Positions 1-64,000 of a stretch of DNA of 64,000 bases are shown here, piece by piece. The notes beneath the pieces were generated by a model, which made no database searches, was not told the DNA's origin, and was given only the letters and a program-made list of their open reading frames with translations. The translations under genes and the position numbers were made by a program. The stretch is taken from contig NZ_JRHH01000006.1 of NCBI RefSeq assembly GCF_000757385.1, positions 1 to 64,000 on the forward strand. Direction: 5' to 3'. The stretch comes from Flavobacterium aquatile LMG 4008 = ATCC 11947. Lineage in GTDB: Bacteria > Bacteroidota > Bacteroidia > Flavobacteriales > Flavobacteriaceae. Positions within the stretch are counted from its first letter, which is position 1; the number at the start of each line of letters is the position of its first letter.

Positions 1-1098
1 CCTGCTGGAAACTACACATTAACATACCAAATTTGTCAAGTAACCAATCCAACGAATTGTGATACTGCAATAGTAACGGTACCTGTTTATACTCCAAGTA
101 TTGAACTATTAAAAGAAGGAACTTATGTTGATTCAAATCTTCCATCTGGTGTATCTGTTGGTGACACGATTACATATGCTTTTACAATAACTAACACAAG
201 TACAATTGCTTTAACAAATATTATAATAACCGACCCAATTGTTACAATAATTGGTGGGCCTTTAGCTACATTAGCCGCAGGTGCTTCTGACTCAACTACG
301 TTTACTGCTGTTTACACAGTAACTCAAGCTGATATCGATGCTGGTCAAGTAAACAACTTAGCAACTGCTACTGGAACACCGCCTTCTGGACCTCCAGCGA
401 CTGATGACTCTTCTGACCCAACTCCTTGTACTACTTGTGAGCCTGTAGTTGGTTGTCCTACTTGTACCATTACACCATTAATAGACGCTGTAAATGACAC
501 TTACAATAGCGTTGCATGTGATGGAACTGGAACAATTGGAAATATTTTAAGTAATGATACTTATGGTTCAAACCCTGTTAATTCTAATAGTAATAGTCAA
601 GTTACCTTAACAATATTGAGCGGAAATAATCCAAATATTATCATTGATAATTCTGGAGCTATTACAATGACTAGCGCTGTTCCTGTTGGTTCATATACAT
701 ATACTTACCAAATTTGTAGTACAGTATCGCCAAACACATGTGATATTGCAACAGTCATAATCAATATAATTGATACAACGGATCCTACTTGGACAACACC
801 TATACCTCTACCACAAGATATAACAGTAAGTTGTTCGAATATTCCTGTTACACCTATTTTAACTGCGACAGATTCTTGTAGTACTCCTATTGTAACACAT
901 GTACAAATTATAACTCCAGGAAATTGTCAAGGTAATTATACAATAGTAAATACATGGACTGCGACTGATGCATCTAATAATGACATAGTTCACGTTCAAA
1001 CAATAACTGTTCAAGACACAACAGCTCCAACATTTGTGGAAACACTTCCAACGAATGTAACTTTTTTACTGTTCAAGATACTACAGCTCCTGTATTGA
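1..1098 (+). CDS. Large surface adhesin, internal part (5' end outside window; frame lost near 1065)
   Basis: Frame 1 is open from the first base, so the gene begins upstream. The visible 365 residues are secreted-protein repeats: the end of one Ig-like module (YQIC...NCDTA), a DUF11-type conserved repeat at about bases 90-410 (TITNTSTIALTNIIITDP), a Cys-rich linker (PCTTCEPVVGCPTC), a second Ig-like module with the same YQIC...NTCDIAT pattern, and then HYR-like modules marked by TVQDTTAP. The TGA at 1096-1098 is not a natural end: the repeat pattern resumes in frame 3 from about 1068, so this and the next entry are one gene split by a frame change. Proteins of this type are exported by the type IX secretion system to the cell surface. 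Exact function is unknown. Confidence 0.8.
   Translation, partial: PAGNYTLTYQICQVTNPTNCDTAIVTVPVYTPSIELLKEGTYVDSNLPSGVSVGDTITYAFTITNTSTIALTNIIITDPIVTIIGGPLATLAAGASDSTTFTAVYTVTQADIDAGQVNNLATATGTPPSGPPATDDSSDPTPCTTCEPVVGCPTCTITPLIDAVNDTYNSVACDGTGTIGNILSNDTYGSNPVNSNSNSQVTLTILSGNNPNIIIDNSGAITMTSAVPVGSYTYTYQICSTVSPNTCDIATVIINIIDTTDPTWTTPIPLPQDITVSCSNIPVTPILTATDSCSTPIVTHVQIITPGNCQGNYTIVNTWTATDASNNDIVHVQTITVQDTTAPTFVETLPTNVTFLLFKILQLLY
1040..1070 (+). other. Frame change in adhesin repeat region
   Basis: Frame 1 reads DTTAPTFVETLPTNVT and then degenerates into FLLFKILQLLY-stop, while frame 3 reads TVQDTTAPVLTSTLDA from 1068. The two frames meet at a run of six T (1062-1067). In the neighbouring modules about 70-80 residues separate an LPxxVT strand from the next TVQDTTAP, so a whole module also seems to be missing. 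Either a sequencing or assembly collapse of repeats, or a real deletion with frameshift. Confidence 0.75.
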
Positions 1099-1931
1099 CA
1101 TCAACACTTGATGCTGTAATAAATGTAAATTGTGATGCTATTCCGGATATGCCTGTTGTAACATTTAGTGATGCTTGTTCATCTGCTTCAGATATTACAA
1201 TCACATCAACAGAAACTCCTTCTGAAGTTTCAGAGAATGGAAGTTATACTATCATTAGAACATGGACAGCATCTGACTCTTGTAACAATCAAGCAACTGT
1301 AACACAAACAGTAAATGTTACTGTTAGTAATTACTTTAGAACAATGGTTTTAGATTCAATTTGTACTATTGATATTGATTTAATAATCGATATTGCGGCT
1401 GAAATAAATGCTCAATATCCTGGAGTTGTTTCTTCAAATGGAACTTATACTGATGTGAGTAATTCTGGTGCATTAAATGAGGCAACTGGTGAGTTTACTC
1501 CTTTAAATTTAGCTGATGGTGAGTATATTGTTAGATACGAAAACAACGATCCTGAATGTCCAAGAATAATCGAAATTACGTTAAAAGTGAGAAGAGATTT
1601 TTGTGAAGTTGCAGATTGTGTTACTTTAGTAGTCCATAATGCTTTCACTCCTAATGGGGACAATACGAATGAATACTTCTCGATTGAGAATATTACAGAT
1701 CCTTGTTATGCAGAGAATACAGTAGAAATCTATAATAGATGGGGTGTTTTAGTATATGAAGTTCAAAACTATAACAATGCCGACAAAGCATTTAGAGGTA
1801 TATCTGAAGGAAGAAATACTGTTAAACAATCGTCTGAATTACCAAATGGTACGTATTTTTACATATTGAAATACAAAACTATTGAAGGAGATTATAGTAC
1901 TGAAAAAGGATATTTATATTTAACAAGATAA
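1095..1931 (+). CDS. Adhesin, C-terminal part with T9SS type B (CHU_C) sorting domain
   Basis: This continues the gene above after the frame change. The first ~90 residues complete an HYR-like module (VNVNCDAIPDMP..., TRTWTASDSCNNQATVTQT pattern). The last ~95 residues are a gliding-motility-associated C-terminal domain, the type B type IX sorting signal: NAFTPNGDNTNEYF, VEIYNRWGVLVYE, LPNGTYFYILKYK and the terminal KGYLYLTR. A separate ATG at 1095 exists, but this fragment has no signal peptide and would not be exported alone. The PorP/SprF and OmpA-like genes follow at once, the usual partners needed to secrete and anchor such adhesins (known for SprB/SprF of F. johnsoniae). The reading is sure for the sorting domain; whether the gene is intact depends on the frame change. 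Confidence 0.85.
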   Translation: MTSTLDAVINVNCDAIPDMPVVTFSDACSSASDITITSTETPSEVSENGSYTIIRTWTASDSCNNQATVTQTVNVTVSNYFRTMVLDSICTIDIDLIIDIAAEINAQYPGVVSSNGTYTDVSNSGALNEATGEFTPLNLADGEYIVRYENNDPECPRIIEITLKVRRDFCEVADCVTLVVHNAFTPNGDNTNEYFSIENITDPCYAENTVEIYNRWGVLVYEVQNYNNADKAFRGISEGRNTVKQSSELPNGTYFYILKYKTIEGDYSTEKGYLYLTR

Positions 1932-1944
1932 TCCAAAAAAAATC

Positions 1945-1971
1945 GCAGAGAGTTGAAATACTACTCTCTGC
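1945..1971 (+). terminator. Hairpin between adhesin and porP/sprF
   Basis: GCAGAGAGT (1945-1953) pairs perfectly with ACTCTCTGC (1963-1971) around a 9-nt loop. The tail is TATTGATTT, not a clean T-run, so it may only attenuate or stabilise the 3' end rather than stop transcription before the PorP/SprF gene 25 bp further on. Confidence 0.45.
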
Positions 1972-1995
1972 TATTGATTTAAAAAACCAAAATAA

Positions 1996-2904
1996 ATGAA
2001 AACAAAATTTTTATTTTTCGCTCTATTATTCACGGGTTTTGTGAGTTATGCGCAACAAGATGCACAATATACACAATACATGTACAATACTATTAATGTG
2101 AATCCAGCGTATGCAGGTTCACGTGGTGTGACAAGTATTTTTGGATTGCATAGAACACAATGGGTTGGATTAGATGGTGCACCAACAACTAATGCATTTT
2201 CTATAAACGCACCTTTAGGTTCTAATCTTGGTGGTGGATTATCGTTTGTTAATGATAAAATTGGTCCAACTAATGAAAACACTATCTCGGCAGATATCTC
2301 TTATACTATTCAAACCTCTGAAACGTATAAATTATCTTTTGGAGTTAAAGGAACAGCTAACTTATTCAATTTGGATGTAAGCAAATTAAATCCGGAGCAA
2401 GCTGGTGATCCATCATTGCAAAACCTAGATAACAATTTTTCTCCTAACGTTGGAGCTGGAGTTTATTTCCATTCCGATAAATTATATCTTGGAGCATCTG
2501 TACCCAATTTCTTTGAAACTAAACGCTATTCTGATAACGATTTTGTAGTCAACAAAGAACGAATGAACTTCTATTTTATTGGAGGTTATGTATTTGATGT
2601 GACTGAAAGTTTAAAATTCAAACCTGCTTTTTTAACTAAAGTAGTTGAAGGTGCACCATTGCAAGTTGACGTTTCTGGAAACTTTTTAATCAATGAAAAA
2701 TTTGTTCTTGGAGCAGCATGGAGATGGAGTGCAGCAGTGAGTTTAATGGCTGGATTTCAAGTATCAGACGGAATATATATTGGATATGGATACGATTTAG
2801 AAACTACTAGATTGAGAAGATACAATTCGGGTTCTCACGAAGTATTTTTACGTTTTGAATTGTTCAAACGTGAGAACAAAATAGTTTCACCAAGATTCTT
2901 CTAA
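1996..2904 (+). CDS. PorP/SprF family type IX secretion membrane protein
   Basis: The 302-aa protein has a signal peptide (MKTKFLFFALLFTGFVSYAQ) followed by the family hallmark QYTQYMYNTxxxNPAYAGS and an outer-membrane beta-barrel pattern ending in RFELFKRENKIVSPRFF. PorP/SprF proteins are outer-membrane partners of type B T9SS cargo; SprF of F. johnsoniae is needed for SprB to reach the surface. The gene sits directly behind an adhesin with the type B sorting domain and 13 bp ahead of an OmpA-family gene, so it is probably the dedicated partner of that adhesin. It is a paralogue of this family, not necessarily the core porP or sprF. Confidence 0.92.
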   Translation: MKTKFLFFALLFTGFVSYAQQDAQYTQYMYNTINVNPAYAGSRGVTSIFGLHRTQWVGLDGAPTTNAFSINAPLGSNLGGGLSFVNDKIGPTNENTISADISYTIQTSETYKLSFGVKGTANLFNLDVSKLNPEQAGDPSLQNLDNNFSPNVGAGVYFHSDKLYLGASVPNFFETKRYSDNDFVVNKERMNFYFIGGYVFDVTESLKFKPAFLTKVVEGAPLQVDVSGNFLINEKFVLGAAWRWSAAVSLMAGFQVSDGIYIGYGYDLETTRLRRYNSGSHEVFLRFELFKRENKIVSPRFF

Positions 2905-2917
2905 AAAAGCAACCATC

Positions 2918-4864
2918 ATGAAAAAAATTATATACACTACATTAGTTTTCATTATTTCGTTGAATAACTACGCACAAAAAACTAAAGAAGCTAAAGCCAA
3001 TAAGGAATACGAAAAATATGCCTACGTTGATGCAATAAAAACCTACGAACGTCTTTTTGAAAAAGGATACAAATCGGTTGAAATGTTGCAAAATCTAGGA
3101 AACGCTTATTATTTTAAAGCCGATTTAGAAAGTGCTGCAAAATGGTACACCGAATTATTCGCTTTAACTCAAGATCTTGATGCCGAATACTATTATCGTT
3201 ATGCACAATCATTAAAAGGTATTAAAGATTATAAAAAAGCCGATGCAATGTTGGCTAAATTCAATGAAAAAAGTGGAAATGACAGTCGTGGTAAATTAGC
3301 CGCAGAACAAAAAGATTATTTAGCTGAAATCAAAAAGAATTCGGGTCGTTATACTTTAGAAAACGCCGGAATCAATTCGGATAAATCAGATTACGGAAGT
3401 GCATTCTACAAAAACAAAGTAGTTTTTGCATCAGCAAGAGATACTGCTGGATTAGGAATCAGAAAACACGCTTGGACTGGTGAGAGTTTTACCAACTTAT
3501 ACGGTGCCGATATGGGTGATCAAGGAACGCTAAGCGATGCAAAACGTTTCGGGAAAAAACTAAATTCTAAATTTCATGAGTCTACTCCTGCTTTTACAAA
3601 AGACGGAAAAACTGCTTACTTCACTAGAAACAATTTCTTAAACGGAAAGAAAGGAAAAGATTCAGATAGAGTAACACTTTTAAAAATCTACAGAGCAACT
3701 TTAGATGGTGACGAATGGACTGAGGTTGTTGAACTTCCTTTTAATTCTAATGATTATAGTGTAGCTCATCCTACTTTAAGTGCAGATGAAAAAACATTGT
3801 ATTTTGCATCAAATATGCCTGGTACAATTGGTCAATCTGATATTTTTAAAGTGGCAATTAACAGCGATGGTACATTTGGAACACCAGTAAATTTAGGAAA
3901 AACTATTAATACTGAAGGAAGAGAAACTTTCCCATATGTATCTGCAGATAACGAATTATATTTCGCTTCTGATGGTCATCCTGGACTTGGTGGATTAGAC
4001 GTTTTTGTGTCTAAAGAAATGTCTGATGGAAATTACAAAAGTGTTCAAAATGTGGGCGAACCGCTAAACAGTTCAAAAGATGATTTTGGTTATTTGATTG
4101 ATGCAAAATCTAGAATTGGTTATGTAACTTCTAATAGAGATGGCGGACAAGGAAGCGATGATATTTACAGATTTCAAGAAACTAAAAAATTGGAATGTGA
4201 ACAATTATTAGCCGGTGTTGTAACTGACCAAGAAACTGGTGCTGCAATTGCAAATGCTAAAGTTGTTCTTGAAGATCAGAACCATAAATACATCAAAGAA
4301 TTAATCACCGATGCTGAAGGTAAATTCGATTTCGGAGCTGTGGCTTGTGGAACTAAATTTTACATCATAGCACAAAGACCAGAATACATTACAAAAGAAA
4401 CTGCAACAATTACAGCTGAAGAAACTGGGAAAACATTTGTTCCTATTGAACTTGAAAAAGAAGTTAAAAAAGTTACTGTTGGTGATGACGTTGCCAAAAC
4501 ATTCGGAATCAAAATTATTTATTTCGATTTAGACAAATCATTTATACGTCCTGATGCAGCATTCGAATTATCTAAAATTTTAGATTTAATGACTGAAAAC
4601 CCAACAATGGAAATTGATGTTCGTTCACACACTGATTGTCGTCAAACAGCTTCTTACAACATGGCGTTATCAGACAGAAGAGCCAAATCAACAGTTGCTT
4701 GGTTAGTTTCTAAAGGAATTGCAAAATCAAGATTAACAGGAAAAGGATATGGTGAATCGCAACTAGTAAACGATTGTGGATGTGAACCTACAAACAAATC
4801 TGATTGTAGTGAAGAACAACACCAAGCCAATAGAAGATCTGAATTTATTATTACAAAATTGTAA
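2918..4864 (+). CDS. OmpA family protein with TPR, PD40 repeats and carboxypeptidase regulatory-like domain
   Basis: The 648-aa protein starts with a signal peptide (MKKIIYTTLVFIISLNNYAQ). TPR-like helices follow (about residues 25-130, e.g. LQNLGNAYYFKADLESAAKW), then WD40-like PD40 beta-propeller repeats (TPAFTKDGKTAYFTRN, HPTLSADEKTLYFASN, YVSADNELYFASDG), a CarboxypepD_reg-like fold (GVVTDQETGAAIANAKVVL) and a C-terminal OmpA peptidoglycan-binding domain (IIYFDLDKSFIRPDA, DVRSHTDCR, NRRSEFIITKL). This architecture regularly accompanies PorP/SprF genes in Bacteroidota and probably anchors the secretion or adhesin complex to peptidoglycan. It is co-directional with the PorP/SprF gene (13-bp gap) and ends at a strong terminator. 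Confidence 0.92.
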   Translation: MKKIIYTTLVFIISLNNYAQKTKEAKANKEYEKYAYVDAIKTYERLFEKGYKSVEMLQNLGNAYYFKADLESAAKWYTELFALTQDLDAEYYYRYAQSLKGIKDYKKADAMLAKFNEKSGNDSRGKLAAEQKDYLAEIKKNSGRYTLENAGINSDKSDYGSAFYKNKVVFASARDTAGLGIRKHAWTGESFTNLYGADMGDQGTLSDAKRFGKKLNSKFHESTPAFTKDGKTAYFTRNNFLNGKKGKDSDRVTLLKIYRATLDGDEWTEVVELPFNSNDYSVAHPTLSADEKTLYFASNMPGTIGQSDIFKVAINSDGTFGTPVNLGKTINTEGRETFPYVSADNELYFASDGHPGLGGLDVFVSKEMSDGNYKSVQNVGEPLNSSKDDFGYLIDAKSRIGYVTSNRDGGQGSDDIYRFQETKKLECEQLLAGVVTDQETGAAIANAKVVLEDQNHKYIKELITDAEGKFDFGAVACGTKFYIIAQRPEYITKETATITAEETGKTFVPIELEKEVKKVTVGDDVAKTFGIKIIYFDLDKSFIRPDAAFELSKILDLMTENPTMEIDVRSHTDCRQTASYNMALSDRRAKSTVAWLVSKGIAKSRLTGKGYGESQLVNDCGCEPTNKSDCSEEQHQANRRSEFIITKL

Positions 4865-4891
4865 TTTTAAATACTATTTAAACCCCGGAAA

Positions 4892-4921
4892 GCACTCAAC
4901 ATTTGTTGGGTGTTTTTTTTT
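4892..4921 (+). terminator. Rho-independent terminator after OmpA-family gene
   Basis: CACTCAAC and GTTGGGTG form an 8-bp stem (one G-U pair) with a short loop, followed by nine T residues. It closes the adhesin/porP/ompA operon. Confidence 0.8.
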
Positions 4922-5010
4922 GCAAAAGTTTAAATGCAATCAATAAAAATAAAGAGTAATCTTTAACAAATTCTTCTTAACAGTCTATAAAAAAATAACG
5001 TACAAAATCG

Positions 5011-5018
5011 TACTTTTG
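5011..5018 (+). promoter_or_regulatory. Bacteroidota -7 box (TACTTTTG) of uvrA
   Basis: TACTTTTG fits the TAnnTTTG consensus and lies 17 bp before the uvrA ATG, directly after the terminator region. A clear -33 TTTG is not seen. Confidence 0.5.
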
Positions 5019-5034
5019 CGTTTTCACTAAAATT

Positions 5035-7866
5035 ATGCTAGAAAACGAAAATACTATTGAAGTAATTGGTGCTCGAGTTCACAATCTCAAAAACATTGAT
5101 ATTACAATTCCAAGAGAACAACTAGTAGTAATTACTGGTCTTTCTGGTTCTGGAAAATCATCGTTGGCATTTGATACAATTTATGCCGAAGGTCAACGTC
5201 GTTACATAGAAACTTTTTCGGCCTATGCACGTCAGTTTCTTGGCGGATTGGAACGTCCCGATGTTGATAAAATTGACGGACTTTCTCCTGTAATTGCTAT
5301 CGAACAAAAAACAACTAGCAAATCACCAAGATCTACCGTTGGAACCATCACCGAAATTTACGATTTCCTGCGTTTATTATACGCTCGCGCAGGCGAAGCT
5401 TTTAGTTACAACACTGGCGAAAAAATGGTTTCGTATTCTGATGAGCAAATCAAAGAACTAATCAAGGAAAATTTTATTGGAAAACGAATTAATGTTTTAG
5501 CTCCGATTATTCGTGCTAGAAAAGGTCATTATGCCGAATTATTTCAGCAAATTGCCAAGCAAGGTTTTGTAAAAGTTAGAGTCAACGGCGAGATAAAAGA
5601 CATAACGACCGGAATGAAACTCGATAGATACAAAACCCACGATATCGAAATTGTAATTGATAGACTGCAAGTAGAAAATGACGATGACACCGACAAACGT
5701 TTATCGGAAAGTATCAAAACCGCAATGTATCACGGCGAAGATGTAATGATGGTGATTGAACATGAAAGTGATGATGTTCGCTTTTTTAGTAGGACGTTAA
5801 TGTGTCCAACAACCGGAATTTCGTATCAAAATCCTGAACCAAATTTATTCTCATTCAATTCACCAAAAGGTGCTTGCGAACATTGTAATGGTTTAGGAAT
5901 TATAAACGAAATCAACAGAAATAAAATCATTCCAAATCCAAAATTGTCCATTAACAAAGGTGGCCTTGCTCCTCTTGGCGAATCTAAAAGTTCTTGGATG
6001 TTCAAGCAATTGGAAATAATTGGTGAAAAATATAATTTCAAATTAACCGATGCCATCGAAACCATTTCCGAAGAAGCAATGGAAATGATTTTAAACGGTG
6101 GAAACGAAAAATTCTCGGTAGTTTCAAAAACCGCTGGTGTCACCAAAGATTATAAAATCGATTTTGAAGGTATTTCTAAATTTATAAAAAACCAATTTGA
6201 TCAAAGCAATTCATCTTCAATAAAACGTTGGGCTAAAGAATTTATGGACGAAATAAATTGTCCCGAATGTCATGGTTCTCGATTGAAAAAAGAATCGCTT
6301 TTCTTTAAAATTGAAGATAAAAATATTGCCGAATTATCTGCAATGGATATTTCTGAATTAACGGAATGGTTTCAAAATTTACCTCCAAAATTATCAGAAA
6401 AACAAAAAACGATTGCCACCGAAATTCTAAAAGAAATTAACGATCGACTGAAATTTTTATTAGATGTTGGGCTAAATTATTTATCATTAAATCGAAGTTC
6501 CAAATCACTTTCGGGTGGCGAAGCACAACGTATTAGATTGGCAACCCAAATTGGTTCGCAACTGGTTGGAGTGCTTTATATTTTGGATGAACCAAGTATC
6601 GGATTGCACCAACGCGATAACGAACGATTGATTAATTCACTAAAAAATCTACGTGATATTGGCAATTCGGTTTTAGTCGTAGAACACGATAAAGACATGA
6701 TTGAATGTGCCGACTATGTTATTGATATCGGTCCGAAAGCTGGAAAATTTGGTGGTGAGATTATTAGTAAAGGAACACCAGCCGAACTGTTAAAAGAACA
6801 CACGTTAACAGCACAATATTTGAACGGCGAACTAAAAATTGAAGTCCCTAAAAAACGACGTGAAGGCAACGGAAAATCAATTAAATTATCTGGAGCAACT
6901 GGAAATAATTTAAAAAATGTAACGGTTGAATTTCCATTAGGAAAACTAATTTGCGTAACCGGAGTTTCTGGAAGTGGAAAATCGACCTTAATTAACGAAA
7001 CGCTCTACCCTATTTTAAATGCGCATATTTACAACGGAGTAAAAAAACCACAACCTTATAAAAAAATTGAAGGATTAGAACATATTGATAAAGTTATCGA
7101 TATTGATCAAAGTCCGATTGGACGAACTCCGCGTTCGAATCCTGCAACTTACACCGATGTTTTTTCAGAAGTTAGATCGTTATTCACGATGACTCCAGAA
7201 GCCATGATTCGCGGTTACAAAGCCGGAAGATTTAGTTTTAATGTTGCTGGCGGAAGATGCGAGACTTGCGAAGGTTCTGGTGTTCGAACGATAGAAATGA
7301 GTTTTTTACCTGATGTTTATGTTGAATGTGAAACTTGCATGGGAAAACGTTTTAACAGAGAAACATTAGAAATTCGATACAAAGGAAAATCAATTTCGGA
7401 TGTGTTGAACATGACGGTTGACGAAGCCGTAGATTTCTTTGAAATGATTCCGAAAATTTACCGAAAAGTCAAAACAATTCAAGATGTAGGTTTAGGATAC
7501 ATTACACTTGGTCAACAAAGTACCACACTTTCTGGTGGTGAAGCGCAACGTATAAAATTGGCAGCAGAATTATCTAAAAAAGATACTGGAAACACGTTTT
7601 ACATCATGGACGAACCTACAACTGGTTTGCACTTCGAAGACATTCGTGTGCTGATGGATGTAATTCAAAAGTTGGTAGATAAAGGAAATTCGGTTTTAAT
7701 TATCGAACATAATTTAGACGTAATAAAACTAGCCGATTACATTATTGATGTTGGAATGGAAGGCGGAAAAGGCGGCGGAGAAATTCTATGCAAAGGAACT
7801 CCAGAAGAAATTGTGAAAAATAAAAAAAGCTATACAGCGCAGTTTTTAAAGAAAGAATTAGCATAA
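5035..7866 (+). CDS. uvrA: Excinuclease ABC subunit UvrA
   Basis: UvrA is the damage-scanning ATPase of nucleotide excision repair; it loads UvrB onto lesions in the cytoplasm. The 943-aa length is right for the family. Visible are Walker A 1 (GLSGSGKSS, residues 35-43), [15 protein letters not shown], first signature [27 protein letters not shown], Walker A 2 ([10 protein letters not shown], about residue 645), the second signature [14 protein letters not shown] and the C-terminal zinc module CETCEGSGV...CETCMGKRF. The CPECHGSRL module is present too. The first zinc finger is odd: where E. coli UvrA has CPxC before LFSFN, this protein reads CPTT, so one ligand is missing although CEHC downstream is kept. 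The ATG is 17 bp behind a TAnnTTTG box. Confidence 0.98.
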
Positions 7867-7867
7867 A

Positions 7868-8407
7868 ATGGATCAATTTGAAATACATACCGAACGATTA
7901 ATTTTGAAAAGCATTACTCCTGCTATCATTCATGAATTTTTTGAAACCAAATCTAAAGAAGAAATTATTAACTACTTTGGATTTGACGAAATCGGATTTG
8001 ATCACTATAAAAACATGCATGAAAAAGGAATGGAAACACATCGATTGTCATTATTTCTTTTCTTGTTGATTGATAAACAAACTAATTTATCGATTGGAGA
8101 ATGTGGTTTTCACACTTGGAATAGATCTCATAATCGTGCTGAAGTTTTTTATAACATGCGAAATGAAGCTTTCAAACAAAAAGGCTTGATGAAAGAAGCA
8201 TTGAAAGAAGTTTTAGATTACGGTTTTATCGAATTAAAACTTCATCGAATTGAAGCGTTAATTGATGCAAATAATACGCCTTCCTTAAAATTATTACAAC
8301 ATTACGGATTTACAAAAGAAGGCACCATGCGAGAAGATTATGTCGTTAATGGAAAAAATGAAGATTCTGATTGTTATTCCTTGCTAAAATGGGAATGGGA
8401 AAAATAA
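7868..8407 (+). CDS. GNAT family N-acetyltransferase (RimJ/RimL-like)
   Basis: The 179-aa protein opens with the RimJ/RimL-type strand TERLILKSITP and has the acetyl-CoA-binding region NEAFKQKGLMKEALKEVLDYGF, then HRIEALIDANNTPSLKLLQHYGFTKEGTMR, the classical C-terminal GNAT motif B. Such enzymes acetylate N-terminal amines of ribosomal proteins or small molecules; the substrate here cannot be told. It begins one base after the uvrA stop and is probably translated from the same transcript. Confidence 0.9.
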   Translation: MDQFEIHTERLILKSITPAIIHEFFETKSKEEIINYFGFDEIGFDHYKNMHEKGMETHRLSLFLFLLIDKQTNLSIGECGFHTWNRSHNRAEVFYNMRNEAFKQKGLMKEALKEVLDYGFIELKLHRIEALIDANNTPSLKLLQHYGFTKEGTMREDYVVNGKNEDSDCYSLLKWEWEK

Positions 8408-8428
8408 AAATTATATACTTGAAATTAT

Positions 8429-8890
8429 ATGCAATACAAACCTGGAGCAATTGGAGCTTTAACTGATGAATATCAAAAAGCATTGAATGAATTAAAGGCG
8501 GTTTTGGAAACAATTCCAAATGAATTATTTCTAAAAACTGATTTTCATTTAGATTTAGATTTTCAATCTATTAGAAATATTACTAATCATATAGTCCATT
8601 CAGGGTACACTTATTCGAATTATGCTAGAACAAGCTTTGGAACTGAAAAGACAAATCCTTTTATTGAGATAAATTCTGTTAAAGAAGCAATTGAAGAATT
8701 AGATAAGATGTTTTTATATAAAGTAAAAACCTTTGAGGATAAATGGTTAATGTCAGATGATGAAATGATGAGTACAATAATTAAAACATCATGGACAACT
8801 TATGATTTGGAAGCACTTCTTGAACATTCAATAGTGCATATCCTGCGACATCGGTTACAAATACAGAAACGAATAACCCTACACAATTAA
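8429..8890 (+). CDS. DinB/YfiT-like four-helix protein
   Basis: The 153-aa protein has the layout of the DinB-like superfamily of putative metal-dependent enzymes: an N-terminal helix (LTDEYQKALNELKAVLETIP), a helix with histidine (SIRNITNHIVHSGYTYSNY) and a C-terminal helix with a histidine pair (LEALLEHSIVHILRHRLQIQ). The histidines could bind a metal, as in other DinB-like proteins, some of which use bacillithiol or similar thiols. It follows the acetyltransferase with a 21-bp gap. Function unknown. Confidence 0.75.
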   Translation: MQYKPGAIGALTDEYQKALNELKAVLETIPNELFLKTDFHLDLDFQSIRNITNHIVHSGYTYSNYARTSFGTEKTNPFIEINSVKEAIEELDKMFLYKVKTFEDKWLMSDDEMMSTIIKTSWTTYDLEALLEHSIVHILRHRLQIQKRITLHN

Positions 8891-8948
8891 GATTTTTTTT
8901 GAAAAAAGAACTAATTTAGCAGGCTGAAAAAACAAAAACGAAATAGAT

Positions 8949-9674
8949 ATGATACATAACGAGTACGATAACGAAGACGATAAAATTCAGGATAAATTAA
9001 ACCAAAAAACTTGGAACGAAATAAGAACCAACGACTCTTGGGCGATTTTCAAAATCATGTCCGAGTTTGTGAATGGTTACGAATCTATGGCTAGAATTGG
9101 CCCATGTGTTTCCATTTTTGGATCTGCAAGAACAAAACCTGACAATAAATATTATTTACTAGCCGAAAGTATTGCATATAAAATCAGTAAAGCTGGATAT
9201 GGAGTTATCACTGGTGGCGGACCTGGAATAATGGAAGCCGGAAACAAAGGCGCTCATCGTGGCGAAGGAACTTCTGTTGGTTTAAATATTGAATTGCCAT
9301 TCGAACAACATTATAATCCATATATCGATAAAGATAAAAATTTGAATTTTGATTACTTCTTTGTTCGCAAAGTAATGTTCGTAAAATATTCACAAGGTTT
9401 TGTGGTTATGCCTGGCGGATTTGGAACTTTAGATGAAATGTTTGAAGCAATCACGTTAATTCAAACCAAGAAAATTGGTAAATTTCCAATAATATTGGTA
9501 GGTTCAAGCTATTGGTCTGGATTAATGGATTGGATTAAAAACGTGATGATTGAAGATCATAAAAACGCCAATATCGATGATTTAAATTTGATCAAAATTG
9601 TGGATACCGAAGACGAAGTGGTAGCAGAATTAGATCGATTCTATAAAAAATACAATTTAAGTCCGAACTTCTAA
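8949..9674 (+). CDS. LOG family protein (TIGR00730; putative nucleotide phosphoribohydrolase)
   Basis: The 241-aa Rossmann-fold protein shows both family signatures: GVITGGGPGIMEAGNKGA and MPGGFGTLDEMFEAI (PGGxGTxxE). LOG proteins release bases from nucleoside 5'-monophosphates; plant members activate cytokinins and bacterial members are often misnamed lysine decarboxylases. An N-terminal ~60-residue extension (EYDNEDDKIQDKLNQKTWNEI) is typical of the longer bacterial form. It is likely the last gene of the uvrA-led cluster, as a hairpin and a new promoter follow. Confidence 0.88.
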   Translation: MIHNEYDNEDDKIQDKLNQKTWNEIRTNDSWAIFKIMSEFVNGYESMARIGPCVSIFGSARTKPDNKYYLLAESIAYKISKAGYGVITGGGPGIMEAGNKGAHRGEGTSVGLNIELPFEQHYNPYIDKDKNLNFDYFFVRKVMFVKYSQGFVVMPGGFGTLDEMFEAITLIQTKKIGKFPIILVGSSYWSGLMDWIKNVMIEDHKNANIDDLNLIKIVDTEDEVVAELDRFYKKYNLSPNF

Positions 9675-9692
9675 CTGAAATTCAAAACTATA

Positions 9693-9733
9693 AAATTCCA
9701 AATTCCAATTACTATCTTTGGGGTTTGGAATTT
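9693..9733 (+). terminator. Hairpin (AAATTCCAAA / TTTGGAATTT) enclosing a promoter box
   Basis: A perfect 10-bp inverted repeat, AAATTCCAAA at 9693-9702 and TTTGGAATTT at 9724-9733, encloses a 21-nt loop and is followed by GATTTTT. As RNA it could terminate the LOG gene transcript. The loop holds the TATCTTTG promoter box of the next operon, so stop and start signals are interleaved. Confidence 0.5.
9713..9720 (+). promoter_or_regulatory. -7 box (TATCTTTG) of the MBOAT operon
   Basis: TATCTTTG matches TAnnTTTG exactly and lies 36 bp before the chosen ATG at 9757. A TTG at 9739 in the same frame would also be downstream of it, but ATG is preferred. Confidence 0.5.
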
Positions 9734-9756
9734 GATTTTTGAAAATTCATATTGCT

Positions 9757-11190
9757 ATGTTTTTTAACTCCTTACATTTCGCCATTTTCCTTCCAATCGT
9801 TTTTATAATGTATTGGTTTGTTGGTCATAAATCGAAAATCAATCAGAATTATATATTAATTTTAGCGAGTTATTATTTCTATTCTTGTTGGGATTGGCGC
9901 TTTCTATTTCTGTTGGTTTTTTCTACTTTACTCGATTATGTTTCGGCGATGAAAATCGAACAAAGCAAAACCCAATCAGAACGAAAATTATGGCTGTGGA
10001 TTTGCATCTCAATCAATCTCGGATTTCTAGGAATATTTAAATACTACAACTTTTTTGCTGCTTCTTTTGCCGAATTAGTGCAATCGTTTGGTATGACCGC
10101 AAGTCCGATTTTACTGAAATTAATTCTTCCTGTCGGAATATCATTCTACACGTTTCATGGTTTGTCATACATCATCGACATTTATTATGGCAGAATAAAA
10201 TCTGAGAAAAATTTTGTCGATTATTCGCTATTTGTAAGCTATTTTCCGTTGTTAGTTGCTGGTCCAATCGAACGTGCCACTCACCTATTACCACAAATAA
10301 AAGTTAGAAGAAAATTCAATTTCAATAAAGCCAAAGAAGGAATATATCAAATAGTTTGGGGTTTGGTTAAGAAAGTGGTAATCGCCGATTCGTGTGCTAT
10401 TTATGCCAACGAAATTTTCGATAATTATCAGAATGCCAATTCTTTATCGTTGGTTTTAGGTGCGATTTATTTTGCATTTCAAATTTATGGTGACTTTTCA
10501 GGTTATTCTGATATTGCATTGGGAACCTCAAAACTATTCGGAATTGACCTTCTAAAAAACTTCAATTACCCTTATTTCTCCAGAGATATTGCCGAGTTTT
10601 GGCGCAAATGGCATATTTCACTTTCGTCTTGGTTTCGCGATTATTTATACATTCCACTCGGCGGAAGCAAAGGCAACAAACTATTTCAAGTTAGAAACAC
10701 GTTCATCATCTTTTTGGTTAGTGGTTTTTGGCATGGTGCCAACATGACTTATGTCGCTTGGGGTTTTATAAACGCCGTGTATTTTCTACCACTTCTACTA
10801 CTAAACAGAAACAGAAAAAATGTAGATGATTTTACATTAGGCATTAATTTTGAATCGGTTAGAACACTTTTAAATATTTTAATGACGTTTTCTATAACTT
10901 GTTTTGCTTGGATATTTTTTAGATCCAAAACCATAACCGATGCTATAAGTTACATCAGAAGAATGTTTGAAAACCTAGATTTTTCATCTCAATATTTCAA
11001 AATTGAACGATACAATCACGAATTAATAACCTTACTTGTAGTTTTCATTTTAGTCGAATGGAATAATCGCTCCAAAATCGAACCTATTTCTGGAAAATAC
11101 AGTTGGTTAAAACTAGGATTGTGCATTGCTGCAATTTTGGCTTTAGGAGTTTTCTCTGATTATAAAGAATTTATTTATTTCCAATTCTAA
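9757..11190 (+). CDS. MBOAT family O-acyltransferase (AlgI/DltB-like)
   Basis: This 477-aa integral membrane protein transfers acyl groups, usually acetyl, to extracellular polysaccharide or cell-wall targets. Family marks are LVAGPIERATHLLPQ, DFSGYSDIALGTSKLFGIDL, FWRKWHISLSSWFRDYLYIPLGG and the catalytic histidine region VSGFWHGANMTYVAWG. About ten hydrophobic segments are visible. I chose ATG 9757 (MFFNSLHFAIFLP) over the upstream TTG 9739, because AlgI homologues start with the MxFNSLxFxxF sequence. The next gene, 5 bp away, codes for an SGNH-like protein, the standard partner of AlgI-type MBOATs, so the two probably acetylate a surface glycan together. Confidence 0.93.
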   Translation: MFFNSLHFAIFLPIVFIMYWFVGHKSKINQNYILILASYYFYSCWDWRFLFLLVFSTLLDYVSAMKIEQSKTQSERKLWLWICISINLGFLGIFKYYNFFAASFAELVQSFGMTASPILLKLILPVGISFYTFHGLSYIIDIYYGRIKSEKNFVDYSLFVSYFPLLVAGPIERATHLLPQIKVRRKFNFNKAKEGIYQIVWGLVKKVVIADSCAIYANEIFDNYQNANSLSLVLGAIYFAFQIYGDFSGYSDIALGTSKLFGIDLLKNFNYPYFSRDIAEFWRKWHISLSSWFRDYLYIPLGGSKGNKLFQVRNTFIIFLVSGFWHGANMTYVAWGFINAVYFLPLLLLNRNRKNVDDFTLGINFESVRTLLNILMTFSITCFAWIFFRSKTITDAISYIRRMFENLDFSSQYFKIERYNHELITLLVVFILVEWNNRSKIEPISGKYSWLKLGLCIAAILALGVFSDYKEFIYFQF

Positions 11191-11195
11191 TACTA

Positions 11196-12086
11196 ATGAG
11201 GCAGTTTATTATTTTTTTAGCAAAAGGTTTGGCAATTATCATCATTACAATGGTTTTGCTTGATTTATTGTATACGGCTGTTTTCATGCAATCTGATTCT
11301 AGATCTAAAATAGATTTTTTATATAACTCAAAAGATAAAGAATACGATGTAGTTTTCTTAGGTTCATCGCGAGTTAACAATCATTTTGTACCGAAGATAT
11401 TCAACGATAACGGATACAAAACATTCAATTTTGGTATAACTCGTTCACGTTTAGACGAATCGGCATTGATGCTAAAACTGATGATTGAACGAAAATATAA
11501 AATCAAAAATCTCATACTTCAGGTTGATTTGAATATTAATACCAACGATCATTCCGAAGCCATTCGTTCGTTGTTTATGCCTTACATTCATCAATCGCAA
11601 ATCATTAGAGATCATTATAAAAACATTGACGAATATCCCAAATTGCTGTACATTCCGTTCTATCGTTATATGAATTATGATGCTCGAATCGGCTTTAGAG
11701 AAACGTATAATTCGGCAATTCATAAGCCAACAAATGCCTTGTCTTTGGACGGCTTTAATCCTTTAATGAAAAATGTGCGACCTTTAGTTCCAGCCGATTT
11801 ATCAAAATACAGTCCAAAACGGAATAAATCTTATGACGATATTAAGAAAATTTGTAAAGAGAATAACATAAATTTGATTGCAATAACAACGCCTATTTGT
11901 ATGTCGACTATAAACCGTGAATATTTTGATCAAATAAAACTAGTCTACCCAGAAATACGTAGCTTTGAGAATGCAGTTACCGATGACAAGTATTTTGCTA
12001 CTTGTGGTCACATGAATCAAAAAGGTGCAATAGAATTTACCAAAGTTGTGTTCAACGCCTATTTTAAACCTAAAAACGTTAATTGA
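11196..12086 (+). CDS. Membrane-anchored SGNH-like protein, partner of MBOAT
   Basis: The 296-aa protein has one N-terminal membrane segment (FLAKGLAIIIITMVLLDLLY) and an extracytoplasmic domain. VVFLGSSRVNNHF is the block I nucleophile region of SGNH-like acyltransferases, with Ser in GSSR. The C-terminal CGHMNQKGAIEF resembles the DxxH...GA block but lacks the usual Asp, so activity is uncertain. Its position 5 bp after the MBOAT gene suggests it takes the acyl group outside the membrane or assists the transfer. Its stop overlaps the start of the next gene. Sequence-to-family match is by motif only. Confidence 0.72.
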   Translation: MRQFIIFLAKGLAIIIITMVLLDLLYTAVFMQSDSRSKIDFLYNSKDKEYDVVFLGSSRVNNHFVPKIFNDNGYKTFNFGITRSRLDESALMLKLMIERKYKIKNLILQVDLNINTNDHSEAIRSLFMPYIHQSQIIRDHYKNIDEYPKLLYIPFYRYMNYDARIGFRETYNSAIHKPTNALSLDGFNPLMKNVRPLVPADLSKYSPKRNKSYDDIKKICKENNINLIAITTPICMSTINREYFDQIKLVYPEIRSFENAVTDDKYFATCGHMNQKGAIEFTKVVFNAYFKPKNVN

Positions 12087-14887
12087 AAAAGATAATTTAC
12101 ATAATATTTTTAGTCCATTTTGCTTCATTTGCACAACATTATTCCAAAATGATGGTGGATGTTGATGTAGAAAAGAAGACTTTAAATGTATACCAAGAAT
12201 TAACTTTTTCAAATCAATCTAACGATACCATTTCGAGCATCATTCTAAACGATTGGAACAATGCTTATTCCGATAAAAACACACCGCTTGGCAAACGATT
12301 TTCAGACGAATTTATAAGAAATTTTCATTTAGCTTCCGATAAAGAACGTGGCGGAACTTCTGCACTATCAATTGTTGATGAAAATAGGTTTTTATTAAAT
12401 TGGAGCCGACCAAAAGACAAACCAGATTTGGTTGAAATTCAGCTTAATAACTTGATTTTCCCACATCAATCTGCAAAATTAGTTTTGACCTATGTTGTAA
12501 AAATTCCGAGTGATAAATTTACAAAATATGGCTACAGTTCTGATGAAAGTATTTATATTAAAAACTGTTTTTTAACGCCAGCTCGTTATGAAGACAAAGG
12601 TTTTATAAAATACAGCAACGTAAATCTAGACGACATCAATAACTCATTATCCAATTATGATTTGGAAGTAAAAATTCCAAGTGGCTTTACTTTGTTTTCC
12701 GAATTAAATCAAGTTGGTGTATCCAATTCAGTATATACTTTAACAGGAAAAAATAGATTGGATTTCTCTATCTATTTAGAAAAAAATATTACATTTTCAA
12801 GCTTCATAAACAACGACTTAACCGTTTATAGCAACTTAAAAGACAATCGATTAGATATCATTCAAAAATCGTTAGCTATTGATAAAGTAGTTAATTATGT
12901 AACCGAAAATATTGGTCGCTATCCGCACGATAACATTACCGTTTCACAAGTAGATTATGAACGAAATCCGTTTTATGGACTAAATCAGTTGCCATCATTT
13001 ATTAGTCCGTTTGAAGATAGTTTTTTGTATGAATTAAAATTTCTCAAAACCTATCTCAACAATTATTTAAAAAATACATTAAAAATAGATTCGCGAAAAG
13101 ACAACTGGTTAATCGATGGAATTCAAATCTATACGATGATGAAGTACATTGATAATTATTATCCCAATATGAAAATGATGGGTAATGTTTCCAAAATTAA
13201 ATTGCTTCGCGGTTATAACTTGGTTTCATTAGATTTCAATGAGCAATACAGCTATTTTTATATGCTAATGGCTCGAAAAAATCTCGATCAACCTCTTGGT
13301 AGTCCGAAAAATAAATTAATAAAATTCAACGAAAAAATCGCATCCAAATACAGAGCTGGATTGAGTTTGAAATATTTGGATAGTTATTTAGAGGAAGATA
13401 TAATACCAAAAAGTATTAAATATTTTTACAGTTTAAACAAAAACCATCAAACCTCAAGAAGAGATTTTGAAAGTATCATTTTCTTAAATTCAACAAAAAA
13501 TATCGATTGGTATTTCAAAACTATTATTGATTCTAGAGATATTATAGATTATAAATTTGATAAATTAACCAAAACTAAAGACAGCATTTCCTTTTCATTG
13601 ACCAATAAAACTACAACCAATGTTCCTATTCCGATTTATGGATTGAAAGGTAAAGAAGTAGTTTTTAAAAAATGGATTGACGAAGTAAAAAAAGACAGTA
13701 TCTACACTTTTGAGAGAAATCAAGCCGATAAAGTCGTAATCAACTATAAAAACGAAGTTCCAGAATTCAATCTTCGCAACAATTGGCAATCGCTAAGACC
13801 TTTTAGAATTAGCAATAAACCAATAAAATTTAATTTCATGAAAGATTTGGAAGATCCTTTTTATAATCAAATTTTATATGTGCCAACCTTAAAATTCAAT
13901 TTATATGATGGATTACTGCCAGGAATGCGTTTTCATAATAAAACCATTTTAGACAAACCATTTACTTTTGATTTGAATCCCTCATATTCTACCAAAACCC
14001 AGTCATTATCAGGTTCTGGAGTAGTTTCTGTAAACCAATACAATAGAAATAGTAGATTATATCAAGTAAGATATTCCTTTAGCGGAGCATTATTTCATTA
14101 TGCGCCAGACGCTATTTATACAAGGTATAATCCATCAGTTTCTTTACGTTTTAGACAAAATAATTTACGTGATAATAGAAAACAAGCACTAATTTTTAGA
14201 CAAGTAACAGTAAATAGAGAAAAATCAAATTTTGTAGTTGAAGATGCTACTACAGAAAATTATACTGTTTTTAATGCTAAATATTTCAATAACAAAACCG
14301 AAGTTACTAATCATTTTAATTTTAGTTCTGATGTGCAATTTTCTAATAAATTCGGAAAACTGGCAGCCGAAATTGAATACCGAAAATTATTCAACAACAA
14401 CCGACAAATTAATTTACGATTTTACGCAGGAACTTTCCTTTACAGAAATACAACCTCCGATTTTTTTAGTTTTGGAATCGATCGTCCAACCGATTATTTA
14501 TTTGATTATGAATATCTTGGACGTTCAGAAAATACCGGACTTTTTAGCCAGCAAATCATTATTGCCGAAGGCGGATTCAAATCTGTTTTCGATACACGTT
14601 ATGCCAATCAATGGATTGCAACAACAAATGCCAGTTTTAATATTTGGAATTGGATTGAAATTTATGGCGATATGGGATTGATAAAAAACAAATATTCTAA
14701 AGAAAAATTCATTTATGATAGTGGAATTCGTCTTAACTTAGTTACCGATTATTTCGAACTTTATCTTCCAGTTCGTTCAAGTAATGGTTGGGAAATCACT
14801 GACCCAAATTATGGTCAAAAAATTCGTTTTATTGTAACTTTTTCACCCGATACTCTAATTAATCTTTTTACAAGAAAATGGTTCTAA
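12083..14887 (+). CDS. Large M1-peptidase-like outer membrane protein without zinc motif
   Basis: The 934-aa protein must start at the TTG at 12083: a TAA lies immediately upstream in frame, and only this start gives the signal peptide KKIIYIIFLVHFASFAQ. TTGA overlaps the previous stop, implying coupled translation. The N-terminal half resembles M1 aminopeptidases (beta-sandwich start, then a helical region with DNWLIDGIQIYTMMKY in place of NxxLxEGxAxY). The HExxH zinc motif expected about 20 residues earlier is replaced by LYELKFLKTYL, so it should not be a zinc peptidase. The C-terminal third is rich in alternating aromatic strands (YQVRYSFSGALFHY, LAAEIEYRKLFNN) like a membrane beta-barrel. 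It ends the MBOAT/SGNH operon; role unknown. Confidence 0.7.
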   Translation: MKKIIYIIFLVHFASFAQHYSKMMVDVDVEKKTLNVYQELTFSNQSNDTISSIILNDWNNAYSDKNTPLGKRFSDEFIRNFHLASDKERGGTSALSIVDENRFLLNWSRPKDKPDLVEIQLNNLIFPHQSAKLVLTYVVKIPSDKFTKYGYSSDESIYIKNCFLTPARYEDKGFIKYSNVNLDDINNSLSNYDLEVKIPSGFTLFSELNQVGVSNSVYTLTGKNRLDFSIYLEKNITFSSFINNDLTVYSNLKDNRLDIIQKSLAIDKVVNYVTENIGRYPHDNITVSQVDYERNPFYGLNQLPSFISPFEDSFLYELKFLKTYLNNYLKNTLKIDSRKDNWLIDGIQIYTMMKYIDNYYPNMKMMGNVSKIKLLRGYNLVSLDFNEQYSYFYMLMARKNLDQPLGSPKNKLIKFNEKIASKYRAGLSLKYLDSYLEEDIIPKSIKYFYSLNKNHQTSRRDFESIIFLNSTKNIDWYFKTIIDSRDIIDYKFDKLTKTKDSISFSLTNKTTTNVPIPIYGLKGKEVVFKKWIDEVKKDSIYTFERNQADKVVINYKNEVPEFNLRNNWQSLRPFRISNKPIKFNFMKDLEDPFYNQILYVPTLKFNLYDGLLPGMRFHNKTILDKPFTFDLNPSYSTKTQSLSGSGVVSVNQYNRNSRLYQVRYSFSGALFHYAPDAIYTRYNPSVSLRFRQNNLRDNRKQALIFRQVTVNREKSNFVVEDATTENYTVFNAKYFNNKTEVTNHFNFSSDVQFSNKFGKLAAEIEYRKLFNNNRQINLRFYAGTFLYRNTTSDFFSFGIDRPTDYLFDYEYLGRSENTGLFSQQIIIAEGGFKSVFDTRYANQWIATTNASFNIWNWIEIYGDMGLIKNKYSKEKFIYDSGIRLNLVTDYFELYLPVRSSNGWEITDPNYGQKIRFIVTFSPDTLINLFTRKWF

Positions 14888-15040
14888 TCATTAGAAATCA
14901 AAATAGTATTTTAAACAATTACTATCATTTTTAATTTTTTACTGCATAAAATTCAATCAAAGAACAAAAATTGTCTGTATAATTATCAATAATTAAATTA
15001 TATTTTTTCTTAAGATTAGTGAAATTTACTTCTTTTTCAT

Positions 15041-15048
15041 TAAATTTG
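15041..15048 (+). promoter_or_regulatory. -7 box (TAAATTTG) of the fused E1 gene
   Basis: TAAATTTG fits TAnnTTTG and lies 25 bp before the ATG at 15074, in a 186-bp gap behind the previous gene. Confidence 0.5.
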
Positions 15049-15073
15049 TTGGATTAAGAAGATTTTTTCAATT

Positions 15074-17476
15074 ATGACCGAAACACAAAACAAAGTCGAA
15101 ATTACTTTTGAAGATTTTAAAGCCGAAGTTTTAAACGACTATAAAATTGCCACAATAAGTAGAGAATGTAGCTTACTAGGAAGACGTGAAGTACTAACTG
15201 GTAAAGCAAAATTTGGAATCTTTGGCGACGGAAAAGAAGTGCCACAACTTGCCTTAGCAAAAGCGTTTAAAAATGGTGATTTCCGATCGGGATATTATCG
15301 TGACCAGACCTTTATGATGGCAATTGGTGCGATGAATATCGAACAATTCTTCGCCGGATTGTATGGTCATACCGACATCAATTTTGATCCAATGAGCGCC
15401 GGTCGTCAAATGGGCGGACACTTTGCAACGCATTCGCTTGACGAAAACGGAAATTGGAATAACTTAACCCAACAAAAAAACTCGAGCGCCGATATTTCTC
15501 CAACTGCCGGACAAATGCCACGTTTATTAGGTTTGGCTCAAGCTTCTAAAATATTTAGAAATGTTTCTGGAATCAATCAAACTAATTTTTCTGAAAACGG
15601 AAATGAAGTGGCTTGGGGAACAATTGGAAATGCATCAACTTCTGAAGGTTTGTTTTTTGAAACTATAAATGCTGCTGGCGTTTTACAAGTTCCAATGGTA
15701 ATGAGCGTTTGGGATGACGAATACGGAATTTCGGTTCACGCAAAACATCAAACAACTAAAGAAAATATATCTGAAATTTTAAGGGGATTTCAACGTGATG
15801 AAAACAATAAAGGATATGAAATTTTAAACGTCAAAGGTTGGGATTATCCAGCTTTGGTGGCAACTTACGAAAAAGCTGGTGCCATTGCTCGTGAAGAACA
15901 CGTTCCGGTATTAATTCACGTTCAAGAACTTACACAACCTCAAGGACATTCCACTTCTGGAAGTCACGAGCGTTATAAAAATGCTGATCGATTAGCATGG
16001 GAAGCACAATTTGATTGTTTAGCTCAAATGCGTATTTGGTTGATTGAGAACAATTTGGCGACAGCCGAAGAATTGGATGAAATTGACAATCAAGCAAAAA
16101 AAGACGTTCTTGAAGGCAAAAAAGCCGCATGGACTTCGTTTACAAATCCAACAAAAGAAGAGCAAAAAGAATTGGTTGCCTTACTAAATTCGATTGCTCC
16201 TTCTAGCGAAAGTAAAATTTTTATCGAAAAAATCACTTCCGATTTAGCTTCGATTAAAGAACCTATTCGCAAAGAAATTTTAACTACAGCACGAAAATTG
16301 TTGCGCATGATTGTGAAAGAAAATACGAGATCACAATTGGCAACTTGGATAACAAATTACACGAATAAAATTCAGCCAAAATTTAGCTCTCACCTATTTT
16401 CTGAATCAAATTCTAATATTTATTCAGCGACAGAAGTTCCTGCAACTTATGACGAATCTGCCGATGAAGTGGATGCGCGTTTGGTGCTTAGAGATAATTT
16501 TGATGCTATTTTTTCTAAATATCCAGAGTCATTAATTTTTGGTGAAGATGCCGGAAATATTGGCGATGTGAATCAAGGTTTAGAAGGAATGCAAGAAAAA
16601 TACGGTGAACTTCGTGTGGCTGATGTCGGAATTCGTGAAGCTACTATTCTTGGTCAAGGAATCGGAATGGCGATGCGTGGCTTGCGTCCAATTGCAGAAA
16701 TTCAGTATTTAGATTATTTGTTGTATGCTATTCAAATCATGAGTGACGATTTAGCAACATTACAATATAGAACGAAAGGTCGCCAAAAAGCACCGTTAAT
16801 AATTAGAACTCGTGGACATCGTTTAGAAGGCGTTTGGCACTCTGGTTCGCCAATGGGAATGATTATCAATGCCATTCGTGGAATTCACGTTTTGGTACCG
16901 AGAAACATGACCAAAGCGGCAGGATTTTACAATACGTTATTGCAAACAGACGAACCAGCATTGGTTGTAGAATGTTTGAATGGCTACCGATTGAAAGAAA
17001 AGATGCCAACCAATTTAGGCGAATTCAAAACTCCAATTGGTGTTGTTGAAACACTTAAAGAAGGAAAAGACATCACTTTGGTTTCTTATGGTTCAACATT
17101 ACGATTGGTAGAACAAGCGGCAAACGAACTAGAAGCAGTTGGAATTAACTGTGAAATCATCGATGTTCAGTCTTTGTTACCATTTGATATTAAACACGAT
17201 ATTGTAAAAAGTATTGCCAAAACCAACCGCCTTTTAGTCATTGACGAAGACGTTCCTGGTGGTGCAAGTGCTTACATTTTGCAAGAAATTATAGAAGTAC
17301 AAAACGGTTACCAACATCTAGACAGCGCGCCTCAAACTTTGGCTGCCAAACCACATCGTCCTGCTTATGGATCCGATGGTGATTATTTCTCTAAACCATC
17401 TGTAGAAGATATTTACGAAAAAGTTTACGCCATCATGAACGAAGCCAAACCAGATGTTTACCCAAGTTTGTACTAG
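15074..17476 (+). CDS. Branched-chain 2-oxoacid dehydrogenase E1, alpha-beta fusion
   Basis: One 800-aa chain carries both E1 subunits of a 2-oxoisovalerate (branched-chain) dehydrogenase, the thiamine-diphosphate enzyme that decarboxylates branched 2-oxoacids from Val, Leu and Ile and passes the acyl group to E2. The alpha half (about 1-420) has SGYYRDQTFMMAIG, SAGRQMGGHF, and the ThDP region GNASTSEGLFFETINAAG...WDDEYGIS, where GNAS replaces the usual GDGA. The beta half (about 460-800) has LIFGEDAGNIGDVNQGLEG, GIREATILGQGIGMAMRGLRPIAEIQ (read in parts) and VIDEDVPGGASAYI. The fusion is the usual form in Flavobacteria, where these acids feed iso-fatty-acid synthesis. Single-gene unit with its own promoter and terminator. 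Confidence 0.93.
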   Translation: MTETQNKVEITFEDFKAEVLNDYKIATISRECSLLGRREVLTGKAKFGIFGDGKEVPQLALAKAFKNGDFRSGYYRDQTFMMAIGAMNIEQFFAGLYGHTDINFDPMSAGRQMGGHFATHSLDENGNWNNLTQQKNSSADISPTAGQMPRLLGLAQASKIFRNVSGINQTNFSENGNEVAWGTIGNASTSEGLFFETINAAGVLQVPMVMSVWDDEYGISVHAKHQTTKENISEILRGFQRDENNKGYEILNVKGWDYPALVATYEKAGAIAREEHVPVLIHVQELTQPQGHSTSGSHERYKNADRLAWEAQFDCLAQMRIWLIENNLATAEELDEIDNQAKKDVLEGKKAAWTSFTNPTKEEQKELVALLNSIAPSSESKIFIEKITSDLASIKEPIRKEILTTARKLLRMIVKENTRSQLATWITNYTNKIQPKFSSHLFSESNSNIYSATEVPATYDESADEVDARLVLRDNFDAIFSKYPESLIFGEDAGNIGDVNQGLEGMQEKYGELRVADVGIREATILGQGIGMAMRGLRPIAEIQYLDYLLYAIQIMSDDLATLQYRTKGRQKAPLIIRTRGHRLEGVWHSGSPMGMIINAIRGIHVLVPRNMTKAAGFYNTLLQTDEPALVVECLNGYRLKEKMPTNLGEFKTPIGVVETLKEGKDITLVSYGSTLRLVEQAANELEAVGINCEIIDVQSLLPFDIKHDIVKSIAKTNRLLVIDEDVPGGASAYILQEIIEVQNGYQHLDSAPQTLAAKPHRPAYGSDGDYFSKPSVEDIYEKVYAIMNEAKPDVYPSLY

Positions 17477-17503
17477 CAACTAGCAGTTTAAAAATAAATT
17501 ATT

Positions 17504-17539
17504 AATTCCCTAATTGTAAAAGCAATTAGGGAATTTTTA
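17504..17539 (+). terminator. Rho-independent terminator after E1
   Basis: AATTCCCTAATTG (17504-17516) pairs perfectly with CAATTAGGGAATT (17523-17535) over a 6-nt loop and runs into T residues. A 13-bp perfect stem. Confidence 0.85.
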
Positions 17540-17554
17540 TTTAAAATAAGCATT

Positions 17555-17832
17555 AACCCCATTAGACACGTTGTTCAACGTGGTAGACCACGTTATACAA
17601 CGCCATTTACCACGTTGGGTAACGTGGTCAACCACGTCTTGAAGTGCGTTTACCACGTTGGGTGACGTGGTCTACCACGTTATGAACCCCATTCACCACT
17701 TTGTATGACGTGGTCAACCACGTTACGAACCCCACTTACCACGTTGTATAACGTGGTCAACCACGTTACTAACGTCATCTACCACGTTGGGTAACGTGGT
17801 AAACGGAGTTCAGGACGTGGTCAACCACGGTA
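17555..17832. repeat. Tandem 43-bp repeat array built of nested palindromes
   Basis: Six units start at 17555, 17599, 17642, 17685, 17728 and 17771 (spacing 44, 43, 43, 43, 43), with a truncated piece to 17832. Each unit holds ACCACGTT, a 4-nt spacer, AACGTGGT, a 2-nt spacer and ACCACGTT again, so every arm can pair with either neighbour. Arms are conserved while the ~15-bp linkers and the loops (GGGT, GTAT, TTCA) vary. The stretch 17477-18018 has no gene: it holds the E1 terminator, this array, a second hairpin (17894-17943) and one arm of the inverted repeat described below. No protein-coding reading frame is apparent. Confidence 0.9.
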
Positions 17833-17893
17833 TTTGATAAATACTACGTTTGGAATTAATTATATTGGAAGGTTTTGATATATTTGTTAAAGT

Positions 17894-17943
17894 AAACTTT
17901 CGCATATACCTACTAAAATGGTGTGATTGGCGAAAGTTTTTTT
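17894..17943 (+). terminator. Terminator-like hairpin downstream of the palindrome array
   Basis: AAACTTTCGC (17894-17903) pairs with GCGAAAGTTT (17930-17939), followed by TTTT. The loop is long (26 nt). No plus-strand gene ends just upstream, so it may belong to a small RNA or to an eroded gene. Confidence 0.5.
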
Positions 17944-17956
17944 CGCATAAAAATAA

Positions 17957-17970
17957 GTTATGGGCAATAC
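17957..17970. repeat. Left arm of inverted repeat flanking the 18019-18564 gene
   Basis: GTTATGGGCAATAC here is the inverted match (13 of 14 bases) of GTACTGCCCATAAC at 18568-18581. The pair encloses exactly one gene with short margins, like the ends of a mobile gene cassette. Confidence 0.6.
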
Positions 17971-18018
17971 CTCGTAGAGGTTAGAAAATGAAAAAAACTT
18001 AAGTAATTTTAAATACAG

Positions 18019-18564
18019 ATGCTGCATAAAAGAGTTCACTTATACATATTTATTTTCTTAGTAAGTATAATTACACAGAGTTGTTCACATTTGAATGAAT
18101 TCGGGCAAAGACGTGTTAATTTTAACTTCGAAAGAATAAAACCAAATAAAGATAATCAGGCTTACGAAATTATTGATACAACAAAATTATATAAGCTAAT
18201 TGCTATAGAAAATAGATTGCAAGATGAAAATATGAAACTTGAATTCAAAAAAAACGTAGATTCGAATCCAAAATATCTGAAATTTTATGCGAATGGTCGA
18301 GTCGGAGAATTTAGAAATATTAATCTAAACAATGTTGAATCTTACAATCCGAAAAAAGCTGAAAGCAATTTATATCAGTTCAAAAATAAAAAGTTTATAA
18401 TTCAATCGTATTTTGTAAATGCACAATGTGGACAATGCTTTGTGAAACAAATATTACGGAAAAACCCAAATGGAGAAATTGAAGTATTGTCTGGAGATTT
18501 CACTTACACTTACAATCCAATAAATATTTCAAAAGATTTTTTAATTTACAAACCTGATTGGTAA
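18019..18564 (+). CDS. Hypothetical lipoprotein enclosed by inverted repeats
   Basis: The 181-aa protein has a lipoprotein signal (LHKRVHLYIFIFLVSIITQSC, Cys 22), so it should be membrane-anchored outside the cytoplasm. After it comes a domain with YLKFYANGRVGEFRNI and QCGQCFVKQILRKNPNGEIEVLSGDFTYTY, including a CGQC pair that could form a disulfide. I do not recognise the family; the pattern of a beta-rich small sensor or immunity-like domain is only a guess. A 14-bp inverted repeat (13/14) flanks it at 17957 and 18568, and it lies beside the palindrome array, so it may be a recent acquisition. Confidence 0.7.
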   Translation: MLHKRVHLYIFIFLVSIITQSCSHLNEFGQRRVNFNFERIKPNKDNQAYEIIDTTKLYKLIAIENRLQDENMKLEFKKNVDSNPKYLKFYANGRVGEFRNINLNNVESYNPKKAESNLYQFKNKKFIIQSYFVNAQCGQCFVKQILRKNPNGEIEVLSGDFTYTYNPINISKDFLIYKPDW

Positions 18565-18567
18565 TAA

Positions 18568-18581
18568 GTACTGCCCATAAC
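18568..18581. repeat. Right arm of inverted repeat flanking the 18019-18564 gene
   Basis: GTACTGCCCATAAC, starting 3 bp after the lipoprotein stop, mirrors 17957-17970. It is followed by AGGCGTTTGGCAAGATTACTGG, of which the GTTTGGCAA part looks like a recombination-site core, but I cannot name the element. Confidence 0.6.
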
Positions 18582-18725
18582 AGGCGTTTGGCAAGATTAC
18601 TGGTTTCCAAACTAAAATTAAAGTTAATGTTGTATCAAATAAGCATTTAAAATAAAGCAAAAAATCCTATGTAAATCTCTTCTTTAGTCCATGAAAACTT
18701 ATAAAAATTCTTCACAAAACAAAAA

Positions 18726-19415
18726 ATGAAACTAAACTCAAAACTTATAATTTTAATTCTTCTTATTTCAAACTTCAATTTTGCTCAAGAGCAACCTAAT
18801 GATTTCAAATCAATTGTTACTTTTAGTACATTTTCACCTTTAATAAGTTATGCGCCACGATGGAATTTGGGATATATCAGAAAAGTCGATAAACGATATT
18901 GGGTTGGTTTAGAACTTGGTTATGGTTCTAAAAATATATCTGTAAATTTTGCAGAAGATGGCGGTTGGATTGACAATGACTACAAACTATTTGAAATTAG
19001 ACCTGAGTTTTATTATGATTTACGACCAAAATCTAAATTAAAACATTTACTTTCATTAGAATTATTTTACATAAATCATTCAGACAAATTCAAAAATGAA
19101 AGATATTTTAACATAGAAAATAACACCTATTATAATTACGATGCAGCAGATTACAAAAGGATTAAATATGGAATGAACATCAATCATAGTTTAATTTACA
19201 ATATCACCACTAAATTGGCGCTACTGCAAAAAGTTGGAGTAGGTTTACGAAGTAGAGATGTGAAATATTCTAACGTTGTGAACCAAATGGAAGATTTAAA
19301 TTATGAAGGACCTAACTCATTTGTATTTCCGGTTAATGATGGATTTTTGCGTAATGAAGGAAAAGCAACTGCTTTCAATTTTAATCTTGACTTGAAAATA
19401 ATATATAAATTTTAA
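18726..19415 (+). CDS. Outer-membrane beta-barrel-like protein, uncharacterised
   Basis: The 229-aa protein starts with a signal peptide (KLNSKLIILILLISNFNFAQ). The rest alternates polar and aromatic residues in strand-like stretches (RYWVGLELGYGSKNISVNF, KLFEIRPEFYYDLRP, HLLSLELFYINHSD, KYGMNINHSLIYNITTKLAL) and ends with FNFNLDLKIIYKF, whose terminal Phe is typical of outer-membrane barrels. It most likely sits in the outer membrane as an 8- to 10-strand barrel. No catalytic motif is seen. The 160-bp gap upstream shows no gene. Confidence 0.75.
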   Translation: MKLNSKLIILILLISNFNFAQEQPNDFKSIVTFSTFSPLISYAPRWNLGYIRKVDKRYWVGLELGYGSKNISVNFAEDGGWIDNDYKLFEIRPEFYYDLRPKSKLKHLLSLELFYINHSDKFKNERYFNIENNTYYNYDAADYKRIKYGMNINHSLIYNITTKLALLQKVGVGLRSRDVKYSNVVNQMEDLNYEGPNSFVFPVNDGFLRNEGKATAFNFNLDLKIIYKF

Positions 19416-19516
19416 AAGTATTGCTTTATCTAAATCCAAATCAAGTTTTCTCGCTTTTTTAAAAGAAATTGAGTGTTACTTCTCACAGGAATGACGAAGA
19501 TCATAAACATTAAAAC

Positions 19517-20521
19517 CTACTTCAAAGTAAAACTTGTCTTTCCTACCAAATCATCTCTATCGAAAATATTGATAAAGTAAACTCCTTTTTGGAACTCTTC
19601 TTGAAGAAATTCTTGAGTAATGGTTGTAGTTTCGTTGTTATAATCAAATGATTTTTTGAAACTGTAAGTCAATGATTCGTTGTCGAAAAATTCGGTAACA
19701 CGTTTTCCTAAAACATTATTTTTTCCGTTGATGATTTGAAAATAATAGGTTTTATCGCCAGCTTTAGCATTTGGATTTCCGTCTAAAGTGAATGTAATTT
19801 TAAGTAAATCGGCTCGACTTGCATTTGTAGTTTCTTCTTGTTTAGATGCCGATTTAGAAATAAATGCTCCGGCTTTTACATTAGACATAGAAACTTTGGC
19901 ATATTTTTTTTCTGAAGATTTTGGTTGTGCTGGTGTTTCGGTTTTAGTAACTACTGGTTCTGGTTTGGAAGTAGCAACTTTAGAAAAAACATCTTCTTGT
20001 TTAGCTGTAGCAACTTCTTTTTTTGCCTCTGCCTGAGTTTCCTTTTTTGGAACAACATTATCTGTTTTAGGAATAGTAATTTCGGTTGAATTTGTAATTT
20101 CCTTTGTTGGTTTTGGCTTTGGAGTTTTAGAAACTACTTTGCTTTTTTTACCTTTTAAAACCACAATTTCATCTACTAAAACCTTCATTTTAGATTCTAA
20201 ATTTTGGTATTCGGTTTTGTATTTTATAAGTGAATTGGCATCGCCTTTAGTTTTTTCTAATTCTAAAACTAACATTTTTACGCGTTCCTTTTCTTCTTGT
20301 AAAGCTTTGTAAGTATTGGTTTTATCTGCGATTTTAGTGTCGTACATCAACTTTAATTCTTCAATTTCTTGCAATACTTTTTTATCATTGCTGATGCTTG
20401 AAGGTTCGGTTATAGAATTGAAAGAGTTTCCACCCAAAATGTAACCAATACTTCCTGCAAGAAGAATTAATAGAAGACCTATAATTCCGATTAAAATTGG
20501 TACACTTTTTTTGTTGCTCAT
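19517..20521 (-). CDS. Membrane-anchored coiled-coil protein with beta-rich C-terminal domain (paralogue 1)
   Basis: The 334-aa protein starts at the ATG at 20521 (MSNKKSVPILIGIIG); a longer frame upstream to 20584 lacks a plausible start. It has one N-terminal membrane segment (VPILIGIIGLLLILLAGSIGY), a ~90-residue coiled coil, a Lys/Pro/Thr/Glu-rich disordered linker of ~80 residues (KTPKPKPTKEI, KPEPVVTKTETPAQPK), and a C-terminal domain (SRADLLKITFTLDGNPNAKAG...KGVYFINIFDRDDLVGKT). The same C-terminal domain and layout occur in the adjacent gene 20643-21527, so the two are tandem duplicates; only this one has the linker. The domain probably faces the periplasm. Function unknown. Confidence 0.85.
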   Translation of the reverse strand: MSNKKSVPILIGIIGLLLILLAGSIGYILGGNSFNSITEPSSISNDKKVLQEIEELKLMYDTKIADKTNTYKALQEEKERVKMLVLELEKTKGDANSLIKYKTEYQNLESKMKVLVDEIVVLKGKKSKVVSKTPKPKPTKEITNSTEITIPKTDNVVPKKETQAEAKKEVATAKQEDVFSKVATSKPEPVVTKTETPAQPKSSEKKYAKVSMSNVKAGAFISKSASKQEETTNASRADLLKITFTLDGNPNAKAGDKTYYFQIINGKNNVLGKRVTEFFDNESLTYSFKKSFDYNNETTTITQEFLQEEFQKGVYFINIFDRDDLVGKTSFTLK

Positions 20522-20596
20522 TGATTTAGGATTATAACACAAAATAACACCAAAAAAGCTATAAGTAGTAGTTGATAAACTCACAAGTTATAAACA

Positions 20597-20622
20597 AAAA
20601 AGGCACGCAAATGCGCACCTTT
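20597..20622 (-). terminator. Terminator between the coiled-coil paralogues
   Basis: On the minus strand AAAAGG and CCTTTT enclose a GTGCGCATTTGCGTG core that itself pairs, followed by T residues. It would end the upstream gene 20643-21527, so the downstream paralogue probably has its own promoter. Confidence 0.6.
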
Positions 20623-20642
20623 TAAGTCAATTATAATTGAAA

Positions 20643-21527
20643 TTATTTTAGTGTGAAACTAGTTTTAGAAACCAATTCGTTTTTATCAAAAACATTTACA
20701 AAGTAAGTTCCTTTTGCAAAATCTTTACCTGGCAAATTTTCTGTTACTTGAACCGATTTGTTTTCGTATTGAACTGTTGTTATAAAACTGTACGTCAAAG
20801 AATTTTCTCCAAATGTCGCCGTAGCTTTATCTCCAAGAACATTGTTTTTACTATCAATTACTTGAACGTAATATTGTTTGTCGCCAGTTTTTGCAACAGC
20901 ATTTTCAGCAATTGTAAAGCTTACTTTTAAGATATCCGCTCTACTTGCTTTTTCAGTAGCAATTTCTTTACCAGAACTTCTTTTCTTGTAAGCTGAAGTT
21001 TTTAAATTTGAAATTGTCAATTTAGACGCTTTTTCAACTGTTTTAGTCAATTCTTCGTTTTGTCCAACAAGAGTTTTGGTGTAATTTTTAGTATCTTCAA
21101 GAACTACTTTTGTTGAATCTAAATTAGTAGTCAAAGATTGATTTTCTTTCTTTAACACATCAACTTCTTGCATTAAACTGTTCATTTTTACCTGTAAAGC
21201 ATTGTACTGACCTCTATACTTAGAAAGTTCGGCAACAGTTCCTTTAGATTTTTCTAGTTGCGAAATTAAGTTTACCACTTTTTCTCTTTCTGCAATAAGT
21301 TCATCACTCATTGACGTGTTTTCTGCAATTGCAGCATCATAAGTTGTTTTTAGCTCTTGCAAATCTTTTAATACATTTTCTTTCTCAGTTTTTTCAGTTT
21401 TTACAACATTTTCTAAAGTAGAAGTATCAGTTGTTAACTTGTAAATGTAGAATAAACTTCCTAGTAATAGCAGTGAAAGTACAGCAATTACAACTTTTAA
21501 AGACGAGTTACTTTTTTGATTTTCCAT
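20643..21527 (-). CDS. Membrane-anchored coiled-coil protein with beta-rich C-terminal domain (paralogue 2)
   Basis: The 294-aa protein has an N-terminal membrane helix (LKVVIAVLSLLLLGSLFYIY), a long coiled coil of ~125 residues (TEKENVLKDLQELKTTYDAA, KMNSLMQEVDVLKKENQSL) and a C-terminal domain SRADILKVSFTIAENAVAKTG...KGTYFVNVFDKNELVSKTSFTLK that matches the neighbouring 19517-20521 protein closely, down to the last four residues FTLK. Both proteins also share ISNLKTSAYKK / MSNVKAGAFISK ahead of that domain. Coiled-coil inner-membrane proteins of this kind are common in Flavobacteria but not characterised. Confidence 0.85.
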   Translation of the reverse strand: MENQKSNSSLKVVIAVLSLLLLGSLFYIYKLTTDTSTLENVVKTEKTEKENVLKDLQELKTTYDAAIAENTSMSDELIAEREKVVNLISQLEKSKGTVAELSKYRGQYNALQVKMNSLMQEVDVLKKENQSLTTNLDSTKVVLEDTKNYTKTLVGQNEELTKTVEKASKLTISNLKTSAYKKRSSGKEIATEKASRADILKVSFTIAENAVAKTGDKQYYVQVIDSKNNVLGDKATATFGENSLTYSFITTVQYENKSVQVTENLPGKDFAKGTYFVNVFDKNELVSKTSFTLK

Positions 21528-21556
21528 AGGAGTATTTTTTTTAATTTTTGATTTTG

Positions 21557-21564
21557 TAAAGATA
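21557..21564 (-). promoter_or_regulatory. Near-consensus -7 box (TATCTTTA) of paralogue 2
   Basis: On the minus strand TATCTTTA differs from TAnnTTTG at the last base and lies 29 bp before the ATG at 21527. Confidence 0.4.
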
Positions 21565-21621
21565 GACGTTATTTCTAAACGTAAATTTATAAGATTTTAG
21601 TATTTCTTTATATAATTACAC

Positions 21622-21629
21622 TATTTTTG
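21622..21629 (+). promoter_or_regulatory. -7 box (TATTTTTG) of hutG
   Basis: TATTTTTG fits TAnnTTTG and lies 14 bp before the hutG ATG, implying a leader of about 10 nt. It stands back to back with the minus-strand box at 21557-21564. Confidence 0.5.
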
Positions 21630-21643
21630 AACAAATATTTTTC

Positions 21644-22684
21644 ATGGACAAGCTTATTCGATTTACAACAGCCGATTTATCAAAAGTCACTAATTATAGA
21701 AGTGGCGAAGTAAAATTTGGCGAAAAAATGGTAGTAATACCTCAAAATGAAGATGTTTCTACCTTTCTAAAGAACTGCGAACCTCAATTTGTGTTGTTTG
21801 GAATACCTGAAGATATTGGTGTAAGAGCCAACTATGGTCGACCTGGAGCAGATTCGGCTTGGGAAAGCGCTATAAAAAGCATTGCAAATATCCAACACAA
21901 CCGATTTTCTAAAGGATACAACATCTTAGTTCTTGGGCAACTAGACGTTTCAGAAGAAATGGAAGCCATTCAGCATTTGGATTTTCATAAGATTGAAGAT
22001 CGCAAAAAAATGAGCGAACTTGTTGTGAAAATCGATAAAGAAGTGGTTCATATAATTAGTCAAATTGTAAAAGCAGGAAAAATTCCGATTGTAATTGGTG
22101 GCGGACATAATAATGCTTACGGAAATATAAAAGGAACAGCATTGGCAAAAGGAAAACCAATAAACGCTATCAACTTCGATGCGCATTCCGACTTTAGAAT
22201 TTTGGAAGGCAGACACAGTGGTAACGGATTTTCGTATGCTTATGAAGAAGGATTTCTTAAGAAATATTTCATCTTTGGATTACATGAAAGCTATACTTCT
22301 AAAAGTGTTCTTGACCGACTTAAAACTTTAAAAGACCGCGTTTTATACAATACTTATGATGCTGTAAAAATTAAAAAGACAAAAGATTTCAATTTAGAAA
22401 TGCATCTTGCTCACGAATTTATAAAAAATGACAGTTACGGAATTGAAATTGATTTAGATTCGATACCCAACATTCCTTGTAGTGCAATGACCTTGAGTGG
22501 TTATTCTGTAGAAGAATTACGTCAGTTTATTTATTTCTTCGGAAGGCATGAAAATGCTAGTTACATTCACATTTGCGAAGGTGCACCAAGTTTAGATAAC
22601 GATAAAAATAATCACTTAGTAGGAAAATTAATTGGGTACTTAATTACTGATTTTATTAAAGCAAAAATGGAAATTGAATCTTAA
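21644..22684 (+). CDS. hutG: Formimidoylglutamase-like ureohydrolase
   Basis: The 346-aa protein belongs to the arginase/agmatinase fold. The binuclear manganese ligands are visible: GGGHNN (152-157), DAHSD (179-183) and GIEIDLDSIP (about 265). The N-terminal LFGIPEDIGVRANYGRPGAD is typical of the Bacteroidota HutG form, which hydrolyses N-formimidoyl-glutamate to formamide and glutamate in histidine breakdown. No other hut gene is next to it, so the substrate is assigned by family resemblance. It has its own promoter box 14 bp upstream. Confidence 0.88.
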   Translation: MDKLIRFTTADLSKVTNYRSGEVKFGEKMVVIPQNEDVSTFLKNCEPQFVLFGIPEDIGVRANYGRPGADSAWESAIKSIANIQHNRFSKGYNILVLGQLDVSEEMEAIQHLDFHKIEDRKKMSELVVKIDKEVVHIISQIVKAGKIPIVIGGGHNNAYGNIKGTALAKGKPINAINFDAHSDFRILEGRHSGNGFSYAYEEGFLKKYFIFGLHESYTSKSVLDRLKTLKDRVLYNTYDAVKIKKTKDFNLEMHLAHEFIKNDSYGIEIDLDSIPNIPCSAMTLSGYSVEELRQFIYFFGRHENASYIHICEGAPSLDNDKNNHLVGKLIGYLITDFIKAKMEIES

Positions 22685-22708
22685 CATTCCTTTTCGCTAA
22701 ATATAGCC

Positions 22709-22716
22709 TATCTTTG
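22709..22716 (+). promoter_or_regulatory. -7 box (TATCTTTG) of the DEAD-box helicase
   Basis: TATCTTTG is a perfect TAnnTTTG match, 35 bp before the ATG at 22751. A transcript starting about 7 nt later would begin near the in-frame TTG at 22724, which argues for the ATG as the true start. Confidence 0.55.
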
Positions 22717-22750
22717 CAATCACTTGAAACAGTTCAAGACGATTATATTT

Positions 22751-24001
22751 ATGACATTCAGCGATTTAAATTTATTAAAAAACATACAACAATCATTAAC
22801 CGAAGAAGGTTATGAAAACCCAACTCCTATTCAGCAACAAGCTATTCCTATCATTATGGAAGGAACTGATTTGGTTGGTTGTGCACAAACAGGAACCGGA
22901 AAAACTGCAGCTTTTGCAATACCTATTATAAATTCATTACATCGAATTGTTGGTTCATCAGCAAAGCGAAAAATGATTAGAACTTTAGTTGTAACGCCAA
23001 CTAGAGAACTTGCAATACAAATTGACGAAAGTATCAACACCTACGGAAAATATACCAATATTCGTTCGATGGTAATTTTTGGTGGAGTTAGTCAAGTGCC
23101 TCAAGTAGATCAATTAAAAAAAGGAATTGACATTTTAATTGCAACTCCAGGACGATTATTAGATTTACACAAACAAGGATTTATCGATTTGGACCATATG
23201 CATCATTTGGTTTTAGACGAAGCCGATCAAATGCTTGATATGGGTTTTATTAACGATGTAAAAAAGATAGTAAAACTAACTCCAGATAACAGACAAACAC
23301 TTTTGTTTTCGGCTACAATGCCAATGGCAATTCGTGAACTTGCGGATACTTTTCTAACGAAACCAAAATATGTTTCTGTTGACCCAGTTTCATCGACAGC
23401 AGAAAAAGTGAATCAGAAAGTGTATTTTGTTGGAAAAGAAGATAAAAGAAAGTTATTATACCACATCATCAGAAATGATAAATTAGAAAACGTACTGGTT
23501 TTTACAAGAACAAAACATGGAGCCGATAACGTTGTGAAAGCTTTAAAGAAAAATAACGTAACTGCCGAAGCTATTCACGGAGACAAATCGCAAAATGCAA
23601 GACAACGTGTTTTGGATGCTTTTAAAAATAAAGAAATCTCGGTTTTAGTTGCTACTGATATTGCTGCAAGAGGAATTGACATTGAAAGTTTACCTTATGT
23701 CATCAATTTTGACATTCCTAATATTTCTGAAACTTATGTTCACCGAATTGGTAGAACTGGACGTGCAGGAAATACTGGATTAGCCATTTCATTTTGTGCC
23801 AAAGACGAGCAACCGTATTGGAAAGATATCGAGAAATTGATTAAAATGAATATTAAGGTAGAGAAAGAACATCCTTATCCTTACACCGATGAAGTACCAA
23901 ATCCTGATGCAAAACCCGATTTGAGAAATAAAAAGAAACCCGAAGCTGCCAATTCAAGAAAATCGGATGCTTCTAAAAAGAACAAAAAACGCTGGTATTA
24001 A
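22751..24001 (+). CDS. DEAD-box ATP-dependent RNA helicase (RhlE-like)
   Basis: The 416-aa cytoplasmic enzyme unwinds RNA duplexes, typically in ribosome assembly or mRNA turnover. All motifs are present: Q motif YENPTPIQQQAIP, Walker A AQTGTGKT (45-52), TPTRELAIQ, ATPGRLLDL, VLDEADQML, FSATMP, ARGIDIESLPYVINFD and HRIGRTGRAG. The tail is short and basic (KKKPEAANSRKSDASKKNKK), suited to RNA binding. ATG 22751 (MTFSDLNLL) is chosen over TTG 22724 because of promoter position and family starts. Its last 4 bp overlap the convergent histidine kinase gene. Confidence 0.95.
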   Translation: MTFSDLNLLKNIQQSLTEEGYENPTPIQQQAIPIIMEGTDLVGCAQTGTGKTAAFAIPIINSLHRIVGSSAKRKMIRTLVVTPTRELAIQIDESINTYGKYTNIRSMVIFGGVSQVPQVDQLKKGIDILIATPGRLLDLHKQGFIDLDHMHHLVLDEADQMLDMGFINDVKKIVKLTPDNRQTLLFSATMPMAIRELADTFLTKPKYVSVDPVSSTAEKVNQKVYFVGKEDKRKLLYHIIRNDKLENVLVFTRTKHGADNVVKALKKNNVTAEAIHGDKSQNARQRVLDAFKNKEISVLVATDIAARGIDIESLPYVINFDIPNISETYVHRIGRTGRAGNTGLAISFCAKDEQPYWKDIEKLIKMNIKVEKEHPYPYTDEVPNPDAKPDLRNKKKPEAANSRKSDASKKNKKRWY

Positions 24002-24017
24002 TCAGCGTTTTTTTTGT
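23983..24017. terminator. Bidirectional terminator inside two overlapping gene ends
   Basis: AACGCTG (23988-23994) pairs with CAGCGTT (24003-24009), with A-run before and T-run after, so it can stop transcripts from both sides. It lies in the last codons of both the helicase and the convergent kinase, whose stops overlap. The same AACGCTG/CAGCGTT stem recurs at 40650-40671. Confidence 0.8.
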
Positions 24018-26205
24018 TTATAATATTGGTGATTATTTGAAATAATTTTACGGGTTCGAATGGTTTTATAATAATATCATTCATTCCGCTAGCTAGTGCC
24101 TCTTCCGTTATTTCTTCTTTATCAAAAGCTGTTAAGGCAATAACTGGAATGGTTATTCCTTTTTTTCGAATGAGTTTTGTAGTTTCAAATCCGTTGATTA
24201 TTGGCATATTAATATCCATTAAGACTACATCAAAAGCTTCTGATTCTAGTAAATTTATAGCAGCATAACCATCATCAATTATTTGACATTTGAAATTATT
24301 TCCTTCAAGGATTTTTTTGGTTACAATTTGGTTGATTTTATTATCTTCAACTACAAGAATTTTATAGAAATGCTTAGATGATAAATCAACTTCAATATTG
24401 TTTATAATTTCGTTGCGTTTAGATTCATCCGATTCAAATCCGATTGTGAATGTAAATGTAGTTCCAACTCCTTCTTCACTTTCTAGCTCAACTTTACTAC
24501 CAAAAAGTTCGGCTAATTTTTGCACAATTGATAATCCTAAACCTGTTCCTTGATAATCGCCTTCTTTACGCTCAATTTGAACAAACTTTTCAAAAATTTT
24601 CTCTTGGTCTACTTTAGCAATTCCAACTCCAGTATCACTAATCTGAAACTTAATAAAACTTTTGGTTCCTTCTACTCTATCTAAATCAGCAATAATTTTT
24701 ACTTCTCCGTTTTTAGTAAACTTCAAAGCGTTGCTTACCAAATTCATGAAAATTTGAGAAAGACGCAATTTGTCACCAATTATAAATTCGGGAATAGACG
24801 AATCGATTTTTAAAATCAACTTATTATTGTTCTTGACTGCAATAAATTCTAACGATTCAATGATAGTTTTAATTTCGTCAGAAATATTGAAAATCATATT
24901 TTCTAAAACAATCTTATTCTCCTCAATTTTATTTATTTGAAGTAAATCATTCACTAACGAAAGTAAATATCTAGCAGAAAACTTGAGCGAATTTAAATGC
25001 GGGCTGCTTGCCAACTCCTTGTGTTCTTCTAATATGATATTGGTTATTCCAACTACACCATACAAAGGAGTTCGTAATTCATGACTAATTGTAGAGACAA
25101 ATTGGGTTTTTAATTGCGAAGCAACTTCGGCTTTTTCTTTTGCAATTTTTAATTCCTCATTGGCAATTTTTAATTCCTTATTAGATTGATCTCTAAATTT
25201 ATTATTTTTATATAACGAATACAGCAATAATAACAGAATAAAAAATATGATTACAAAAAGTAGAACAATAAGTTTAGATTCTTTTAAATCTTTGGATTGC
25301 TCGTCTTTTTCTCCTTCAATTCTATTAATTTGACGTTCTAATTCATCAAGTTCAATTTCTCCTCCAGCAAGTTTTACTTTCTTAATTCGCTCATCATTAT
25401 AAACCTTTTCTTTTAATTCTTTGTGAAGGTTTAAATAATAAAACGCTTTTTCAAAATCTTTATTTTTTTTGTAATGGGTTGCATAATCATTGTAAACATC
25501 GCAAACATTAGAATCCAACAGTTGAGTTGTATTGAGTTCGCTCAATCGAATTGCTTCATTGAAAAACAACTCTGCTTTTGGATTGTCTTTCAAGTTACTA
25601 TAATAAGAACCATACATTGAGCACATTGAAATTTTGGCCTCAAGTTGATTTCCTTTCACAACAAAGTCTTTTATACTATTTAAGTATTCTACACCATTAT
25701 TATAATCATTTATAGCAAAATAAGCAGAACAAATATTCAATCGAGTATACATTATTTCGATAGAATCTTTGATTTTTTCTGAATAAATTAAAGCTTTTTT
25801 ATAATATTTTATACTTGTTTTAAAGTCATTTTTTCTATACGAATATAGACTTCCTAAGTTATTATTAACCCAATCTTTAATCGAATCATTATTTGTTAAA
25901 TTGGCATGATAAAGAGCTTTATTATAGTAGTTTAAACCTTTATCAACATTGTAAAATTCTTCGAAATTTAATCCTATAATATTATAGGATTTAGCCATAA
26001 GTTCGTCATCTTTAATAAGATAAGCGTCGTTGAGAGCAATTTTAGAAAGCTTTAATGATTTATCAACATCTAGATTGAAAAAAGCATTTCCAGCATCTTC
26101 TAGCAGTTTTTCAATCTCTTTTTTCGAACGAGTTTGTTCTTGAGAAAAAGCAAAATTCTGGAGAATTAAAGCAAATAGAAGTAAATATATTTTTTTAAAT
26201 TTCAA
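23998..26205 (-). CDS. TPR-containing hybrid sensor histidine kinase
   Basis: The 735-aa protein begins with a signal peptide (KFKKIYLLLFALILQNFAFSQ), followed by a periplasmic TPR region of about 260 residues (YNIIGLNFEEFYNVDKGLNY, NNLGSLYSYRK), a membrane helix (LIVLLFVIIFFILLLLLYSLY, about 310-330), a coiled coil, HisKA with FVSTISHELRTPLYGVVG, HATPase_c (NLVSNALKFTKNGE, DTGVGIAKVDQE, GTGLGLSIVQKL) and a C-terminal receiver (KILVVEDNKINQ, VVLMDINMPIING, phospho-Asp in MDI). It should sense an envelope signal through the TPR part and phosphorylate its own receiver. No DNA-binding output is fused; a phosphotransfer partner is not in the neighbourhood. Convergent with the helicase gene. Confidence 0.93.
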   Translation of the reverse strand: MKFKKIYLLLFALILQNFAFSQEQTRSKKEIEKLLEDAGNAFFNLDVDKSLKLSKIALNDAYLIKDDELMAKSYNIIGLNFEEFYNVDKGLNYYNKALYHANLTNNDSIKDWVNNNLGSLYSYRKNDFKTSIKYYKKALIYSEKIKDSIEIMYTRLNICSAYFAINDYNNGVEYLNSIKDFVVKGNQLEAKISMCSMYGSYYSNLKDNPKAELFFNEAIRLSELNTTQLLDSNVCDVYNDYATHYKKNKDFEKAFYYLNLHKELKEKVYNDERIKKVKLAGGEIELDELERQINRIEGEKDEQSKDLKESKLIVLLFVIIFFILLLLLYSLYKNNKFRDQSNKELKIANEELKIAKEKAEVASQLKTQFVSTISHELRTPLYGVVGITNIILEEHKELASSPHLNSLKFSARYLLSLVNDLLQINKIEENKIVLENMIFNISDEIKTIIESLEFIAVKNNNKLILKIDSSIPEFIIGDKLRLSQIFMNLVSNALKFTKNGEVKIIADLDRVEGTKSFIKFQISDTGVGIAKVDQEKIFEKFVQIERKEGDYQGTGLGLSIVQKLAELFGSKVELESEEGVGTTFTFTIGFESDESKRNEIINNIEVDLSSKHFYKILVVEDNKINQIVTKKILEGNNFKCQIIDDGYAAINLLESEAFDVVLMDINMPIINGFETTKLIRKKGITIPVIALTAFDKEEITEEALASGMNDIIIKPFEPVKLFQIITNIINKKNAD

Positions 26206-26252
26206 TTTTTGTACTTAATATGTAATTTTTGATGAGAATAAATTTAACTAAA

Positions 26253-26278
26253 ACAAAAAATCCCAAACTCAATTGGGA
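26253..26278 (-). terminator. Rho-independent terminator of ettA
   Basis: On the minus strand TCCCAA pairs with TTGGGA over a 6-nt loop and is followed by TTTTTTG. It lies 17 bp after the ettA stop. Confidence 0.75.
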
Positions 26279-26294
26279 CTTATTGCAAATATAC

Positions 26295-27989
26295 TTAATT
26301 TCTTATTAACTTTTTATATTTAAGACGTTTCGGAGTTAAATCACCACCAAGACGTTTCTTTTTATTTTCTTCATATTCAGAGAAACCACCTTCAAAATAA
26401 TACACTTGAGAGTCGCCTTCAAAAGCTAAAATGTGTGTACAAATTCTATCCAAAAACCATCTGTCGTGCGAAATAACCACAGCACATCCAGCAAAATTCT
26501 CTAAACCTTCTTCCAAAGCACGAAGCGTATTGATATCTAAATCGTTGGTTGGCTCATCCAGTAAGAGTACATTTCCTTCTTCTTTTAAAGTCATGGCAAG
26601 ATGCAAACGGTTACGCTCACCACCAGAAAGTGCTGATACTTTTTTGTTTTGTTCGCTTCCTCCAAAATTAAATCGTGAAAGATAAGCACGAGAATTAACT
26701 TGACGTCCGCCCATCATTATTAATTCTTGACCATCACAGAAGTTTTCCCAAATAGATTTATTTGGATCAATATTAGAATGCGCTTGATCAACGTAAGCAA
26801 TTTTTACCGTTTCACCAGTTTCAAATGTTCCACCATCTGGGGTTTCTTCGCCCATAATCATTCTAAAAATAGTTGATTTACCAGCTCCATTTGGTCCGAT
26901 AATTCCAACAATTCCTGCTTGAGGCAATGTAAAATTCAAATCGTCATATAATAATTTATCGCCAAATGCTTTAGCAACACCTTTAGCTTCAATAACATTA
27001 GTTCCTAAACGCGGACCATTTGGAATGTAGATTTCTAATTTTTCGTCTAGTTCTTTTTGGTCTTCGTTCAATAATTTATCATAGTTTTGAAGACGAGCCT
27101 TTTGTTTGGTTTGTCTACCTTTTGCACCTTGACGAACCCAATCCAGCTCGCGTTCAAGAGTTTTTCTACGTTTAGAAGCTGTTTTTTCTTCTTGCTCCAT
27201 TCGTTTAGACTTTTGATCTAACCAAGAAGAATAATTTCCTTTCCATGGAATACCTTCACCTCTATCTAATTCAAGAATCCATCCAGCAACATTATCAAGG
27301 AAATATCTGTCGTGCGTTACTGCAATTACAGTTCCAGCATATTGAGCTAAGTGTTGTTCTAACCAAAGTACCGATTCGGCATCCAAGTGATTGGTTGGCT
27401 CATCCAGTAATAAAACGTCAGGTTGTTGCAATAATAATCTACATAAAGCAACACGACGACGTTCTCCTCCAGATAAATGTTTAATTGGTGTATCACCTTC
27501 TGGAGTGCGCAAAGCATCCATTGCAATTTCTAGTTTTGTATCTAATTCCCATGCGCCAGAAGCATCGATTTTATCTTGTAAATCGGCTTGTCTGTCCATT
27601 AGTTTTTGCATTTTATCTGCATCTTCATAAACTTCTGGCAAACCAAACATATCGTTGATTTTATTGAACTCTTCTAGAACCGCAACCGTTTCTGCAACAC
27701 CTTCTTTTACAATTTCTATAACTGTTTTTGTATCGTCTAAAATTGGTTCTTGTTCTAAATAACCAACCGTATATCCTGGCTGAAAAACAACATCTCCTTG
27801 ATAGTTTTTATCAACACCAGCAATAATTTTTAATAAGGATGATTTTCCAGAACCATTAAGTCCAAGAATACCAATTTTTGCTCCATAAAAGAAACTCAAA
27901 TAGATGTTTTTCAACACTTGTTTATCACTTCCTTGATACGACTTACTCAATTTTTGCATTGAGAAAATTACTTTCTTATCGTCTGACAT
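26295..27989 (-). CDS. ettA: Energy-dependent translational throttle protein EttA (ABC-F ATPase)
   Basis: The 564-aa soluble protein has two ABC domains. Both sites are canonical: Walker A GLNGSGKSS and GPNGAGKST, signatures LSGGERRRVALCRLL and LSGGERNRLHLAMTL, Walker [12 protein letters not shown] and [11 protein letters not shown]. The P-site tRNA interaction motif region between them (EELDWVRQGAKGRQTKQKAR in parts) is highly basic, as in EttA. EttA binds the ribosomal E site and gates the start of elongation according to ATP/ADP level. The minus-strand aminotransferase gene lies 47 bp upstream, so co-transcription is possible. Confidence 0.94.
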   Translation of the reverse strand: MSDDKKVIFSMQKLSKSYQGSDKQVLKNIYLSFFYGAKIGILGLNGSGKSSLLKIIAGVDKNYQGDVVFQPGYTVGYLEQEPILDDTKTVIEIVKEGVAETVAVLEEFNKINDMFGLPEVYEDADKMQKLMDRQADLQDKIDASGAWELDTKLEIAMDALRTPEGDTPIKHLSGGERRRVALCRLLLQQPDVLLLDEPTNHLDAESVLWLEQHLAQYAGTVIAVTHDRYFLDNVAGWILELDRGEGIPWKGNYSSWLDQKSKRMEQEEKTASKRRKTLERELDWVRQGAKGRQTKQKARLQNYDKLLNEDQKELDEKLEIYIPNGPRLGTNVIEAKGVAKAFGDKLLYDDLNFTLPQAGIVGIIGPNGAGKSTIFRMIMGEETPDGGTFETGETVKIAYVDQAHSNIDPNKSIWENFCDGQELIMMGGRQVNSRAYLSRFNFGGSEQNKKVSALSGGERNRLHLAMTLKEEGNVLLLDEPTNDLDINTLRALEEGLENFAGCAVVISHDRWFLDRICTHILAFEGDSQVYYFEGGFSEYEENKKKRLGGDLTPKRLKYKKLIRN

Positions 27990-28036
27990 AGTATTATATT
28001 AAATTTTTGATATTAGATTTTAGATATTTAAATTCC

Positions 28037-29524
28037 TTACATTTTGAACCAATTGTGCACCATTTCTTTCTCAGTAAACAGAGCATTTTTATGGTTAAAT
28101 TCATTGGTTTTACCATTGTAAACATAATCCTTTTCCCAGGCTTTATGATTTGCTGCCAATGCTTTTATGCTGTCGCAAACGTATTTTATTTCTTCTGAAG
28201 TTGTTGTTGGATGAATAGACATGCGAATCCATCCTGGCTTTCTGATTAAATCTCCCGATGTTATTTGACAAACTAAATCGTGCGAAGTTTCTTGATCTAC
28301 GTGAAGTAAATAATGTCCATAAGTTCCGGCACAACTACATCCACCACGCGTTTGAATTCCGAATTTATCATTCAAGATTTTTACACCCAAATTAAAATGC
28401 AAATCATCAATATAAAAAGAAATTACTCCTAACCTGTCTTGATGTTCTTTGGCTAAAATATTTATATTTTCAATGTTTCCTAATTCTTCAAAAACATATT
28501 CTACCAATTCGTGCTCACGAGCTAAAATATTTTTCACACCCATTTGTTCTTTCAACTGAATGGCCAATGCTGTTTTAATAACTTGAAGAAAACCAGGCGT
28601 TCCACCATCTTCACGATCTTCAATATTATCGATGTATTTGTGTTCACCCCAAGGATTTGTCCATGAAACAGTTCCACCACCAGGACAATCTGGTACTGTA
28701 TTTTTATATAAGTTTTTATTAAAAATTAAAACGCCAGAAGTTCCTGGACCACCAAGAAATTTATGTGGAGAAAAGAAAATGGCATCTAGATAACTTTCTG
28801 GATCTTTTGGGTGCATATCGATATCAACATACGGACCAGAACAAGCAAAATCTACAAAACACAAACCTTTATTTTGGTGCATTATTTTGGCAACTTCGTG
28901 GTATGGAGTTCTAATTCCGGTAACATTTGAACACGATGTAATCGATGCAATCTTGAAATTTCTATCTTTATATTTTTCTAATAATTTTTTAAATTCTTCC
29001 AAACAAAACAATCCGTTTTCATTGGCTGGAATTACTTCTACATCGGCCATTGTTTCCAACCAAGAAGTTTGATTGGAATGATGCTCCATGTGGGAAATAA
29101 AAACTATTGGTTTTAATTCTTGTGGCAACGCGATAAATTCTTTTAAATTTTCTGGAATTTTAAGTCCTAAAATACGTTGAAATTTATTGACAACGCCAGT
29201 CATTCCTGTTCCGGTGTTTATTAAAACATCATCTTCAGTTGCGTTAACGTGGTGTTTGATAATATGTTTTGCTTCGTGATATGCCATAGTCATTGCCGTA
29301 CCAGAAACTGTAGTTTCAGTATGCGTGTTGGCTACAAATGGACCAAATTCATTCATTAATTTTTCTTCAATTGGTCGGTATAATCTTCCGCTGGCAGTCC
29401 AATCGGTGTAAATGATTTTTTTAGTTCCAAAAGGAGAAACAAATTCTTGATCAATTCCGATAATGTTCTTTCGGAATTGTTGGAAGTAAAGCTCTAGTTC
29501 GGTCGTTATTAATGTAGAAGTCAT
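28037..29524 (-). CDS. Aminotransferase class V-fold PLP-dependent enzyme (cysteine-desulfurase-like)
   Basis: The 495-aa protein shows the class V fold: IYTDWTASGRLYRPIEEKL, VLINTGTGMTGVVNKF (cofactor phosphate region), HMEHHSNQTSW, CFVDFACSGPYVDIDM and the PLP-lysine motif FFSPHKFLGGPGTSG. The C-terminal IQTRGGCSCAGTYGHYLL carries a cysteine cluster at the position of the persulfide loop in SufS/IscS-like enzymes. The product could be a cysteine desulfurase or a related lyase; no SUF or ISC genes are nearby, so the substrate is open. A perfect TATCTTTG box lies upstream at 29558. Confidence 0.88.
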   Translation of the reverse strand: MTSTLITTELELYFQQFRKNIIGIDQEFVSPFGTKKIIYTDWTASGRLYRPIEEKLMNEFGPFVANTHTETTVSGTAMTMAYHEAKHIIKHHVNATEDDVLINTGTGMTGVVNKFQRILGLKIPENLKEFIALPQELKPIVFISHMEHHSNQTSWLETMADVEVIPANENGLFCLEEFKKLLEKYKDRNFKIASITSCSNVTGIRTPYHEVAKIMHQNKGLCFVDFACSGPYVDIDMHPKDPESYLDAIFFSPHKFLGGPGTSGVLIFNKNLYKNTVPDCPGGGTVSWTNPWGEHKYIDNIEDREDGGTPGFLQVIKTALAIQLKEQMGVKNILAREHELVEYVFEELGNIENINILAKEHQDRLGVISFYIDDLHFNLGVKILNDKFGIQTRGGCSCAGTYGHYLLHVDQETSHDLVCQITSGDLIRKPGWIRMSIHPTTTSEEIKYVCDSIKALAANHKAWEKDYVYNGKTNEFNHKNALFTEKEMVHNWFKM

Positions 29525-29557
29525 TTCTGTAAAATTATATCATCGAAAAACAGAATA

Positions 29558-29565
29558 CAAAGATA
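29558..29565 (-). promoter_or_regulatory. -7 box (TATCTTTG) of the class V aminotransferase
   Basis: On the minus strand TATCTTTG matches TAnnTTTG exactly, 33 bp before the ATG at 29524. The transcript may continue into ettA. Confidence 0.5.
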
Positions 29566-29617
29566 TAATTTTAGTTTGTTAAAAGAGTAACCAAAAACAT
29601 TGATTTTCATCAAAATT

Positions 29618-30256
29618 TTAAAGCATAATTATTCGGTTTTTAATGGCAAATAAAACCAATCCAATTCGAGTTTTTACTTCAAGTTTTACAAATAAATGTT
29701 CGCGATATCCGTCGATTGTTTTTGGGCTGAGACACATTTCGTTTGCAATTTCTTTGTAGGTTAACTCGGTGCAAGCCAATTTTATAAATTCAATTTCGCG
29801 TTCTTTTAAAACATCTTTGCTGTCTTTATTTTCGATTTTATGAATTAACAATCCCGAAATCATCTTGGTATAATAAAATCCTTTGTGATAAACATCCAGT
29901 AATGCTTCTTTAAAAATAGCCGGTTCGGTATCTTTAAGCAAATAACCTTTTGCACCATTTGTGAGCATTTTTATTATTGTGGCATCATCATCGTTAACAG
30001 ATAATGCTAAAACTTTCAAATCGGGATGATTCGATTTTAACCATTTGATAGTTTCAATGCCGTCCATAATTGGCATATTTACATCCATTAAAACGATATC
30101 TGGTAATGAAGATTCAGAAGTAAGATGAGTTATAAATTCCTTGCCATTAGAGAAAGTTCCCACAACGTTAAACTCCTCAAAACTTCCTATTAAATAGGAT
30201 AATGAGTTTGAAAATAATGAGTGATCATCTACAATTATGATGTTTATTTTCTCCAT
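29618..30256 (-). CDS. NarL/FixJ family response regulator
   Basis: The 212-aa protein has a receiver domain (NIIIVDDHSLFSNSL with the acidic pair, VLMDVNMPIMDG with the phospho-Asp, KGYLLKDTEP) and a LuxR-type helix-turn-helix (LKEREIEFIKLACTELTYKE, CLSPKTIDGYREHLFVKLEV). Phosphorylation would let it bind DNA as a dimer. It lies 6 bp after the histidine kinase gene, its evident partner, and ends a four-gene operon with the 7-TM protein and the 131-aa protein. Targets are unknown; the divergent 32210-37718 group is the obvious candidate. Confidence 0.94.
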   Translation of the reverse strand: MEKINIIIVDDHSLFSNSLSYLIGSFEEFNVVGTFSNGKEFITHLTSESSLPDIVLMDVNMPIMDGIETIKWLKSNHPDLKVLALSVNDDDATIIKMLTNGAKGYLLKDTEPAIFKEALLDVYHKGFYYTKMISGLLIHKIENKDSKDVLKEREIEFIKLACTELTYKEIANEMCLSPKTIDGYREHLFVKLEVKTRIGLVLFAIKNRIIML

Positions 30257-30262
30257 AGTTTA

Positions 30263-31057
30263 TTATTCGTCTTGAGATTCAATTTGTACTGGTATTGGAT
30301 AAATAATTGTTATTTTAGAGCCTTGTGATGAAGAATTTACAGTTAAATCGGCACCAATTAATTTTGCCCTAGTTTTCATGTTTAAAAGTCCAGATCCTTT
30401 TTTGCAACTATCAACTCCAAAACCTTTTCCTTTATCGCTTATTTCAATAGTACAAATTTGATTACTGAATTTTATTTTTAAGTCAATAACTTCGCTTTGA
30501 GAATGCTTCAAAATGTTAGAAATTGATTCCTGTAAAATTCTATAAATAATGGTTTCATGTTCTTTATTTAAGGCAATAAAATCGCCTTCTAGTTGCAAGG
30601 AACATTTAATATTTTTGAATTTCTGAATGCGTTCCAAATCGTCACTTACAGCATCAATAAAATTGGATTCTATCGTAACATCACCATTTATCAGCTTTGC
30701 TAAAACCCTAATTTCATTAAGTGATTTATTTACTAATTGTTTTGTTTCTAATAATTGGCTTTTGGAGAAATTCTCTTTTTGCTCCAACATCATGTTCATC
30801 TCCATCAAGGCTACAGAAAGTATCTGACCTATATTATCATGCAATTCTCTACTAACGTTGGTAAGGGTTTGCTCTTTAATTTCAATTTTAGATTTTACTA
30901 ATTCCGATTGAAAAATTAGTTCCGATTCGATTTTATCTAATAAAAACTCCGATTTCTTTTTTTGGAAATAATAAAACAAAATAAACACCGTCGTAAGTAG
31001 TGTAAACAATACGATACTGGAAGATATAATTAATAATTGTATTTCTTCTCGCTCCAT
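30263..31057 (-). CDS. Sensor histidine kinase (HisKA_3 / NarX-like)
   Basis: The 264-aa protein has one N-terminal membrane helix (LLIISSSIVLFTLLTTVFILF), a short linker and a kinase core. The phospho-His lies in NVSRELHDNIGQILS, the HisKA_3 form, and the ATPase has DKGKGFGVDSCKKGSGLLNM. There is almost no extracellular loop, so sensing must come from elsewhere, most likely the 7-TM protein coded just upstream, whose gene overlaps this start by 28 bp. I take the ATG at 31057 (MEREEIQ); a TTG-started longer form to 31081 is possible. Confidence 0.93.
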   Translation of the reverse strand: MEREEIQLLIISSSIVLFTLLTTVFILFYYFQKKKSEFLLDKIESELIFQSELVKSKIEIKEQTLTNVSRELHDNIGQILSVALMEMNMMLEQKENFSKSQLLETKQLVNKSLNEIRVLAKLINGDVTIESNFIDAVSDDLERIQKFKNIKCSLQLEGDFIALNKEHETIIYRILQESISNILKHSQSEVIDLKIKFSNQICTIEISDKGKGFGVDSCKKGSGLLNMKTRAKLIGADLTVNSSSQGSKITIIYPIPVQIESQDE

Positions 31058-31677
31058 ACGAATCCGATTATAAAACAACAATACATGAGTAAATTTAGAA
31101 AAAATAAAATCAAACTTGTCACATTTTGATTATAATCGATTAAAAACCATTCTACTGATAACATGAATGGTAAAAATGGGACATGAAACAGCATTACGCC
31201 TATTATAAACCAAAAAAAGACTGAATTTTGAAAATCCATGATCTTATTAGAATTTACCGTTTCAAATAAATACCTACACGATAAAAATACAACGAAACTT
31301 ATACCTAAAGCAAAACTAATTGTATCAATTCTATTAATACTTACATCAAATAATACATGATTAATTAGAAAAAAAAGAAAAAAGGCTACTAGAAAGAAAG
31401 ATGCTAATTTCTTATATTTCCCAGAACTTAAGAGTTTTCTTAATAAAATAATATAAAAGGAAAAACTTACTAAAATATAAATATTAAAGACAATGTAATT
31501 TAAAAAATGAGTCCATTTAGTAAAATTTATACCTACAAACTCTGTTACAACAGAAAACCAAATCATTACTACTAAAGATTTAGCTTTATTATTAGGCAAT
31601 TTATGCAAGAAAATAATTCCCACAATGCCTGCAAATAAAGCTAAATAAATAATATAAAATCTAAGGTTTGCTAACAT
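31030..31677 (-). CDS. Seven-helix membrane protein, putative sensor partner of the kinase
   Basis: The 215-aa protein is almost wholly hydrophobic with seven predictable helices (e.g. FYIIYLALFAGIVGIIFL, AKSLVVMIWFSVVTEFVGI, FWFIIGVMLFHVPFLPFML, LILFFLNLLMYCCFIIGF). No known enzyme motif is seen. Layout resembles the small 7-TM receptor-like modules that sit with HisKA_3 kinases in Bacteroidota. It overlaps the kinase gene and starts one base after the stop of the 131-aa gene, so all are co-translated. The role as signal receiver is inferred from this context. Confidence 0.8.
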   Translation of the reverse strand: MLANLRFYIIYLALFAGIVGIIFLHKLPNNKAKSLVVMIWFSVVTEFVGINFTKWTHFLNYIVFNIYILVSFSFYIILLRKLLSSGKYKKLASFFLVAFFLFFLINHVLFDVSINRIDTISFALGISFVVFLSCRYLFETVNSNKIMDFQNSVFFWFIIGVMLFHVPFLPFMLSVEWFLIDYNQNVTSLILFFLNLLMYCCFIIGFVWSEKKYNY

Positions 31678-32073
31678 TTATAATCCGTATTCAATTTTTG
31701 GTGGATTTCCCATCGAACCATAATTTAATAATTCCATATCGGTCATATCTTTTGCAACTACTGTTGAATTTGGTAATTTGCAAGTTGGAGATAAGAAAAG
31801 TGTTGTAAAACCAGCTTTATCTGCAGATTCAGTATCAGAATAAACACCAAAATAAAAACGAATTCCATCTACAGTATGTCCTTTTGCAGCGCCTTCTGTT
31901 TTAATATAATCGATATAATTTTGAAGTTCATCGATAGAAAACCAAACCGCATTCGCATCTTCTTTTCCTATCAAATTTCTAATTCCTGCCGCTCGTTTTA
32001 AATTGTAATTTTTATTCAATTCCTTTCCTTTTGCAACACTAATCAACTGTGTTGGTCTTTGATAATTTCCCAT
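31678..32073 (-). CDS. Uncharacterised 131-aa protein heading the two-component operon
   Basis: Starting at ATG 32073 (MGNYQRPTQL) the protein has 131 residues, no signal peptide and no membrane helix. Visible parts are NAVWFSIDELQNYIDYIKTEG, then HTVDGIRFYFGVYSDTESADK, GFTTLFLSPTCK and a C-terminal LNYGSMGNPPKIEYGL. I have no firm family; the DGIRFYFGVY...TLFLxPT core looks like a compact alpha/beta domain. The stop abuts the start of the 7-TM gene, which puts it in the signalling operon as first gene, opposite the divergent 32210 gene group across a 136-bp gap. A TTG-started extension to 32100 is less likely. Confidence 0.72.
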   Translation of the reverse strand: MGNYQRPTQLISVAKGKELNKNYNLKRAAGIRNLIGKEDANAVWFSIDELQNYIDYIKTEGAAKGHTVDGIRFYFGVYSDTESADKAGFTTLFLSPTCKLPNSTVVAKDMTDMELLNYGSMGNPPKIEYGL

Positions 32074-32209
32074 AATAAATTTTGTTTTAAAGTTTTTCAA
32101 ATTTAATTTCTTCCCACTTCTTCATCAAGGGGAAAAACACCCTTTTTTTTAAATTCTATTTCCCTTTTCAAAATGGGTTAATCTGCTCTATTTCAAATTA
32201 CTAAAAAAA

Positions 32210-32662
32210 ATGAATTTTACAAAATCAAAATCAATTATAAAAAACGAACTACCTAATTATAACAAAATGGGAATTACAAACTTAAATGAAGCATTTGAAT
32301 TTGAAACTATTATTCAAAATCATTTTCCACAATTACAGGATAAATCAAATCCTGATACCATTGAGAAACTAATGCTGCTAAAGAGAGAATTTTTCGTGGC
32401 GGACAAAAGTGATTCTACAAAATTTTATCCGAAACCAAAGTTTAAAACCTATTTGGAACACAAAATTTCATTTGACGAATTTAATAATAAGCTAAACGAT
32501 TTAAAAGATAAAGTAGATTTAAAAAATTCAGAAGCGATTAACGAGATGACCTTCTCAGGAAGAAATTTCACTAGACGAAGAGACGATTCTTTAACAAGAT
32601 GGAAGGTTCTTGGAAACAAGGACGTAATCGATACCATTTTAGAAACAATAGTAAATAAATAA
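32210..32662 (+). CDS. 150-aa paralogue of the N-terminal half of the next protein
   Basis: The protein is helical and without signal peptide. From residue ~50 it parallels residues ~148-268 of the 32716-34263 product: EKLMLLKREFF against EKKLETLRKQIV, LNDLKDKVD against LTDLQKRVA, and the shared core NEMxxxGRNxxxRRDDxLxRW (GRN at 117-119, RRDD at 123-126) followed by GNKDVIDTILETI against YKGKIEKALNYI. It lacks the whole beta-rich second half. So it is a single-domain relative, perhaps from partial gene duplication, and may interact with or regulate the full-length protein. Family unknown to me. First gene of the plus-strand group. Confidence 0.75.
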   Translation: MNFTKSKSIIKNELPNYNKMGITNLNEAFEFETIIQNHFPQLQDKSNPDTIEKLMLLKREFFVADKSDSTKFYPKPKFKTYLEHKISFDEFNNKLNDLKDKVDLKNSEAINEMTFSGRNFTRRRDDSLTRWKVLGNKDVIDTILETIVNK

Positions 32663-32715
32663 AGGCGTAATCCGAAAAGCCTAAAAAGAGTAGGAATTAC
32701 TAAAAACAATAAATT

Positions 32716-34263
32716 ATGCCAGCATTTGCCCCAATGCCTAACGAGAGTGACTTTATGAGTTACATTTTAGGAGATGTATTTAAAAAATTAACCAATGGTG
32801 GTGATCCACGAATGTTAGGACCAAACAATTTTATAGCTTGGGAACCAGTTCCAACTATAATTGATCCCGAAGCTTTTGATTATGCTTTAAAAGGTTTTTT
32901 TGGAGCAACACCAAAAATTGAAGGAATGACTGATGAGGAATATTCTGATGCAAGAGCTTCTAAAAAGTATAGTAAATATGCTTATGCCGAAGAATTTGCA
33001 AGATTAGCAGACCAAATTCCGAGTTTGATTCCCGAATTAGATGCCAATGGTGCAAGAAAATTCACGATTTTTAATCCACATCCAGATCATACGAAATCCA
33101 ATGTATATCAAGACATTATGGACTATTGTGTTGTAAAAAACACTAAAATAGATCCGAAAGTGGAGAAAAAATTGGAAACATTAAGAAAGCAAATTGTTAC
33201 CATCAAAAAATTGGCTAATCCAGATTATGATGATACAGTAGTTGAACATCCAGATGACAATCCGAAATTCATTTATCAATCGTTTCCTTCGCCACAATAT
33301 GTGAAATATTTAGAGTATGAAGCTTTGTATTATGAAGCCGAAGACCAACTAACAGATTTACAAAAAAGAGTTGCCGATGGCGATTCAGATGCAATGTCAG
33401 AAATGGCTATCAATGGAAGAAACGTTATTAAAAGACGTGATGATGCCTTAAAAAGATGGGAAGGAATTGGTTACAAAGGTAAAATTGAAAAAGCGTTAAA
33501 CTACATTGACGAAATTGAAAGCAGTAACTTTATTACCATCAAAAAAAGATATGAATCAGAACTTTTAGCAGCTAAAAGAACAGGTTTGGGCGGAATGAAC
33601 ACTTACTTCTATTCGGCTCCAGTTCCTGCAAGTACTTTGGCTAATTCTAAAAAATGGCTAAAATATGAGTTCAAGAAAAGTGATTATGAATCCAATTATC
33701 AAAGTACAGCACACAGCTGGAGTGCTGGCGCAACATTTGCTGGATTATTCTCTGTTGGTGGAAGCGGAACTCACAAAAGAGTGAATTCTAATTATAATTT
33801 CAACGATTTTGAAATGTCCTTCAAAATTGGGAAATGCTTTGTATCAAGTCCGTGGTTAGGAACAACTTTCATTAAATCTCGCTATTGGAAATATTCAAAA
33901 AATGGAGAAGTAATCACTAATAATCAAATGGTTAGCGACGGAAACGGCAAAGGATTATTGCCAGCAGTTCCAACAGAATTTTACTTTTTAACCGATTTAA
34001 AAATTGGTTTCAAAAAAGGATCCGATTCTTACAAAAGAGCCGAAGACGAAATTAAAGCAGCTGGCGGATTAATGATAGGACCATTTGCAATTGGTGGATC
34101 TTATGGCTACAGCGATACTCGTGTTAACAGTTCAGGTTCTAGAGAATCACAAGGAATGTCGTCTGACGGAATTTTACTTATCGGAAGAAAATGTAATATC
34201 ATTGACTTATCACCAAATCCACTTCCATCAATAAAAGCGGATGAATGGGTTGAAGTAAATTAA
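32716..34263 (+). CDS. 515-aa two-part protein of unknown family (GRN/RRDD helical part plus RxW-type beta part)
   Basis: No signal peptide or membrane helix. Residues ~1-60 hold GDPRMLGPNNFIAWEPVP; residues ~145-330 are helical with GRN (234-236) and RRDD (240-243); residues ~335-510 are beta-rich and Gly/Ser-rich: HSWSAGATFAGLFSVGGSG, FEMSFKIGKCFVSSPWLG, a tryptophan in YWKYSKNG, VSDG (406-409), PTEFYFLTDLKI, then GPFAIGGSYGYSD and SSDGILLIGRKCNIIDLSP. The same order of landmarks (helices, R/S-x-W-F/L, FxKxxW, SDG, LKI, GP) is seen in the next protein, so they are homologues. The Gly-rich strands could insert in membranes or form an assembly, but this is a guess. Confidence 0.75.
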   Translation: MPAFAPMPNESDFMSYILGDVFKKLTNGGDPRMLGPNNFIAWEPVPTIIDPEAFDYALKGFFGATPKIEGMTDEEYSDARASKKYSKYAYAEEFARLADQIPSLIPELDANGARKFTIFNPHPDHTKSNVYQDIMDYCVVKNTKIDPKVEKKLETLRKQIVTIKKLANPDYDDTVVEHPDDNPKFIYQSFPSPQYVKYLEYEALYYEAEDQLTDLQKRVADGDSDAMSEMAINGRNVIKRRDDALKRWEGIGYKGKIEKALNYIDEIESSNFITIKKRYESELLAAKRTGLGGMNTYFYSAPVPASTLANSKKWLKYEFKKSDYESNYQSTAHSWSAGATFAGLFSVGGSGTHKRVNSNYNFNDFEMSFKIGKCFVSSPWLGTTFIKSRYWKYSKNGEVITNNQMVSDGNGKGLLPAVPTEFYFLTDLKIGFKKGSDSYKRAEDEIKAAGGLMIGPFAIGGSYGYSDTRVNSSGSRESQGMSSDGILLIGRKCNIIDLSPNPLPSIKADEWVEVN

Positions 34264-34271
34264 GCCTATTA

Positions 34272-34307
34272 AAAATTCCAAATACCGATTTTGGTATTTG
34301 GAATTTT
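34272..34307 (+). terminator. Perfect 15-bp hairpin inside the gene group
   Basis: AAAATTCCAAATACC (34272-34286) pairs perfectly with GGTATTTGGAATTTT (34293-34307) over the loop GATTTT, followed by ATTTCCCC. It may end or attenuate the transcript between the two homologous genes. It shares AAATTCCAAA/TTTGGAATTT arms with the hairpin at 9693-9733. Confidence 0.65.
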
Positions 34308-34344
34308 ATTTCCCCAAATATAACCTACCAAACTGAAACCAATC

Positions 34345-36114
34345 ATGAAATACTATATCGCTCTTTTTCAAAAAATAAAGGAGCATTACAAAACGCAAAC
34401 TTCCAACCCAAATGAGATTGCTTTAATATGCCCTTCATTGCGAGTTTATGAAGATTCTGAAATGAAACTTATGCTTCCGCAAATGCTTATTCAAGACGAA
34501 CTAAAAGGCGAAGGCTTACTTAAAAAACAAGATCTTTCGTTTCAATTAAATTCGCTTCCGTCATCTGATAAGTATTGGGATATTAATCCAAGTAATACCT
34601 TATTCGATGCTTATAGTCAAATAATTAGCGCTAATCAAGATGTGGCTATTCAAGATGATTCTACCGAAACTGAATTAGCTAAAAAAGTACTCTTTGATGC
34701 AAAAGGAAAACCTACCAAAGAACGAAAAGCCTATGATAAATATCTTGCGCAATTTGAAAAATTAATAGCAGAATGGGAGAATCATATTGTTGCATTTTCT
34801 GGATTACAAACCGACGATGAAAAGAAAATTTGGTTAGAAAAACTCAATGTTATACTTCAAAAAAAGGAAATTATTCTTGCCGATCACAAACTTTTAGGAT
34901 TTAAAAAAACCATCGAATCTGCTTTAGAAAAAATAAATGAATCGGATGATTTTGATCGTTTTCTTTCCAATTTAAAAAGTGCAAAATACACTTTAGAAGG
35001 CTCTAAAAAAACTGGAATTGTCTCGCAAGATTCTTATTTAGACATCAATTTTATACCATATGATTTTATGTCAACAGATAATGGATGGAACAAACTAACA
35101 TTGTCAAAAGTAGAACTAGATCAACTATATGAAGCAGCTAAAACTGAGAAAAACGATTTTCCGTCTGAAATTATTTCAATTGATTATGATGAAAAAAATA
35201 TCACAGGAATTGAATTGGACTTTTCAATTATTTCAATGCAAAGAAATTGGTTTTCACTCGATCCAATAACTTCTAGTTTCTTTAAATGGAACGAAGCCAA
35301 ATCAATTTCTGACGGACAAACAATCAGTAATGAATTCTTACTTTCGGCATATCCTAAAAAAATGTTGTTGATAAAAAATTTGAAAATAAACATCGATCAA
35401 GCTGTTGATGCTTCAACGGTTAGTAATGTAAATCAGTTGATTCATTTTGGACCAATCTTGATGAAAAATCAAATGTTTATCAACTCCAATTCGAATGTAA
35501 AATTTATAAAAGCTATTAGAAATAAGGAAGTTTTGCAATCAACTAATATTAAAAATTACAACAATAAAGCCGTTGTAAATGCTACAACAATCACTCCTAT
35601 TACGGCTACAATTTCTGCTCCAATAGCTCCAATTGTAACTGCTGCAACACCGATAACTCCTGTAACGCCAATGCAACCAAGAGTTGTGTTACATCGACCA
35701 ATAACAATGAAACCAGTTTTAGATGTTAAACCAGTAATTTTAAATCCGGTACTTTTTCATCCAATAAAGATTATTGAAATCAACAACAATTTGGCTAATG
35801 TAATTTTTACTGTAAAAGATAAAATTACTAAAATCGGAATTTACAAAACCGAAATCTCTATTATGGGCACAAACAATTCGGTTTTCAAAGAAGTGGAATC
35901 CGATGAAAATGGCACTATAAATTTTCAGCTTCCAATAGGAAATTATTCGGTCGAAATTAAGAAAGACGGCTATAGTTTATTAAAAACAACTTTAAATATT
36001 ATCAATACCAACACTGTAAATCAAGAACACATTCTCAATCCAGAATCAGTTACTTACGATACCTATTTTTTAATAGGAATGATTTGCGAAAAACTACCAA
36101 AAATACCAACCTAA
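34345..36114 (+). CDS. 589-aa homologue of the 515-aa protein with C-terminal Ig-like/carboxypeptidase-regulatory domain
   Basis: No signal peptide. The first ~400 residues follow the layout of the preceding protein: helical part (DKYLAQFEKLIAEWENH, LLGFKKTIESALEKINES), ELDFSIISMQRNWFSLDP (RNWF 300-303), SFFKWNEAKSISDG (W315, ISDG 321-324), SAYPKKMLLIKNLKI and HFGPILM. A Thr/Pro/Ile-rich linker follows (about 415-475, e.g. TPITPVTPMQPR), then a domain VIFTVKDKITKIGIYKTEI...DENGTINFQLPIGNYSVEIKKDGY, a typical CarboxypepD_reg/Cna-B-like fold often used for binding. It heads a tight run of three genes (gaps of 12 and 11 bp). Function unknown. Confidence 0.75.
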   Translation: MKYYIALFQKIKEHYKTQTSNPNEIALICPSLRVYEDSEMKLMLPQMLIQDELKGEGLLKKQDLSFQLNSLPSSDKYWDINPSNTLFDAYSQIISANQDVAIQDDSTETELAKKVLFDAKGKPTKERKAYDKYLAQFEKLIAEWENHIVAFSGLQTDDEKKIWLEKLNVILQKKEIILADHKLLGFKKTIESALEKINESDDFDRFLSNLKSAKYTLEGSKKTGIVSQDSYLDINFIPYDFMSTDNGWNKLTLSKVELDQLYEAAKTEKNDFPSEIISIDYDEKNITGIELDFSIISMQRNWFSLDPITSSFFKWNEAKSISDGQTISNEFLLSAYPKKMLLIKNLKINIDQAVDASTVSNVNQLIHFGPILMKNQMFINSNSNVKFIKAIRNKEVLQSTNIKNYNNKAVVNATTITPITATISAPIAPIVTAATPITPVTPMQPRVVLHRPITMKPVLDVKPVILNPVLFHPIKIIEINNNLANVIFTVKDKITKIGIYKTEISIMGTNNSVFKEVESDENGTINFQLPIGNYSVEIKKDGYSLLKTTLNIINTNTVNQEHILNPESVTYDTYFLIGMICEKLPKIPT

Positions 36115-36126
36115 AAATACAAAAAT

Positions 36127-36720
36127 ATGTTAGCAAGTAAAGAAATACGATGGTTTTTTGAAAAAGAAAACAAGGAAATTACAAATTGGTTTTTAAATAA
36201 AAATCTGACCATTAGCAACACAAAACCACGAACAGATTACTATAAAAAACTCAATCAAGATAATTTGAGCGTAAAACTTCGTGAAGGAAATATCGAGATA
36301 AAAGAGCGAGTTGGTAAAGCTACTAAAAAGCAAATGGGCAAGTTCGCATATGGATTTTTTGAAAGTTGGGTGAAGTGGAGTTTTAATGTGAAACTTGAAG
36401 ATTTAGAATCTAAAGAAATAATTTACGAAGAACATCCTGAATGGATTGCCATTACTAAAAATAGAATTGGATTAAAAATAACTCATGACGCTAACGGAAA
36501 TTACAACTTTTTACCAATTACCGATCGCGTAGATCATGGTTGTCAAATTGAATACACTAGAATTCAAGCTAATGGAAAATTTCTGTATACCTTTGGATTA
36601 GAATGGTTTGGTAATAAATTTATTGATATTGATGCTACTTTAATTGATGAAATAACTGGAACAAGTCTTTTGGGATGTCTAGAATCTTTTGGATACGCTG
36701 AATTTTTAAACCGATTATAA
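36127..36720 (+). CDS. Uncharacterised 197-aa protein, possibly CYTH-like
   Basis: The protein starts MLASKEIRWFFEKEN and continues with PRTDYYKKLNQDNLSVKLREGNIEIKER and FFESWVKWSFNVK. An acidic/basic start strand, a tyrosine pair followed by a KLREG strand and an EIKER strand resemble the beta-tunnel layout of CYTH/triphosphate-tunnel proteins, but the defining ExExK is absent, so a nucleotide or polyphosphate substrate cannot be claimed. No signal peptide. It lies 12 bp after the 589-aa gene and 11 bp before the amidase gene, so it surely belongs to this operon. Confidence 0.65.
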   Translation: MLASKEIRWFFEKENKEITNWFLNKNLTISNTKPRTDYYKKLNQDNLSVKLREGNIEIKERVGKATKKQMGKFAYGFFESWVKWSFNVKLEDLESKEIIYEEHPEWIAITKNRIGLKITHDANGNYNFLPITDRVDHGCQIEYTRIQANGKFLYTFGLEWFGNKFIDIDATLIDEITGTSLLGCLESFGYAEFLNRL

Positions 36721-36731
36721 AACTAGAAATT

Positions 36732-37718
36732 ATGAAAACAAAATACGGATTTACACTTTTTTCAATCGATGAATTTGAAAATTATATAAAAAATTTAAAA
36801 GTTGGACGAACCGTTTTATACCTCCAACAACATCACACCTATTCTCCGAATTATAATTTATGTACCAATTCCAATCAGTTGGAGTTGCAAAAAGGAATGA
36901 AAAACCATCATGTAAATACTAATGGATGGAGCGATATTGGTCAGCATTTTTCTACTTTTCCCGACGGTTCGATTGCTACAGGACGAAGTATAGAAAATTC
37001 TCCAGCGTGCATTTACGGATTCAACTCTAATGCTATTTGCATTGAAAACGTTGGAAATTTCGATTCAGGAAACGATGTGATGACTCTTTTACAAAAAGAT
37101 ACTATTGTAAAAATGACAGCTATTCTATGCAAAAAATTTAATATTCCGATTACAAGTGATAGAATTGTTTATCATCATTGGTTTAATCTTTCCTCTGGCG
37201 AACGAAATAATGGAACTGGCGGAAATAAATCTTGTCCAGGCACAGCTTTTTTTGGCGGAAATAAAGTGGCCGATTGCGAAAACAACTTTTTACCACTAGT
37301 TCAAAATGCTATAAACAGAATGCCATCTCCTACTCCAATTTCAATTTTAGAATACCGAATAATTACTGCCAATGAATTAAATGTTAGAACATTACCATCG
37401 GCGAGCAGTGCAAAAGCTTCAGATAGAGTTGCAATACCATTGGGTTCAGTTTTACGAATATTTGAAGAAAAAAACGGTTGGTATAAAATATCCAGCTCAT
37501 CATCACATTGGATATCAGGACGATACACTCAAAAAGTAATTCGTGCCACAGTAAATGCAGACACATTAAATATTAGAAATGGTGCTGGAATAGATTTTAG
37601 CATTGTGGGAAGTTTAGTGAAAGGAACTGAAATTTTCATTACCGAAGAAAAAAATGGATGGTGTAAAATCGGTTTGGAAACTAAATGGGTAAAAAATACA
37701 TTCGTCACAAAAAACTAA
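36732..37718 (+). CDS. N-acetylmuramoyl-L-alanine amidase with two SH3 domains, no signal peptide
   Basis: The first ~200 residues form an amidase_2/PGRP domain: LYLQQHHTYSP (zinc His 34 or 35), GWSDIGQHFSTFPDGSIATGR, IVYHHW (His 148/149) and KSCPGTAFFGG (Cys 168), a full set of zinc ligands for cutting the muramic acid-L-Ala bond in peptidoglycan. Two bacterial SH3 domains follow (ANELNVRTLPSASS...GWYKIS and ADTLNIRNGAG...GWCKIG), usually cell-wall binding. No signal peptide or lipobox is seen, unlike housekeeping amidases; phage endolysins and contractile-system effectors share this trait. Last gene of the group, 11 bp after the previous one. Confidence 0.88.
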   Translation: MKTKYGFTLFSIDEFENYIKNLKVGRTVLYLQQHHTYSPNYNLCTNSNQLELQKGMKNHHVNTNGWSDIGQHFSTFPDGSIATGRSIENSPACIYGFNSNAICIENVGNFDSGNDVMTLLQKDTIVKMTAILCKKFNIPITSDRIVYHHWFNLSSGERNNGTGGNKSCPGTAFFGGNKVADCENNFLPLVQNAINRMPSPTPISILEYRIITANELNVRTLPSASSAKASDRVAIPLGSVLRIFEEKNGWYKISSSSSHWISGRYTQKVIRATVNADTLNIRNGAGIDFSIVGSLVKGTEIFITEEKNGWCKIGLETKWVKNTFVTKN

Positions 37719-37783
37719 ATTAATTGTGATAATTTGATAATTTTTTCATGATGTAATATAAAACTTATCTCTAGCTTTTTTCG

Positions 37784-37791
37784 TAAATTTG
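37784..37791 (+). promoter_or_regulatory. -7 box (TAAATTTG) of selO
   Basis: TAAATTTG fits TAnnTTTG and overlaps the TTG at 37789 that would otherwise be a start, so the ATG at 37813, 21 bp downstream, is taken. Confidence 0.5.
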
Positions 37792-37812
37792 TATACCATT
37801 CAATTACAATTA

Positions 37813-39378
37813 ATGCAATTAAAAATTAATAATCGATTTTCTAAAGAATTAACTGCCGATAGTATTGAAATAAATACTTCACGACAGGTTTTAAATGCTG
37901 CTTTTTCTTATGTTACTCCAAGAATTCCATCGCATCCTAAGTTGATACATGTGTCTGAGGAAGTGGCAAATTTAATTGGAATTTCATCAGAAAAAACTCA
38001 ATCTGAAGAATTTCTTAATGTATTTTCAGGAAAATCAATTTTACCTGATTCTCGACCTTATGCGATGAATTATGCTGGTCATCAATTTGGAAATTGGGCT
38101 GGTCAACTTGGTGATGGAAGAGCAATTGTTTTAGCTGAAATTGAACATAATTATCAAAAAAATATGCTTCAATTGAAAGGTGCCGGAAATACTCCTTATT
38201 CTAGAAGAGCCGATGGTTTGGCCGTTTTTCGATCTTCTATTCGTGAACATTTATGTAGTGAAGCAATGCATTATTTAGGTGTTCCCACTACTCGTTCGTT
38301 ATCGTTGATTTTAACTGGGGACGTCGTTTTAAGGGATGTAATGTATGATGGAAATCCAGAATATGAAAAAGGCGCTGTTGTGTGTAGAGTTGCTCCTACT
38401 TTTATAAGATTTGGAAGTTTCGAATTGTTTTCATCACAAAATGACATCGAAAATTTACAAAAATTAGCCGATTTTACCATAGAACATTATTATCCTGAAA
38501 TTTTAATTGATGGAAAACTAAAATACGTAGAGTTTTTTCAAAAAATTGCCGATAAAACCCGAAAAATGATTGTTCATTGGCAACGAGTAGGTTTTGTTCA
38601 TGGTGTAATGAATACCGATAATATGTCTATTTTAGGACTTACTATCGATTTTGGTCCTTATGGTTGGCTTGAAGATTATAATCCAGATTGGACACCAAAC
38701 ACAACCGATAATCAAAACAAACGTTATCGTTTTGGAAATCAACCCGATGTTGCACAATGGAATTTATATCAGTTGGCAAATGCATTGTATCCTTTAATTG
38801 GCGAAGCCGAACCTCTGGAAACTATTTTGAATAAATTTCAAGAGCTGTTCGAGGCTGATTATTTAAACATGATGCGAAGTAAATTGGGTTTAACTAAAGT
38901 ACTAAAAAAAGATAAAAAATTAGTTTTAGAATTAGAAAATGTATTGCAATTATCTGAAACAGATATGACTATCTTTTTTCGAGAATTGAGTAATCTTAAA
39001 AAAGATTTTTCCGTTGGCTGTGGAATTTCAATAGTAAACAATGCTTTTTACAATCCGAAAGAAATTTCTAAAACTATTTTAAAAAGTTGGGAAAAATGGT
39101 TCACAAAATATATTGATAGAATAAAATTAGAAGATGATTCTGATGAAATTCGAAAAACAAAAATGAATCTTATTAATCCGAAATACGTGTTGCGAAACTA
39201 CATGGCGCAAATAGCAATTGACGCTGCAAATATCGAAGACTATAGTTTAGTAAATGAGCTATACATGTTATTAAAAAAACCTTATGACGAACAACTAGAA
39301 TTTGAAAAATGGTATGCGAAAAGACCCGATTGGGCACGCGTTAAAATAGGATGTTCCATGCTTTCTTGCAGTTCTTAA
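37813..39378 (+). CDS. selO: Protein adenylyltransferase SelO (YdiU/UPF0061)
   Basis: SelO is a pseudokinase-fold enzyme that transfers AMP to Ser, Thr or Tyr of target proteins, tied to redox stress. The 521-aa protein shows YAGHQFGNWAGQLGDGRAI, LQLKGAGNTPYSRRADGLAV, FRSSIREHLCSEAMHYLGVPTTRSL (read in parts), FVHGVMNTDNMSILG and TIDFGPYGWLEDYN, the inverted active-site set. It ends LSCSS: the antepenultimate Cys sits where eukaryotic SelO has selenocysteine. Start chosen at 37813 by promoter position. Single-gene unit by context. Confidence 0.95.
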   Translation: MQLKINNRFSKELTADSIEINTSRQVLNAAFSYVTPRIPSHPKLIHVSEEVANLIGISSEKTQSEEFLNVFSGKSILPDSRPYAMNYAGHQFGNWAGQLGDGRAIVLAEIEHNYQKNMLQLKGAGNTPYSRRADGLAVFRSSIREHLCSEAMHYLGVPTTRSLSLILTGDVVLRDVMYDGNPEYEKGAVVCRVAPTFIRFGSFELFSSQNDIENLQKLADFTIEHYYPEILIDGKLKYVEFFQKIADKTRKMIVHWQRVGFVHGVMNTDNMSILGLTIDFGPYGWLEDYNPDWTPNTTDNQNKRYRFGNQPDVAQWNLYQLANALYPLIGEAEPLETILNKFQELFEADYLNMMRSKLGLTKVLKKDKKLVLELENVLQLSETDMTIFFRELSNLKKDFSVGCGISIVNNAFYNPKEISKTILKSWEKWFTKYIDRIKLEDDSDEIRKTKMNLINPKYVLRNYMAQIAIDAANIEDYSLVNELYMLLKKPYDEQLEFEKWYAKRPDWARVKIGCSMLSCSS

Positions 39379-39417
39379 TATTTTTTTATAATTTAGTATC
39401 ATTAAACAATTGTTAAG

Positions 39418-39780
39418 ATGACTACTAATTTTAAAACCATTGACGAATATATTGCCATGCAACCCGAAATGGTTATTTTAATTTTGGAAGAAATTAGGAA
39501 AACAATAAAAAATGTAATTCCAGATGCCGAAGAAACCATCAGTTATCAAATTCCAACTTTTAAATATCACGGAAATTTAGTTCACTTTGCAGCTTATAAA
39601 AATCACATAGGTTTTTATCCTGGAGCATTTGCTGTCGAAACTTTTAAAGATGAGATTACTGATTATTCCACTTCAAAAGGAACTATTCAATTTCCTATTG
39701 ATAAGCCAATTCCGTTGGATTTAATTTCAAGAATCACTGCATTTAGAGTCAAACAAAATTTAGAAAAAAAGAAAAAATGA
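39418..39780 (+). CDS. DUF1801 (YdhG-like) protein
   Basis: The 120-aa protein has the DUF1801 layout: FKTIDEYIAMQPEMVILILEEIRKTI, PDAEETISYQIPTFKYHGNLVHFAAYKNHIGFYPG and KGTIQFPIDKPIPLDLI. The fold is shared with Fra/frataxin-like iron chaperones, but function in bacteria is not settled. Its last 4 bp (ATGA) overlap the start of the SRPBCC gene. Confidence 0.88.
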   Translation: MTTNFKTIDEYIAMQPEMVILILEEIRKTIKNVIPDAEETISYQIPTFKYHGNLVHFAAYKNHIGFYPGAFAVETFKDEITDYSTSKGTIQFPIDKPIPLDLISRITAFRVKQNLEKKKK

Positions 39781-40181
39781 TCACTGTAAAAACTACTGTA
39801 ACTGCTTCAATAGAAAAAGCTTGGGATTTTTGGACAAATCCTAAACACATTACAAAATGGAACAACGCTTCAGACGATTGGCATTGTCCAAAAGCTTTGA
39901 ATGATTTAAAAACAGGTGGAAAATTCAGCTTCACTATGGCTGCTAAGGATAATTCCATGAGTTTTGATTTTGAAGGAACTTATACAAATGTCATCGAATT
40001 TAAGTTAATTGAATATACAATAGTTGATGGACGAAAAGTAAAAATTTCATTTGAAGAAACACAAAATGGTATTGAAATTATAGAATCATTCGAACCTGAA
40101 ACTATGAATCCCGAAAATTTGCAACGTCAAGGTTGGCAAAGTATCATCGATAATTTTAAAAAATACGCAGAACAACAATAA
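39777..40181 (+). CDS. SRPBCC (AHSA1-like) domain protein
   Basis: The 134-aa protein shows the START-like pattern TTVTASIEKAWDFWTNPKHITKWNNASDDW, GGKFSFTMAAKDNSMSFDFEGTY (in parts), a binding cavity helix at the end (RQGWQSIIDNFKKYAE). Such domains bind hydrophobic ligands; the ligand is unknown. It is translationally coupled to the DUF1801 gene and lies 14 bp before a VOC gene, a common trio in Bacteroidota that often travels together. Confidence 0.9.
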   Translation: MITVKTTVTASIEKAWDFWTNPKHITKWNNASDDWHCPKALNDLKTGGKFSFTMAAKDNSMSFDFEGTYTNVIEFKLIEYTIVDGRKVKISFEETQNGIEIIESFEPETMNPENLQRQGWQSIIDNFKKYAEQQ

Positions 40182-40195
40182 ACAATAAACATACA

Positions 40196-40636
40196 ATGGC
40201 AACAGTAAACACTTACTTAACATTTAACGGAAATTGCGAAGAAGCATTCCTATTTTACAAATCGGTTTTTGGAGGCGACTTTGCCTACATGGGAAGATTT
40301 GGCGAAATGCCACCATCAGACGATCCAAATTGTCCTCCGCCAAGTGATGAAGAGACAAATAGGATAATGCACGTTTCTCTACCAATTAGTAAAGAAACCA
40401 TTTTGATGGGAAGCGATACCACTAGTCAAAGCGGCAATGCGGTTTTTGGAACTAATTTTTCGGTTTCAATAAATACCGATACTAAAGATGAAGCCGACAA
40501 ACTTTTTAACGGACTTTCTGCAGATGGAACGATTATCATGCCAATGGAAAAAACCTTTTGGGGTGCCTATTTTGGTATGTTTACCGATAAATTCGGAATT
40601 GGTTGGATGGTAAATTTTGATGAAACTCCTCAATAA
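40196..40636 (+). CDS. VOC family protein (PhnB-like glyoxalase fold)
   Basis: The 146-aa protein has the PhnB/3-demethylubiquinone-like start VNTYLTFNGNCEEAFLFYKSVFGGDF, followed by IMHVSLPISKETILMGSD and the C-terminal WGAYFGMFTDKFGIGWMVNFDE. Paired beta-alpha-beta-beta-beta modules of this superfamily bind small molecules and metal. No catalytic assignment is possible. It ends the DUF1801/SRPBCC/VOC operon at a strong terminator. Confidence 0.9.
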   Translation: MATVNTYLTFNGNCEEAFLFYKSVFGGDFAYMGRFGEMPPSDDPNCPPPSDEETNRIMHVSLPISKETILMGSDTTSQSGNAVFGTNFSVSINTDTKDEADKLFNGLSADGTIIMPMEKTFWGAYFGMFTDKFGIGWMVNFDETPQ

Positions 40637-40642
40637 TTTTAT

Positions 40643-40676
40643 AAAAAAAAACGCTGATTAATTTCAGCGTTTTTTC
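40643..40676. terminator. Bidirectional terminator between VOC and S41 genes
   Basis: AACGCTGA (40650-40657) pairs with TCAGCGTT (40664-40671) over AATTAAT-type loop, with A-run before and T-run after. It reaches into the 3' end of the convergent S41 gene. The stem repeats that of 23983-24017. Confidence 0.85.
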
Positions 40677-42262
40677 TTTATATCATTCATTATCCAATCC
40701 AATTGCGGATCGCTGTTTTTAATTTTATCTTCAATTGTAAGCTCTATTTCAACATCAGGAAAAATACCTCTACCTTCAATATTTGTTTGATTAATCGTTC
40801 TAATATCCATTAAACCCAATCGCAATGGAATTTTAGAATTTGGCAAATCAACTACTGGCATAATTCCTGCAACAGTTCCGTTAAATGCGCCACCAGTTTC
40901 TTCGCCAACAAAAGTTACATTTGGATTTCCTTTCAAAGATGAAGATAAAATACAAGAAGCCGAAAAACTTCCACCATTAATCAAAACATAAGTTTTTTCG
41001 CTATAATTATTGGGTGCAAATTTGCTTTTTCTTGATCCTACAAGTCGGTACTCATATGTTCCATCAGCTTTTTTTGTAGTTCTAAAATAAGAAAATCCCA
41101 TGTAAAAAGGATAAGCAATTGCGGCAAACGGATAAGCAACGGCAGGCAATTCTCTAAACAAACCCCATTTGAATAAACTTGTTTTAGAAGTAACTTTAGC
41201 TGGTTGCAAAATCACAAAATCTTTATCGGTTAAATACGAGTACAAATTCACCGCATCGGCAACTCTTCCTCCTGGATTGTCACGAATATCGATGATTAAA
41301 TTTTGAATATTATGCTTTTTGATAGAATCGAAAATGGCTTTGTAAGACTTTGAATAAATTCCTTCTGAGAAGTTTTTAACTTTTAAAATAGCGATTGTAC
41401 TGTCTGATTTTACAAACTTCAAACTCTTGGCATACTCATTCGTTAAAGCGTTGTATCCATAAATTCTTTTATTTTTTCGTTCCAATTTTAGTTTTGCCTT
41501 ATCAACTGGTTTTTTTGCAACTACTTTTGCCGAATCTTTTTGAACTATTTTACCTTTTGAAACCTCTTTCTTATCAGACTTATTTCTAGAAATGACAGCT
41601 GAATAAGTCGAATCCTTGTGTTTAAAAACATAAGTTAAACTATCATTTATACCTATTTCATTGGTCATGTACAACGAAAATCTTTTATTGAATCCTTTGC
41701 GGATGTAGGTTTCATTATAACCATCAGAAGTTACTGATTTTCTATATTTATTAAAAAGTGTTTGCGGTGCAACTCCGTTTATGGAAACCACTTCACTTCC
41801 TAAATTGATACTTTTCTTTTTGGATTTATTTTTAATTACAAATAGTTTGTTGTTTTCCCATTCAAAAGTAAATTGAGATAATGGTCCGTCGCCCATTTTC
41901 TTTAAACGTTTCGATTCTTTCTTGGAAAGTTTCTTCGAAGGTGGCGTCATCGTCATGTGACCTTGTCGAACCGAAGCAATAACTGGAGAAATTACAAAGT
42001 AAAACTCCGAACTTGTCATGGGTTTATTGACTACTTTTCTGATACTATCAAACTTATAATCAAGTTTTTCTTTGGAGATGTATCCGTAAAGATTTGGATA
42101 TAATTTTTCTAATTTGTGTTGGGTATAATCAATGTCTTTTTGGAGTTTCTCAACAGGAATTGGTTGTGCTAACTTATAATTATATTTTTCTACTGAAGTA
42201 CAATTAACTAACAATAAAGCAATTACAACTATAAAAGAAATCCTCGTAATTTTAAAAGACAT
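40664..42262 (-). CDS. S41 family peptidase lipoprotein
   Basis: The 532-aa protein has a lipoprotein signal ending LLLVNC (Cys 21). It then shows a helical start (QKDIDYTQHKLEKLYPNLYGYIS, in parts), a PDZ-like section (LGSEVVSINGVAP), a Lys-rich insertion of ~40 residues (SKGKIVQKDSAKVVAKKPVD), and the S41 catalytic core: NLIIDIRDNPGGRVADAVNL, INGGSFSASCILSSSLKG (nucleophile Ser) and FVGEETGGAFNGT. It is of the tail-specific/C-terminal processing type, acting in the envelope. A TATATTTG box lies on the minus strand at 42282-42289, 20 bp before the start. Confidence 0.92.
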   Translation of the reverse strand: MSFKITRISFIVVIALLLVNCTSVEKYNYKLAQPIPVEKLQKDIDYTQHKLEKLYPNLYGYISKEKLDYKFDSIRKVVNKPMTSSEFYFVISPVIASVRQGHMTMTPPSKKLSKKESKRLKKMGDGPLSQFTFEWENNKLFVIKNKSKKKSINLGSEVVSINGVAPQTLFNKYRKSVTSDGYNETYIRKGFNKRFSLYMTNEIGINDSLTYVFKHKDSTYSAVISRNKSDKKEVSKGKIVQKDSAKVVAKKPVDKAKLKLERKNKRIYGYNALTNEYAKSLKFVKSDSTIAILKVKNFSEGIYSKSYKAIFDSIKKHNIQNLIIDIRDNPGGRVADAVNLYSYLTDKDFVILQPAKVTSKTSLFKWGLFRELPAVAYPFAAIAYPFYMGFSYFRTTKKADGTYEYRLVGSRKSKFAPNNYSEKTYVLINGGSFSASCILSSSLKGNPNVTFVGEETGGAFNGTVAGIMPVVDLPNSKIPLRLGLMDIRTINQTNIEGRGIFPDVEIELTIEDKIKNSDPQLDWIMNDIKKKR

Positions 42263-42332
42263 ATAATTTTGTTTTGGAAATCAAATATAGGATTATTTGG
42301 GTTTTATAGGAATTTGTTAGGAAATATTTAGG

Positions 42333-42365
42333 AAAACAAAACCTTTCAAAATCGCTTTTGAAAGG
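42333..42365 (-). terminator. Rho-independent terminator of glmM
   Basis: On the minus strand CCTTTCAAAA pairs perfectly with TTTTGAAAGG over GCGA and continues TTTTGTTTTCC. A 10-bp stem 37 bp after the glmM stop. Confidence 0.8.
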
Positions 42366-42401
42366 CTTCTATATTTATAAATAATCTGAAATAAAATCAA
42401 A

Positions 42402-43802
42402 TTAAATCCCAGCAACTTCTTTAATCTCGCCAATAATTCTTTCGGCTAAATTATCTGCTAACTCTTGCGTTGCAGCTTCTGTATAAATTCTAATAATTGG
42501 TTCGGTATTCGATTTTCTTAAATGTACCCAATTTTCTGCGAAGTCAATTTTTACGCCATCAATTGTGGTAATATCTTCGTTTTTATATTTTTCTGTCATC
42601 GCAACTAAAATTGCATCAACATCAATTTGTGGTGTCAATTCAATTTTATTTTTACTCATGTAATATTGTGGGTAACTTGCGCGAAGTTCTGCAACCGTTT
42701 TGGTTTGATTTGCCAAATAAGTCAAGAACAACGCCACACCAACGATACTATCACGACCATAATGCGATTCTGGATAAATGATTCCGCCGTTTCCTTCTCC
42801 TCCAATTATGGCGTTGGTAGCTTTCATCAATTCTACTACATTCACTTCACCAACAGCACTTGCTTGGTAACTTCCGTTGTGTTTGTTGGTAATGTCGCGC
42901 AATGCACGAGACGAACTCATGTTAGAAACCGTATTTCCTGGAGTTTTACTCAAAACATAATCGGCAATCGCAACCAAAGTATATTCTTCACCAAACATTT
43001 CGCCATCGTTAGAAATAAATGCCAATCTATCAACATCAGGATCAACTACAATTCCGAAATTGGCTTGTTCTTCAACTACCAATTTACAAATATCTCCCAA
43101 ATGTTCTTTCAACGGTTCTGGGTTATGAGGAAAATGTCCGTTGGGTTCGCAATATAATTTTACGCATTCCACACCCATTAATTCTAACAACTTTGGTATA
43201 ATTATTCCACCAGACGAATTCACAGCATCAACAACAACCTTAAATTTCTTGGTTTTTACCAAATCGGCATCAACTAATGGTAAATCTAAAACTTCGTCAA
43301 TATGAATATCCATGTACGAATCGTTTACGGTAATTTCACCTAACGAATCTACATCAACAAAATCAAAAGCTTCACTTTCGGCAATTTCTAGAATCAATTC
43401 GCCTTCTTTTCCGCTAAGGAATTCACCTTTTGCGTTCAGTAATTTCAAGGCATTCCATTGTTTCGGATTGTGTGAAGCGGTTAAAATAATTCCGCCATCG
43501 GCTTTTTCCATTGGAACTGCAATTTCAACTGTTGGCGTTGTAGAAAGTCCTAAATCGATGACATCAATTCCTAATCCGAGTAACGTATTCATCACCAAAT
43601 TATGAATCATTGGTCCAGAAATTCTCGCGTCTCTTCCTATAACTACTTTTAATTTGCTTCCATCTTCCAACTTCCCACTTCCTTTTTTAAGAAAAGTTCC
43701 ATAAGCCGAAGCAAATTTTACAGCATCAACTGGAGTAAGATTATCACCTACTTTACCGCCAATAGTTCCACGAATTCCTGATATAGATTTTATTAAAGTC
43801 AT
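42402..43802 (-). CDS. glmM: Phosphoglucosamine mutase
   Basis: GlmM converts glucosamine-6-phosphate to glucosamine-1-phosphate for peptidoglycan and lipid A precursors. The 466-aa alpha-D-phosphohexomutase shows SGIRGTIGGKVGDNLTP, the phosphoserine loop ILTASHNPKQWNALK, the magnesium loop VVDPDVDRLAFI, the sugar-binding GGEGNGGIIYPESHYGRD and the C-terminal phosphate-binding RKSNTEPIIRIYTEA. All catalytic residues are kept. A perfect TATATTTG box is on the minus strand at 43853-43860, about 50 bp before the start; the leader contains an ATTAGA-rich short repeat also found before ettA. Confidence 0.93.
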   Translation of the reverse strand: MTLIKSISGIRGTIGGKVGDNLTPVDAVKFASAYGTFLKKGSGKLEDGSKLKVVIGRDARISGPMIHNLVMNTLLGLGIDVIDLGLSTTPTVEIAVPMEKADGGIILTASHNPKQWNALKLLNAKGEFLSGKEGELILEIAESEAFDFVDVDSLGEITVNDSYMDIHIDEVLDLPLVDADLVKTKKFKVVVDAVNSSGGIIIPKLLELMGVECVKLYCEPNGHFPHNPEPLKEHLGDICKLVVEEQANFGIVVDPDVDRLAFISNDGEMFGEEYTLVAIADYVLSKTPGNTVSNMSSSRALRDITNKHNGSYQASAVGEVNVVELMKATNAIIGGEGNGGIIYPESHYGRDSIVGVALFLTYLANQTKTVAELRASYPQYYMSKNKIELTPQIDVDAILVAMTEKYKNEDITTIDGVKIDFAENWVHLRKSNTEPIIRIYTEAATQELADNLAERIIGEIKEVAGI

Positions 43803-43852
43803 CTTTGATATTAGTTTTTAGATATTAGATTTCAAATATTAAATTTATTGTA

Positions 43853-43860
43853 CAAATATA
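43853..43860 (-). promoter_or_regulatory. -7 box (TATATTTG) of glmM
   Basis: Exact TAnnTTTG match on the minus strand, about 50 bp before the glmM ATG at 43802. Confidence 0.5.
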
Positions 43861-43899
43861 GTAATTTGAATTTCTAAATTAAATAACTAAATTAGGCGA

Positions 43900-44484
43900 A
43901 TGAATTTTCTAGCGCACATCTATCTTTCTGGAAACAACGACATGCTTAAGATTGGTAATTTTATGGCCGATAGTATTCGTGGGCATCACTATTTGGATTA
44001 TCCAGACGATATTAGAAAAGGTATTTTATTACATCGATACATCGATACTTTTACCGACGCGCATCCTATTTATAGAAAAAGTAAACACCGTTTGCACGAG
44101 AAATACGGACATTATTCAGGTGTAATTATGGACATTGTTTACGATCATTATTTGGCTAAAAATTGGTCGAAATATTCCAATGAAAAACTAGAAGATTATG
44201 CCGACAGTTTCTACAAATTACTTCAAGATAATTGCGAAATACTTACCGATAAAATTCAGAAAATGATGCCTTCTATGATTGCTAGAAATTGGTTAGTTAG
44301 TTATGCAACTTTAGATGGTTTAGAAATGATTTTATTTCAAATGGATTACCGAACAAAACATCGTGTTCACATGCAAGAAGCAATTGTTGAAGTAAAGCAA
44401 TTTTATACGGAATTTGAAGAAGAATTTACATTATACTTTGAGGAATTAGAGCAACATTGCCAGGAGAAATTAACAGAATTATGA
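43900..44484 (+). CDS. ACP phosphodiesterase-like protein (DUF479/AcpH)
   Basis: The 194-aa protein has the AcpH pattern: MNFLAHIYLSGNNDMLKIGNFMAD, GILLHRYIDTFTDAHPIYRK, VIMDIVYDHYLAKNW and an alpha-helical HD-like core whose His and Asp residues would bind manganese. AcpH removes the phosphopantetheine arm from acyl carrier protein. It starts opposite glmM and its stop overlaps the next start (ATGA), so it is coupled to the gamma-glutamyltransferase gene. Confidence 0.9.
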   Translation: MNFLAHIYLSGNNDMLKIGNFMADSIRGHHYLDYPDDIRKGILLHRYIDTFTDAHPIYRKSKHRLHEKYGHYSGVIMDIVYDHYLAKNWSKYSNEKLEDYADSFYKLLQDNCEILTDKIQKMMPSMIARNWLVSYATLDGLEMILFQMDYRTKHRVHMQEAIVEVKQFYTEFEEEFTLYFEELEQHCQEKLTEL

Positions 44485-46202
44485 AAAAACTATGCACAAT
44501 ATTGTCATTCCGTAGGAATCGCAATCAAAACTTAAAAAGAACAACACTTTTAATTTTTCTCTTTTTTTCACTTTTCTGCCAAGCGCAAAAAGGATTAATC
44601 ACCTCCAAAGCAATGGTCGTTTCTGCACGTGAAGAAGCATCACAAATTGGTGTAGAAATAATGAAAAAAGGTGGCAATGCCTTTGATGCAATGGTTGCCA
44701 CCGAATTGGCACTTGCTGTTTCCTATCCGTATGCGGGAAATATTTCTGGTGGTGGATTTATGGTATATCGATTGAATAACGGCGAAACTGGAGCATTAGA
44801 TTATCGCGAGAAAGCTCCGATGAAAGCTTCAAAAGACATGTATTTGGATGCAAACGGAAACGTAATACCAAATTTATCAGTGAATGGCGCATTGGCAGTT
44901 GGCATTCCTGGAACTATCGCTGGATTATTTGAAGTTCATAAAAAATTCGGAAAATTATCGATTGAAGAAATTATGAAACCTGTTATTGCTTTGGCTGAAA
45001 AAGGTATAGTTATTACTTCAAAACAACTCAAACAAATAACAGACAATCGCGAAGAAATCATTAAAGTAAGTGGTGATAAGACTATATATTCCAAAGAGTT
45101 AAAAGTTGGCGATACTATTAAATATCCAGCGATGGCTTCGACTTTAAAACGAATAATGCTAAACGGAAAAGACGAATTTTACAAAGGTGAAACTGCTGAA
45201 AAAATAGTTGCTTTTTTAAATTCAAAAGGTGGTATTATTTCGATGGAAGATTTGGCTAAATATGAAGCAAAATGGCGCGAACCAATCCGTTTTAAATACA
45301 AAAATTTAGATGTCATTTCGATGTCGCCACCATCAAGCGGCGGAATTACTTTGGCGCAAATTATGACGATGCTTTCGAATTATAAAATTTCAAAATTCAA
45401 ACACAATTCTGAAAAATACATTCAACTTATAACCGAAGCCGAGCGGCGCGCTTATGCCGATAGAAATTACTATCTTGGCGATCCAGATTTCATTAAAATC
45501 CCTAAAAATCAATTGCTTGATAAAGATTATTTAAACAATAGAATGAAAAGCTTCAATTGGGAAAAAGCAACCCAATCATCAGAAGTAAGTCATGGAGAAA
45601 TTTCAATTTCAGAAAGTGATGAAACTACACATTATTCAATTGTAGATCCGGATGGCAATGCAGTTTCAGTAACCACAACTCTAAATGGCGCATACGGTTC
45701 GAAGTTGTATTCTGAAGAGTTAGGTTTCTTTTTTAATAATCAAATGGATGATTTTTCTGCAAAACCTGGTGTTCCAAATTCGTACGGATTAGTTGGTGCT
45801 AAAGCCAATAGTATTGCACCACAAAAGCGAATGTTGAGTTCGATGACACCAACAATTGTAGAAAAAAACGGTAAACTTTTTATGGTTTTAGGAACACCTG
45901 GCGGATCAATAATTATAACATCTGTTTTGCAAACCATTCTAAATGTTGCTGAATTTAAAATGGGAATGCAAGAAGCCGTAAATGCACCAAGATTTCATCA
46001 CCAATGGTTACCAGACGAAGTGTTATTTGAACCTAATAAATTTGAAAAATCAATTTTAGAGAACCTTACTAAAAAAGGTTACAAAATCAATGAAAAATCG
46101 GCACGAATTATTGGAAAAGTAGATGCAATTTTGGTTCTACCAAATAAAAAATTAGAAGCTGGAGCTGATGCTCGAGGCGATGATACAGCAGTTGGATTTT
46201 AA
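44481..46202 (+). CDS. ggt: Gamma-glutamyltransferase (gamma-glutamyl hydrolase/transpeptidase)
   Basis: The 573-aa precursor starts at the ATG that overlaps the previous stop (44481); an upstream frame to 44457 has no good start. A signal peptide follows (KRTTLLIFLFFSLFCQAQ). The enzyme breaks gamma-glutamyl bonds of glutathione in the periplasm. It is made as a proenzyme that cuts itself before Thr 382 in ETTHYSIVDPDGNAVSVTTTLNGAYGS (read in parts), giving large and small subunits. Other marks are NISGGGFMVYRL, PPSSGGITLAQIM, the MSSMTP-type loop LSSMTPTIV and GTPGGSIIITSVLQ. The residues before the signal core (KKLCTILSFRRNRNQN) are unusually long and basic. Confidence 0.95.
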   Translation: MKKLCTILSFRRNRNQNLKRTTLLIFLFFSLFCQAQKGLITSKAMVVSAREEASQIGVEIMKKGGNAFDAMVATELALAVSYPYAGNISGGGFMVYRLNNGETGALDYREKAPMKASKDMYLDANGNVIPNLSVNGALAVGIPGTIAGLFEVHKKFGKLSIEEIMKPVIALAEKGIVITSKQLKQITDNREEIIKVSGDKTIYSKELKVGDTIKYPAMASTLKRIMLNGKDEFYKGETAEKIVAFLNSKGGIISMEDLAKYEAKWREPIRFKYKNLDVISMSPPSSGGITLAQIMTMLSNYKISKFKHNSEKYIQLITEAERRAYADRNYYLGDPDFIKIPKNQLLDKDYLNNRMKSFNWEKATQSSEVSHGEISISESDETTHYSIVDPDGNAVSVTTTLNGAYGSKLYSEELGFFFNNQMDDFSAKPGVPNSYGLVGAKANSIAPQKRMLSSMTPTIVEKNGKLFMVLGTPGGSIIITSVLQTILNVAEFKMGMQEAVNAPRFHHQWLPDEVLFEPNKFEKSILENLTKKGYKINEKSARIIGKVDAILVLPNKKLEAGADARGDDTAVGF

Positions 46203-46211
46203 TTTTTGAAA

Positions 46212-46880
46212 ATGAATTTTATAACCGATTTAGAGAACCGTTTACGAAGTAATTTCAATCGAGAAACTGCAATTCCGATGGAGAATTACATGAAAAATAA
46301 TTTCGATTTTTTAGGAATTAAAACCATCGAAAGACGAGCAATTTTAAAAGAGAATTGTGAAAAATACAAGCAAGAAGTTAAAACAAATTATAGAGCAATT
46401 GCTTGGGAATTATTCCAAAAGAAAGAACGTGAATTTCACCTTTGTGCAATTGATATTTTCATTAAAGAAATCAAAAAGAACTATGTTCAAGAAGATATTA
46501 TTTTAATCGAAAAACTTATAATTACCAACTCTTGGTGGGATTCTGTTGATACTATCGCTAAATATCTTGTTGGCGGTTATTTGCAAAGTTTTCCTGCAAA
46601 AACATTTGAAATTATCGAACGTTTTTCTAATTCAAAAAATATGTGGTTGAATAGAAGTGCGATTCTTTTTCAATTGAGCTATAAAGAACAAACCAATTTC
46701 GAATTACTAAAATCAGAATGCGAAAAACACAAAGAATCTAATGAGTTCTTTATTCAAAAAGCTATTGGTTGGGCATTAAGAGATTATAGCCGTTTCAATC
46801 CAAATGGTGTTAAAGAATATGTAGATTCTACTAATTTAAAACCTTTAAGTCAAAGAGAAGCACTGCGAAATATAAAATAA
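46212..46880 (+). CDS. DNA alkylation repair (AlkD-like HEAT-repeat) protein
   Basis: The 222-aa protein is built of HEAT-like helices with FLGIKTIERRAILKENCEKY, SWWDSVDTIAKYLVGGYLQ (the Trp/Asp lesion-facing part), NMWLNRSAILFQLSYKE and FIQKAIGWALRDYSRFNP. AlkD-type proteins are monofunctional DNA glycosylases removing N3- and N7-alkylpurines without base flipping. ATG 46212 is taken over a TTG at 46206. It follows ggt by 9 bp and may share its transcript. Confidence 0.92.
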   Translation: MNFITDLENRLRSNFNRETAIPMENYMKNNFDFLGIKTIERRAILKENCEKYKQEVKTNYRAIAWELFQKKEREFHLCAIDIFIKEIKKNYVQEDIILIEKLIITNSWWDSVDTIAKYLVGGYLQSFPAKTFEIIERFSNSKNMWLNRSAILFQLSYKEQTNFELLKSECEKHKESNEFFIQKAIGWALRDYSRFNPNGVKEYVDSTNLKPLSQREALRNIK

Positions 46881-46882
46881 GT

Positions 46883-46890
46883 TATATTTG
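46883..46890 (+). promoter_or_regulatory. -7 box (TATATTTG) of the ClC channel gene
   Basis: Exact TAnnTTTG match just after the AlkD-like gene and 22 bp before the ATG at 46912. It overlaps an in-frame TTG (46888), ruling that out as start. Confidence 0.55.
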
Positions 46891-46911
46891 CAATCCTATA
46901 AAAAATTTACA

Positions 46912-48732
46912 ATGACCAATCGTAAATCGGTTTCAGTACAACTTCTATTTAGAAAATTCGCTCGAAAATTTGAAGCGGTTGTTTTTCTTTGCAAACAACT
47001 TTTATCTGAAAGAAATTTCATTTACTTAGCGTGCGTTTTAGTTGGAATTTCTTGTGCTTTGGCAGTAATTGTTTTAAAAAGTTTTGCCCACAACGTCTTT
47101 GTTTTTGCTAACTATGTAAACGGATTTTTAAAGTTTCCGTTCTTTAATATTTTACTACCGATCATAGGAATTCTACTAACAGTTTTTGTAATTCGGAGAG
47201 TTTTAAATGGTGAATTGGAAAAAGGAAGTTCTAAAATATTGTATGCTGTTGCCAAAAAAGGCGGAATTATTCCTAAAAAGCAAATGTATGCGCAAATCAT
47301 TACGAGCTCATTAACCGTTGGTCTTGGTGGTTCGGCAGGATTAGAAAGTCCTATTGTGATAACCGGTGCAGCATTTGGATCTAACTTTGCTCAAAAATAC
47401 CGATTATCCCAAAAAGACAGAATTTTACTTCTGGCTTGCGGCGTTTCTGCCGGAATTGGAGCTGCTTTTAACGCACCGATTGCTGGAGTTTTATTTGCAG
47501 TAGAAGTAATTCTAACCGATGTTTCAATTTCTGCATTTATTCCGATAATAATTTCTGGAGCAACTGGAGCTTTGGTTTCTAAAGTAATTTTGAGTCAGGA
47601 TGTACTTTTAAGTTTTAAAAATGTAACCGAATTTGATTATCACAACACACCTTATTATATTTTACTTGGTATTCTCGCTGGTTTAGTTTCGGTTTATCAT
47701 GCTCGAAATTTTAGAAAAGTAGAACATTTTTTTAGTAAAATCAGAAGCGGAGTTTACAAGAAAGCATTGTTTGGCGCTAGTATTTTGGCTATATTAATTT
47801 TTATATTTCCATCACTTTTTGGTGAAGGTTATGAAAGCATCAAAACATTATCTACTGCGAATCCAGAGGAATTATTAAACAATACTTTTCTTGAAGATTA
47901 TAAAAGTAAACAATGGGTTTTGTTGGCATTTGTTGGAATAATAGTTCTACTTAAAGCGTTTGCAACTGGTTTAACTTTAGGTTCTGGTGGAAATGGTGGG
48001 AACTTCGCTCCTTCTCTATTTGTAGGTTCTTATCTTGGATTTTTTGTTGCCAAATTCATGGATATCACCAATATTAATTCACATTTACCTGTTACCAATT
48101 TTGCAATTGTTGGAATGGCTGGAATTTTATCTGGATTGTTTCATGCGCCTTTAACAGCAATATTTTTGATAGGTGAAATTACTGGCGGTTACGATTTAAT
48201 GGTTCCGTTAATGATGGTTTCTTCGATAAGTTACGCTGTTTCTAAGCAATTTGAAAAACATTCTATGGATGTAAAAGCACTTGCCGATAAAGGTGAAGCT
48301 TTTACAAGCGATAAAGATAAAAACATCTTGCAAAGCATTGATTTTCTTGACTTGGTTCAAACTGATGTAAAGACAATATCGTTAGACAAATCATTAGAAA
48401 ATTTAATCGAATATTTGTCAAGTTCCAATCAATCTATTATTCCGGTTTTGGATGAAAAAAATAAATTGTTAGGAATCATTGATTTCGAATCGATCCGTCC
48501 AATTGTATTTAATCAGTATCGAATAAAATTCACGATGATTAAAGAAATTATTTCGCAACCCAAAGAAGTAATTCACCACGATGACGGCATGGAAACCATT
48601 ATGGATAAGTTTGAAAGTTCAAATGAAACAGTACTTCCTGTAACTAAATACGGTAAATTCTTCGGCCTAATTTCTAAAGTTGAAATCCTTGAAGCCTACC
48701 GTGAGAAGTTGAAAGAAATGGTAATTGAATAA
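46912..48732 (+). CDS. ClC family chloride channel/transporter with CBS domains
   Basis: The 606-aa inner-membrane protein has ten or more helices with the ClC selectivity segments GSAGLESP (GxxGxE region, normally GSGIP earlier), GAAFNAPIAGVLFAVEV and GNGGNFAPSLFVGSYLG, followed by a C-terminal pair of CBS domains (IPVLDEKNKLLGIIDFESI and VLPVTKYGKFFGLISKVEIL) that bind adenine nucleotides and gate the channel. The gating glutamate is present in LESP. Start ATG 46912 follows the promoter box at 46883. The N-terminal ~30 residues are basic. Confidence 0.93.
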   Translation: MTNRKSVSVQLLFRKFARKFEAVVFLCKQLLSERNFIYLACVLVGISCALAVIVLKSFAHNVFVFANYVNGFLKFPFFNILLPIIGILLTVFVIRRVLNGELEKGSSKILYAVAKKGGIIPKKQMYAQIITSSLTVGLGGSAGLESPIVITGAAFGSNFAQKYRLSQKDRILLLACGVSAGIGAAFNAPIAGVLFAVEVILTDVSISAFIPIIISGATGALVSKVILSQDVLLSFKNVTEFDYHNTPYYILLGILAGLVSVYHARNFRKVEHFFSKIRSGVYKKALFGASILAILIFIFPSLFGEGYESIKTLSTANPEELLNNTFLEDYKSKQWVLLAFVGIIVLLKAFATGLTLGSGGNGGNFAPSLFVGSYLGFFVAKFMDITNINSHLPVTNFAIVGMAGILSGLFHAPLTAIFLIGEITGGYDLMVPLMMVSSISYAVSKQFEKHSMDVKALADKGEAFTSDKDKNILQSIDFLDLVQTDVKTISLDKSLENLIEYLSSSNQSIIPVLDEKNKLLGIIDFESIRPIVFNQYRIKFTMIKEIISQPKEVIHHDDGMETIMDKFESSNETVLPVTKYGKFFGLISKVEILEAYREKLKEMVIE

Positions 48733-48827
48733 AATTAACTAGAATTAGATAACAATTACAATTTTTCAAATTTAAACAAAGTAAAAACAAACTCATAAAA
48801 TGAAGTTTGGGAGAAAAAAAAGTTAGC

Positions 48828-48860
48828 AGTGTTCAGTTGGCAGTTCGCAAACTGAACACT
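48828..48860. repeat. Inverted repeat (AGTGTTCAGTT / AACTGAACACT), terminator-like
   Basis: Perfect 11-bp arms at 48828-48838 and 48850-48860 around an 11-nt loop. On the minus strand it is followed by GCTAACTTTTTTTTC, so it can end the transcript of 48879-49400. The GTGTTCAGT word recurs as a tandem repeat at 57441-57482. Confidence 0.65.
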
Positions 48861-48878
48861 AAAAACTCTTTACTTATA

Positions 48879-49400
48879 CTACTTTGTCTTTTCTCCAACA
48901 AAGTAATCATTAGTGCTTTTAAACAATACATTAAATGTAGTTAAACTGCCATAACATCTTGTAATGTATTGCTGCAATTCGATTTTTTCTGAATTCTCCA
49001 AATTGCTTGCATTTATTTTTTGCTCCATTACACGAAGTCTATCTCTCACCATAATTATTTTATTAAAAAAAGTATCAATTGGAACTTCTTTATTTTGAGT
49101 TGGTGTTCCTGGTTCCATGATTAACTTTCCGCCTTTCCACTTATCTGCTATTGGAACAATTTGTGAAACATCACTCCATTTTTGCAGCAAATTTTTCAAG
49201 GTTTTTTCTACTTCATAAAAACTAACCGAATCTACTTCGTCTTCAACTGCTTCAATGATTTCAAATTCGCTGTCAACATCGATAGTTTCCAATCCGCTTT
49301 CTATGAATGTTACCCAATAATGTTTGGATGTTACATTGGTTACAACTCCAAGTCCAAATTCTGAATGTTTAATACGTGATCCTATTCCTAAAATATTCAT
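48879..49400 (-). CDS. Uncharacterised protein with N-terminal Tudor-like (UvrD-C-type) domain
   Basis: The 173-aa protein starts at ATG 49400 (MNILGIGSRIKHSEFG). The first ~45 residues, GSRIKHSEFGLGVVTNVTSKHYWVTFIESGLETI (in parts), are the Tudor-like fold found at the C-terminus of UvrD/PcrA helicases, with the H-x-x-FG-x-G-V signature. The rest is helical and carries FFNKIIMVRDRLRVMEQKI. No enzymatic motif is seen. In UvrD this fold contacts RNA polymerase, but a similar role here is a guess. A terminator-like inverted repeat follows. Confidence 0.75.
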   Translation of the reverse strand: MNILGIGSRIKHSEFGLGVVTNVTSKHYWVTFIESGLETIDVDSEFEIIEAVEDEVDSVSFYEVEKTLKNLLQKWSDVSQIVPIADKWKGGKLIMEPGTPTQNKEVPIDTFFNKIIMVRDRLRVMEQKINASNLENSEKIELQQYITRCYGSLTTFNVLFKSTNDYFVGEKTK

Positions 49401-49534
49401 CTGATTTATTTTTTTCAAATATAAAAAAATTGATAAAATTTAAACTAGTATATGTTTAAGAAAATACGATTTTTTCGAGAAGAAAATCGATGATTAATTG
49501 TACCCAAGATGATACCAATAAAAAAACCACCTAT

Positions 49535-49558
49535 TTTCATAGATGGTTTTCTCAAAAT
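49535..49558 (-). terminator. Rho-independent terminator of the CAP lipoprotein gene
   Basis: Arms AACCACCTAT (49535-49544) and ATAGATGGTT (49549-49558) pair with one mismatch; on the minus strand a T-run follows. It lies 20 bp after the stop. Confidence 0.7.
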
Positions 49559-49577
49559 CAAACAAATATATTATGTA

Positions 49578-50075
49578 TTATTTTTTCATGAAAATGTTAG
49601 TGTAATATTTCTTTCCATTATTTGGATTTATAGAAATTGAAACTCCAAAATGAGTATAATCTCCTTCAATATTTTCTTTGTGACCTGGACTTTGTAACCA
49701 AGCATGTAAAGCAGCGTTTGCAGTAGAAAAATTGTATGCAATATTTTCACCAACAGTTACAGCACCTAAAACCGATTTAATGTTACTAGCACGTTGATTG
49801 AAATAGTCATGATTTACAACATTATTTTCAATCATGTAATCATTGTGTTCTTCCGACTTGTACGAAATGTGGTTTATCAAAGATAATGTTGACAAACCTT
49901 GAGAAGCTCTGTAATTGTTTACCACTTCAACTAAAGCCATCTCGTCTTGATCGTAACTGTATTCCGTTACAACTTTAGAATCAGTTGTTCCTGATTCGCT
50001 TTCTTCAGATGAACATGACATCAAAGTAAATACCAATAGCATTGGCATTACAACTCTTAGTAATTTTGCTTTCAT
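49578..50075 (-). CDS. CAP (SCP/PR-1) domain lipoprotein
   Basis: The 165-aa protein starts at ATG 50075 (MKAKLLRVVMPMLLVFTLMSC), a lipoprotein signal with Cys 21. A low-complexity Ser/Glu stretch follows (SSEESESG), then the CAP domain: LVEVVNNYRASQGLSTL, HNDYMIENNVVNHDYFNQRA, VGENIAYNFS, LHAWLQSPGHKENIEGDYTHFGVSI. The His and Glu of the CAP cavity are kept. CAP proteins act outside the cell, some as lytic or binding proteins. Two operator-like direct repeats sit directly upstream (50096-50164), suggesting specific regulation. Confidence 0.93.
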   Translation of the reverse strand: MKAKLLRVVMPMLLVFTLMSCSSEESESGTTDSKVVTEYSYDQDEMALVEVVNNYRASQGLSTLSLINHISYKSEEHNDYMIENNVVNHDYFNQRASNIKSVLGAVTVGENIAYNFSTANAALHAWLQSPGHKENIEGDYTHFGVSISINPNNGKKYYTNIFMKK

Positions 50076-50095
50076 AGTAGTAGGTTTAAGTCTAT

Positions 50096-50164
50096 GATAG
50101 ATGTGGGGCAAATATCTATAGGGTTAATTTTTTTAAGGATAGATGTGGGGCAAATATCTTTAGG
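50096..50164. repeat. Two copies of a 27-bp direct repeat upstream of the CAP gene
   Basis: Copies at 50096-50122 and 50138-50164 (spacing 42 bp) share GATAGATGTGGGGCAAATAT and CT(A/T)TAGG, with one differing base. Each copy contains TAGAT...ATCTA-type short inverted arms, so they look like paired protein-binding sites in the leader of the lipoprotein gene. Confidence 0.75.
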
Positions 50165-50287
50165 TTTTAATATTGTAAGAACGTTTGTGCTTTTTCGTTA
50201 TACAATACTACTACTATATCGGTTAAGTGTCAAATAAAATCGACGAAATGCATCATTTTAAAAAATTGTGGAATAAAATTCTTACAA

Positions 50288-50935
50288 TTATGATGAAAGC
50301 CTTTCAATTTTCCATGAAAAATCATCTTTTTGAAGTTGGTATCGTATTCTATCATGCAATCGATTAGGTCGACCTTGCCAAAATTCAACCTCTTGAGGTT
50401 TAACTAAAAACCCACCCCAAAACTCTGGTCTTTCAATTTCTTTTCCGATGTAATATTGTTCTAATTCCTTTAGCTTCTGTTCTAAAACAAGTCTAGAAGA
50501 AATAACCCTACTTTGATCAGAAGCAATTGCGCCGAGTTTGCTTCCATCGGGACGTGAATTAAAATAATTATCAGATACTGTTTCGGAAGTTTTTTCGGCT
50601 ATTCCTTTAATGATTACTTGGCGTTCTATACTTGGCCAAAAGAAAGATAAACAAACGTGTGGATTGTTTTGTATTGCTAATCCTTTTTCGGAATTATAGT
50701 TGGTGTAGAAAATAAATCCTTCTTCGTTGAATTTTTTAAGTAAAACAACACGCGATTTTGGAAATCCGTCTAAACCAATTGTGGAAACTGTCATGGCGTT
50801 TACCTCATCGATACCACCAAAATCCTCGGTTTCATGAAACCATTTATTGAATAGATTGATTGGATCTTCGGGAATGTTAGTTTCTAGTAGTTCGCTTTTT
50901 TCGTATGATTTTCTGTAATTGCCTAAATCTTTCAT
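50288..50935 (-). CDS. pdxH: Pyridoxamine 5'-phosphate oxidase
   Basis: PdxH is an FMN enzyme that oxidises pyridoxamine- or pyridoxine-phosphate to pyridoxal phosphate. The 215-aa protein shows NAMTVSTIGLDGFPKSRVVLLKKF, FIFYTNYNSEKGLAI, CLSFFWPSIERQVIIKG, the FMN/PLP loop SRPDGSKLGAIASDQSRVI and the C-terminal WGGFLVKPQEVEFWQGRPNRLHDRI (read in parts). All family anchors are present. A TTTTTG and a GAACTTTG on the minus strand upstream form a weak promoter. Confidence 0.96.
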   Translation of the reverse strand: MKDLGNYRKSYEKSELLETNIPEDPINLFNKWFHETEDFGGIDEVNAMTVSTIGLDGFPKSRVVLLKKFNEEGFIFYTNYNSEKGLAIQNNPHVCLSFFWPSIERQVIIKGIAEKTSETVSDNYFNSRPDGSKLGAIASDQSRVISSRLVLEQKLKELEQYYIGKEIERPEFWGGFLVKPQEVEFWQGRPNRLHDRIRYQLQKDDFSWKIERLSS

Positions 50936-51007
50936 TGTGTAATTTGTTAGATTACAAAGTTCGTGAAGTTTTGGTGAAGTTTACAAAAATTAGAATGGTT
51001 TTTCTTT

Positions 51008-51110
51008 TAGCCCTGATGCTGGAATTGTTTGAGCTTTCCCGATTTTTATCGGGAAGCGAGTTCCTGCAGCAGGAATAAGGATTACTGATAAAGCCCAAGC
51101 GGTTCGCTCC
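51008..51110. repeat. Interspersed ~100-bp repeat, copy A
   Basis: The element starts TAGCCCTGAT, has an internal hairpin (TTCCCGAT...ATCGGGAA), GCAGGAATAAGGA, and ends GCCCAAGC...TTCGCTCC. Copy B at 54543-54643 has the same ends and spacing with a different hairpin. The flank on to 51131 (AGATTCTTACAGAATGACAA) is another common intergenic word. No coding frame. Confidence 0.75.
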
Positions 51111-51145
51111 AGATTCTTACAGAATGACAAGTTTGAAGTTTTGCC

Positions 51146-52054
51146 TTAATCCATTTCAAATTCTTTTCCGTCGTCTGCGAGTTGCACGTTTTGGAAAATG
51201 GTTTGAGCTTCGTCTTTAAACAACTCTATGTTGCCGTAACGCGTTGAATAATGACCGAGTATAAGATTCTTGACGTTGGCTTTTAAAGCGATTGTAGCGG
51301 CTTGCTTAGCGGTTGAATGCATTGTTCGCTCTGAAAGATGGGCTTCACTTTCTAGAAATGTGCTTTCGTGATAGAGATAATCTACGTTTTCAATAATTGG
51401 AATGATGGTTTCGTCGTAAATAGTGTCGCTACAAAAGGCATACGATTTTGCTACTTGCGGATCGAAAGTTAGCTCTGAATTTGGAATTACTGTTCCGTTT
51501 TCTAGAGTGATATCGCCTCCGAATTTTATTTTGTTGAAATATACTTTATCGATATTGTAGTTTTCTACGGCTTCGATATTAAGTTTTCGTTCGATGTTTT
51601 TTTCTTGAAATAAGTAACCATTGGTGTAAATGCGATGCTTTAACGGAATGGTCTTCACCACTACTCGATCGTCTTCGAAAATGGTTTGGGATTCTTTGGA
51701 TTCTAGTTCGTTGAAATATAAATTATAACCTGTAAATGAACCCGATGCACGAAGCTGAAGCAGTATGATTTCTTTAATACCTTTTGGTCCATGAACCGTT
51801 AAATCGCTTTCACGATTGAGCAACATGAAAGTAGAAATTAATCCGACTAATCCATAAAAATGATCGCCGTGAAGGTGTGAAATGAAGATGTGATTTATTT
51901 TGGAAAATTTGACTTTACTTTTTCGGAGTTGCACTTGCGTTCCTTCGGCACAATCTATTAGAAACAGACGATTTTTAATTTCTAAAACCTGTGACGTTGG
52001 ATTGGAAATTGTTCGTGGAGTTGCAGCATAACAGCCGAGTATAGTTAGTTTCAA
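51146..52054 (-). CDS. rnz: Ribonuclease Z
   Basis: RNase Z trims the 3' ends of tRNA precursors. The 302-aa metallo-beta-lactamase-fold enzyme shows MKLTILGCYAATPRT, IDCAEGTQVQLRK, the zinc motif FISHLHGDHFYGL, AFCSDTIYDE (Asp ligand) and NLILGHYSTRYG (His ligand). Length fits the short RNase Z form. It is preceded on the same strand by two small membrane-protein genes and followed by an interspersed repeat. Confidence 0.95.
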   Translation of the reverse strand: MKLTILGCYAATPRTISNPTSQVLEIKNRLFLIDCAEGTQVQLRKSKVKFSKINHIFISHLHGDHFYGLVGLISTFMLLNRESDLTVHGPKGIKEIILLQLRASGSFTGYNLYFNELESKESQTIFEDDRVVVKTIPLKHRIYTNGYLFQEKNIERKLNIEAVENYNIDKVYFNKIKFGGDITLENGTVIPNSELTFDPQVAKSYAFCSDTIYDETIIPIIENVDYLYHESTFLESEAHLSERTMHSTAKQAATIALKANVKNLILGHYSTRYGNIELFKDEAQTIFQNVQLADDGKEFEMD

Positions 52055-52059
52055 GATGC

Positions 52060-52233
52060 TTATTTTATTTTTTTACTTTGAAAAATAATTATTGCCATTG
52101 CAAGTATTAATAAAAGATTGGAACCAATACCGAAGTAGTTGTACTCGTTTTGAGTATAACCATTGTATAGATTTAAGCCTAATAAAGCTATCGATGCAAT
52201 GATTAAAATGTAAGCGATTCTAACTTTGTTCAT
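52060..52233 (-). CDS. Small two-helix membrane protein (paralogue of its neighbour)
   Basis: Starting at ATG 52233 (MNKVRIAYIL) the 57-aa protein has two membrane helices (IAYILIIASIALLGLNLY and IGSNLLLILAMAIIIFQ) joined by NGYTQNEYNYFG. The joint and second helix resemble those of the next protein (FKTQEFDYLRLSVNLALLIYI), so both come from one ancestor. Its start overlaps the neighbour's stop by 14 bp. Function unknown. Confidence 0.65.
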   Translation of the reverse strand: MNKVRIAYILIIASIALLGLNLYNGYTQNEYNYFGIGSNLLLILAMAIIIFQSKKIK

Positions 52234-52438
52234 TGTTCTCTTTTTTATCATTCTCTACTTTTCCTAATTTTACAACTTTAATAATGATGTAAATTAGAAG
52301 TGCTAGATTTACTGATAATCTTAAATAGTCAAACTCTTGGGTTTTAAAACTTGTGATTAGCCTTTGTACAAACAAAAATGTTAGTATAAAAAGTACAGCT
52401 GCGTAAACGTAAATTAATGTTTTATTGTCTAGTTTCAT
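52220..52438 (-). CDS. Small two-helix membrane protein
   Basis: The 72-aa protein has helices IYVYAAVLFILTFLFVQRL and LRLSVNLALLIYIIIKVV around SFKTQEFDY, and a charged tail (KVENDKKENNEQS). It lies 10 bp behind the STAS-like gene and overlaps the following 57-aa gene, which has the same plan. Likely one transcription unit from pyrB to rnz on the minus strand. Function unknown. Confidence 0.68.
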   Translation of the reverse strand: MKLDNKTLIYVYAAVLFILTFLFVQRLITSFKTQEFDYLRLSVNLALLIYIIIKVVKLGKVENDKKENNEQS

Positions 52439-52448
52439 GTTTGAATTT

Positions 52449-52781
52449 TTAAAATCCTAAATCGCGTTCAATTTCTTCCATTTCAATAATATCATGTGCT
52501 TCTTGAAGCGATGGCACTGCAATAATTTTTACGGGAACATCATTAAAATCGATTCCGTCGGCAACGATTACAAATGATTTTTTTCCTTTTCTGTGTACTT
52601 TAGATAATTCTGAAAAGGATTTTATATCTTTAACTGTAATTCCTTTATCGTGAGTGATATCAATAATTAAATTCTGATTTTTAAAACTATTATGCTCATG
52701 GGTTATTTTTTCAAGGAATGCATTTACATCGCCTTGAGTATCTTTTATAGTTGTAGTATGTCCTTTTTGATCTACTTTCAT
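52449..52781 (-). CDS. STAS-like small cytoplasmic protein
   Basis: The 110-aa protein alternates strands and helices: MKVDQKGHTTTIKDTQG, QNLIIDITHDKGITVKDIKSF, KSFVIVADGIDFNDVP and KIIAVPSLQEAHDIIEMEEIERDLGF. This order fits a STAS/SpoIIAA fold, but the usual Ser-phosphorylation site is not obvious. Two bases separate it from pyrB. Some databases name relatives ribonuclease Z by proximity; nothing in the sequence supports that. Confidence 0.6.
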   Translation of the reverse strand: MKVDQKGHTTTIKDTQGDVNAFLEKITHEHNSFKNQNLIIDITHDKGITVKDIKSFSELSKVHRKGKKSFVIVADGIDFNDVPVKIIAVPSLQEAHDIIEMEEIERDLGF

Positions 52782-52783
52782 AA

Positions 52784-53713
52784 TTACTGTTTGATTTTAC
52801 TTGCTAATAAATAAATCACTGCCATTCTAATTGCAACACCATTTTCAACTTGGTCTAAGATGACCGATTGTTGTGAATCGGCAACATCTGATGTAATTTC
52901 GACTCCACGATTTATTGGTCCGGGATGCATGATTACAATTTCTTTATTAAGTGAATCTAGCAAAGCTTTGTCAACTCCATATTGCTGTGCATATTCTCTA
53001 GTTGATGGAAAGTAGTTCACATCCATGCGTTCGTTCTGAACTCTTAACATATTTGCAACATCACACCATTCTAAAGCTTTTCGCAAATTTGGTTCAACCG
53101 AAACTCCAAGACTTTCAATGTACTTTGGAATTAGAGTTTTTGGTCCGCATACTTTTACTTCGGCACCTTGCATTTGCAGTGCATAAATATTTGACAAAGC
53201 CACTCTCGAATGTAAGACATCACCAACAATAACTACTTTTTTTCCGGCAACTTCGCCTAGTCGTTCTCTTATAGAAAAACTATCTAACAAAGCTTGAGTA
53301 GGATGTTCGTGCGCTCCATCACCAGCGTTTACAATACTTGCTTTTACATTTTGTGATAAAAAATACGCCGCACCTGGATTGGCATGACGCATTACAACCA
53401 TATCAACTTTCATTGACAAAATATTGTTTACAGTATCAATCAAGGTTTCTCCTTTTTTAACCGAAGATTGTGCTGCTGAGAAACTAATTACATCTGCCGA
53501 AAGTCTTTTTTGAGCCAATTCGAATGATAATTTGGTTCTCGTACTGTTTTCAAAAAATATATTGGCGATAGTTATATCTCGTAAAGAAGGCACTTTTTTT
53601 ATTGGTCGATTGATAACTTCCTTGAAATGATCTGCTGTTTCAAATATCAAATCGATGTCTTCCTTGACAAGGTATTTTATTCCTAATAAATGGTTTACAC
53701 TTAATTCTTTCAT
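52784..53713 (-). CDS. pyrB: Aspartate carbamoyltransferase catalytic subunit
   Basis: PyrB joins carbamoyl phosphate and aspartate, the first committed step of pyrimidine synthesis. The 309-aa protein has the carbamoyl-phosphate motif FFENSTRTKLSFELAQKRL, GDGAHEHPTQALLDSFSIRE (read in parts), VVIVGDVLHSRVALSN and IMHPGPINRGVEI. No PyrI regulatory chain is adjacent. pyrR lies upstream on the same strand with a 116-bp gap carrying repeats, so regulation through PyrR is plausible though no clear attenuator is seen. Confidence 0.96.
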   Translation of the reverse strand: MKELSVNHLLGIKYLVKEDIDLIFETADHFKEVINRPIKKVPSLRDITIANIFFENSTRTKLSFELAQKRLSADVISFSAAQSSVKKGETLIDTVNNILSMKVDMVVMRHANPGAAYFLSQNVKASIVNAGDGAHEHPTQALLDSFSIRERLGEVAGKKVVIVGDVLHSRVALSNIYALQMQGAEVKVCGPKTLIPKYIESLGVSVEPNLRKALEWCDVANMLRVQNERMDVNYFPSTREYAQQYGVDKALLDSLNKEIVIMHPGPINRGVEITSDVADSQQSVILDQVENGVAIRMAVIYLLASKIKQ

Positions 53714-53774
53714 TTATTGTTGTGTTGTTGTGTTTGTCAATCTGAATTTATTTCAGATTCTAAAATATTATATT

Positions 53775-53842
53775 GGTGCACTTCGACTGCGATCAGTGTG
53801 ACAATCTTTAAATTCGTAATTCGTAATTCTTAATTCGTAATT
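53775..53842. repeat. REP-like word plus AATTCGTAATT tandem repeats between pyrR and pyrB
   Basis: GCACTTCGACTGCGATCAGTGTGACA at 53777-53803 (in parts) is a word of the REP-type intergenic repeat common in Bacteroidota, with weak dyad symmetry. It is followed by three imperfect copies of AATTCGTAATT reaching into the pyrR 3' end. No coding content. Confidence 0.55.
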
Positions 53843-54369
53843 AAATAAACTGCATCTTCTCCTTCATTTTCAATCCAGCAAACTTTTACTTTTTCGTTGT
53901 TTATGGCGTCAACTTGTCTTCCTCGATAATCGGGTTGAATGGGTAAATGACGACTAAAACGTCTATCTATAAGTGTTAAAAGTTCTACTTCTGATGGTCT
54001 TCCAAACGATTGAATTGCCGTTAATGCTGCGTTGATACTTCGTCCTGTATAAAGAACATCGTCTACAAAAACCACTTTTTTATCTTCGACTAAAAAATCA
54101 ATCTGGGTTTTATTGGCTTCTAATGGTTTTTCGCCTCGACGGAAATCATCTCTAAAAAAGGTGATGTCTAAAAATCCGAGTTCGATATTGGAAACACTGT
54201 ATTCCTTTTCTAAAATCTGTTTTATTCTTTCGGCTAAAAATTTTCCTCGTGGTTGTAATCCTATCAAAACAGTGTTCGAAAAATCGAGATGCTTCTCTAT
54301 CAACTGACAGGCCAAACGATGAAGAATGATATTTACTTCTTGTGAAGTGAGCAATATTTTTTGACTCAT
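53830..54369 (-). CDS. pyrR: Bifunctional pyr operon regulator / uracil phosphoribosyltransferase PyrR
   Basis: The 179-aa phosphoribosyltransferase-fold protein shows FLDITFFRDDFRRGE, the PRPP-binding motif KVVFVDDVLYTGRSI, LIDRRFSRHLPIQPDYRGRQ and a family-length C-terminus. PyrR senses UMP and, in Gram-positives, binds pyr mRNA leaders; it also makes UMP from uracil. Here it stands just upstream of pyrB. A TATTTTTA near-consensus -7 box is on the minus strand at 54393-54400. Confidence 0.94.
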   Translation of the reverse strand: MSQKILLTSQEVNIILHRLACQLIEKHLDFSNTVLIGLQPRGKFLAERIKQILEKEYSVSNIELGFLDITFFRDDFRRGEKPLEANKTQIDFLVEDKKVVFVDDVLYTGRSINAALTAIQSFGRPSEVELLTLIDRRFSRHLPIQPDYRGRQVDAINNEKVKVCWIENEGEDAVYLITN

Positions 54370-54542
54370 AATGAAGTGTTGTGTTTGGAGTGTAAAAATA
54401 CGATATTTTTTTTATGGTTTAATTCAAATTTGGAAATTGCTTTAAAATAGTTTTCTCTTCTGCCACAGATTACACTGATTTTCACAGATTGAAATGATAA
54501 AAAGTTTATTAAAAATTGATTTAGAAAAAGACAAAACCAATC

Positions 54543-54643
54543 TAGCCCTGATTGCAATGGAAATAAAAATGATTTTTTCAATCATTTTTATTGTAATGGA
54601 AAGCAGGAATATGGAAACCAAAAATGCCCAAGCCTTTCGCTCC
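54543..54643. repeat. Interspersed ~100-bp repeat, copy B
   Basis: Starts TAGCCCTGATTG, holds a perfect hairpin (AATAAAAATGATT / AATCATTTTTATT), AAGCAGGAATATGGA and ends GCCCAAGCCTTTCGCTCC, matching copy A at 51008. It fills much of the 364-bp gap between pyrR and the pirin gene; the rest (54463-54494) has the word CCACAGATTACACTGATTT, related to the repeat at 55647, and a promoter box at 54692. Confidence 0.75.
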
Positions 54644-54691
54644 TGTAAACAATTTTAAGAATAAGTTTTATTGTTTTAATTCGAAAATAAG

Positions 54692-54699
54692 TAACTTTA
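54692..54699 (+). promoter_or_regulatory. Near-consensus -7 box (TAACTTTA) of the pirin gene
   Basis: TAACTTTA differs from TAnnTTTG in the last base and lies 35 bp before the ATG at 54734. Confidence 0.4.
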
Positions 54700-54733
54700 T
54701 GCACAAGTAATTTACAACTGAAAATCCTATAAA

Positions 54734-55627
54734 ATGTCAAATATCCAATTAATTATAGAGGAACGCGCTGCCGATATCGGAAACTTTTTGGTGGGACGAT
54801 TATTGCCGTTTAAAGAAAAAAGAACCGTCGGGCCATTTGCATTTATTGATCATATGGGTCCAGCCGAATTGTCGGATTATCAGAATTTAGATGTTGGTCC
54901 GCATCCACACATCGGACTTTCAACACTAACCTATCTTTTTGAAGGAAGTATTATGCATCGCGACAGTCTTGGAACTGAAATTGAAATACAACCTGGCGCA
55001 GTAAACTGGATGACTGCCGGAAAAGGCATTGTCCATTCGGAGCGAACACCAGAATATTTACGTCATTCGGAAAAGAAATTACACGGAATGCAAATTTGGG
55101 TGGCGTTACCAAAAGAATTGGAAGAAATGGAACCATCATTTGTTCATGTGGAAGCCGAACAATTGCCACAATGGAACGAAAACGGACTTTCCTTTAAACT
55201 TATTGCTGGTGAATTTTCGGGAAGAAAATCTGGAGTTCCAACTTATAGTCCGCTTTATTTTATCGAAATTAAAAGTACCGAAAAACAGAAAGTGAATATC
55301 GGAAATCATCTATTTGGAGAAAGTGCTTTGTATATTCTAGAAGGAAGCATCAATAGTGATGGAACGAATTTTGGTCCGAAGCAAATTCTGATTGCAAAAG
55401 AAAGTTCGTTATGTGAATTTGAAATAGAAGAAAACACTACAATTTATATTTTTGGTGGCGAGGCTTTTCCCGAAGAACGCTATATTTTCTGGAATTTTGT
55501 CTCCAGTTCTTCAGATAAAATTGAAGAAGCCAAACAACGTTGGATCAATCAAGAATTTCCAAAAATTGAAGGCGAAACTGGTTATGTTCCGTTACCTGAG
55601 AATAAAGGATTTACTATTAAAAAATAA
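54734..55627 (+). CDS. Pirin family protein
   Basis: The 297-aa bicupin shows VGRLLPFKEKRTVGPFAFIDHMGP, DVGPHPHIGLSTLTYLFEGS (two metal-binding His), GAVNWMTAGKGIVHSER (third His) and LHGMQIWVALP. Metal ligands of the N-terminal cupin are complete. Pirins bind iron; some have quercetin 2,3-dioxygenase activity, others act in redox signalling. Which applies here is open. It is a single-gene unit between repeats. Confidence 0.93.
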   Translation: MSNIQLIIEERAADIGNFLVGRLLPFKEKRTVGPFAFIDHMGPAELSDYQNLDVGPHPHIGLSTLTYLFEGSIMHRDSLGTEIEIQPGAVNWMTAGKGIVHSERTPEYLRHSEKKLHGMQIWVALPKELEEMEPSFVHVEAEQLPQWNENGLSFKLIAGEFSGRKSGVPTYSPLYFIEIKSTEKQKVNIGNHLFGESALYILEGSINSDGTNFGPKQILIAKESSLCEFEIEENTTIYIFGGEAFPEERYIFWNFVSSSSDKIEEAKQRWINQEFPKIEGETGYVPLPENKGFTIKK

Positions 55628-55646
55628 AAAATCTCAAAGTTTTTTT

Positions 55647-55737
55647 GCCACAGATTAAACGGATTTTAAAGATTTTAATTTATAGTCCTTAATTATTCTC
55701 ACAACAAAAATCTGTGATAATCTTTAAAATCTGTGGC
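55647..55737. repeat. Long imperfect inverted repeat with GCCACAGATT ends
   Basis: GCCACAGATT and GATTTTAAAGATT on the left mirror AATCTTTAAAATCTGTGGC on the right (55719-55737). Flanking runs are T7 left and A9 right. It is the familiar GCCACAGATT element of Bacteroidota intergenic regions and may stop transcripts of the convergent pirin and ABC-F genes. Confidence 0.7.
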
Positions 55738-55743
55738 TAAAAA

Positions 55744-55769
55744 AAAATCCAGCGGTTAAACTGGATTTT
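55744..55769 (-). terminator. Terminator of the second ABC-F gene
   Basis: AAAATCCAG (55744-55752) and CTGGATTTT (55761-55769) pair over an 8-nt loop; on the minus strand T9 follows. It lies 12 bp after the stop. Confidence 0.8.
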
Positions 55770-55780
55770 CATATCATATA

Positions 55781-57482
<1,702 letters not shown>

Positions 57483-57550
57483 GTGACTTACACACATTTT
57501 TTTGTTGAAAAACAGGTAAAAGTACGCGGTTGCGCTTTGTAGGAAAATGG

Positions 57551-57558
57551 TATATTTG
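57551..57558 (+). promoter_or_regulatory. -7 box (TATATTTG) ahead of the nuclease-STAND gene
   Basis: Exact TAnnTTTG match 162 bp before the ATG at 57720, implying a leader of about 155 nt. Confidence 0.4.
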
Positions 57559-57719
57559 TGAAGGATGTGATTTTAGAAATGCGTTTATTTATAAGTTATC
57601 CTTCATTGAAAAGCCAACCTTACAAATAGCAAATCTAGTTTTTTACCAACTCAAACTCCAACACTAAAAACAAAAGAGCTGTTTCTTTACAAGGCTCTAA
57701 GAAATTTCATAAGAATAAT

Positions 57720-60700
57720 ATGAGCAGACTCCAAACAATAGAAAATCGACTTAAAGAAATAAATGGAACTGTGTTTCAAGAGCTTTGCGATAGTTATTTA
57801 ATTATAAGAGATCATAATTACTTAGCTATATCTAGAACAGGAAGCCAAACAGGAAAACAAAAGACAACAAAAGGAACACCTGACACATTCTTTCAATTGC
57901 CAAACGGCAACTTTTTATATTCAGAAATTACAACTGATACGAGTACAAAAAATAAGTTAGCTAATGATATAAAAGCTTGTTTTGATCCAGATAAGACAAA
58001 AATACCTATTGATAAAATTCAAGAAATAGTACTTTGTTTCAATTGGAACATAGATCAAGAGAAAATATCTGAATTAAATGCATTAGCCCAAGGTTTTAAA
58101 GCTGATATTAGAATTCGCTATTTAATGTTGCAAGAATTAGCGTTAGAACTTCATTTAAATCACAGAGATTTAGCTCATCATTATTTAGGCTTGCCTTTAG
58201 ATACTGGTCAAATTATTTCAATAGACAACTTTATCAAAGAGTATGATAGAGCGTCAAAAGGTATTGCCACTCCTTTGAACAATACATTCTTACATAGGGA
58301 AACAGAATTAGAACAATTAAGTAATGTTATAGATAGTCACGACTTTATAATACTTACAGGAGCACCCGGAGTTGGAAAAACAAAGTTAGCAATTGAAACT
58401 ATCAACAATTATTTAGTAATCAATAAATTTTATCAAGCATATTGTGTTTCATATAAGAGTCATACTTTGCTTGAGGACTTGTATCAATATTTTGATGTAG
58501 AAAAAGACTATTTACTTTTTGTTGATGATGCAAACAGGATTGATGCATTTGAACAAATAACAGGCTTTTTTAAAGCTAATAGAAACGGTAAACTTAAAAT
58601 AATAATTACTGTAAGAGATTATGCTTTTCAAGAAATCGGAAGGAAATGTCAAGAGTTCTCAACTAAAAGAATAGACTTACAAAAGCTAAACGATGAACAA
58701 ATTATTGATATTATAAAATCTGAACCATTTGAAATTTTAAACCCTGATTATCATAAAGAAATAGTTCGAATTTCAGATGGTAATCCAAGATTAGCAATAA
58801 TGACTTCCCTTTTGGCAAAAAAGGAACAAAACTTATATGCTTTGCACGATGTTTCCGATTTATTTGAAAAGTATTTTTCAACTTTCATCAAAGATGATGG
58901 CGAATTTGAAAATCCCTTAAATATTAAATGTCTTGGAATTATTGCTTTCTTTTATACAATTCCATATAAGAATAAAGAAGTGACAGAATCAATTTTAGAA
59001 AAATTTGATATCTCATATAATGATTTTATAGATACTATAGACAAACTTGATAAGTTGGAATTGGCAGAAATTCAATTTGAACACGTAAAAGTCCCTGAAC
59101 AAAATCTTGCTATATTTTTCTTTTACAAAGCATTTATAAAAGACAACTTGCTTTCCTTTCAAGTTCTGCTAAACAACTATTTTGAAAATTATCAAAGTAG
59201 ATTTACAGACAGTATTATTCCTGCGAATAATACATTTGGCCCACAAAATGTAATGGACAAAATTAAACCTGTGTTAGTTGAACATTGGAACTTAATTCGA
59301 AACAATAATGAAAAGTCTTTTAATTTTCTCAATTCATTTTGGTTTTATTTACAAGATCAAACTTTAGAATTTACGTATCAGTACATAGAAACCTTTCCGA
59401 AAATTGAAGAAACCAAATATGACTGTTCGTATGAAAATAATCAATTCAATTATGACAAGGATAATATAATTGAATTACTAGGTAATTTTTTTCGTCTTAA
59501 TAGTAACTCTTTAAAAGATTCAATTGAATTGTTGTTCGAATATGTAACCAAAAAACCGGATAGATTGCCGGAACTTATTCATAAAATTAGAGAATTATTA
59601 ATTTTCGATAGAGATGATGAACACTACGATTTTTATAGACAAAAAGCTCTTTTCGATATATTAATATATGGTATAAACAAAGATGATGAATTACTTTCAA
59701 CATCATTTTATGAACTTTCAAAAACTTTCTTATCCTATCAATTTCAACAATTTAAAGGAGGTAGAAATAATAGTTTTATTCATTATCAATATCCAATTCC
59801 TAACAATAATACTATACATGAATTTAGAACGAAAATATGGAATACATTAGATAATAGTTTTGCATCTCGTCCTGTAATGGCTTTCAGGTTATTAAAGAAT
59901 TATTCACGAGTTCACCCAGATGTAAATAATGAAATAATGGAATTTGACATTCCATTTGTTCTCAATATTATAGACAATCATTTAAACAATGAAAATTTTG
60001 AACATTGTAAATATGTTCAAGACCAAATTAGGTGGTTCAAAAGACACGAGTTCAATTTACCCGAGTTCTCAAACTTCACTAACAAATTTGTTAATGAAAC
60101 TTACATAGCATTCTTAAAATTAGATTGGGATAGATTTAGAGATAAGGAAATATACGATTTTGATGATTTTCGAGATTATGAACGATTAAAAGAGGCAGAA
60201 ATAAGAAGCTCATTTATATTAACCAATGAGGTTGAAATCAATAACTTTTACAATACTTTTATACTATTAAGAAATTTAGCTGACAACAATTGGAACTATA
60301 ACAATGCACTAGATTTTGTTATAGATGAAAATTATTCAAGAGACTTAAAAATCGGTCATGCATTATTGGAAAAAATAATTGAAAAAGGAAATGAAGTTAA
60401 TTATGTTCCAAAAGTTGTTTTTAGAAATCAGTTGAAAGTTGCTAATACAGCTAACAATATTTGGAGTATTTTCCATATAAACCGTTTTATTGAGAATAAT
60501 TTAAATGGTATTTTAAGTAATATCAAAAAGTTTTGGTTCATTTTATCTGAAAATAATTACAGAGTTTCAAAATCATTGAAAAAATATAAACTACGCCAGC
60601 AAAAGAGTTTTAATCTTAAAGAATTATGGGAGTTATCATTTTATGATTGCATAGACGATTCATTAATCAATAAAAGCCTATCTAAATCATTAGTTGAAAC

Positions 60701-61580
60701 AATTTCAAAAATGGATAAATCTAATACAATTCATTTTGACAGACTTGAACGTTTTTTAAAAGTATCTCCAAACTTATTTCAAATAATTTTAAAAACTATT
60801 ACAGAAAAAAATGAAAGAGAAGGTACTCAAATACGAGTTTGGATGGATATTTTCAGTAAACATTTTGATAACCTTGGTGATGACATTGAGTTAATAAAAA
60901 AAGCTTACATCCAACAAAACCTTATTGAAAATCATTTTGACTACCAAGGACAAGGGATTCTAGAAATACTAAAAGTTGATAAAAATTTCTTAATAGAATT
61001 TGTTGAAAGTTTATATTCAGCAACTAACAGACATAGTCTTGGAGGCGACCATAGCGATATGAGTTATGTTTGGAATATAGAAAACATAGAAGAGACATTA
61101 ATCAATGTATTCGACTTAGTGATTGAAAAAGACTTATACTTTGGCATATCAGAACACTATTGTAATGTTTTCTTTAGAAATCCAAAAGAAGAACAGAAAA
61201 AAAGAGCGGATGATTTTATTAGACAATACGTAATTGTCAACAATCACGATTATAAAAAAATGCAAATCGTTGTTGACCTCATAAGACATTCAAGAAAAGT
61301 ATTATTTGAAGAAATATTCCTACTATTTATTTCATTAAATCAAGATAAAGAAACTTTCGGTAGATTAATGTGGAGAGGAAACGGTGGAACATATTCAGGT
61401 GATGTAATTATTGGAGATATTCAAGCTTCAGAATGGAGAAATTTATTGGAAATAGCTAAAAAATCAGCTGTAGGAATAAAGTTGATTCCAATAAAAAACT
61501 ATATAACTGAACAGGTTGAATCTTGTTTAAGGAGCGGAGATTGGGAAAGACAGCGAAAGTTTTTGAGAAAAGATTACTGA
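57720..61580 (+). CDS. Nuclease-like/STAND NTPase fusion, candidate antiphage (Avs-type) protein
   Basis: The 1286-aa cytoplasmic protein has three parts. Residues ~1-160 look like a restriction-endonuclease fold: ISRTGSQTGKQKTTKGTPD (Asp 55) and YSEITTD (Glu 69), a PD-(D/E)xK-like D...ExT pattern with Thr in place of the final Lys. Residues ~185-500 are a STAND-type P-loop NTPase: Walker A GAPGVGKT (214-221), Walker B YLLFVDDANRID, sensor IITVRDYAFQE, then a winged-helix-like part. The remaining ~750 residues are helical without clear repeats, the position of the target sensor in STAND proteins. Antiviral STAND (Avs) proteins have exactly this nuclease-NTPase-sensor order. Single gene with its own promoter and a terminator behind. 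Confidence 0.8.
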   Translation: MSRLQTIENRLKEINGTVFQELCDSYLIIRDHNYLAISRTGSQTGKQKTTKGTPDTFFQLPNGNFLYSEITTDTSTKNKLANDIKACFDPDKTKIPIDKIQEIVLCFNWNIDQEKISELNALAQGFKADIRIRYLMLQELALELHLNHRDLAHHYLGLPLDTGQIISIDNFIKEYDRASKGIATPLNNTFLHRETELEQLSNVIDSHDFIILTGAPGVGKTKLAIETINNYLVINKFYQAYCVSYKSHTLLEDLYQYFDVEKDYLLFVDDANRIDAFEQITGFFKANRNGKLKIIITVRDYAFQEIGRKCQEFSTKRIDLQKLNDEQIIDIIKSEPFEILNPDYHKEIVRISDGNPRLAIMTSLLAKKEQNLYALHDVSDLFEKYFSTFIKDDGEFENPLNIKCLGIIAFFYTIPYKNKEVTESILEKFDISYNDFIDTIDKLDKLELAEIQFEHVKVPEQNLAIFFFYKAFIKDNLLSFQVLLNNYFENYQSRFTDSIIPANNTFGPQNVMDKIKPVLVEHWNLIRNNNEKSFNFLNSFWFYLQDQTLEFTYQYIETFPKIEETKYDCSYENNQFNYDKDNIIELLGNFFRLNSNSLKDSIELLFEYVTKKPDRLPELIHKIRELLIFDRDDEHYDFYRQKALFDILIYGINKDDELLSTSFYELSKTFLSYQFQQFKGGRNNSFIHYQYPIPNNNTIHEFRTKIWNTLDNSFASRPVMAFRLLKNYSRVHPDVNNEIMEFDIPFVLNIIDNHLNNENFEHCKYVQDQIRWFKRHEFNLPEFSNFTNKFVNETYIAFLKLDWDRFRDKEIYDFDDFRDYERLKEAEIRSSFILTNEVEINNFYNTFILLRNLADNNWNYNNALDFVIDENYSRDLKIGHALLEKIIEKGNEVNYVPKVVFRNQLKVANTANNIWSIFHINRFIENNLNGILSNIKKFWFILSENNYRVSKSLKKYKLRQQKSFNLKELWELSFYDCIDDSLINKSLSKSLVETISKMDKSNTIHFDRLERFLKVSPNLFQIILKTITEKNEREGTQIRVWMDIFSKHFDNLGDDIELIKKAYIQQNLIENHFDYQGQGILEILKVDKNFLIEFVESLYSATNRHSLGGDHSDMSYVWNIENIEETLINVFDLVIEKDLYFGISEHYCNVFFRNPKEEQKKRADDFIRQYVIVNNHDYKKMQIVVDLIRHSRKVLFEEIFLLFISLNQDKETFGRLMWRGNGGTYSGDVIIGDIQASEWRNLLEIAKKSAVGIKLIPIKNYITEQVESCLRSGDWERQRKFLRKDY

Positions 61581-61646
61581 AAAGCGAACGCATAAAGTCA
61601 TACAGAATGCAACCTCAAGCTCCGCCAACCCTTCCCATAAAAACCT

Positions 61647-61677
61647 CCGCAAATGTCTCCTGACTTTGCGGTTTTTT
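61647..61677 (+). terminator. Rho-independent terminator after the STAND gene
   Basis: CCGCAAA (61647-61653) pairs with TTTGCGG (61665-61671), followed by TTTTTT. It lies 67 bp after the stop. Confidence 0.8.
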
Positions 61678-61762
61678 ATGTTTAAAAATTAATTCTTAAA
61701 AAAAAGATGGCACAAATTCAAACTTTAAAAAGCATTCTAAATGAACTTTTTTGCTATCTGAG

Positions 61763-61972
61763 TTTTCAGAGAGCAACTTTTGGCTGTCAGATAGCAATTT
61801 TGGGTTGTCAGATAACAACTTAGGGTTGTCAGATAGCAATTTTGGATTGTCAGATAGCAACTTTAGGTTGTTAAATAACAATTTTAGGTTGCCAAATAAC
61901 AATTTTAGGCTATCAAATGACAATTTTAGGTTGCTAAATAACAATTTTGAGTTGTCAGATAACAATTTTGTA
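61763..61972. repeat. 21-bp minisatellite, about ten copies
   Basis: Ten contiguous units of 21 bp, consensus TTGTCAGATAGCAATTTTGG plus one base, run from 61763 to 61972; the unit at 61784 and the next three are closest to consensus. As 21 is a multiple of 3, both strands stay open (7-residue repeat LSDSNFG or KLLSDNP), but neither has an ATG or ribosome-binding site, so I treat it as non-coding. The gap 61581-62232 holds the terminator above, this array, and a further ~250 bp in which only a small palindrome (ACGTA-AAAC-TACGT, 62067-62080) is seen. Confidence 0.85.
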
Positions 61973-62232
61973 AATTAGGTGATAAATTCTGGAGAAAATT
62001 AAACTAACACAATTAATTTCAAAACAATTCCATCCTCCAAAAATCAAAAAATAATTTACAAAAACCACGTAAAACTACGTACACTATTGTTAGTATTAAT
62101 AGGTACATTTGATAATTGATATACTAAGTTTTTTAACTAGTTATTAAACAGGATTTACCATATTGAAAAGGCAAACAACTGTAAACCAAATCAGATTACC
62201 TGAATGTCATTTAATTTCTAAATTCGCAACTT

Positions 62233-62622
62233 ATGGGTACTACTGCTACATTAGAACAATTAAAGCTAGCTCAGAAAGAACTGCTGCTTCATCATGAAGA
62301 GTTGGAAAAATGTTCGCACGAATTAAGAATAGCCGAAAATAAACTGAAAATCGGTGAAGAGGAAAAGAAGGAACACATCAGACAGTTGAACAGCGATTTG
62401 GAGAAAATGATGTTTATTGTTTGTCACAAGGTTCGGAAAAAGGTTGCCAATATTTTAGGGATTTCTACTATACTGCAAACCAATGAAAATCTTGAAATTA
62501 ACGATTGGAAGGAAATGCTTGATATCATTATAAAATCAGCCCAATCACTGAATACTGCAACAGAAGAATTATCCAAATTTATACATATCAATAGAGTTGA
62601 CATTGAGGAAACGCAAGATTAA
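62233..62622 (+). CDS. Histidine-kinase dimerisation-like protein without ATPase domain
   Basis: The 129-aa protein starts with a coiled coil (TLEQLKLAQKELLLHHEELE, EEEKKEHIRQLNSDLEKM) and continues FIVCHKVRKKVANILGIST, which matches the HisKA dimerisation box of PAS-type kinases (usually SHDLRxPLxxI) with His 65 kept but the Pro replaced. It ends after the second DHp helix; there is no HATPase part and no frame continues it. It could be a phosphotransfer or docking protein, or a kinase relic. The leader contains the ACGTA/TACGT palindrome at 62067-62080. Confidence 0.75.
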   Translation: MGTTATLEQLKLAQKELLLHHEELEKCSHELRIAENKLKIGEEEKKEHIRQLNSDLEKMMFIVCHKVRKKVANILGISTILQTNENLEINDWKEMLDIIIKSAQSLNTATEELSKFIHINRVDIEETQD

Positions 62623-62695
62623 TTTTTGAGATTTACTCAAAAACCACTAACAATACTTTAACGCTTGGTTAACAGAATATATAGTTTCATATAAA

Positions 62696-62703
62696 TATAT
62701 TTG
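62696..62703 (+). promoter_or_regulatory. -7 box (TATATTTG) of the terminal lipoprotein gene
   Basis: Exact TAnnTTTG match 19 bp before the ATG at 62723. Confidence 0.5.
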
Positions 62704-62722
62704 TTTTCAATAATTACACTTA

Positions 62723-64000
62723 ATGAGAAGTCTTGCTTTTTTAAAAACCTATATTGTACCACTTTTTATATTGTTAGTTGTTAGTTCATGTAAAAATGAA
62801 TTTTCAGGTAATGATTACACCGCATATTTTGGAGGAGAGATTGAAAATCCGTCGTCTAGATACGTTCTTTTTTGCAAAAACAATAAGGTAATAGACTCCA
62901 TAAAGCTGAAAGAGGACAATACTTTTTTTGTCAAATTTGACTCGCTAACTCCTGGTTTATATACGTTTAAAAACAATCCCGAATATCAATATGTTTATTT
63001 TGATAAGAACGATAGTTTGATGGTCAATATCAACTCAAAAGAATTTGATGAGTCGATGGTTTTTTGTGGTCGCGGTTACGAAAAAAACAATTTCTTAATT
63101 GAAATGTATTTGAGAAACGAAAAAGACAGAAATGGTTTGTTCGAAGCTTTCAATTATGACTTTGCTAAATTTGATAAAGCCTTAAGCAAACTCTTTGTTG
63201 CCAACCAAAAATACTACGAAACACAAAAAGAAGCTGTAAACTGGAACGATGAATTTGACGTGTATGCCAAAGCATCATTAGATTTTCCTAATTACACACT
63301 AAAAGAAATATATCCTTACGTTCATAAAATGCGTACCGGAAAAGATGTCATTGAGAAACTTCCGCAAGACTATTACGGTTTTAGAGATGAAATTGATTAC
63401 AACAACGAAGCCTTAACCAATTTTTCTCCGTTTGTGATGTATTTAAGTCACATGTTGAGTAATATGGCGGAGATAAAATACCATAATCATTACTCGAATG
63501 CCGATTTAGCTTTAAAAACAAACATCAATAAACTCAACATCACCGATTCTATAATTAAAAACGAAAAAGTTAAAAACATTGTGCTTAACACGATTGCTTT
63601 TAATTATTTGTTGGAAGATCAAAACATGATGAACAACAATTTGTTTTTAGACACCTATCATAAATATTCTACCGATAAAAGTCAGAAAAACGAAATTGTA
63701 AAAATTGGAAACGCCATTCAGTTACTAAAACCACATTTTGATTTACCTAGAGTTAATTTAGTAGATTTGAACGGCAAAACGGTTTCCTCTTCTAATTTAA
63801 TTACAAAAAATACCGTATTCTTCTTTTGGTCGTCAAATGCAAAATCACATTTAACCGAAGTACACAAAAAAGTAATTGATTACGAGAAAAAATACCCTGA
63901 ATTCAATTTTATCGCTATCAATTTGCACGATAAAGAACACAAATGGAAAGAAACATTATCCAACTATGATTTTAAAGGAATTCAGCAATACCACTGCGCC
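62723..64000 (+). CDS. Thioredoxin-like (TlpA-type) lipoprotein, 3' end outside window
   Basis: The frame is open from ATG 62723 to the window end (426 codons). It begins with a lipoprotein signal (RSLAFLKTYIVPLFILLVVSSC), then a beta-rich start (DYTAYFGGEIENPSSRYVLF), a helical middle part and, from about residue 345, the thioredoxin-like fold: LPRVNLVDLNGKTVSSSNL, VFFFWSSNAKSHL, FIAINLHDKEHKWKETL. The WCxxC active site of TlpA is replaced by SSNAKSH, so the visible part has no redox pair. This plan (DUF4369-like start plus AhpC/TlpA domain) is common for periplasmic lipoproteins of Bacteroidota. The last residues are not visible. Confidence 0.82.
   Translation, partial: MRSLAFLKTYIVPLFILLVVSSCKNEFSGNDYTAYFGGEIENPSSRYVLFCKNNKVIDSIKLKEDNTFFVKFDSLTPGLYTFKNNPEYQYVYFDKNDSLMVNINSKEFDESMVFCGRGYEKNNFLIEMYLRNEKDRNGLFEAFNYDFAKFDKALSKLFVANQKYYETQKEAVNWNDEFDVYAKASLDFPNYTLKEIYPYVHKMRTGKDVIEKLPQDYYGFRDEIDYNNEALTNFSPFVMYLSHMLSNMAEIKYHNHYSNADLALKTNINKLNITDSIIKNEKVKNIVLNTIAFNYLLEDQNMMNNNLFLDTYHKYSTDKSQKNEIVKIGNAIQLLKPHFDLPRVNLVDLNGKTVSSSNLITKNTVFFFWSSNAKSHLTEVHKKVIDYEKKYPEFNFIAINLHDKEHKWKETLSNYDFKGIQQYHCA

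Follow-up and report, generated by a model that had tools for sequence, protein, structure and literature searches.

A nuclease-STAND gene in an inserted segment of the Flavobacterium aquatile genome as a candidate antiphage sensor of the Avs plan

What does a long nuclease-STAND gene do amid genes of ordinary metabolism in Flavobacterium aquatile, and does it belong with the Avs proteins of antiphage defence? The gene lies in a window of 64,000 nucleotides (contig NZ_JRHH01000006.1; all positions refer to the window), and an initial annotation of the sequence proposed a defence function for it. Our analysis agrees: by analogy with the Avs proteins, by the sporadic occurrence of homologues and by the defence genes next to some of them, the product is likely to be an immune sensor against phages that works as a single protein on the Avs, that is, bacterial NLR-like, plan. 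On sequence comparison and predicted models, it is best read as an Avs-like sensor with a nuclease variant of its own.

Domain order of the gene

The gene (57720-61580, forward strand) was identified by its intact ORF, its nSTAND3 match and its homologues. In the ORF reading of the window it is a single unbroken frame with an ATG start that encodes 1286 amino acids. The computed domain order, on the same strand throughout, begins with a PD-(D/E)xK-type domain (residues 1-178; 57720-58253), assigned by predicted topology and residue conservation. It is followed by a STAND NTPase with the helical region behind it (residues about 185-490; 58272-59189), assigned by nSTAND3, VIA-align and hhalign, and by a helical solenoid in the AlphaFold2 model, the presumed sensor (residues about 491-1286; 59190-61577). 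This is the intact gene plan described in the annotation, including the positions of GTPD (residues 52-55), E69-I-T-T72, Walker A and the Asp pair. In each of the three gene regions dN/dS lies between 0.04 and 0.23 (four sequence pairs), which indicates that purifying selection acts on the gene.

In the STAND module, Pfam nSTAND3 (PF20720) spans residues 197-326 with E 1.8e-10 and 41.2 bits against a gathering cut-off of 27.2, and the module has the Walker A motif GAPGVGKT at 214-221 and an Asp pair at 269-270. We aligned the window protein with 29 homologues; the Walker Lys (K220) and D269/D270 are found in all 30 sequences. When the STAND part was compared with an Avs4-like protein (L108), which is itself below the cut-off of the Avs4 model, hhalign gave a probability of 97.3 and E 2.2e-11. 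The whole protein had no match at E up to 1 among the sequences of solved structures, and a profile of 500 residues gave 53 matches there (best E 0.016), nearly all to P-loop proteins, NB-ARC included. In a protein of 1418 amino acids beside the homologue L068, only the STAND part is supported (hhalign probability 93.2); a possible Cap4-like motif in it is not borne out by any family match.

The long helical C-terminus of the annotation is also found in the model. AlphaFold2 predicts a helical solenoid for residues 381-1286, in a weak model (mean pLDDT 71). The structures that match it best are those of HEAT-type proteins and comparable helical ones, in the range that the tool gives for helical repeats; no Avs protein, Avs4 included, is among the matches listed for this model. 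The presumed sensor is where the homologues diverge most: in comparison with the distant clade, identity per block is 7-28% there and 24-40% over residues 1-480. The sequence alignment also revealed an insertion of 41 residues after W915 (60465-60587, forward strand), which, among the 25 sequences reaching that place, is otherwise present only in the F. notoginsengisoli homologue.

The N-terminal domain and its lysine

Is the N-terminal domain a nuclease? The annotation had named it PD-(D/E)xK-like from the motif GTPD...EIT, with a Thr instead of the usual Lys of ExK, and an N-terminal fold unrelated to nucleases would have spoken against the proposal. Such a fold did not emerge. In the AlphaFold2 model of residues 1-500 (mean pLDDT 76), analysed with DSSP, the strands and helices follow the order of PD-(D/E)xK enzymes, and the core alpha-beta-beta-beta-alpha-beta topology is seen, in a model and not a structure. 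D55 is placed directly before strand 56-59, E69 within strand 65-71 and K79 within helix 77-87, while the loop 41-52, which adjoins the active site and precedes D55, has a pLDDT below 50. The acidic pair is conserved in the 29 of 30 aligned sequences that possess the domain: D55 (codon 57882-57884) in all of them and E69 (codon 57924-57926) in 28; the homologue L081 has no Glu equivalent to E69. K79 (codon 57954-57956) is again invariant (29/29). Judging from the alignment, the conservation of these three residues is more than chance.

Two positions past the Glu, where PD-(D/E)xK enzymes have their Lys, the protein has T71, and the same position is T or S in 28 of the 29 sequences and G in one. 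The Thr had hence been seen correctly, but the lysine, as far as conservation and the model can tell, is probably displaced to K79 and not absent. One could argue that the domain has lost catalysis and only binds nucleic acid, as part of a STAND signalling or regulatory protein, given the Thr or Ser at the canonical place and the one homologue that is without the Glu too. We find this quite improbable, since D55, K79 and E69 have been kept over deep divergence and the domain is under purifying selection (dN/dS 0.04-0.14 in four pairs).

We were not able to assign the domain to a convincing Pfam family, searching with the protein and 15 members, or to any family in NCBIfam, and the N-terminal profile gave three matches to sequences of solved structures, which is chance level. 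Another possibility is that the domain cuts RNA and not DNA, so that transcripts are destroyed and growth is stopped, for its PD...ExT...K layout is like that of viral cap-snatching endonucleases. Single weak Pfam matches to L_protein_N (E 0.0048) and capSnatchArena (E 0.14) occur, each in one member of the 15; these are at chance level, because plainly unrelated families match as strongly (e.g. PRESAN with E 0.0043 in four members). Moreover, displaced lysines are found in DNA nucleases also. The cap-snatching endonucleases described in PMC4909276 make K79 an exception of a known kind, with K124 of Hantaan and K134 of influenza lying, as the invariant Lys79 does in the model, within the helix behind the Glu strand; in the La Crosse enzyme, on the other hand, the Lys sits on the strand. 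Avs1-4 cut DNA, according to PMC12931631, and we regard RNA cutting as unlikely.

Insertion and spread of the gene

The gene sits in an inserted segment of about 5.2 kb (57436-62655) in an otherwise ordinary stretch of the chromosome. The flanking genes are 5323 bp apart here and 160-279 bp apart in ten related genomes, in which the site is empty; from the BLAST comparison with the closest relative examined, the left end lies within 57417-57474 and the right end near 62655. In an informal look at the junctions in the same comparison we noticed no duplicated target and no inverted ends. The insert also contains an ORF of 129 amino acids (62233-62622, forward strand) with no Pfam match. A repeat scan found 2.2 copies of a 21-bp repeat at 57440-57485, possibly at the left boundary of the insert or beyond it and with no second match in the genome at up to two mismatches, and ten copies of another 21-bp repeat at 61762-61970, which belongs to a family dispersed in the genome. 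The annotation had taken these as flanking repeats that mark the insertion. They share the period, but they are not paired flanking copies, because their sequences differ, and as insertion marks we reject them. The insertion itself is real, but we recognised no defence gene beside this copy: among ten proteins of the window neighbourhood, Pfam finds no defence family.

Could the gene then belong to the ordinary core of flavobacterial genomes and serve in housekeeping, as its place amid genes of ordinary metabolism might suggest? We searched 299 genomes of the genus and found a match in 16, of which 14 are strong (the genome of the window included; the weak ones are G173 and G157), whereas 283 have none at E 0.001. 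In the family, eight of 299 genomes match, six of them strongly (G777 and G939 are weak), and in the phylum seven of 395 match the N-terminal profile. Because the searches scored no more than a few top candidates in each genome, these counts may be somewhat low. With this sporadic distribution and the site empty in the ten relatives, the idea of a core gene is already refuted, and we give it practically no weight; the annotation had itself named core genes in all Flavobacteria as a result that would count against defence.

Homologues of different bacterial orders can be nearly identical. Copies in Algoriphagus (Cytophagales) and Sphingobacterium (Sphingobacteriales) share 94.6% nucleotide identity, 13 Leptospira plasmid records carry homologues, and among cyanobacteria a single contig ends in a partial copy. 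We found no homologue in phage records and none in viral contigs by single-sequence scan; profile scans of the viral contigs gave four loci in three contigs, and full-length homologues are present in two phage contigs with packaging genes. The comparison of sequences indicates that the gene has spread horizontally.

For a minority of the homologue loci the neighbourhood was itemised, and some homologues do adjoin defence genes, for which the annotation had suggested looking. Type III R-M genes adjoin L004, L061 and L007, Gabija adjoins L064 and AbiE adjoins L067; HipA is beside L076. Among 121 neighbours, 236 PADLOC models were matched (E up to 1e-10), whereas the 142 proteins used as controls, drawn from the same 14 genomes, gave 33; at 1e-20, two of ten itemised neighbours are without a match. 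Defence systems are expected to occur patchily, to be transferred horizontally and to have other defence genes nearby, and all three are seen here, the neighbours being those of homologues and not of the window copy. Other neighbourhoods belong to mobile elements: the contig of L080 has phage terminase, portal and capsid genes, that of L081 terminase and portal, L070 stands beside TraG and an integrase, and a phage-type integrase is near L006. Maybe, then, the gene serves rivalry between mobile elements, by which a prophage, conjugative element or plasmid excludes competitors, and the chromosomal copy is leftover cargo. The two phage contigs with packaging genes, the TraG-type element, the integrase near L006 and the Leptospira plasmids fit this; the several copies that adjoin R-M, Gabija or AbiE genes would speak against it, unless those islands are mobile too. 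We consider such rivalry possible, though rather doubtful, and it differs from the defence of the host in the beneficiary only, because the biochemical mechanism would be the same.

Proposed function

Sensing, oligomerisation, cutting and cell death in the window protein are inferred from Avs proteins. In an antiphage sensor of this plan, the STAND NTPase would be held off in the resting state until the C-terminal solenoid binds a component of the invader. The STAND module would then oligomerise and bring the N-terminal PD-(D/E)xK-type domains together, and these would cut nucleic acid, most likely the double-stranded DNA of phage and host, which would end the infection and probably kill the cell as well. 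Metal ions would be held by Asp55 and Glu69, and Lys79, in the helix after the Glu strand, would take the role of the Lys that the ExK motif lacks here.

A more far-reaching view, which we put forward tentatively and hold to be more doubtful than not, is that the homologues of Bacteroidota, Leptospira, the cyanobacterium and phages form a separate NLR-like lineage. In this lineage nSTAND3 would be paired with an undescribed nuclease family whose catalytic Lys is displaced, in the PD...ExT...K layout that some viral cap-snatching endonucleases have too. The nuclease might act on RNA, and the sensor would be a HEAT-like solenoid that differs from those of Avs1-5 and recognises some component of the phage. 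We did not recognise a description of the family in the open-access literature searched, where nSTAND3 is mentioned in two papers, one of them on a mosquito virus; this does not prove that the family is unpublished. If the proposed function is true, the repertoire of bacterial NLR-like proteins gains one effector and one sensor. Because the switch is conserved and the sensor diverges fast, the family would be well suited to studies of what bacterial NLR-like proteins recognise in phages, and mutation of the invariant Lys79 would be a simple and decisive test of whether a cellular STAND nuclease uses a displaced catalytic lysine.

Comparison with known systems

The Avs-like plan had been claimed from the domain order, and structure comparison bears it out. 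With the model of residues 1-500, Foldseek ranks two Avs4 chains (8dgf) first and second among solved structures (E 3.6e-11 and 6.0e-11), Avs3 third and EfAvs5 fifth. VIA-align matches residues 3-498 to Avs4 2-504 with Z 13.6 and 413 aligned residues, at an rmsd of 19.8 over both domains, and gives its best Z, 14.5, for EfAvs5 over 160-495. For the nuclease part the modelled match to Avs4 is loose; seven unrelated NSF/Sec18-type rows of the VIA-align table likewise begin there, and that no non-Avs nuclease is among its best 50 rows proves nothing. In BFVD the best 50 rows are mostly clamp-loader and other AAA-type ATPases; the fifth is a phage protein named after an NLR family (TM by query 0.37).

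Avs4, which recognises the phage portal, has the same order of nuclease, STAND and helical sensor in one protein, and its STAND part is related through the Avs4-like L108. The curated model, however, does not name our gene: no Avs model of PADLOC or NCBIfam matches the protein at E up to 1, and with NF041815 (cut-off 1500 bits) among them we reject membership in Avs4. The same model is above its cut-off in none of 296 genomes (the genome of the window was scored on two of 15 candidates, and its match is on another contig), while in two homologues the match to it is confined to the STAND part (5e-9 and 5e-6). Neither terminus of the window protein aligns with Avs4, whose model has 1579 positions against 1286 amino acids here. 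Three proteins that match the beginning of the Avs4 model with their N-terminus (L110, L111, L112) give hhalign probabilities of at most 0.4 with our N-terminal domain, and two of the three read PDAGxE...QAK there, in contrast to GTPD...ExTT...K.

Avs5 (SIR2-STAND; 9jap, 9nc9) is alike in the nSTAND3 class, since PF20720 is predicted there too (PMC12931631), and in the VIA-align score. We reject identity with Avs5 because the effector differs: Avs5 has SIR2, whereas the window protein has no SIR2 match in Pfam and a predicted PD-(D/E)xK-type topology with D55/E69. Nuclease-STAND-repeat proteins in the hotspots of P4-like satellites, compared by their description in PMC9122126, share the general plan and the location in mobile elements; their effectors are named nuclease families (Mrr_cat or BpuSI_N), while ours matches none convincingly. 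The cap-snatching endonucleases of segmented negative-strand RNA viruses share, in some cases, PD...E... with a Lys from the next helix (PMC4909276), a likeness of motif layout only. Finally, the REase clade that PMC7159879 reports as new in NTPase-centred conflict systems, known to us by description, also places a nuclease in such systems, and it may overlap with the family of the window protein.

Gene and insert

The nuclease-STAND gene (57720-61580, + strand) is a single unbroken ORF of 1286 aa, and no further copy turned up when its own genome was searched. Its G+C content is 27.7%, compared with 32.2% for the window. Pfam recognition of the whole protein is confined to its middle part, where nSTAND3 (residues 197-326, E 1.8e-10) and NB-ARC each score above their own cut-offs. 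The four NCBIfam matches are far below cut-off, the three PADLOC matches are weak, lie over the P-loop and include no Avs model, and a sequence search of solved structures gave no match at E up to 1.

The distance between the ABC-F and thioredoxin-like genes, taken from the ends of their protein alignments, is 5323 bp in the window, compared with 160-279 bp in 10 relatives. Of the 22 relatives examined for this junction, these 10 have both genes on a single stretch; the other 12, whose stretch yielded no second gene, are uninformative here. In a BLAST comparison with the closest of the examined relatives, whose ABC-F is 95% identical, clear homology ends at 57417 on the left, weak homology (74% over 53 bp) extends to 57474, and on the right homology restarts at 62655. 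Because the edges lie there, the insert comprises the gene, an array of 21-bp tandem repeats and an ORF of 129 aa that matches no Pfam family. The membership of a further repeat (57440-57485) in the insert is uncertain. A candidate promoter-like sequence lies near 57529-57558, as judged by eye against the Bacteroidota consensus. Among ten proteins around the gene, Pfam assigns eight to ordinary families, none to defence families, and finds no match for two.

The array (61762-61970) belongs to a dispersed family with six places in the genome, the others being L158 (4303-4504), L159 (4561-4768), L160 (4354-4557), L161 (4483-4613) and L162 (4426-4641). The repeat unit contains a TTGT-N6-ACAA dyad. 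At four of the six places a small protein resembling, by eye, a helix-turn-helix regulator is encoded 38-40 bp downstream of the array. Three of these copies are 97-100% identical and one 63%, and the best match in 120 other genomes of the genus is 34% identical. Together, repeat and small-protein gene have the look of a regulator that multiplied recently, accompanied by an operator-like array; in the window, the array has no adjoining regulator-like gene.

Predicted nuclease domain

Residues 1-500 are modelled (mean pLDDT 76, pTM 0.51) as two helices followed by strands 36-39, 56-59 and 65-71, helix 77-87, strand 100-107 and a helix-strand pair. The predicted order of elements is that of a PD-(D/E)xK domain. 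In 29 sequences of this domain G41, G52, T53, P54, D55, K79, D83 and C87 are invariant, G45, K48, E69 and T72 have a single exception each, and K46 has three. It had been noted at first that Thr replaces the usual Lys of the ExK motif, and the homologues agree: two residues past the Glu there is T in 25 sequences, S in three and G in one. Since this holds across all 29, the absence of the Lys characterises the family and is no sign of decay. Judging from conservation, the best candidate for the catalytic Lys is K79. According to PMC4909276, a Lys supplied by the next helix can serve (Hantaan K124, influenza K134), K115 is the putative catalytic Lys in Lassa, and the La Crosse enzyme carries its Lys on the strand.

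In the homologue at L081 (8001-11726), on a phage contig, the catalytic Glu is replaced by M, yet the frame of about 1242 codons is unbroken.

STAND switch and C-terminus

The STAND residues K220, D269, D270, R299, N355 and R357 are conserved in 30 of 30 sequences. When residues 1-500 were compared with solved structures by Foldseek, Avs4 ranked first and second, followed by Avs3, the plant NLR NRC4 and EfAvs5. VIA-align gave Z 14.5 for EfAvs5 (rmsd 7.6, 283 aligned, STAND part) and Z 13.6 for Avs4 (rmsd 19.8, 413 aligned, both domains). Since an archaeal ATPase tied at Z 13.6, the structural match of the STAND part is non-specific as such. Among the 50 VIA-align matches listed, Avs4 is the only STAND protein that starts in the nuclease part, and only Avs4 covers residues 3-498. 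Still, the Avs4 match of the nuclease part is weak evidence, because seven of the listed matches, of the NSF/Sec18 type, begin there too (residues 3-20, stopping near 380).

In hhalign against seven large proteins, the family's STAND part reached probabilities of 97.3 (the Avs4-like protein L108), 93.2, 91.3, 66.7, 43.3, 9.9 and 0.4; neither nuclease part nor C-terminus exceeded 0.8 with any of the seven. Of the proposed match to Avs proteins, the switch therefore stands, being related to that of L108, whereas effector and sensor have no alignment there. L108 (606-5471) is Avs4-like at 672.7 bits, and its N-terminus appears by eye to be a trypsin-type protease, not a nuclease.

The C-terminal model (mean pLDDT 71) best matches HEAT-type and similar helical proteins (CAND2, Z 11.3, inside the tool's stated range for helical repeats). 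Identity per block to the most distant of the groups compared runs at 24-40% in residues 1-480 and 7-28% beyond, and dN/dS in four pairs is 0.04-0.14 for the nuclease part, 0.06-0.09 for the STAND part and 0.09-0.23 for the C-terminus. An immune receptor would be expected to show this pattern, its effector and switch being conserved and its sensor freer to change; a looser solenoid would show it too.

The C-terminal part also carries a 41-residue in-frame insertion (60465-60587), shared only by F. notoginsengisoli among 25 sequences reaching this position. Two homologues are split, at L077 (5277-9069; ORFs of 630 and 644 aa with a 29-base overlap) and L079 (7580-11238; 349 and 872 aa, 4-base overlap), being either frameshifts or two-protein versions.

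Neighbours, distribution and transfer

Defence genes beside the homologues, which the initial annotation had proposed to look for, were found at several loci. PADLOC (ten itemised neighbours, E up to 1e-20) identified Type III methylase and restriction subunits at L004, a Type III methylase about 6 kb from L007, GajB and GajA of Gabija at L064, and AbiEi and AbiEii at L067; at L061 the Type III restriction subunit comes from this itemised search and the methylase from the neighbourhood PADLOC scan. The 311-aa neighbour at L077 had no match at this threshold. By Pfam, both L080 and L081 have terminase and portal genes, and L080 a capsid gene in addition; integrases of phage type occur at L006 and L070, the latter locus also having TraG, and HipA is found at L076. 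Overall, 236 PADLOC models (redundant models, not proteins; E up to 1e-10) were matched in 121 homologue neighbours, compared with 33 in 142 controls. The count covers 14 neighbourhoods, each with a control stretch 100 kb off in the same genome; five others, one of which duplicates that of L003, were left out as their contigs were too short for a control. The control matches among the 25 listed are mostly helicase/ATPase-type models, which housekeeping proteins presumably match as well.

At L068 the homologue adjoins a gene of 1418 aa (2302-6555) for a second, different STAND protein, named neither by Pfam (E up to 1e-4) nor by PADLOC (E up to 1e-20).

Homologues occur in 16 of 299 genus genomes at E 0.001 (14 strong, own genome counted), 8 of 299 family genomes (6 strong) and, when the N-terminal profile was used, 7 of 395 phylum genomes. 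Named loci come from Algoriphagus, F. notoginsengisoli, a Flavobacteriaceae MAG, Sphingobacterium, Myroides, the cyanobacterium Waterburya (a partial gene) and a Gracilibacteria MAG. The last copy (L005, 2-3211), a contig-end fragment, could be a transfer or a misassembly; its contig also has, by eye, ribosomal-protein-like genes.

Among 15 plasmid records with a match, 13 are from Leptospira (at least 95% query cover, about 40-42% identity), and the other two cover 25% and 14% of the query, in and after the STAND part. Phage records gave no homologue; two viral contigs hold full-length homologues (L080, L081) and a third holds a partial one. The Algoriphagus, Sphingobacterium and MAG copies share 95-96% protein and 94.6-95.9% nucleotide identity. 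Algoriphagus and Sphingobacterium belong to separate orders (Cytophagales and Sphingobacteriales), and their near-identical copies therefore indicate recent transfer. A tree of residues 1-379 nests the Leptospira and cyanobacterial copies among Bacteroidota ones, with a support of 0.77 for their pairing.

Comparison with known systems

We consider it likely that the gene serves in antiphage or anti-mobile-element defence by means of its nuclease. By analogy with Avs proteins, as described in PMC12931631 and PMC12724215, the protein would sense a trigger, act on nucleic acid and cause cell death. Nuclease-STAND-repeat proteins on mobile elements are a kind already known, as PMC9122126 shows. 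The family possibly overlaps with the 31 newly validated systems of PMC13092281 (PD-(D/E)xK domains in 13, P-loop NTPase domains in 7) or with the new nuclease clade of PMC7159879. The Avs-like plan claimed by the initial annotation is borne out by the domain order, by Avs4 as the top Foldseek match and by the related STAND part; the gene combines this plan and a related switch with an effector and a sensor that, as far as tested, fall outside the known Avs families.
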